Below, piece by piece: positions 1-20,082 of a DNA stretch of 20,082 nt. A program made the position numbers and the translations under genes. Origin of the DNA: a virus; IMG/VR virus record IMGVR_UViG_3300042465_002692, positions 1 through 20,082 of that record; one strand, given 5' to 3'. The notes beneath the pieces are model-generated. The model did not search any database and was not told where the DNA came from. It saw nothing but the letters and a program-made list of their open reading frames with translations. The first letter of the stretch is position 1. Each line of letters begins with the position of its first letter.

Positions 1-486
1 GACCACTGCCGGTTCTGCACCGCCAAGCCTATCTGCCCTCAGATGACAGGCGCTGCCGACCGGGCGCTGGCGACGACGTTGGACAATTTAGACGCGGGAA
101 AAATTAGCACCTACTTAAAAAACGCGGATTTGTTGGAGACTTGGATTTCCAGCTTGCGCGAGCTGGCGCTCTCCATGATGGAGTCCGGGGCCAAACTGCC
201 CGAGTACAAACTGGTCGCCAAGCGGGCGATCAGACAGTGGACTGACGAGGACAAGGCCAAGGTCGCCTTGTTCGCGTTGGGCCTTGACGAATCTGAGGTG
301 ATGGAGACTTCGCTATTGTCACCAGCGAAGGTCGAGAAGGTGCTCAAAAAGCGCAAGATCGCCCTTCCTGCTGATGTGGTCGTCGCCATCAGTTCAGGTA
401 ACACCTTGGCAAGCGCGGATGATCCGCGTTCCGAGGTGATCCTCTTGGGTAAGCAGTTGACTGCCGCCCTTTCTAAACTGCAATAA
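1..486 (+). CDS. Cas4/RecB-like Fe-S nuclease, DUF2800-type (C-terminal part, 5' end outside window)
   Basis: The frame is open from base 1, so the gene begins upstream and only 161 C-terminal residues are present. The first residues read DHCRFCTAKPICPQ. This gives the pattern C-x2-C-x5-C (in-window residues 3, 6, 12), the C-terminal cysteine triad that, with one upstream cysteine, holds a 4Fe-4S cluster in Cas4/AddB-like nucleases and in phage DUF2800 proteins. The PD-(D/E)XK catalytic core should lie upstream and cannot be seen. The rest of the fragment is helical and charged, with a lysine-rich stretch (KVEKVLKKRKIALP) that is common after the cluster. In phages this family lies next to the single-strand binding protein and DNA polymerase, as here, and is thought to process DNA ends in recombination. 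The next gene begins 9 nt downstream. An internal ATG at 43 is unlikely to be the start because it would remove the cysteines. Confidence 0.75.
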   Translation, partial: DHCRFCTAKPICPQMTGAADRALATTLDNLDAGKISTYLKNADLLETWISSLRELALSMMESGAKLPEYKLVAKRAIRQWTDEDKAKVALFALGLDESEVMETSLLSPAKVEKVLKKRKIALPADVVVAISSGNTLASADDPRSEVILLGKQLTAALSKLQ

Positions 487-494
487 AGGTAATC

Positions 495-1121
495 ATGTCT
501 AATCTTTCAGTGTTCTCAAAAGCTGGTCTGCCAGCTATCAGTACCCTCTCAACTGCGTTGAAGAGCATGGCCGTGTCGGCGGCTGGCCCATCCGGTGTTG
601 TCATCCTCAAGATGGACAAGACCGGCCACTGGGTGTTTGGCGCCGACCAGACCGAGGTCGAGGATGACTCGACCTGGGCCGTCAATCCCTTCTCTTTCGT
701 CCACGGCTTCATCGCCTGGGGCGACGGTGAGGTGCTTGGCGAGAAGATGGTCGCCGTCAGCCAGCCGCTGCCGGAGATCGAAGACGCGCCCCCATCAGCC
801 AAGCGTGGCTGGGAGCAGCAGATTGGCATGAGCCTCAAGTGCCTGTCGGGTGACGACAAGGGCATGGAAGTGCGCTACACCACGACCTCGGTCGGCGGTA
901 AGCGTGGCGTCCAGGCTATTGCCGCCGCGCTGGCCGAGCAGGTTGATGTCGATCAGACCAAGCCTGTGGCCGTTGTCAAGCTGAAAAAGGATCACTATCA
1001 GCATAAGTCATACGGCAAAATCTACACTCCGGTGTTTGAGATTATCGAATGGGTGAGCATGGATGGTGAGCCTGAAGTCGAGGCACCGGCACCAGCCGGG
1101 CGCCGTCGTCGCGTAGCGTAA
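495..1121 (+). CDS. unrecognised replication-module protein, possible single-strand DNA-binding/annealing role
   Basis: A 208-residue protein with start ATG 495 preceded by AAAGGT at a good distance. I do not recognise the family securely. Residues 1-50 are small-residue-rich (KAGLPAISTLSTALKSM). The middle has aromatic-rich beta-like stretches (GHWVFGAD, NPFSFVHGFIAWGDGEVLGEKM). Residues about 100-190 alternate strands and helices and end in YQHKSYGKIYTPVFEIIEW. The C-terminus is basic (GRRRRVA), unlike the acidic tails of many SSBs. Its place between the Fe-S nuclease and the DNA polymerase is the slot usually held by DUF2815-like single-strand DNA-binding proteins in this type of phage replication module. 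The SSB idea therefore rests on position only. Expression is probably as one unit with its neighbours. Confidence 0.6.
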   Translation: MSNLSVFSKAGLPAISTLSTALKSMAVSAAGPSGVVILKMDKTGHWVFGADQTEVEDDSTWAVNPFSFVHGFIAWGDGEVLGEKMVAVSQPLPEIEDAPPSAKRGWEQQIGMSLKCLSGDDKGMEVRYTTTSVGGKRGVQAIAAALAEQVDVDQTKPVAVVKLKKDHYQHKSYGKIYTPVFEIIEWVSMDGEPEVEAPAPAGRRRRVA

Positions 1122-1131
1122 TCGCTTCCTG

Positions 1132-1155
1132 ATGCCCATTCGCAAGAGTGGGCAT
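1132..1155 (+). other. intergenic hairpin before the DNA polymerase gene
   Basis: ATGCCCATT and AGTGGGCAT form a 9-bp stem with one G-T pair and the 6-base loop CGCAAG. There is no T-run after it on either strand, so it is not a typical terminator. It lies directly before the preferred polymerase start at 1162 and includes the alternative start ATG 1132. It may be an RNA-stability or translation-control element. Confidence 0.5.
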
Positions 1156-1161
1156 TGGAAA

Positions 1162-3060
1162 ATGATCTGGCTTGATTTTGAAACCCGCTCCACCTGCGAC
1201 CTTAAAAGTCGCGGCGTCTATAACTACGCGCAGGACTTGACGACCGAGGTTCTGTGCATGAGTTACGCCGTCGACGATGGCGAGGTCGTAACTTGGCTGC
1301 CCGGCCAGCCCCTGCCTGACTTTACCGGCCACCGCATCATGGCCCATAACGCTGCTTTTGAGCGGTTGATCTGCTGGTACGTTCTACAGAAAGATTACCC
1401 CCTAGAATCTTTCTACTGTACGGCAGCGCAGGCCCGCGCCAACTGTGCGCCGGGGTCGCTGGAAGACGCCGGGCGCTTCATGGGCGCGTCAATGAAGAAG
1501 GATCACCGGGGCGCTGCCCTAATCCGCAAGATGTGCGTACCGCCTTACCAGGAGTCGGCTGAGTTGACCGCCGAGATGGTGGCGTACTGCGAACAGGACG
1601 TCCGGGCGATGCGGGCCATCAGTCAGGCCATGCGCCCGCTGTCGGACGAGGAACTGGCCGACTACCATGTCAACGAGCGCATCAACGACCGGGGCGTCCT
1701 GGTCGATGTGCCGCTCTGCCGCGCAGCGGTGTCCTACGCCGCCACTGAGGCCGCTGAGATCGCCCAGATCGTCAAGGAAGTGTCGGCGGGTGAGCTTGTC
1801 TCTGTCCGCAGCCCTAAGATGCGCCAGTGGGTTTGGGATCGTGTCGGCCCCGAGGCCCGCGCCCTGATGACCAAGGACGACAAGGTCAGCATCGACAAGA
1901 CCGTCCGCGCTAACCTGCTGAACTGCGACGGAGTGCCGCCCGACGTTCAGGAGATCATCCAGTGCGCCGACGACCTGTGGGCGTCCAGTGTAGCCAAGTT
2001 CAACCGCTTAGCCCAACTGGCCGACGTTGAGGACAGTCGCGTCCGGGGCGCGTTTGTGTTCGCTGGAGGTTCAGCTACTGGCCGCGCCAGCAGCTACGGC
2101 GCCCAGGTTCACAACTTCACCCGCAAGGTCGCAAAGACCCCCGAGGATGTCCGCGCCGCCATGTGCCGGGGCCACGCCATCGTTCCCAAGTACGGCAAGC
2201 GCGTTACCGACGTTCTCCGGGGGATGCTGCGCCCTGCGCTGATCCCGGCCAAGGGTCGGCAGTTCGTCGTCGCCGATTGGTCATCCATTGAGGCACGGGT
2301 TAACCCTTGGCTGTCCGGTAAAGGTCAGGCCAAGCTGGACGTTTTTGAGTCTGGCCTAGACCCGTACATCGTCAACGCATCTGGCACGTTCAACCGTACC
2401 TATGACGACATCAAGGCCGAGTACGACCGTGACGGCGAGTCCGCGCAGCGCCAGATCGGCAAGGTTCAGGAGTTGGCCTGCGGCTTTGCTGGCGGTGTCG
2501 GCGCGTTCGCGTCGATGGCTCGCATCTACAGTGTGCGCCTGTCCGAGGCCGACTCTAAGCGGATGGTCGACGCGTGGCGCCGCAACAATCAGTGGGCGGT
2601 GGGCTTCTGGTCGCAGCTTGAGCAGCAGTACACCAGGGCGATGCGGAACCGGGGGCAGGAGTTCACCGCCGGGCGGATAACTTACCTGTTTGACGGTCGC
2701 CATCTCTGGTACGCTCTACCTTCTGGCCGGGTGCTATGCTACCCCTTCGCCCGGCTGGAGGACGACGGCATCAGCTACGCCAAGGCAGCGTGGAAGCCTG
2801 CCCAGGACGCCACCGAGTGGCCCCGCGCCCGACTCTGGAAAGGATTGGCCTGTGAGAATGTCACCCAAGCTGTCGCCAACGATCTGCTGCGCTACGCGCT
2901 GCGCCAGCTTGACGATGTGGTTCTGCACGTTCACGACGAGATCGTCGTCGAGGGCGGTTCAGAGGAGGAAGTGCGTAGAGTGATGACTACGCCGCCAGCA
3001 TGGGCCACTGGCCTGCCGCTGGCTTGTGGCATCAAGACGATGCCGCGTTACGGCAAATAA
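1162..3060 (+). CDS. family A DNA polymerase with 3'-5' exonuclease domain
   Basis: Phage replicative polymerase of the Pol I superfamily, 632 residues from ATG 1162. Exonuclease motif I is LDFET (D5, E7), motif II HNAAFE (62-67) and motif III YCEQD (142-146). The polymerase domain has motif A VADWSSIEAR (D372), motif B (O-helix) starting R430-x3-K434, and motif C HDE (591-593). All catalytic carboxylates for both activities are present. In motif B the residue equivalent to E. coli Pol I F762 is leucine (L438) and that of Y766 is phenylalanine (F442). There is no 5' nuclease domain, as usual for phage members. An in-frame ATG at 1132 would add 10 residues, but it lies inside a hairpin and has no ribosome-binding site. 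The 1162 start puts the exonuclease motif at the very N-terminus, as is common in this family. It lies between the SSB-slot gene and the primase-helicase. Confidence 0.93.
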   Translation: MIWLDFETRSTCDLKSRGVYNYAQDLTTEVLCMSYAVDDGEVVTWLPGQPLPDFTGHRIMAHNAAFERLICWYVLQKDYPLESFYCTAAQARANCAPGSLEDAGRFMGASMKKDHRGAALIRKMCVPPYQESAELTAEMVAYCEQDVRAMRAISQAMRPLSDEELADYHVNERINDRGVLVDVPLCRAAVSYAATEAAEIAQIVKEVSAGELVSVRSPKMRQWVWDRVGPEARALMTKDDKVSIDKTVRANLLNCDGVPPDVQEIIQCADDLWASSVAKFNRLAQLADVEDSRVRGAFVFAGGSATGRASSYGAQVHNFTRKVAKTPEDVRAAMCRGHAIVPKYGKRVTDVLRGMLRPALIPAKGRQFVVADWSSIEARVNPWLSGKGQAKLDVFESGLDPYIVNASGTFNRTYDDIKAEYDRDGESAQRQIGKVQELACGFAGGVGAFASMARIYSVRLSEADSKRMVDAWRRNNQWAVGFWSQLEQQYTRAMRNRGQEFTAGRITYLFDGRHLWYALPSGRVLCYPFARLEDDGISYAKAAWKPAQDATEWPRARLWKGLACENVTQAVANDLLRYALRQLDDVVLHVHDEIVVEGGSEEEVRRVMTTPPAWATGLPLACGIKTMPRYGK

Positions 3061-3085
3061 AAACGCCGCCCGGTCAGGGGCGGCG
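3055..3085 (-). terminator. Rho-independent terminator pointing leftward (antisense to the replication genes)
   Basis: CGCCGCCC (3064-3071) and GGGCGGCG (3078-3085) pair perfectly over a 6-base loop. Read on the minus strand the stem is followed by TTTTTATTT (3063-3055), the textbook form of an intrinsic terminator. On the plus strand the stem is followed by CAAAGGATG instead, so rightward transcripts should pass. It fills the gap between the polymerase stop and the primase ribosome-binding site. Confidence 0.6.
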
Positions 3086-3099
3086 CAAAGGATGACAAC

Positions 3100-5376
3100 G
3101 TGCAATTTCTAGAGTTTATCACTAAGCTGGCGCCCGAGGGCGAGACAATGCTGTTTGTGCGCCAAAAACCACAACTGCGTGGCGGCGAACGGCAGTATCA
3201 CGCCGACGGGGCTGTCAAGGCCACTTGGCCCTCGTACCTGCCGTCCCACGGCGTCCGTGAGGGCGAGGCATGGTACGGCAACACGGCCTCCTTCATCGTC
3301 GACCGTTTCGAGGACGGTCGCGTGTCGGCGTCGTCGGCCAACTGCGAATACTGCGCGGTGATGGTGCTGGACGACATCGGCACTAAGAGCAAGACCCCGC
3401 CGCTGCCGCCGACTTGGATCATGGAAACGTCGCCCGGCAACTACCAGTACGGCTACGTCTTTAGTGAGCAGCCGCCCAAGGGCGAGTTCGCCGCCGCCAT
3501 CAAGGCCATCGCCGCTGCGGGCTACACCGACCCCGGCGCCTGTAACCCCGTCCGCAACTTCCGCCTGCCCGGTTCGATCAACCTCAAACCTGACAAGGCC
3601 GAGTTCGCGTCAGTCTTAGTCGAGTTCCACCCCGAGCGCGAGTACCTGTTGGCCGACATCTGCGCCGCCCTTGAGGTGACGCCCGGCCCGGCTGAGTCCT
3701 CCGGCCCCCGCCCGATACGAATGGCCGACGATGGCGCCGACGACGTGCTGGTCTGGCTGTCCGGCCAGGGTCTGCTGCTGTCGCACCCCAACGCCGAGGG
3801 CTGGGCGGGCGTCATCTGCCCGAATAGCGCCGAGCATACCGACGGCAACCCAGAGGGCCGCTATATGCCCCTTAACCGGGCGTTCTGCTGTATGCACGGC
3901 CACTGCGTCGACTTGGACAGCAACACCTTCATGCAGTGGGTTGCCGACCAGGGCGGCCCCCGCCACGCCCCCGGCCTGCGCGACGAACTGATGGCCGCGC
4001 ACCTTGAACTGGCCCTTGCCAAGATCAAACCCAGCGCCGCTTACCCCGACGCCGCTGCTGAGATCATCGCCGAGGTCGAGCAACGCGAACTAGGCCGGGT
4101 CGAGAAGTCGGGCTGGTATCAGCGTTTTGCGTACCTTCAGAACGACGAGGCGTTTTTTGATATGCAAGACCGACGCGAGATACCCCGGCAGACCTTCAAC
4201 GCCCTGTTTCGCCATATCAAGTGCGTGTCGATTCATTTGACCGGCAAGGCCGCCCGCAGAATTGAAGCGTCGGTCTGTTTCGACGAGAACCGGCAGGCCG
4301 CTGGCGCTAAGTCGCTGGTCGGCATAACCTTCGCCGCTGGCGAGTCTGTGCTGGTGTCGCGTGATGGGCTGGTTTACGGCAACCGCTGGCGCGACGCCCG
4401 CCCGACGCCTGTGGCCTGCGATGTCAGCATTTGGTTGCGCCATTTGGAGCGGATGGTTCCGCTCGACTTCGAGCGTGAGCATCTCCTCAACGTGCTGGCC
4501 CATAAGGTGCAGTACCCCGGCCATAAGATCAACCATGCCGTGCTGTTGGGCGGCAAGCCAGGGTCGGGCAAGGATACCCTGCTGGCCCCGTTCTTTTGGG
4601 CCATTGGCGGCCCGGCTAAGCTGAACTGCGCGCTGGTCAAAAATGAAGACTTGACGTCGCAGTGGGGCTACGGGCTGGAATGCGAGGTCATGGAGATTGC
4701 CGAGCTGCGCCAGTCCGAGGCCCGTGACCGCCGGGCGCTGGAGAACCATCTTAAGCCTGTCATCGCCGCCCCGCCCGAGTACCTGCCGGTCAACCGCAAG
4801 GGCTTGCACCCCTACATGGCCCTTAATCGTGTGCTGGTCGTCGCCTTCTCTAACGAGCGCGTGTCCATATCGCTGCCCTCTGATGACCGCCGCTGGTTTG
4901 TCCTGTGGGCCGCTGCCGAACGCCTGCCCGAGGCCGACGCCGTGGCCCTCTGGAACTGGTACGTTCACCGGGGCGGCTTCGCGGGCGTGGCGGCGTGGCT
5001 GATGGCCCGTGACGTATCCGCTTTCAATCCGTCGGCCCCGCCGCCCATGACCGAAGCCAAGGCCATCATGGTCGAGGCGGGTATGAGTACCGCCGAGTCG
5101 GTGCTGGTTGAGATGATGCGCGAGCGTCGCGGCCCCTTCGCCCAGGGCGTGATCGGTTCGCCGTTCCACATTATCTGTGACCGTGTGCAGGGGTCGGGCG
5201 CCGTGGCCCCCGGCATCAAGATCGTCCAGGGCGCCCTATTCCATGCGTTCCGCGAAGCCGGTTGGGTCGATATGGGCCTGATTCATTCCCGAGACTTCAA
5301 CTCTAAGAAACACATTTTCGTGGCGCCTGAACTGGTCAACATGAGTCGGTCGGAGATGCGCCGGACGGTCGCATAA
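3100..5376 (+). CDS. primase-helicase (AEP-like primase N-terminus, DUF5906/SF3-like helicase C-terminus)
   Basis: A 758-residue protein starting at GTG 3100, with AAAGGA (3087-3092) 7 nt upstream. An ATG at 3092 is out of frame and hits a stop at once. The N-terminal domain looks like a RepB/archaeo-eukaryotic-type primase: acidic motif VLDDIG (D91, D92), ETSPGNYQ, and NPVRNFRLPGSINLK (149-163). A cysteine/histidine cluster at 240-269 (CPNSAEH then FCCMHGHC) may bind zinc. The C-terminal domain is a P-loop helicase. Its Walker A is GGKPGSGKDT (484-493), an acidic Walker B-like region is EVMEIAE (529-535), then LNRVLVVAFSNE (sensor 1-like) and SDDRRW (594-599) with candidate arginine fingers R597/R598. 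It should prime and unwind DNA for the polymerase encoded just upstream, and no separate helicase or primase is seen in the window. Confidence 0.88.
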   Translation: MQFLEFITKLAPEGETMLFVRQKPQLRGGERQYHADGAVKATWPSYLPSHGVREGEAWYGNTASFIVDRFEDGRVSASSANCEYCAVMVLDDIGTKSKTPPLPPTWIMETSPGNYQYGYVFSEQPPKGEFAAAIKAIAAAGYTDPGACNPVRNFRLPGSINLKPDKAEFASVLVEFHPEREYLLADICAALEVTPGPAESSGPRPIRMADDGADDVLVWLSGQGLLLSHPNAEGWAGVICPNSAEHTDGNPEGRYMPLNRAFCCMHGHCVDLDSNTFMQWVADQGGPRHAPGLRDELMAAHLELALAKIKPSAAYPDAAAEIIAEVEQRELGRVEKSGWYQRFAYLQNDEAFFDMQDRREIPRQTFNALFRHIKCVSIHLTGKAARRIEASVCFDENRQAAGAKSLVGITFAAGESVLVSRDGLVYGNRWRDARPTPVACDVSIWLRHLERMVPLDFEREHLLNVLAHKVQYPGHKINHAVLLGGKPGSGKDTLLAPFFWAIGGPAKLNCALVKNEDLTSQWGYGLECEVMEIAELRQSEARDRRALENHLKPVIAAPPEYLPVNRKGLHPYMALNRVLVVAFSNERVSISLPSDDRRWFVLWAAAERLPEADAVALWNWYVHRGGFAGVAAWLMARDVSAFNPSAPPPMTEAKAIMVEAGMSTAESVLVEMMRERRGPFAQGVIGSPFHIICDRVQGSGAVAPGIKIVQGALFHAFREAGWVDMGLIHSRDFNSKKHIFVAPELVNMSRSEMRRTVA

Positions 5377-5400
5377 TCACGATAGCCCGGCTAACATGAG

Positions 5401-5425
5401 AAAAGGCCCCTAGGGGCCTTTTTTT
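5401..5425. terminator. bidirectional intrinsic terminator between convergent modules
   Basis: AAAAGGCCC and GGGCCTTTT form a perfect stem around the loop CTAG. The plus strand ends in TTTTTTT and the minus strand in TTTT. It lies 24 nt after the primase-helicase stop and directly after the last leftward small ORF, so it can end transcription from both sides. Confidence 0.85.
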
Positions 5426-5477
5426 ATAGGTTCAGCAGCAGCGCCATCAAGGCGGCTACTAGGGCCGCTATGAGCAT
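5424..5477 (-). CDS. very small hydrophobic ORF (17 aa)
   Basis: ATG 5477 overlaps the end of the 56-residue gene and the ORF stops at 5424, just before the terminator. The peptide MLIAALVAALMALLLNL is almost wholly hydrophobic and could form one short membrane helix. GGAAAAG a few bases upstream is a weak ribosome-binding site. It may be a real last cistron or chance coding. The support is its coupling to the previous gene and the hydrophobic composition, both modest. No function can be assigned. Confidence 0.3.
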   Translation of the reverse strand: MLIAALVAALMALLLNL

Positions 5478-5638
5478 ATCTTTTCCGCATACGCCAGGGC
5501 GTCGGCCTCTAGGGTGAAGATTTTGGCGGACGGCACAGTTTCGCCCGTGTCGTCGTCGCGCAGCGTGACGCGCCAGCGACCGTCGGCCATCCGGCTGACC
5601 TCCGCGCTGATCCCATAGTCGGCGTTCTGGATGATCAC
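5468..5638 (-). CDS. small hypothetical protein (56 aa, GTG start)
   Basis: GTG 5638 overlaps the TGA stop of the preceding gene (GTGA) and has a strong ribosome-binding site GGAGGT 6 nt upstream, inside the preceding gene. The protein starts MIIQNADYGISAEVSRMADG and continues WRVTLRDDDTGETVPSAKIF, then TLEADALAYAEKICS. That is a small acidic domain, probably two beta strands then a helix. I do not recognise the family, and function is unknown. Coupled translation with its upstream neighbour is likely. The GTG start and small size make it easy to miss. Confidence 0.6.
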   Translation of the reverse strand: MIIQNADYGISAEVSRMADGRWRVTLRDDDTGETVPSAKIFTLEADALAYAEKICS

Positions 5639-5955
5639 AGTTCCACCTCCATGTTGTCTTCGCCCTGCGGCACGCTCACGCGGTCGCTGAGGCCCTCGTA
5701 AAACCCCGTCAAGCTACAGTCTGTGCCATATGGCCCGCCGCCGGTCTTAAAGTTGCGCCGGGTACTGTTAAGCGCGTAATACTGCGCGGTATACGCCGCC
5801 GTTGACAGGCTAGCGCCTTCGGTCGGGTACATACGCCGCTCCGGGCCTTTGCTCTTGACCGGCTTATGCTTACCTGTAATTTTCAACAGTTCGCCCAGGA
5901 TGTCGCGGTCATCGCGCACGGTATAGCGGGCGCGGCCTAGTGTGATTGTTTTCAT
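5635..5955 (-). CDS. hypothetical phage protein (106 aa)
   Basis: ATG 5955 has GGAGT 5 nt upstream, a good ribosome-binding site. The basic N-terminal part begins MKTITLGRARYTVRDDRDILGEL and includes KHKPVKSKGPERR (about 29-41). The middle is rich in Ser, Thr and Tyr (STAAYTAQYYALNSTRRNF), and the tail is acidic (EDNMEVEL). I see no known catalytic motif and do not recognise the family. It lies in the leftward small-gene operon, 15 nt after the HTPGPW-type gene, and its stop overlaps the next GTG start. Codon use fits the surrounding phage genes. Confidence 0.7.
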   Translation of the reverse strand: MKTITLGRARYTVRDDRDILGELLKITGKHKPVKSKGPERRMYPTEGASLSTAAYTAQYYALNSTRRNFKTGGGPYGTDCSLTGFYEGLSDRVSVPQGEDNMEVEL

Positions 5956-5970
5956 GTGTTACTCCATTGG

Positions 5971-6252
5971 TTAGTTGACTAAAGGGTCTTTCCACATCGG
6001 GTCTACAGCCTTGATTGCGGCTATTGCATAGTCTTCCCACGATCTATCGTCGTCGGGGGCTTCTAGGGCCATTTTGAGCGCTTCCAGCAAGGTAGGCGCT
6101 GCGGCGATTAATTGAGCGTCAGCAAAATTTACTGACTGCACGTCCCCAACAACGCCTTTTTTATTTTGCTGCACAATGTGCCAGTAGGCTGGTTCCCCAT
6201 TAATTGTGTCAATTACCTCAGTCACCCACGGACCCGGTGTATGCTTACTCAT
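5971..6252 (-). CDS. HTPGPW-type small phage protein (93 aa)
   Basis: ATG 6252 has AGGAGT about 6 nt upstream. The protein opens MSKHTPGPW, followed later by NFADAQLIAAAPTLLEALKMAL. This pair of motifs marks a very common family of small phage proteins of unknown function. The second motif is a helix that probably carries the fold (residues about 43-64). The tail is acidic (APDDDRSWEDY) and ends in AIAAIKAVDPMWKDP. No enzymatic residues are known. It is transcribed leftward between the 23-codon ORF and the 106-residue gene. Such genes are typical of early-expressed accessory operons in tailed phages. Confidence 0.85.
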   Translation of the reverse strand: MSKHTPGPWVTEVIDTINGEPAYWHIVQQNKKGVVGDVQSVNFADAQLIAAAPTLLEALKMALEAPDDDRSWEDYAIAAIKAVDPMWKDPLVN

Positions 6253-6262
6253 AATTTCACTC

Positions 6263-6334
6263 CTAAAAAGACAGGGGTGAGCCTTGATGGATCAGAACCC
6301 ATCCATTTTGGCTGTAGCTTAAGTGTGTTTTCAT
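6263..6334 (-). CDS. tiny ORF (23 aa) coupled by ATGA overlap
   Basis: ATG 6334 overlaps the TGA of the 31-residue ORF (ATGA), with GGAG about 9 nt upstream. The peptide begins MKTHLSYSQNGWVLIHQG and ends 11 nt before the next start. Its stop codon lies just before the ribosome-binding site of the HTPGPW-type gene. It could be a genuine small peptide or a leader that couples translation to the next gene. Function unknown. Confidence 0.35.
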   Translation of the reverse strand: MKTHLSYSQNGWVLIHQGSPLSF

Positions 6335-6426
6335 GGTTTCATGCTCCAAAAGTACCAAATAAAGGGAAGACCCCAAATGGCAGCGCCGATAAGTCCCTGA
6401 AATAGGGTCCAGAGTAGTTTCCTCAT
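6331..6426 (-). CDS. small single-span membrane peptide (31 aa)
   Basis: ATG 6426 overlaps the TGA stop of the upstream gene (ATGA), a classic coupling signal. The peptide starts MRKLLWTLFQGLIGAAIWGL and continues PFIWYFWSMKP. It has a positive N-terminus followed by about 22 hydrophobic, tryptophan-rich residues, as in a single inner-membrane helix with the N-terminus in the cytoplasm. It then overlaps the next tiny ORF by ATGA. It could be a small membrane modulator (superinfection exclusion, lysis timing or other), but no family is recognised, so this is inference. Confidence 0.5.
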   Translation of the reverse strand: MRKLLWTLFQGLIGAAIWGLPFIWYFWSMKP

Positions 6427-6671
6427 ATCGTGCAACACCCGCAACATGGAGCATCCTCGCAGCGGCCACGGGGGTTACGGTAGAACGTGTTTGCCCCGTT
6501 CTCACCGTAGAACGTGACGGCACCACTGGCAAAGGGGCGCGCCATATCGCCCGGCTCTGCAACCCACGCTTTACGGGTCACAGTGTCATATTGAATCTCG
6601 TCACCCGGGTTGATACGGGCGCCCGTGATAGCATCGCGGCCCGGGTACCGGGCGGTCATAGTCTTAATCAT
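6423..6671 (-). CDS. small cysteine-rich phage protein (82 aa, RGRCEDAPCCGC type)
   Basis: ATG 6671 overlaps the end of the upstream gene by 8 nt. The N-terminal part has ARYPGRDAITGARINPGDEIQYD, which resembles a small domain often found with cysteine pairs in phage proteins (here the usual cysteines are replaced). The C-terminus is RGRCEDAPCCGCCTI, with five cysteines that could bind metal. I know this ending as typical of small conserved phage proteins without assigned function. A second in-frame Met at residue 5 has no better ribosome-binding site. It is part of the leftward operon and its stop forms an ATGA overlap with the membrane-peptide ORF. Confidence 0.75.
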   Translation of the reverse strand: MIKTMTARYPGRDAITGARINPGDEIQYDTVTRKAWVAEPGDMARPFASGAVTFYGENGANTFYRNPRGRCEDAPCCGCCTI

Positions 6672-6894
6672 AAACTACCCCGTTAGCTAAAATTTTGGTC
6701 AAGTTAGATGCTGGCACGTGGCGCACGGTTGAACCGTCAATGTGACGATTCCACGTGCCCATAAAGTCAACGGAAACCACTGGACCGTTGACGTTAACCA
6801 CGCGCCCGCGCGCGTCGGCCACGCGTTTATCACACCCGAGTCGGCGGACGACGTCGCGATGAAAAGTAACTTTATCGCCGATAGAAAATTTCAT
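6664..6894 (-). CDS. KOW/SH3-like small phage protein (76 aa)
   Basis: ATG 6894 overlaps the previous TGA (ATGA), favouring it over an in-frame ATG 15 nt upstream. The protein begins MKFSIGDKVTFHRDVVRRLG and has GRVVNVNGPVVSVDFMGTWNRH in the middle, then VPASNLTKI. The pattern of short beta strands around a G-x-V-x-x-V-x-G-x-x-V-x-V-D-F core looks like an SH3-type barrel of the kind found in KOW domains. Related small proteins are frequent in phage accessory operons. The role is unknown, with nucleic-acid or protein binding possible. It overlaps the next gene by 8 nt. Confidence 0.75.
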   Translation of the reverse strand: MKFSIGDKVTFHRDVVRRLGCDKRVADARGRVVNVNGPVVSVDFMGTWNRHIDGSTVRHVPASNLTKILANGVVYD

Positions 6895-7085
6895 AATTTG
6901 TTGATCCAAGCGTGAGTATCGGCGTCGTCGTATGCGCCCAGCATGGCGTCGGTCAATTGGTCGCGGGTTACCGATGGGTCTTCCGCGACCGCCTCACGCC
7001 AGCCGTTGTTTGGGTCTAGTGAGTCGGCGAAATCAAGTAGCTGGGGGATGCTGTAATGGCGCAGCATATCGGATAAGGTGGTCAT
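6891..7085 (-). CDS. small acidic helical hypothetical protein (64 aa)
   Basis: ATG 7085 is preceded by GGAG with 5 nt spacing, so it is preferred over the in-frame ATG at 7106, which lacks a site. The protein begins MTTLSDMLRHYSIPQLLDFA, followed by DSLDPNNGWREAVAEDPSVT and a helical acidic end. It may be an all-helical small domain, and I recognise no family. It lies 60 nt after the DUF7227-like gene, with a strong hairpin in between, and its stop overlaps the KOW-like gene start. Confidence 0.65.
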   Translation of the reverse strand: MTTLSDMLRHYSIPQLLDFADSLDPNNGWREAVAEDPSVTRDQLTDAMLGAYDDADTHAWINKL

Positions 7086-7114
7086 ATTGTCTCCAATAGG
7101 TGGCATGAGTGCCC

Positions 7115-7139
7115 GTCAGGCGCCGCCCGGGCGCCTGAC
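7115..7139 (-). other. strong intergenic hairpin in the leftward operon
   Basis: GTCAGGCGCC and GGCGCCTGAC pair over 10 bp with a 5-base loop. No T-run follows on either strand, so it is not a standard terminator. It lies just after the stop of the DUF7227-like gene and before the ribosome-binding site of the next gene. It may protect or process the mRNA between the upper and lower parts of the operon. Confidence 0.55.
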
Positions 7140-7145
7140 AGTCCG

Positions 7146-7805
7146 TCACGCTGCCAGACGCATATTAATGACGCGCTGGCGTGAACCATGGGCCGGGAAT
7201 CCTACGATGGCGCCGCGCTGGCGTTGGCACAGTTGGCAGGTCGCGCACGATACATTGTCGCGTTGCGTGGCCGGGCAGATAACTACCGGGCGGCCCTTAG
7301 GCGTGGTGGTGTTAGTTGTTTGAGTTGACGGCAACACCACCACCACCGGCCCGGCGGCATGATCGGCCAGTGTGTCGGCGTCGGTCAGATCATTGGCCGA
7401 TAAGTTGACAGTAAAGCCCCATGCATTGGCGTGTCGAATCCAATTGATCGATTCGGCGTCGCGGTGGTGAGAGTAAGTAAAGCCCCGGCGGCCAGCGTTG
7501 GCGGCGACTAACTGGCCGAGCGCGGCGGCGTCAATGGTGCCACCTGATTGCGGCAGGTCGCCTGCCTGATTGTGGCGCCACAGTTGGCCGTCTGGCAGCG
7601 CGGCGATGGCGGCGGTGAATGTCGGCCAATCCGTGCCACGCTGGCCGGTGCTGACTGCTTTCCAATGCAACGCGAGCGGCCCGGTCGCCGCGTAACATTC
7701 TGCTTTCATAGCGCAATCTGTCGGGCATGAGTCGCTGGCCGTGGTGCTGACTGGTATCGGGCCGGTCTTCGCGTTGGCGGATTTGATTGTCAGGTGAACT
7801 TGCAT
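7146..7805 (-). CDS. DUF7227/Gp88-like phage protein (219 aa)
   Basis: From ATG 7805 the protein begins MQVHLTIKSANAKTGPIPVS, followed by a cysteine cluster C27-x3-C31-x5-C37 (CPTDCAMKAECY). Later come GQLWRHNQAGDLP, GRRGFTYSHH, GFTVNLSANDL, AGPVVVVLPS and RPVVICPA, then CATCQLCQRQR and IVGFPAHG. I recognise this series as a widespread phage family (DUF7227, similar to Gp88-type proteins) with unknown role. The repeated beta-strand blocks and two cysteine clusters suggest a metal- or Fe-S-binding barrel; that is inference. An in-frame upstream ATG (7838) inside the 52-bp repeat would add 11 residues. Neither start has a clear ribosome-binding site. It is the largest protein of the leftward operon. 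Confidence 0.8.
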   Translation of the reverse strand: MQVHLTIKSANAKTGPIPVSTTASDSCPTDCAMKAECYAATGPLALHWKAVSTGQRGTDWPTFTAAIAALPDGQLWRHNQAGDLPQSGGTIDAAALGQLVAANAGRRGFTYSHHRDAESINWIRHANAWGFTVNLSANDLTDADTLADHAAGPVVVVLPSTQTTNTTTPKGRPVVICPATQRDNVSCATCQLCQRQRGAIVGFPAHGSRQRVINMRLAA

Positions 7806-7823
7806 GGTAATGTACTTTATGAA

Positions 7824-7875
7824 TGATGCGGATTGCATCGCATAGCGGCCAGTGGCCGCTATACGCTGGAATCAG
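7824..7875 (-). repeat. 52-bp direct repeat with long hairpin, copy 1
   Basis: Identical over 52 of 52 bases to 8091-8142. Inside it, 20-base arms (7831-7850 and 7854-7873) around the loop AGT pair at 17 positions. As minus-strand RNA one more position is a G-U pair, so the leftward transcript folds best. Its left part holds the in-frame ATG reading MQSAS ahead of the DUF7227-like gene. Its right end contains the TGA stop of the 63-residue gene. Confidence 0.9.
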
Positions 7876-8063
7876 GCGCGGGCATGCTCTTCGATCTCTA
7901 CCTGGAAACCATCTTCAATGGCAGATATCGCTATTGATTTGGCTTCGTCCCATGGAATAGCAGCGAAAGCTCTATAGATGGTTCCATTAAGACGCATAAC
8001 GCAATCGACTAAAAATCCGGGTTCGTCGGATGCGTTGATCTCTGCAAGGGTAAAAATGGCCAT
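7872..8063 (-). CDS. small acidic hypothetical protein (63 aa) between two repeats
   Basis: ATG 8063 gives MAIFTLAEINASDEPGFLVD, followed by CVMRLNGTIYRAFAAIPWDE and AKSIAISAIEDGFQVEIEEH. This is probably a small alpha/beta domain with an acidic C-terminal helix. There is no good ribosome-binding site. An in-frame ATG at 8105, inside the second 52-bp repeat, would add the residues MQSAS and more. The stop codon TGA is the first codon of repeat copy 1, so the gene is framed exactly by the two repeats and looks like a removable cassette. Family and function are not recognised. Confidence 0.65.
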   Translation of the reverse strand: MAIFTLAEINASDEPGFLVDCVMRLNGTIYRAFAAIPWDEAKSIAISAIEDGFQVEIEEHARA

Positions 8064-8090
8064 TTTGTTTATCCAGGTTGTTTGGTTGTT

Positions 8091-8142
8091 TGATGCGGAT
8101 TGCATCGCATAGCGGCCAGTGGCCGCTATACGCTGGAATCAG
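8091..8142 (-). repeat. 52-bp direct repeat with long hairpin, copy 2
   Basis: Second identical copy of the element at 7824-7875, with arms 8098-8117 and 8121-8140 and loop AGT. As in copy 1, its right end supplies the TGA stop of the gene upstream (the 69-residue gene) and its left end an in-frame ATG (MQSAS) ahead of the next gene. Confidence 0.9.
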
Positions 8143-8348
8143 TGTGCGACTAAGCAATGGTTTTCAGTGTAGAAGTGATGTGACAGACCATGCTGTTTGA
8201 TCACTGACAGGATCACTTTAGTGTCGCTAGCAGTACCGCAGCGCTGGATTGTCGCCAGTGTGCGGCAAGCAATGCCTGTCATTGTGTCGTCGCCCATGTT
8301 GATCAACATGAGTGCTTTGTCTAGTTCGCGCTGGTTTGCTTTGTTCAT
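8139..8348 (-). CDS. small hypothetical protein (69 aa), first gene of the leftward operon
   Basis: ATG 8348 gives MNKANQRELDKALMLINMGD, followed by DTMTGIACRTLATIQRCGTA and SDTKVILSVIKQHGLSHHFY. It is mainly helical, with a basic start and a histidine-rich end. The frame stays open far upstream (to 8744), but that stretch is made of low-complexity repeats (Met-Thr-His/Cys-rich) that I read as non-coding. I have seen similar small helical proteins among phage hypotheticals but cannot name the family. It is the first good gene leftward of the LexA-box region, so it may be the first under that control. Its TGA lies in repeat copy 2. Confidence 0.65.
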   Translation of the reverse strand: MNKANQRELDKALMLINMGDDTMTGIACRTLATIQRCGTASDTKVILSVIKQHGLSHHFYTENHCLVAH

Positions 8349-8390
8349 TTGGTACTTTCGTTTAGTGGATTGAATGCTGACAAGGACTAA

Positions 8391-8409
8391 TGTAACCGAT
8401 AAAGTTACA
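8391..8409. promoter_or_regulatory. inverted repeat TGTAAC-N7-GTTACA, possible operator
   Basis: Perfect 6-bp half sites separated by 7 bases lie 43 bp upstream of the start of the first leftward gene. The size and symmetry are those of a dimeric repressor site. No matching repressor is in the window and no second copy was found nearby, so this is tentative. Confidence 0.3.
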
Positions 8410-8541
8410 GTGTCTGTCACATACGCGACACCCTGGAATTGTGGGTCATGTGTGTCGGATTGTGGGTGACGTGTGGGTGACGACGTGAGCCTAGTACTGC
8501 CCAATGAAAATGCCCGTTTGTGTGTCATGTGTGCCATGTAT

Positions 8542-8570
8542 TTGATTAGACTTATGAAAGAATATATACT
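8542..8570 (+). promoter_or_regulatory. sigma70-like promoter overlapped by LexA box
   Basis: TTGATT (8542-8547), a 17-bp spacer and TATACT (8565-8570) match the sigma70 pattern well. The expected start near 8577 falls inside the LexA box, so bound LexA should block it. The next plus-strand signal is a hairpin plus TTTT, about 55 nt later. Confidence 0.55.
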
Positions 8571-8586
8571 GTATATATATACAGTA
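8567..8586. promoter_or_regulatory. LexA (SOS) box, perfect consensus
   Basis: TACTGTATATATATACAGTA is a perfect 20-bp palindrome and is identical to the E. coli-type LexA consensus (CTGT-N8-ACAG with alternating TA core and flanking TA). It lies at the divergent control region, overlapping candidate promoters of both strands, which is where a functional SOS operator would be expected. Confidence 0.85.
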
Positions 8587-8602
8587 GTTTGTAGTACAGG
8601 AA
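8574..8602 (-). promoter_or_regulatory. candidate leftward promoter overlapping the LexA box
   Basis: Read on the minus strand, TTCCTG (8602-8597), a 17-bp spacer and TATATA (8579-8574) form a moderate sigma70-like promoter. Its -10 element lies in the LexA box. It would drive the leftward small-gene operon with a leader of a little over 200 nt. The alternating TA core makes -10-like matches easy, so certainty is limited. Confidence 0.35.
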
Positions 8603-8607
8603 CTAGG

Positions 8608-8631
8608 CTCCGCGCAGATGTGCGGAGTTTT
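8608..8631 (+). terminator. short hairpin with T-run, possible terminator of a small RNA
   Basis: CTCCGCGCA and TGTGCGGAG pair (one G-T) and are followed by TTTT on the plus strand. It lies about 30 nt past the predicted start of the LexA-overlapped promoter, so the two could define an RNA of about 55 nt. The T-run is short, so termination may be weak. Confidence 0.45.
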
Positions 8632-8645
8632 GGCGACTGAAAACA

Positions 8646-8714
8646 TATGGCACACATGACCCACATGACCCACAAATCAACCCACACGCGATTCTGTGGG
8701 TCATGTGTGCCATA
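8646..8714. repeat. 20-bp perfect inverted repeat plus a nested 10-bp hairpin
   Basis: The 20 bases at 8646-8665 are the exact reverse complement of 8695-8714, separated by 29 bases. The right arm also takes part in a second perfect hairpin, CATGTGTGCC (8702-8711) with GGCACACATG (8716-8725) over the loop ATAC, so two structures compete. Both are built from the CACATG words. Confidence 0.75.
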
Positions 8715-8797
8715 CGGCACACATGGCACACATGGCACACACACTCATGTGTGTCATGTGTGTCATCCGGCCACACTGCCCACATGACACACACTTT

Positions 8798-8832
8798 GCG
8801 CCCTGGTAGCACGTGCTGCGCGCCCTGGTAGC
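8798..8832. repeat. two direct repeats GCGCCCTGGTAGC, 22 bp apart
   Basis: GCGCCCTGGTAGC occurs at 8798-8810 and 8820-8832. The 22-bp period is close to two helical turns, as in sites bound side by side by one protein. Another 13-base word, CACACTGCCCACA, is repeated at 8772-8784 and 8852-8864. Confidence 0.6.
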
Positions 8833-8995
8833 TGCGCGCCGTGTGCTGGCACACACTGCCCACACGCTGGCGGCGGCGGCGGTCGGGCGGCTGGCGGCTG
8901 GCGGTCGCCCTGGCGGTCGAGGCCGGGGAGGGAGGGCCGACGGGTTGAGGCCACGGCTACGGAGCGCCCGCAGACAATTTTTTGCAAACAATTTT

Positions 8996-9024
8996 TTGGC
9001 TAGAATTTTTATTTTTTGTGATAT
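8996..9024 (+). promoter_or_regulatory. candidate promoter of the late (terminase) module
   Basis: TTGGCT (8996-9001), a 17-bp AT-rich spacer and TGATAT (9019-9024) fit a sigma70 promoter. The expected start is close to 9031, only a few bases before the small terminase ATG at 9034, which has no ribosome-binding site. The T-rich repeat ACAATTTTTTG (8974-8984 and 8988-8998) lies just upstream. Confidence 0.4.
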
Positions 9025-9033
9025 AAACCCGAC

Positions 9034-9441
9034 ATGGTCTCATTCCCGCTATCAATTCGAGAGCTAAAAGCAACAGAGTCGCGCTTACAGGCCGTGTACG
9101 ACGCAGCAAAGCTAGGGCTGCGCGGTGAGACACTCGCGCTTGCAGCCGGTATGCTGCCGCAAGAGTTCATGACGCTGAGTAACTTTGATCCGGTCGTGAA
9201 CATGGCCGCAATGAAAGGCAAAGCCGACGGCGAACGCGAGATGGCAGAGATATTGCACAGCGCAGCGCGAGGCGGCGACGCCAAGGCGGCGCTAGAGATA
9301 CTGAAGCATCAACACGGCTGGGTCGCCAAGCAGGCCATCTCAGTAGAGATCGACCAACGCATATCCATAACCCAGGCGCTGGCAGAGGCAGAGCGGCGCG
9401 TCATAGAAATCATAGATGCAGACCACAATTTACCAACCTGA
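9034..9441 (+). CDS. terminase small subunit
   Basis: A 135-residue protein immediately before and overlapping the large terminase by 26 nt. It is all-helical. Residues about 10-55 (ELKATESRLQAVYDAAKLGL, then TLALAAGMLPQEFMTL) look like a helix-turn-helix DNA-recognition domain. Residues 60-100 (GEREMAEILHSAARGGDAKA, then LEILKHQHGW) match the helical region typical of phage small terminases. The C-terminal part (AEAERRVIEIIDA) is a likely oligomerisation helix. It should recognise the phage pac site and regulate the large subunit in headful packaging. ATG 9034 has no ribosome-binding site and lies very near the predicted transcription start, so it may be translated from an almost leaderless mRNA. 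Confidence 0.82.
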   Translation: MVSFPLSIRELKATESRLQAVYDAAKLGLRGETLALAAGMLPQEFMTLSNFDPVVNMAAMKGKADGEREMAEILHSAARGGDAKAALEILKHQHGWVAKQAISVEIDQRISITQALAEAERRVIEIIDADHNLPT

Positions 9442-10939
9442 AGACGAACAAGAACTCATGGCCCGGCTGTGGAGTCCGGCGCTCAAAGACAACCCACTAG
9501 CGTTTGTGCTGTACCTGTTCCCCTGGGGGCGCAAGGGTACGCCGCTGGAACATTTCACTGGCCCGCGCAAATGGCAGCGCGAGGTGCTGCAAGATATTGC
9601 CGACCATATTAAGAAGAACAAGGGCGTTGTCGACTACTCGGTATTGCAGGAGGCAGTATCTAGCGGACGGGGTATCGGCAAGTCCGCGCTAGTTAGTTGG
9701 CTAACTATATGGATGACATCGACGCGAATTGGCTCGACAACCATTATCTCGGCCAACTCGGAAAACCAGTTACGCAGTATTACCTGGGCGGAGATAACTA
9801 AATGGCTGGCTATGGGACTAAACAGCCACTGGTTTGAGGTAAGTGCCACCCGAGTAGCCCCCGCAAAGTGGTTAACTGAGTTAGTCGAACGCGATTTGAA
9901 GAAGGGTACTAGGTATTGGGGCGTAGAAGGTCGGCTTTGGAGTGCTGAGAACCCGGATGCTTATGCTGGTGTGCACAATTTTGACGGTGTGCTGGTGATT
10001 TTTGACGAAGCGAGTGGTATTGATGACTCGATTTGGTCGGTCACTGGTGGATTCTTCACGGAAAACACGCCGAATCGTTTTTGGCTGGCATTCTCCAATC
10101 CGCGTAGAAACACGGGGTACTTTTACGAGACTTTTCACTCAAAGCGGGACTTTTGGGCGACTAAGGTGGTGGATGCGCGGACGGTGGAGGGGACGGACAA
10201 GGCGGTTTATGAACGGATTATTGCGGAGTACGGGCCGGACAGTGCCCAGGCGCACGTTGAGGTGTATGGTGAGTTCCCACGGGCGGGGGATGACCAGTTT
10301 ATACCGTCGGATGTGGTGGATGAGGCGATGAAGCGGCCTAAGTACAAGGATGGGACGGCACCGATCATTATTGGTGTGGATCCTGCGCGGTTTGGGGCGG
10401 ATGCGACTGTGATTGCGGTCAGACAGGGGCGGGATATTGTGGCAATCAAGAAGTACCGGGGGGATGACACCATGACGGTGGTGGGGCATATCATTGAGGC
10501 GATTGAGGAGTACAAACCGACGTTAGTCGTAATTGATGAGGGTGGGTTGGGGGCGGGGATTGTGGATAGGCTCAAGGAGCAGCGGTACAAGATCAAGGGG
10601 GTGAACTTTGGGAACAAGTCAAAAAACCCGATAATGTATGGAAATATGAGGGCGCAGATGTGGGGGGATATGAAAGCGTGGTTGAAATCTGCTAGTATTC
10701 CGCACGATAGGTTTTTGAAGACAGACCTAATTTCGCCCTTGATGAAGCCTGATTCACGGGGTACGATCTTCTTGGAGAGCAAGAAAGAGATGAAAGCACG
10801 GGGTTTAGCCAGTCCAGATGCTGCGGATGCTATCTGTGTGACGTTTGCTTTTCCTGTGGCGCATCGTGAGTACAAAATTCCGTCTGTTCGGCAGTACTCA
10901 AATCATTCGGCGGTATCAACTGGATGGATGGGGTCATGA
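9416..10939 (+). CDS. terminase large subunit (ATPase and nuclease)
   Basis: A 507-residue packaging motor. The ATPase domain has Walker A SGRGIGKS (83-90) and Walker B VLVIFDEAS (192-200, D197, E198), then SNPRRNTG as a coupling-motif region. The RNase H-like nuclease domain has VDPARFGADATV with D322, VVIDEGGLGAG with D374, and SPDAADA with D468/D471, giving three acidic clusters for metal binding. The order and length fit the P22/Sf6 type of headful-packaging terminase. It would cut concatemers and pump DNA through the portal encoded at 11941. The segment from about 10140 to 10660 uses unusually many G-ending codons compared with the flanks. Its stop overlaps the next gene by ATGA. Confidence 0.93.
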   Translation: MQTTIYQPEDEQELMARLWSPALKDNPLAFVLYLFPWGRKGTPLEHFTGPRKWQREVLQDIADHIKKNKGVVDYSVLQEAVSSGRGIGKSALVSWLTIWMTSTRIGSTTIISANSENQLRSITWAEITKWLAMGLNSHWFEVSATRVAPAKWLTELVERDLKKGTRYWGVEGRLWSAENPDAYAGVHNFDGVLVIFDEASGIDDSIWSVTGGFFTENTPNRFWLAFSNPRRNTGYFYETFHSKRDFWATKVVDARTVEGTDKAVYERIIAEYGPDSAQAHVEVYGEFPRAGDDQFIPSDVVDEAMKRPKYKDGTAPIIIGVDPARFGADATVIAVRQGRDIVAIKKYRGDDTMTVVGHIIEAIEEYKPTLVVIDEGGLGAGIVDRLKEQRYKIKGVNFGNKSKNPIMYGNMRAQMWGDMKAWLKSASIPHDRFLKTDLISPLMKPDSRGTIFLESKKEMKARGLASPDAADAICVTFAFPVAHREYKIPSVRQYSNHSAVSTGWMGS

Positions 10940-11193
10940 CTAAGAAAAGCGTATCTTTATCAGTTGGGCGTGGCGAGAAGTTGCCGGTCAGCAAAGGTGC
11001 GGGTCTGACTGCCAAGGGCCGAGAAAAGTACAATGCTGCTACTGGCTCTAACTTGAAGGCTCCTGCGCCTAACCCAAAGACCAAGGCAGACCAAGGCCGC
11101 AAGGATTCATTTTGCGCCCGGATGGGTGCGGTAGCGGCTAATGCCAAAGATGGCGAACGCGCCAAGGCTGCTCTTAAACGATGGAAGTGCTGA
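10936..11193 (+). CDS. small basic phage protein, DUF6321-like (85 aa)
   Basis: ATG 10936 overlaps the terminase stop as ATGA and has a G-rich ribosome-binding site (GGATGGGG) upstream. This is preferred over an in-frame ATG 12 nt earlier. The protein has KGAGLTAKGREKYNAATGSN, then RKDSFCARMGAV and ends ALKRWKC. I recognise the K-G-L-T-A-K-G-R-x-K-Y-N-x-A-T-G pattern and the SFCARM...LRRWxC pattern as a conserved small phage family (DUF6321-type) with no known role. It is very basic and might bind DNA. It is the first of four small genes between terminase and portal. Confidence 0.8.
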   Translation: MTKKSVSLSVGRGEKLPVSKGAGLTAKGREKYNAATGSNLKAPAPNPKTKADQGRKDSFCARMGAVAANAKDGERAKAALKRWKC

Positions 11194-11194
11194 C

Positions 11195-11350
11195 ATGAAA
11201 TCTACCAAACCAGGCTTATACGCTGCAATTCACGCCAAGCAGGAGCGCATCAAAGCTGGCTCTGGCGAGAAGATGAGGAAGCCCGGCACGGCTGGCGCTC
11301 CAACCAAGCAAGCCTTTAAAGAGTCTGCCAAGACTGCGAAGAAGAAATAA
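11195..11350 (+). CDS. small lysine-rich conserved phage protein (51 aa)
   Basis: ATG 11195 lies just after the previous stop, with GGAAG about 8 nt upstream. The protein begins MKSTKPGLYAAIHAKQERIK and continues AGSGEKMRKPGTAGAPTKQA, ending in KTAKKK. This L-Y-A-x-I-H-A-K-x-x-R-I-x-x-G-S-G-E-K-M-R-K-P-G pattern recurs as a small protein near terminase and portal genes in environmental tailed phages. It is strongly basic and probably disordered. Its role is unknown; association with DNA or the virion is possible. Confidence 0.75.
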   Translation: MKSTKPGLYAAIHAKQERIKAGSGEKMRKPGTAGAPTKQAFKESAKTAKKK

Positions 11351-11351
11351 C

Positions 11352-11786
11352 ATGGCGAATACCAAACCTATTGGCGTTGCTTATCTTGATCAAGATATCA
11401 TTGGCGCGGACACCGTTAATGCTGCGGTAATTTACGCTAATTCACAACTTGGCTATACCAACGGCGCGTATGGCACGGTTACACAAACCGGCAACAAAGC
11501 GTCAGCCGTAACAATTAACAAAACGGCGGGTACGATCACAACGACAAACGCGCAAATGGCACCTAACGCTAAAGTTGCGTTTGTTGTTAACAACAGCCAA
11601 GTCTCTGCTTTGGACACAGTAATTGTAAACATTGCGTCCGGCGCTACTGCCACCTTTGCGTACCTTATTGCTGTGGTAACGGTGCAAGACGGTGCATTTA
11701 CAATCAATTTGGACAATGTGTCAAGCAACGCATACACGGATACGTTGAAGATCAATTTTTCCATATTGCACGTTCAACCATCGTAA
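11352..11786 (+). CDS. beta-rich virion protein (possible decoration or fibre-type domain, 144 aa)
   Basis: After a short N-terminus (MANTKPIGVAYLDQDIIGAD) the protein has GAYGTVTQTGNKASAVTINK and then strand after strand: GTITTTNAQM, VAFVVNNSQV, DTVIVNIASGA, AFTINLDNVSS and DTLKINFSIL. The GTVTQ-x-x-x-K-x-x-x-V-T-(I/L)-N start followed by this strand pattern is a common jelly-roll-like domain in phage structural and receptor-binding proteins. It has few charged residues and no enzymatic motif. It lies among small genes between terminase and portal and is probably part of the virion. Capsid decoration and fibre base are both possible. Confidence 0.65.
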   Translation: MANTKPIGVAYLDQDIIGADTVNAAVIYANSQLGYTNGAYGTVTQTGNKASAVTINKTAGTITTTNAQMAPNAKVAFVVNNSQVSALDTVIVNIASGATATFAYLIAVVTVQDGAFTINLDNVSSNAYTDTLKINFSILHVQPS

Positions 11787-11795
11787 AGGATTGGT

Positions 11796-11939
11796 ATGCC
11801 ACTCGTCAAATCTAAGTCACCCGAAGCATTCCGCAAGAATGTAAGGGCTGAAGTTGCCGCTGGCAAACCGATCAAGCAAGCCGTGGCAATTGCGTATTCA
11901 GTAAAACGTGAAGCTGCCAAACCAATGAAAAAGAAATAA
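11796..11939 (+). CDS. small basic conserved phage protein (47 aa)
   Basis: ATG 11796 has AAAGGA 6 nt upstream, a very good ribosome-binding site, and the stop is one base before the portal ATG. The protein begins MPLVKSKSPEAFRKNVRAEV and continues AAGKPIKQAVAIAYSVKREA, ending KPMKKK. The K-S-x-K-A-F-x-x-N-V-x-x-E-x-x-A-G-K-P-x-K-Q-A-V-A-I-A-Y-S-V-K-R pattern recurs in small phage proteins of unknown function. It probably forms two basic helices. It is easily missed because of its size. Confidence 0.8.
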   Translation: MPLVKSKSPEAFRKNVRAEVAAGKPIKQAVAIAYSVKREAAKPMKKK

Positions 11940-11940
11940 C

Positions 11941-14097
11941 ATGGCTGACTACACGGGCATCAACAAGGTCGGTCAGGTTGCCAATGTTGGCGGGGGGCCG
12001 GGCGAGCAGGACGACCAGCGCGATATGTTGGCGACGATGCGCTCACGCCTTACTATGGCGGTGGATGCCTACAGCGACTCGCGCAGCAACGAACTGGATG
12101 ACTTGCGGTTCATGGCGGGTAGCCCGGACAACCAGTGGCAATGGCCTGCTGACGTACTGGCGACTCGCGGTGCTGTCCAAGGGCAGACCATCAATGCCCG
12201 TCCCTGCCTGACTATTAACAAGCTGCCGCAGCACGTTCGGCAAGTTACCAACGACCAGCGCCACAACCGCCCAAGCGGTAAAGTCATCCCTGCCGACGAG
12301 ATTGGCAATACGGAGATGGCGGAAATTTTCAACGGCATCGTGCGGCACATTGAATACATCAGTGACGCCGACACGGCCTACGACACGGCTTGCGAGAACC
12401 AGGTCACCTACGGTGAAGGCTACATTAGGGTACTGACTGAGTATTGCGATGAGAACAGTTTTGACCAAGACTTGAAGATTGGCCGGGTTCGGAATTCATT
12501 TTCGGTGTTCATGGATCCCGCTATCCAAGACCCATGCGGTGCGGATGCGCGGTGGTGCTTTGTCACGGAAGATGTACCCAAGGACGAGTACGAGCGCCTG
12601 TACCCAGATGCCGCGCCGATTAGCAGTTTGCAGTCCCTTGGCATTGGCGACCAAGACTTGACGCAATGGCTGCGGGATGAGACAGTGCGGATTGCTGAGT
12701 ATTTCTACGTAGAGTACAAGCCTGAGACGCTGAACCTGTACCCCAACAACATCACGGCGTTCAACAACACGCCTGATGACAAGCAACTGAAAGCACTCTA
12801 CGGCAAGCCGCTAAAGAACCGGGTTGTGCAGCGGCAGAAGGTTTGCTGGGTCAAAACCAACGGTTACGAGGTGCTGGAGAAGCGCGATTGGGCTGGTAAG
12901 TACATTCCTATCGTTCGAGTGGTGGGTAATGAATTCGAGGTCGACGGGCAGATTTATGTCTCTGGTCTGGTGCGTAATGCCAAAGACGCCCAGCGTATGT
13001 ACAACTATTGGGTGAGCCAAGAGGCCGAGATGCTGGCCTTGGCACCTAAAGCGCCGTTCATTGGCTACGGTGGGCAGTTTGAAGGCTACGAGTTGCAGTG
13101 GAAGACTGCCAACACCACCAACTGGCCGTATCTGGAAGTCAATCCAGACGTTACAGACGGCGCTGGTGCAACTCTGCCACTACCCCAGCGTGCGCAGCCA
13201 CCAATGGCGTCTAGTGGCCTTTTACAAGCCAAATCGGGTGCTTCTGAGGACATCAAAGCGGCCACAGGGCAGTACAACGCTAGTTTGGGCATGGGCGGCA
13301 ACGAGCGCAGCGGCAAAGCCATTCTTGCCCGGCAGCGCGAAGGTGATGTTGGCACTTACCATTACGTTGACAACCTGGCCCGGGCCATTCGCTATGTGAC
13401 TCGCCAACTGGTGGACATGATCCCCAAAATCTACGACACCCAGCGGGTGGCTCGGATTATTGGCGAGGATGGCGTTACCGACATGGCAAAGATTGACCCG
13501 TCGCAGCCGGAGCCGGTTAAGCGGATTGTTAACCAGCAGGGCATTGAGATTGACAAGATTTACAACCCCAACGTCGGCAAGTACGATGTGGTGGTGACTA
13601 CCGGCCCAAGCTACAGCACCAAGCGGGTCGAGACTCGGGAAGAAATGGCAAACCTGCTGCAAGGCAACCCGCAACTGTGGGCTGTGGCTGGTGACTTGTT
13701 TGTCAAGAACATGGACTGGCCTGGTGCTGATGAGTTGGCTAAACGGCTGGCTAAGACCATCGACCCCAAACTTATGGGTGATGACAACGACCCAGCCCTG
13801 CAAGCGGCCAATATGCAGATGCAGGCTATGGGTCAGGAAATGCAGCAGATGCAAGAAATGCTGCAAAACGTCCAGCAGTCGATGGAAGCGCAGACGCTGA
13901 AGGTCAAAGAATTTGAGGCCGAGGTCAAAGCATACGATGCTGAAACCAAACGCATCAGTGCGGTGCAAGCCGGTATGACTGAGCAGCAGATTCAAGACAT
14001 TGCTATGGGCGTGGTTGCTGCGGCAATGGAATCGCAAGGCGGTCAAATGCCGGATATGCCAGAGCAGCAAATGGACGTTGAAGGAGCCATGCAATGA
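11941..14097 (+). CDS. portal protein, P22 type
   Basis: A 718-residue protein, close to the length of the P22 portal. The N-terminal part has RLTMAVDAYSDSRSNELDDL and FMAGSPDNQWQWP, then INARPCLTINKLPQHVRQVT with RHNRPSGKV. This is the clip/wing start seen in P22-like portals. Further on are GEGYIRVLTEY, SVFMDPAIQDP, and GNERSGKAILARQREGD (about 453-469). The C-terminus from about 615 is glutamine- and methionine-rich coiled coil (QAMGQEMQQMQEMLQNV), like the helical barrel of P22-type portals. It forms the dodecameric vertex through which DNA is packaged. The next gene starts by an ATGA overlap at its stop. Confidence 0.92.
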   Translation: MADYTGINKVGQVANVGGGPGEQDDQRDMLATMRSRLTMAVDAYSDSRSNELDDLRFMAGSPDNQWQWPADVLATRGAVQGQTINARPCLTINKLPQHVRQVTNDQRHNRPSGKVIPADEIGNTEMAEIFNGIVRHIEYISDADTAYDTACENQVTYGEGYIRVLTEYCDENSFDQDLKIGRVRNSFSVFMDPAIQDPCGADARWCFVTEDVPKDEYERLYPDAAPISSLQSLGIGDQDLTQWLRDETVRIAEYFYVEYKPETLNLYPNNITAFNNTPDDKQLKALYGKPLKNRVVQRQKVCWVKTNGYEVLEKRDWAGKYIPIVRVVGNEFEVDGQIYVSGLVRNAKDAQRMYNYWVSQEAEMLALAPKAPFIGYGGQFEGYELQWKTANTTNWPYLEVNPDVTDGAGATLPLPQRAQPPMASSGLLQAKSGASEDIKAATGQYNASLGMGGNERSGKAILARQREGDVGTYHYVDNLARAIRYVTRQLVDMIPKIYDTQRVARIIGEDGVTDMAKIDPSQPEPVKRIVNQQGIEIDKIYNPNVGKYDVVVTTGPSYSTKRVETREEMANLLQGNPQLWAVAGDLFVKNMDWPGADELAKRLAKTIDPKLMGDDNDPALQAANMQMQAMGQEMQQMQEMLQNVQQSMEAQTLKVKEFEAEVKAYDAETKRISAVQAGMTEQQIQDIAMGVVAAAMESQGGQMPDMPEQQMDVEGAMQ

Positions 14098-14456
14098 CAG
14101 CCGCGCAACTAATGGGCATACTGTTTTTGGGCCGTAACGTGGCCCATTCGGTGCATTTGAACACCCGCAGCTACTCCAAGCACATGGCGTTAAATACGTT
14201 CTACGACAGCGTGATTGATGTGGCGGATGCGTTTGCGGAAGCCTACCAAGGCCGAAATGGCCTGATTGGCCCTATTGCAATCCCTGCTGCCAAGAAAACG
14301 ACCAACATTATTGAGTTCCTGCAAGACCAACTTGCCGAAATCGAAAAGGGTCGATACGATGTGTGCGATAAGTCTGACTCTACGTTGCAGCAATTGATAG
14401 ATAATATCGTTGAGTTGTATTTGACAACGCTGTACAAATTAAGGTTCTTAGCATGA
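14094..14456 (+). CDS. DUF5856-like helical phage protein (120 aa)
   Basis: ATG 14094 overlaps the portal stop and its own stop overlaps the next ATG, both as ATGA, so translation is coupled across three genes. The protein has FLGRNVAHSVHLNTRSYSKH, then ALNTFYDSVIDVADAFAEAY and QGRNGLIGP. This resembles DUF5856 proteins, with the pattern R-x-x-A-H-x-x-H-x-x-T-x-S-(Y/F)-x-x-H-x-A-L-x-x-(Y/F)-Y. The histidine and acidic spacing recalls Dps/ferritin-like helices, which is an inference from the pattern. Function is unknown. Confidence 0.7.
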   Translation: MTAAQLMGILFLGRNVAHSVHLNTRSYSKHMALNTFYDSVIDVADAFAEAYQGRNGLIGPIAIPAAKKTTNIIEFLQDQLAEIEKGRYDVCDKSDSTLQQLIDNIVELYLTTLYKLRFLA

Positions 14457-14905
14457 GTACCCTAGCCCCAACGCCCAAGCTGCAATTTTTTGATGCTAAT
14501 GGCGCACCGTTGGTGGGGGGAAAGCTGTACACCTATGCTGCCGGTTCAACGACTCCATTGGCGTCCTACACCGATTCCACTGGTGTTAGCGCCAACACTA
14601 ACCCTATCATCTTGGACAGCCGTGGCGAGGCCAATGTGTGGCTTGCTGGGGCTAGTTATAAGTTTGCGCTGTACGACAGCACCAATGTGCTGATCTGGAC
14701 GGTTGACAACATCACCGGCAGCACCTTTGCTAGTAACGCTATTGGCACGGGTTCGCAAGTTGCTTTTACCGTTCTTAGTGGTCTAAGCGCTGTTTTTATC
14801 AATGGTGTTTACCAGAATAAGAACACCTACACTGTCAGCGGCAACACGCTCACGTTTAGCGAAGCACCGCCTTATACATCCACTATTGAATTTGTTTACA
14901 GCTAG
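14453..14905 (+). CDS. tail fibre/tailspike N-terminal-type protein (150 aa)
   Basis: ATG 14453 overlaps the previous stop (ATGA). The first part, LQFFDANGAPLVGGKLYTYA (10-29), then TPLASYTDSTG, NPIILDSRGEANVWL and YKFALYDS, is the recurring N-terminal module of podovirus fibres and spikes that helps anchor them to the virion. The second part, QVAFTVLSGLSAVFINGVYQ, then NTYTVSGNTLTFSEAPP, is a small beta-sandwich module also widespread in phage tail proteins. Here both make up a whole short protein rather than the front of a long fibre. It probably forms an adaptor to which the following fibres bind (inference). Confidence 0.78.
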   Translation: MSTLAPTPKLQFFDANGAPLVGGKLYTYAAGSTTPLASYTDSTGVSANTNPIILDSRGEANVWLAGASYKFALYDSTNVLIWTVDNITGSTFASNAIGTGSQVAFTVLSGLSAVFINGVYQNKNTYTVSGNTLTFSEAPPYTSTIEFVYS

Positions 14906-14913
14906 GAATTGCC

Positions 14914-15891
14914 ATGCTAAAAACCACAACCTCAGTCATCAACGCCAGCCAAATCACAGGCGTCTTGCCCGTACTTAATGGAGGCACTGGCGTAACCACC
15001 AGCACAGGTACAGGTAGCACGGTACTGTCCGCCAGTCCAACTTTGACTGGCACGATAGCAGGGGCGTCAGAGACGTTAAGCGGAACCCTTGGCGTAACAG
15101 GTGTCTCCACCCTCACAGGTGGCGCTGTTGTTCAGGGTTTGACCGTGGGCCGTGGTGCTGGTGCTGTGGCTACGAATACGGCGGTGGGTGCTAGTGCTTT
15201 GGCGGCGAACACGACGGGCGACCGAAGCGTGGCGGTGGGTGATAGTGCCTTAGCAACTAATTCCACTGGGATACTTAACACCGCCATAGGGTATCAAGCT
15301 GCTCAACTTACCAGCACAAGCAACGACATTACTGCTGTAGGGTTTACCGCATTAAAACGTGTTACTGCTTCACAAAACACGGCGGTTGGTTCTCGGTGTG
15401 CGCCATTCTTGACCAGCGGCCAATACAACGTAGGGGTAGGTGACTTTGTACTGAGTGTAGCTAGCACCTCCAGTTCAAATACAGCCATTGGCTCACAGAC
15501 GCTAAGTTCCACCACCACCGCAGGCAACTCAACAGCCGTAGGCGCTTCCGCTGGTTTTTTATCCACTGGCATCGGCAATCAGTTCTTTGGCTACAGTTCC
15601 GGTTCAGCAGTCACCACCGGAGCCAAGAACGTCATCCTCGGCAGCTACACAGGCTCTGCTGCACCAATCTCTGCCACTGGGTCAAACTTTGTTGTGCTGT
15701 CGGACGGGGATGGGAATGTGCGTGCGTATTTCAACGGCTCTATTGCCATATTTAACGGCACTATTTCACCTGTCCAAGCAACCACCGCTGGCGCTCCTGC
15801 TTACGTCAAAGGTGCAATGTATTTTGACACCACACTCAATAAGTTGCGTATCGGCGGCGCAACTGCTTGGGAAACCGTCACTTCTGTTTAA
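14914..15891 (+). CDS. tail fibre with YadA-like head repeats
   Basis: A 325-residue protein starting at ATG 14914, with AGGAA 6 nt upstream. The N-terminus has ITGVLPVLNGGTGVTTSTGT, a common fibre repeat. From about residue 85 to 235 there are around eight short repeats with cores TAVGAS, VAVGDS, TAIGYQ, TAVGFT, TAVGSR, VGVGDF, TAIGSQ, TAVGAS. These match the left-handed beta-roll repeats of YadA/Hia-type trimeric adhesin heads. The C-terminal GAMYFDTTLNKLRIGGATAWETV is a typical fibre end. It should form a trimeric receptor-binding fibre. Sequence exchange within the repeats is likely. Confidence 0.82.
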   Translation: MLKTTTSVINASQITGVLPVLNGGTGVTTSTGTGSTVLSASPTLTGTIAGASETLSGTLGVTGVSTLTGGAVVQGLTVGRGAGAVATNTAVGASALAANTTGDRSVAVGDSALATNSTGILNTAIGYQAAQLTSTSNDITAVGFTALKRVTASQNTAVGSRCAPFLTSGQYNVGVGDFVLSVASTSSSNTAIGSQTLSSTTTAGNSTAVGASAGFLSTGIGNQFFGYSSGSAVTTGAKNVILGSYTGSAAPISATGSNFVVLSDGDGNVRAYFNGSIAIFNGTISPVQATTAGAPAYVKGAMYFDTTLNKLRIGGATAWETVTSV

Positions 15892-15899
15892 GGTAAGTT

Positions 15900-17834
15900 A
15901 TGTCTTTAACCAAAGTTTCCTATTCAATGATTACTGGTGCGCCAGTAAACGTACTTGACTATGGCGCTGTAGGTGACGGTGTTGCTGATGATACGGCAGC
16001 CATTCAACTTGCGTTGAACGCCGCTGCTGGCAGGGAGTTAATGTTTCCAGCCGGGACATACCTTGTTTACGCTTTAAAAGTTTTGGATGGGTGTGTCGTC
16101 AATCTTGGTCCGGCCACGATTAAAAAACGTCCAGCGGTTTTAGGGGATCAATCGGTAGCAACATTTACTGGAAACGCTACTGTATTTTTCGCAGGTGGTT
16201 TTGCGCCCGTTTTTTACTTAACAGGCGACAATATAGTTATCAAAGATGGGACAGTTGATGGTAATAGAGCCAATGACACCTTAAACACAGCGGCAACGTG
16301 GGGTGGTTCATTTGCAGGCAATGCCAACCGTGCTGGCGTTGTAGGCAGCACTAACGCAGTTGCTTCTTGCATTAACGTCACTATCGATAACGTGCATTTT
16401 AAAAACATGGTCGGAGTAGCAATTGACCTCGACATGACAGGCGATATTCGAGTCCAAAACTGCTTTGAGGAAAACGCCAAAAATTTGTTTGTTAACATCT
16501 CAGGCGACGCCACTACCTTTCTGACAAAGGGTCGGCTGTGGTTTACTGGTAATTCTTGCTCGGGTGATCGCGTCCAAAACAACGTGCCCAATCCAGGGGT
16601 GCTTGACCGCAAAAACGTCCTCATCATTACTGATAACGTAATTGATGAAACTTTGTCTCTGGTGGCTGGTGGGTTCAAGACTCAGGACAGCAACAACACA
16701 ATCGTTTCAAACAATACTTTTATTAAATCATATTTAAAACCGCAATCAGCACCTACTTTTGTTGGTGAGACATATACTGTAACTGGTAATACGTTCAGAA
16801 CCGATACACCTAATACGCATTTGACTGGTCTTCAAATGGGGTTTCATACAGTTAAGACACTCTCAGTAACTGGTAATTCTTTGGTCAATGGAATTCTTAA
16901 TATTGAGCGCTCGTCCTATGTCGTCAACGTTTCCAACAACGCGATTCTGTGGACTGTTGGACCAAGCAGCCAAACTGACGTCGTTTCAGGTGGTGCAAAC
17001 AACGGCGCGGCAGGTCGGGCTGTGATCGCAAACAACACGGTTGATCTTGGGGGGTTTAACAATTTAACGTTCTTTCGCCCGCCAGACAGCGGCGGGGTAA
17101 ACGTCATTACGAACAACAGTGTGATGAACGTCGATCACTGCTGGTATTTCCAAGGAAGTTCTGTTGCTGCAACCACTGAGTATCAAATCACTAACAATAC
17201 CTTCAGCAGATGCCGATCTCTAGGCCGCATCAACATACATGCCAGCATGAAGTCGGTCGTCATCAAGGGCAACTCGTTCTTGAATCTCGATACGACCACG
17301 GCAACAAACTACGGCACGATTTCTGAAAACATCGTTTTTAACTTTGCTTCAGCTACATACACGCTGGACACACTGTCTATTGACGGGAATTTTTGGGATA
17401 GTTCCTACGGTGCGGTTAATTTTGGGTATCCAAGTATTCAGGCTGAAAACGGGCCAACGATCACCCTTTTCGTTATCACCAAAAATATCATTGCATTTGC
17501 TTCCCCAATTAATGCTTGGAGTTTTGGTAGCAGCGCTGGTTCTATGACATATACAAATTTGTATATCTATGATAATCACTTTGTTGGTGATTTTGTTATG
17601 ACTAGCGGGGCCACTGTTACAAATGAGTATATCGGCAATAACAGCAGCACATTTTTTTCTGGCGGGTTTAGAACTCTTTCAAATACAACCAAGAAACTGA
17701 TAGACATTACTGGAACATTAACCACAACAATTGGCGCTGCCGGGGGTGCTTCAGCTTTGCCAGCTACACCTGTAGGCTACGCCACAGTCATTATTAATGG
17801 CACTGAAAGAAAAATTCCGTATTACAACGCATAA
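15900..17834 (+). CDS. tailspike with pectate-lyase-type right-handed beta-helix
   Basis: A 644-residue protein beginning MSLTKVSYSMITGAPVNVLD, then YGAVGDGVADDTAAIQLALN and LMFPAGTYLV. This opening is the classic start of a Pectate_lyase_3-type beta-helix in phage tailspikes. Long runs of short beta strands with asparagine ladders follow (TVTGNTFRT, LSVTGNSLVNGILN, VVNVSNNAIL, AVIANNTVDLGG, YQITNNTFSR, VVIKGNSFLN). It likely binds and may cleave a host surface polysaccharide; catalytic residues cannot be named from sequence alone. AAGGT lies upstream of ATG 15900. The gene is clearly richer in A and T than the replication module, which fits horizontal exchange of receptor-binding genes. Confidence 0.87.
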   Translation: MSLTKVSYSMITGAPVNVLDYGAVGDGVADDTAAIQLALNAAAGRELMFPAGTYLVYALKVLDGCVVNLGPATIKKRPAVLGDQSVATFTGNATVFFAGGFAPVFYLTGDNIVIKDGTVDGNRANDTLNTAATWGGSFAGNANRAGVVGSTNAVASCINVTIDNVHFKNMVGVAIDLDMTGDIRVQNCFEENAKNLFVNISGDATTFLTKGRLWFTGNSCSGDRVQNNVPNPGVLDRKNVLIITDNVIDETLSLVAGGFKTQDSNNTIVSNNTFIKSYLKPQSAPTFVGETYTVTGNTFRTDTPNTHLTGLQMGFHTVKTLSVTGNSLVNGILNIERSSYVVNVSNNAILWTVGPSSQTDVVSGGANNGAAGRAVIANNTVDLGGFNNLTFFRPPDSGGVNVITNNSVMNVDHCWYFQGSSVAATTEYQITNNTFSRCRSLGRINIHASMKSVVIKGNSFLNLDTTTATNYGTISENIVFNFASATYTLDTLSIDGNFWDSSYGAVNFGYPSIQAENGPTITLFVITKNIIAFASPINAWSFGSSAGSMTYTNLYIYDNHFVGDFVMTSGATVTNEYIGNNSSTFFSGGFRTLSNTTKKLIDITGTLTTTIGAAGGASALPATPVGYATVIINGTERKIPYYNA

Positions 17835-17840
17835 CAAGCC

Positions 17841-18104
17841 ATGACCCACACCGCCACCGGCCTAATCCTGCTGTACATGAAAGCCTGTGGTTTCCAAGGC
17901 TGGGCATCGTTTTGGAATGTGATCTACCTTGCCCCCGGCTACGAGATGCACCAAGGCCTGATCCGGCACGAGCGCAAACACCTGGAACAGATGCAACGTG
18001 ATGGCAAGCTGGCCTACCTGATCAAGTACAGCTATTGGCTGTTGCGCTATGGCTATAAAATGAATCCGTATGAAGTTGAGGCACGAGCCGCTGAACAAAC
18101 TTGA
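17841..18104 (+). CDS. small HExxH-motif protein, putative metalloprotease-like (87 aa)
   Basis: The protein has H43-E44-R-K-H47, an HExxH zinc-binding motif, and NPYEVEARA near the C-terminus, where E80 (or E78) could be the third ligand, as in small gluzincin-like proteins. I have seen this HE-x-x-H plus NP-(F/Y)-E-x-E-A-R pattern in small phage proteins. The N-terminal half is hydrophobic (LILLYMKACGFQGW, FWNVIYLAPGYEM) and could touch a membrane. It lies 6 nt after the tailspike, with no clear ribosome-binding site. A protease role in virion maturation or entry is possible but unproven. Confidence 0.68.
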   Translation: MTHTATGLILLYMKACGFQGWASFWNVIYLAPGYEMHQGLIRHERKHLEQMQRDGKLAYLIKYSYWLLRYGYKMNPYEVEARAAEQT

Positions 18105-18113
18105 AAGACAAAC

Positions 18114-18455
18114 ATGACTGATACCACTGCATTCATCCAGAACGGCGCTACGGCGGCTATTACCGCAAACACCAGCGCACCTACTGCCGTACAAATTCTG
18201 CCTAACTTTACTGCTTCAATACCGCCCCGTAACCAATACCGGGTTGTAAATGTTGGTTCAGTAACGGCGTTTTTAGGGGCCGGTGCAACTGCCGCTATTG
18301 CGGCAACTAACGCTGCGGCAGTCACTACAACCGGCAATGCCATGCCCATTGTGGCTGGCGCCGTGGAAGTTTTCAGCTTCCCGCCAACTTGGTATTTCAC
18401 CGCAACTGCGGCTTCTTCTTGTGTTCTTTACATAACGCCGGGGGAAGGTCTATAA
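18114..18455 (+). CDS. small virion-like protein before the scaffold gene (113 aa)
   Basis: ATG 18114 with GAAAG upstream. The sequence is poor in charges and rich in Ala and Thr: MTDTTAFIQNGATAAITANT, then YRVVNVGSVTAFLGAGATAA, and SFPPTWYFTATAASSCVLYI. It looks like a small beta-sandwich with strands separated by Ala/Thr-rich turns, as in phage decoration or fibre-cap domains. I recognise no named family. Its position just before scaffold and coat suggests a structural role. The promoter for the scaffold-coat unit lies in its last codons. Confidence 0.65.
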   Translation: MTDTTAFIQNGATAAITANTSAPTAVQILPNFTASIPPRNQYRVVNVGSVTAFLGAGATAAIAATNAAAVTTTGNAMPIVAGAVEVFSFPPTWYFTATAASSCVLYITPGEGL

Positions 18456-18456
18456 T
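18427..18456 (+). promoter_or_regulatory. strong sigma70-like promoter for scaffold and coat
   Basis: TTTACA (18427-18432), an 18-bp spacer and a perfect TATAAT (18451-18456) lie at the end of the 113-residue gene. The predicted start near 18463 gives a leader of about 35 nt to the scaffold ATG at 18498. Extra transcription here would supply the high amounts of scaffold and coat needed. Confidence 0.6.
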
Positions 18457-18463
18457 ATTTGTA

Positions 18464-18494
18464 CTGGCCCAATGACCAGGGAATCTCAGGATTC
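18464..18494 (+). other. tandem small hairpins in the scaffold leader
   Basis: CTGG (18464-18467) pairs with CCAG (18476-18479), and GAATC (18481-18485) pairs with GATTC (18490-18494) around the loop TCAG. The AGG that serves as ribosome-binding site lies in the second hairpin. It may tune translation or protect the 5' end of the mRNA. Confidence 0.4.
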
Positions 18495-18497
18495 AAA

Positions 18498-19238
18498 ATG
18501 TCAGAAGTAGAGCAATCAGCGGAGTTAGCCCCCGCGCCGGAACTGGAAGCCACGGCGGCCACACCAGAACCTGTAGTTGAAACGCCGGAAGTTGAGGCTC
18601 CCAAGACATTCTCGCAAGAGGAACTTGATGCCGCAATTGGAAAACGTCTCGCAAGAGAGCAGCGAAAGTGGGAACGAGAGCGACAGCCTGCGCCACCAGT
18701 GGCAGTGGACTTACCTCCGCAAGATCAGTTTGAGTCGGTTGATGCTTACGCAGAAGCCAAGGCTTATAAGCTGATTGAGCAGCGGGAAATCCAGAAACAG
18801 CAAGCTGAGATTCTTGATAACTATCATGAGCGTGAAGAAACGGCTCGGTCTAAGTACAGCGACTTTGAACAAGTTGCCTACAACCCGAACCTGAAGATCA
18901 CAACCGTGATGGCGCAAACGATTCAATCGTCGGACATTGGGCCTGACTTGGTTTATCACCTTGGCTCAAATCCGAAAGAGGCAGATCGTATTTCTCGACT
19001 ATCGCCTATTTTGCAGGCAAAAGAGCTTGGACGGCTTGAGGCTAAGTTAGCCGATAACCCCGTTCAAAAACGCACTTCTGGTGCGCCTGAACCGATTTCA
19101 CCAGTCACCGCCCGAGGGGTGGGTTCTGGGTCTTACGACACGACTGATCCACGGTCTACCAAGACCATGACAACCAGTCAGTGGATTGAGGCCGAAAGAG
19201 CAAGGCAAGTGAAAGCGCAACAAGCGCGTAAGTTTTAA
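18498..19238 (+). CDS. head scaffolding protein
   Basis: A 246-residue, highly charged protein directly before the coat gene. The N-terminus is acidic and rich in Pro, Ala and Glu (ELAPAPELEATAATPEPVVE), followed by KTFSQEELDAAIGKRLAREQ and RKWERERQ, a pattern found in phage scaffolds. Residues about 80-130 form a coiled-coil-like helix (AEAKAYKLIEQREIQKQQAE). The C-terminus is basic (ERARQVKAQQARKF), as in the P22 scaffold, whose basic end binds the coat. An in-frame TTG at 18459 would lie upstream of the predicted transcription start, so ATG 18498 with AGG in front is chosen. Confidence 0.85.
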   Translation: MSEVEQSAELAPAPELEATAATPEPVVETPEVEAPKTFSQEELDAAIGKRLAREQRKWERERQPAPPVAVDLPPQDQFESVDAYAEAKAYKLIEQREIQKQQAEILDNYHEREETARSKYSDFEQVAYNPNLKITTVMAQTIQSSDIGPDLVYHLGSNPKEADRISRLSPILQAKELGRLEAKLADNPVQKRTSGAPEPISPVTARGVGSGSYDTTDPRSTKTMTTSQWIEAERARQVKAQQARKF

Positions 19239-19259
19239 TTTGTTTTTCAAGGAAATATC

Positions 19260-20082
19260 GTGGCTAATAGCATTCTTACCATTGACATGATCACCCGGAA
19301 AGCTCTCGAAATTCTCGAGAACAACCTTGTGATCACCCGCAACGTGAACCGCCAGTACGATGACAGCTTTGCTGTTAACGGTGCCAAGATTGGTTCTACC
19401 CTGCGTATCCGCCTGCCTGACCGCGCTCTGGTCACTGACGGTGCCGCCCTGCAAGTTCAGGACGACAACGAGCAGTTCACGACCCTGACCGTGGCAAGCC
19501 AAAAGCACATCGGCGTGAACTTTACCTCCGCTGAACTGACTATGCAGATGGACGACTTCGCAGACCGGGTACTGAAACCCCGTATCTCGCAGTTGGCCTC
19601 CAGCATTGACGCAGACGTTGCCAACGCCTACAAGTCGATCTACTCGACCGTCGGCACTCCTGGCACGACCCCTGCTACTTCACTGGTGCTGTTGCAAGCC
19701 CAGCAGAAGCTGAACGAAAACGCCGCCGTGATGTCGCCGCGCTACGCCACCGTCAACCCTGCCGCCAACGCTGGCTTGGTTGAAGGCATGAAAGGCTTGT
19801 TTAACCCAACCGACACCGTGTCACGCCAGTTCAAGAACGGCATGATGGGTACTGGTGTTCTGGGCTTTGAAGAAGTCAACATGAGCCAGTCCATCAAGGT
19901 TCACACCACCGGCACACGTTCGACGACTGACACGATCTTGGTGAACGGCACTGTTAGCACCCAAGGCCAATCGACAATCAGCATTGACGGCGGCACTGGT
20001 TCTGCAACTGTTGTGGCTGGCGATGTGTTCACCATTGCTGGTGTGTTTTCTGTCAACCCACAGACCCGCGAGTCCACTGGTT
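19260..20082 (+). CDS. major coat protein, P22 type (3' end outside window)
   Basis: GTG 19260 with AGGAA upstream (AGGAAATATC). The 274 codons present begin MANSILTIDMITRKALEILE, then NNLVITRNVNRQYDDSFAVN and GAKIGSTLRIRLPDR. Next come HIGVNFTSAELTMQMDDFAD and VLKPRISQLASSIDADVANA. This is the family of the P22 coat (HK97 fold with an extra domain). The segment N-AKIGSTLRIRLP and the helix with ASSIDADV are recognisable hallmarks. P22 coat has about 430 residues, so about a third is missing past 20082. It assembles on the scaffold encoded just upstream into the procapsid. The GTG start makes it easy to overlook. Confidence 0.9.
   Translation, partial: MANSILTIDMITRKALEILENNLVITRNVNRQYDDSFAVNGAKIGSTLRIRLPDRALVTDGAALQVQDDNEQFTTLTVASQKHIGVNFTSAELTMQMDDFADRVLKPRISQLASSIDADVANAYKSIYSTVGTPGTTPATSLVLLQAQQKLNENAAVMSPRYATVNPAANAGLVEGMKGLFNPTDTVSRQFKNGMMGTGVLGFEEVNMSQSIKVHTTGTRSTTDTILVNGTVSTQGQSTISIDGGTGSATVVAGDVFTIAGVFSVNPQTRESTG

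Follow-up and report, generated by a model that had tools for sequence, protein, structure and literature searches.

A probable LexA operator at a predicted promoter ahead of the terminase genes in lytic-looking freshwater podoviruses

The DNA analysed here (the window), 20,082 bases long, is part of the genome of an uncultivated freshwater virus from IMG/VR. At 8567–8586 it carries a perfect LexA-type palindrome, the first four bases of which lie inside the −10 element of a predicted rightward promoter. Exact copies of this box occur at the same place in many related viruses, and the relatives show none of the known lysogeny genes that we searched for. Our preferred reading is that host LexA probably silences this rightward promoter, in a control region for replication and packaging, until the SOS response sets in.

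The early part of the window holds rightward genes for a partial exonuclease, an SSB-like protein, a family A DNA polymerase and a VirE-type primase/helicase. The last of these is followed by a leftward block of small genes (5468–8348), after which rightward genes resume with a putative terS, terL, a P22-like portal and further structural genes. The box lies within the non-coding region of approximately 690 bp that separates the leftward block from terS. The features that matter for the argument are as follows.

8567–8586, no strand: LexA operator (SOS box), perfect 20-bp palindrome TACTGTATATATATACAGTA, exact consensus
8542–8570, plus strand: predicted sigma-70 promoter TTGATT-17-TATACT, its −10 overlapping the box, predicted start near 8577
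8520–8537, plus strand: tandem 9-bp repeat pair GTGTGTCAT/GTGTGCCAT, 29 bp 5′ of the box
8648–8674, minus strand: inverted copies of the 9-bp repeat on the far side of the box, with more copies to about 8795
8608–8631, plus strand: terminator-like hairpin and TTTT, the claimed end of a small RNA; folds well, not conserved as a terminator
8139–8348, minus strand: first gene of the leftward operon, an ORF of 69 aa, 218 bp from the box
5468–8105, minus strand: remainder of the leftward operon, small uncharacterised proteins and one DUF7227 protein (7146–7838)
9034–9441, plus strand: putative terminase small subunit (terS), directly 5′ of TerL, conserved
9416–10939, plus strand: terminase large subunit (TerL; PHROG 2, E 2e-44), the query used for relatives

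The palindrome TACTGTATATATATACAGTA agrees with the E. coli-type LexA consensus at 20 of 20 positions, with a CTGT-N8-ACAG core and TA flanks, which confirms the perfect box claimed by an earlier note on this DNA. It is the only such match in the window, even when up to three mismatches are allowed (expected number 0, from 100 shuffles). Its matrix score is higher than those of all 13 E. coli boxes behind the matrix. When 2.9 million IMG/VR viral contigs were scanned, the exact 20-mer was found in 79 stretches, two of which share one contig, as against a single copy of a control palindrome with the same composition and the outer words swapped (TACAGTATATATATACTGTA). Approximately 54 of the 79 belong to one podovirus family and have the box in an equivalent position ahead of the terminase genes; this figure leaves out two stretches with 26–32% identity (the script counted 56). 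The family was assigned by tblastn with proteins of the window and of a distant relative. Where a terminase anchor was available, the exact copies lie around 735–1430 bp 5′ of TerL. No named phage matched the region in a search at the DNA level.

Relatives were also fetched by TerL or TerS alone, which avoids ascertainment through the box, and this yielded 197 distinct loci. A LexA-type site (matrix score ≥18) was present in the same region in 45 of them, compared with 1 in the reversed-sequence control; two further TerL queries came from box-bearing genomes, and the box thus influenced the choice of their clades but not of the members. Box positions 3–6 and 15–18 (CTGT/ACAG) are kept in 42–45 of the 45 sites and the inner positions in only 35–37, a position-wise difference that is partly built in because the PWM screen selects LexA-like letters; the counts against controls are not affected by this selection. 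The variant sites TACTGTATATCCGTACAGTA and TACTGTATGTGTGTACAGTA have lost the AT run and retained CTGT/ACAG. As read from the sequences, a constant CTGT…ACAG with a drifting middle is the pattern of LexA recognition. We are highly confident, from these comparisons of sequence, that 8567–8586 is a real LexA operator under selection. The earlier note had proposed a search for the box in related phages, with loss of the palindrome in close relatives with conserved flanks counting against it. The outcome is mixed but largely in favour of the box: overall conservation is deep, with exceptions among very close relatives, two of which (L003 and L184) have no box, and in a third (L191) the core is 2 bp shorter. 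Another relative (L157) has the perfect box with extra half-sites before (CTACAGTAG) and after it (GTACTGTATATAG), which are possibly overlapping LexA sites.

On a TerL tree of 132 phages, which includes loci found through the box, the presence of the box changes state at least 16 times, and box-bearers fall in several clades. Many relatives, some at 96–99% TerL identity, do not have it; the box is therefore not essential to the family. Even phages whose TerL proteins are 98–99% identical can differ in their control region and its repeats. In place of the box, relatives that lack it often have a different palindrome, such as TGTAAGGAATTCCTTTACA, TAAGGGTATACCCTTA or a TTTCATAATGTGAAA-like motif; the slot thus looks like an exchangeable operator position, and the alternatives may be recognised by other regulators of host or phage. 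Palindromes in or near the slot were also seen at L016, L032, L035, L043, L044, L073, L210, L221 and other loci, and GTTAGTGGCCACTAAC arrays are found among these alternatives. We considered and rejected a leftward gene exclusive to box-lacking phages as a source of a substitute repressor: the enriched clusters are small, contain no recognised DNA-binding domain and appear tied to clade membership. The isolates Rhodoferax phage P26218, VvAW1 and BA3 have no LexA-type box. The nearest annotated phages by TerL, DSL-LC05 (OR003940) and Podoviridae sp. ctNMl277 (MW202483), at 68% and 75%, share the gene order of the window around terS/terL; the stretch that was read in them holds no LexA-type box (the highest scores, 9.3 and 10.9, do not exceed those of controls).

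The predicted plus-strand promoter comprises TTGATT (8542–8547), a 17-bp spacer and TATACT (8565–8570), with 9 of 12 consensus bases. It is kept in the closest relatives, and similar hexamers occur in several others. Tandem 9-mers mark its upstream side: in 35 of 54 box-bearing contexts the pair ends 27–33 bp before the box. The 9-mer sequence varies by lineage (TGGGTCATT, TGTGGACAA, TGTAGTCAA and others), and its position is constant. This places the fixed pair at approximately −40 to −60 relative to the predicted rightward start; activators commonly bind at these positions. The inverted copies past the box are more loosely spaced than the upstream pair.

LexA might instead act on a minus-strand promoter at the box and so control the small early genes of the leftward operon. 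This deserves to be weighed because a LexA dimer bound here could also affect the minus-strand start. The layout is divergent, with the first leftward gene 218 bp away, and fair minus-strand hexamers are found downstream of the box in some clades. Hexamer quality is uneven between box-bearing clades, and in some the minus strand scores equally well. In the clade of the window the minus-strand promoter, which the earlier note called moderate, is weak, at 6.2 versus 12.5 for the plus strand on an approximate sigma-70 score. What the note said of a LexA operator and a plus-strand promoter that overlap in a divergent control region is supported. The plus strand is favoured in 42 of 60 contexts, which are non-independent and were scored with an approximate matrix. 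Moreover, the fixed spacing concerns repeats upstream of the plus-strand promoter. We consider leftward control a fair but less likely alternative, and the rightward promoter the probable target of the operator.

A further proposal of the earlier note was that this rightward promoter makes a small RNA under SOS control. In such a scheme, host LexA would control a regulatory RNA of about 55 nt (8577–8631) that acts on phage development. The predicted promoter is there, and so is the hairpin (CTCCGC…GCGGAG, 8608–8627) followed by TTTT (8628–8631); the putative RNA folds well (−20 kcal/mol, z = −3.6). Lambda oop, too, is a small RNA made from a phage promoter that contains a LexA site (PMC5869508), a precedent that takes away the novelty claimed for a phage RNA controlled by LexA. 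The hairpin, however, falls below the threshold of the terminator scan, its tract of four T is short, and neither Rfam families nor tRNAs were found in the window. The segment after the predicted start, GTTTRYAGTACAGGAACTAGG, is kept in box-bearing relatives at 97–99% TerL identity, and at this same distance the hairpin and T-tract are changed or absent. Two relatives (L187, L181) have TTTC in place of TTTT after the hairpin; four (L152, L160, L176, L179) keep the box and have another stem, which no T-tract follows immediately; and the L005 group keeps the box and has no hairpin at all. A short transcript with a conserved terminator, as in lambda oop, was thus not seen, and the 55-nt RNA is not the conserved product. 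We regard control of such an RNA as improbable.

Whether the motif is one that hosts of these phages use was approached through MAGs. Contigs with relatives were found in MAGs assigned to Rhodoferax, Burkholderiales, Betaproteobacteria and Methylococcaceae, among others, and three of the four relative-containing MAGs examined have a LexA gene. Two CTGK-N8-MCAG boxes precede each lexA in the Rhodoferax, Burkholderiales and betaproteobacterial MAGs, the hosts being assigned from the bins. Because bins may hold stray viral contigs, this result shows the motif in use among plausible hosts but does not point to the host of this virus. The perfect 20-mer was found in none of 61 genomes of the genus of the Rhodoferax MAG.

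A phage-encoded repressor that mimics the specificity of LexA could bind the box in place of host LexA, and the different palindromes in the slot of box-lacking relatives would fit a swapping of operators together with repressors. Against this, no LexA DNA-binding domain above the cut-off, no S24 repressor/peptidase and no HTH_3 protein was found in 22 relatives with long or complete genomes, of which one or more are circular and complete; the leftward gene content that was compared is largely the same with and without the box; and the motif equals the LexA motif of the plausible hosts. A phage repressor at the box has little probability in our view. One sub-threshold match to a LexA domain in one relative was rejected as a candidate, being not conserved.

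It is very improbable that an AT-rich origin element, for unwinding or cruciform formation, resembles a LexA box here by chance: the palindrome does lie in an AT-rich spot between inverted arrays of 9-bp iteron-like repeats, but the composition-matched control palindrome is found about 80 times less often, TACTGTATATCCGTACAGTA and TACTGTATGTGTGTACAGTA keep CTGT/ACAG without the AT run, and GC skew gives no origin signal.

The arrays themselves lie within 8430–8870, in both orientations around the box, with repeat families (D1–D4) and inverted repeats (I2–I8), and the inverted 9-mer arrays resemble origin iterons. In close relatives the 9-mer sequence differs and the array layout is unchanged. 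The 9-mer type showed no co-variation with PolA, the VirE-like primase/helicase, SSB or TerS beyond TerL relatedness. A DnaA-like protein was rejected as the 9-mer binder; a clear PF08299 match was found in MW202483 only, as a stand-alone DnaA C-terminal (domain IV-like) protein at 7083–7379 (E 3e-19) that is absent from the other 22 records searched.

The earlier note viewed the box in terms of induction of a temperate phage. The gene content of the family speaks against this: neither a tyrosine integrase (PF00589) nor a serine recombinase/resolvase (PF00239) was found in any of the 22 long or complete relatives. In these searches, and in those for S24 and HTH_3 proteins, the positive controls matched in 10–14 of 14 known genomes. 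One relative with a 96% identical TerL (G006) is circular, its ends overlapping by 3,451 bp at 99.6%. When most non-structural ORFs of this genome and of G002 were compared with Pfam and PHROG, the recognisable genes were for replication, recombination and lysis only, and no partition gene was among the Pfam matches of the two. Integration or lysogenic maintenance of the 186/N15/Gifsy type was thus not found in the 22 relatives, the window itself being a fragment, nor was a phage repressor paired with a LexA-controlled antirepressor, although small uncharacterised proteins may still be antirepressors. Because the window is a 20-kb fragment, the lytic-looking status of its virus is a matter of kinship, and lysogeny genes could lie in the missing part of the genome. 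DSL-LC05, a member of the family, is predicted by BACPHLIP to be virulent (PMC10611076).

In the mechanism that we propose, the box would be an operator for host LexA on the core of the rightward promoter, between the early leftward genes and the terminase and structural genes. In an undamaged cell, LexA on the box would cover the −10 element and the start site and keep the promoter off. Activated RecA, after damage before infection or an SOS response to phage DNA processing or replication, would lead LexA to cleave itself, and the promoter would open. The paired 9-bp repeats would bind a second, probably phage-encoded, factor, and the promoter would therefore integrate a phage signal with the SOS signal of the host. 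Since inverted repeat arrays follow, the transcript would cross an origin-like or packaging region towards terS. It may open the origin-like region, or drive or time terS and the late genes.

Phage control through host LexA is a known principle (186, N15, GIL01, lambda oop) and is textbook knowledge for a few temperate phages. Among the systems compared, the proposed one would in its working be most like GIL01, a tectivirus of Bacillus thuringiensis in which host LexA directly controls promoter P1 through SOS boxes and which itself encodes no SOS-sensitive, CI-like repressor (PMC4551915). GIL01 differs in that it is temperate, exists as a linear plasmid-prophage in a Gram-positive host, has the accessory protein gp7 and uses boxes of the CGAAC-N4-GTTCG type; here an E. 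coli-type box is found in a family of tailed phages without demonstrated lysogeny. The 186 tum, N15 antC and Gifsy antirepressor operons likewise have a LexA box on a phage promoter (PMC3121763), but there LexA controls an antirepressor that inactivates the prophage repressor, and neither protein was recognised here. The lambda oop/pO region shares a small transcript near the replication region and a promoter with a LexA-binding sequence (PMC5869508); oop, however, is antisense to cII and has a defined terminator, whereas here there is no conserved terminator, cII or overlapping opposite gene.

The open-access papers searched, an incomplete set, gave no description of a phage family that combines a LexA operator with an absence of lysogeny genes. 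What stands out here is the LexA-operator principle in a lytic-looking lineage, and over a broad phylogenetic range. Our comparisons suggest that phages which seem to be killers only have wired a switch to the SOS alarm of the host. If this is true, lytic-looking phages read the DNA-damage state of the host. This would matter for why phage growth changes under sublethal DNA damage and antibiotics, for lifestyle prediction from genomes and for the possibility of dormancy in a plasmid-like form. Exchange of the operator for other palindromes in the slot would be a natural experiment in which phages plug into different regulators. The dormant state is the most speculative part: the genome might persist quietly outside the chromosome, with host LexA alone silencing an origin-proximal promoter, and enter lytic growth at SOS. 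The lack of a detected integrase, the LexA operator and the iteron-like region would fit a state of the GIL01 type. Such a carrier state, governed by LexA in tailed phages that have neither repressor nor integrase themselves, in a widespread freshwater family so far taken to be strictly lytic, is doubtful.

Several observations concern the genes on either side of the control region. The first leftward gene (8139–8348) has no Pfam match, and comparable small genes come first in the leftward block of relatives. The content of the leftward operon is common to box-bearing and box-lacking relatives, and no repressor was seen in the part at 5468–8105. Family searches with the putative TerS (9034–9441) gave no match. 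Between 8391 and 8408, 43 bp 5′ of the first leftward gene, lies an inverted repeat, TGTAACCGATAAAGTTAC, a candidate operator for the leftward promoter; similar elements are found in some relatives. Tandem GCAAACAATTTTTT repeats at 8970–9033, with an extended −10-like TGATATAAA around 10 bp 5′ of the terS start codon, may form a late promoter whose leader would be very short. Finally, a 52-bp element with a hairpin (GCGGCCAGTGGCCGC) is present in two identical copies (7824–7875 and 8091–8142), directly 5′ of the start codons of two leftward genes whose products both begin with MQSAS. Copies in other loci include one form in which both arms are changed together (GGCGCC…GCGCC), which suggests a conserved RNA structure at the start of translation.
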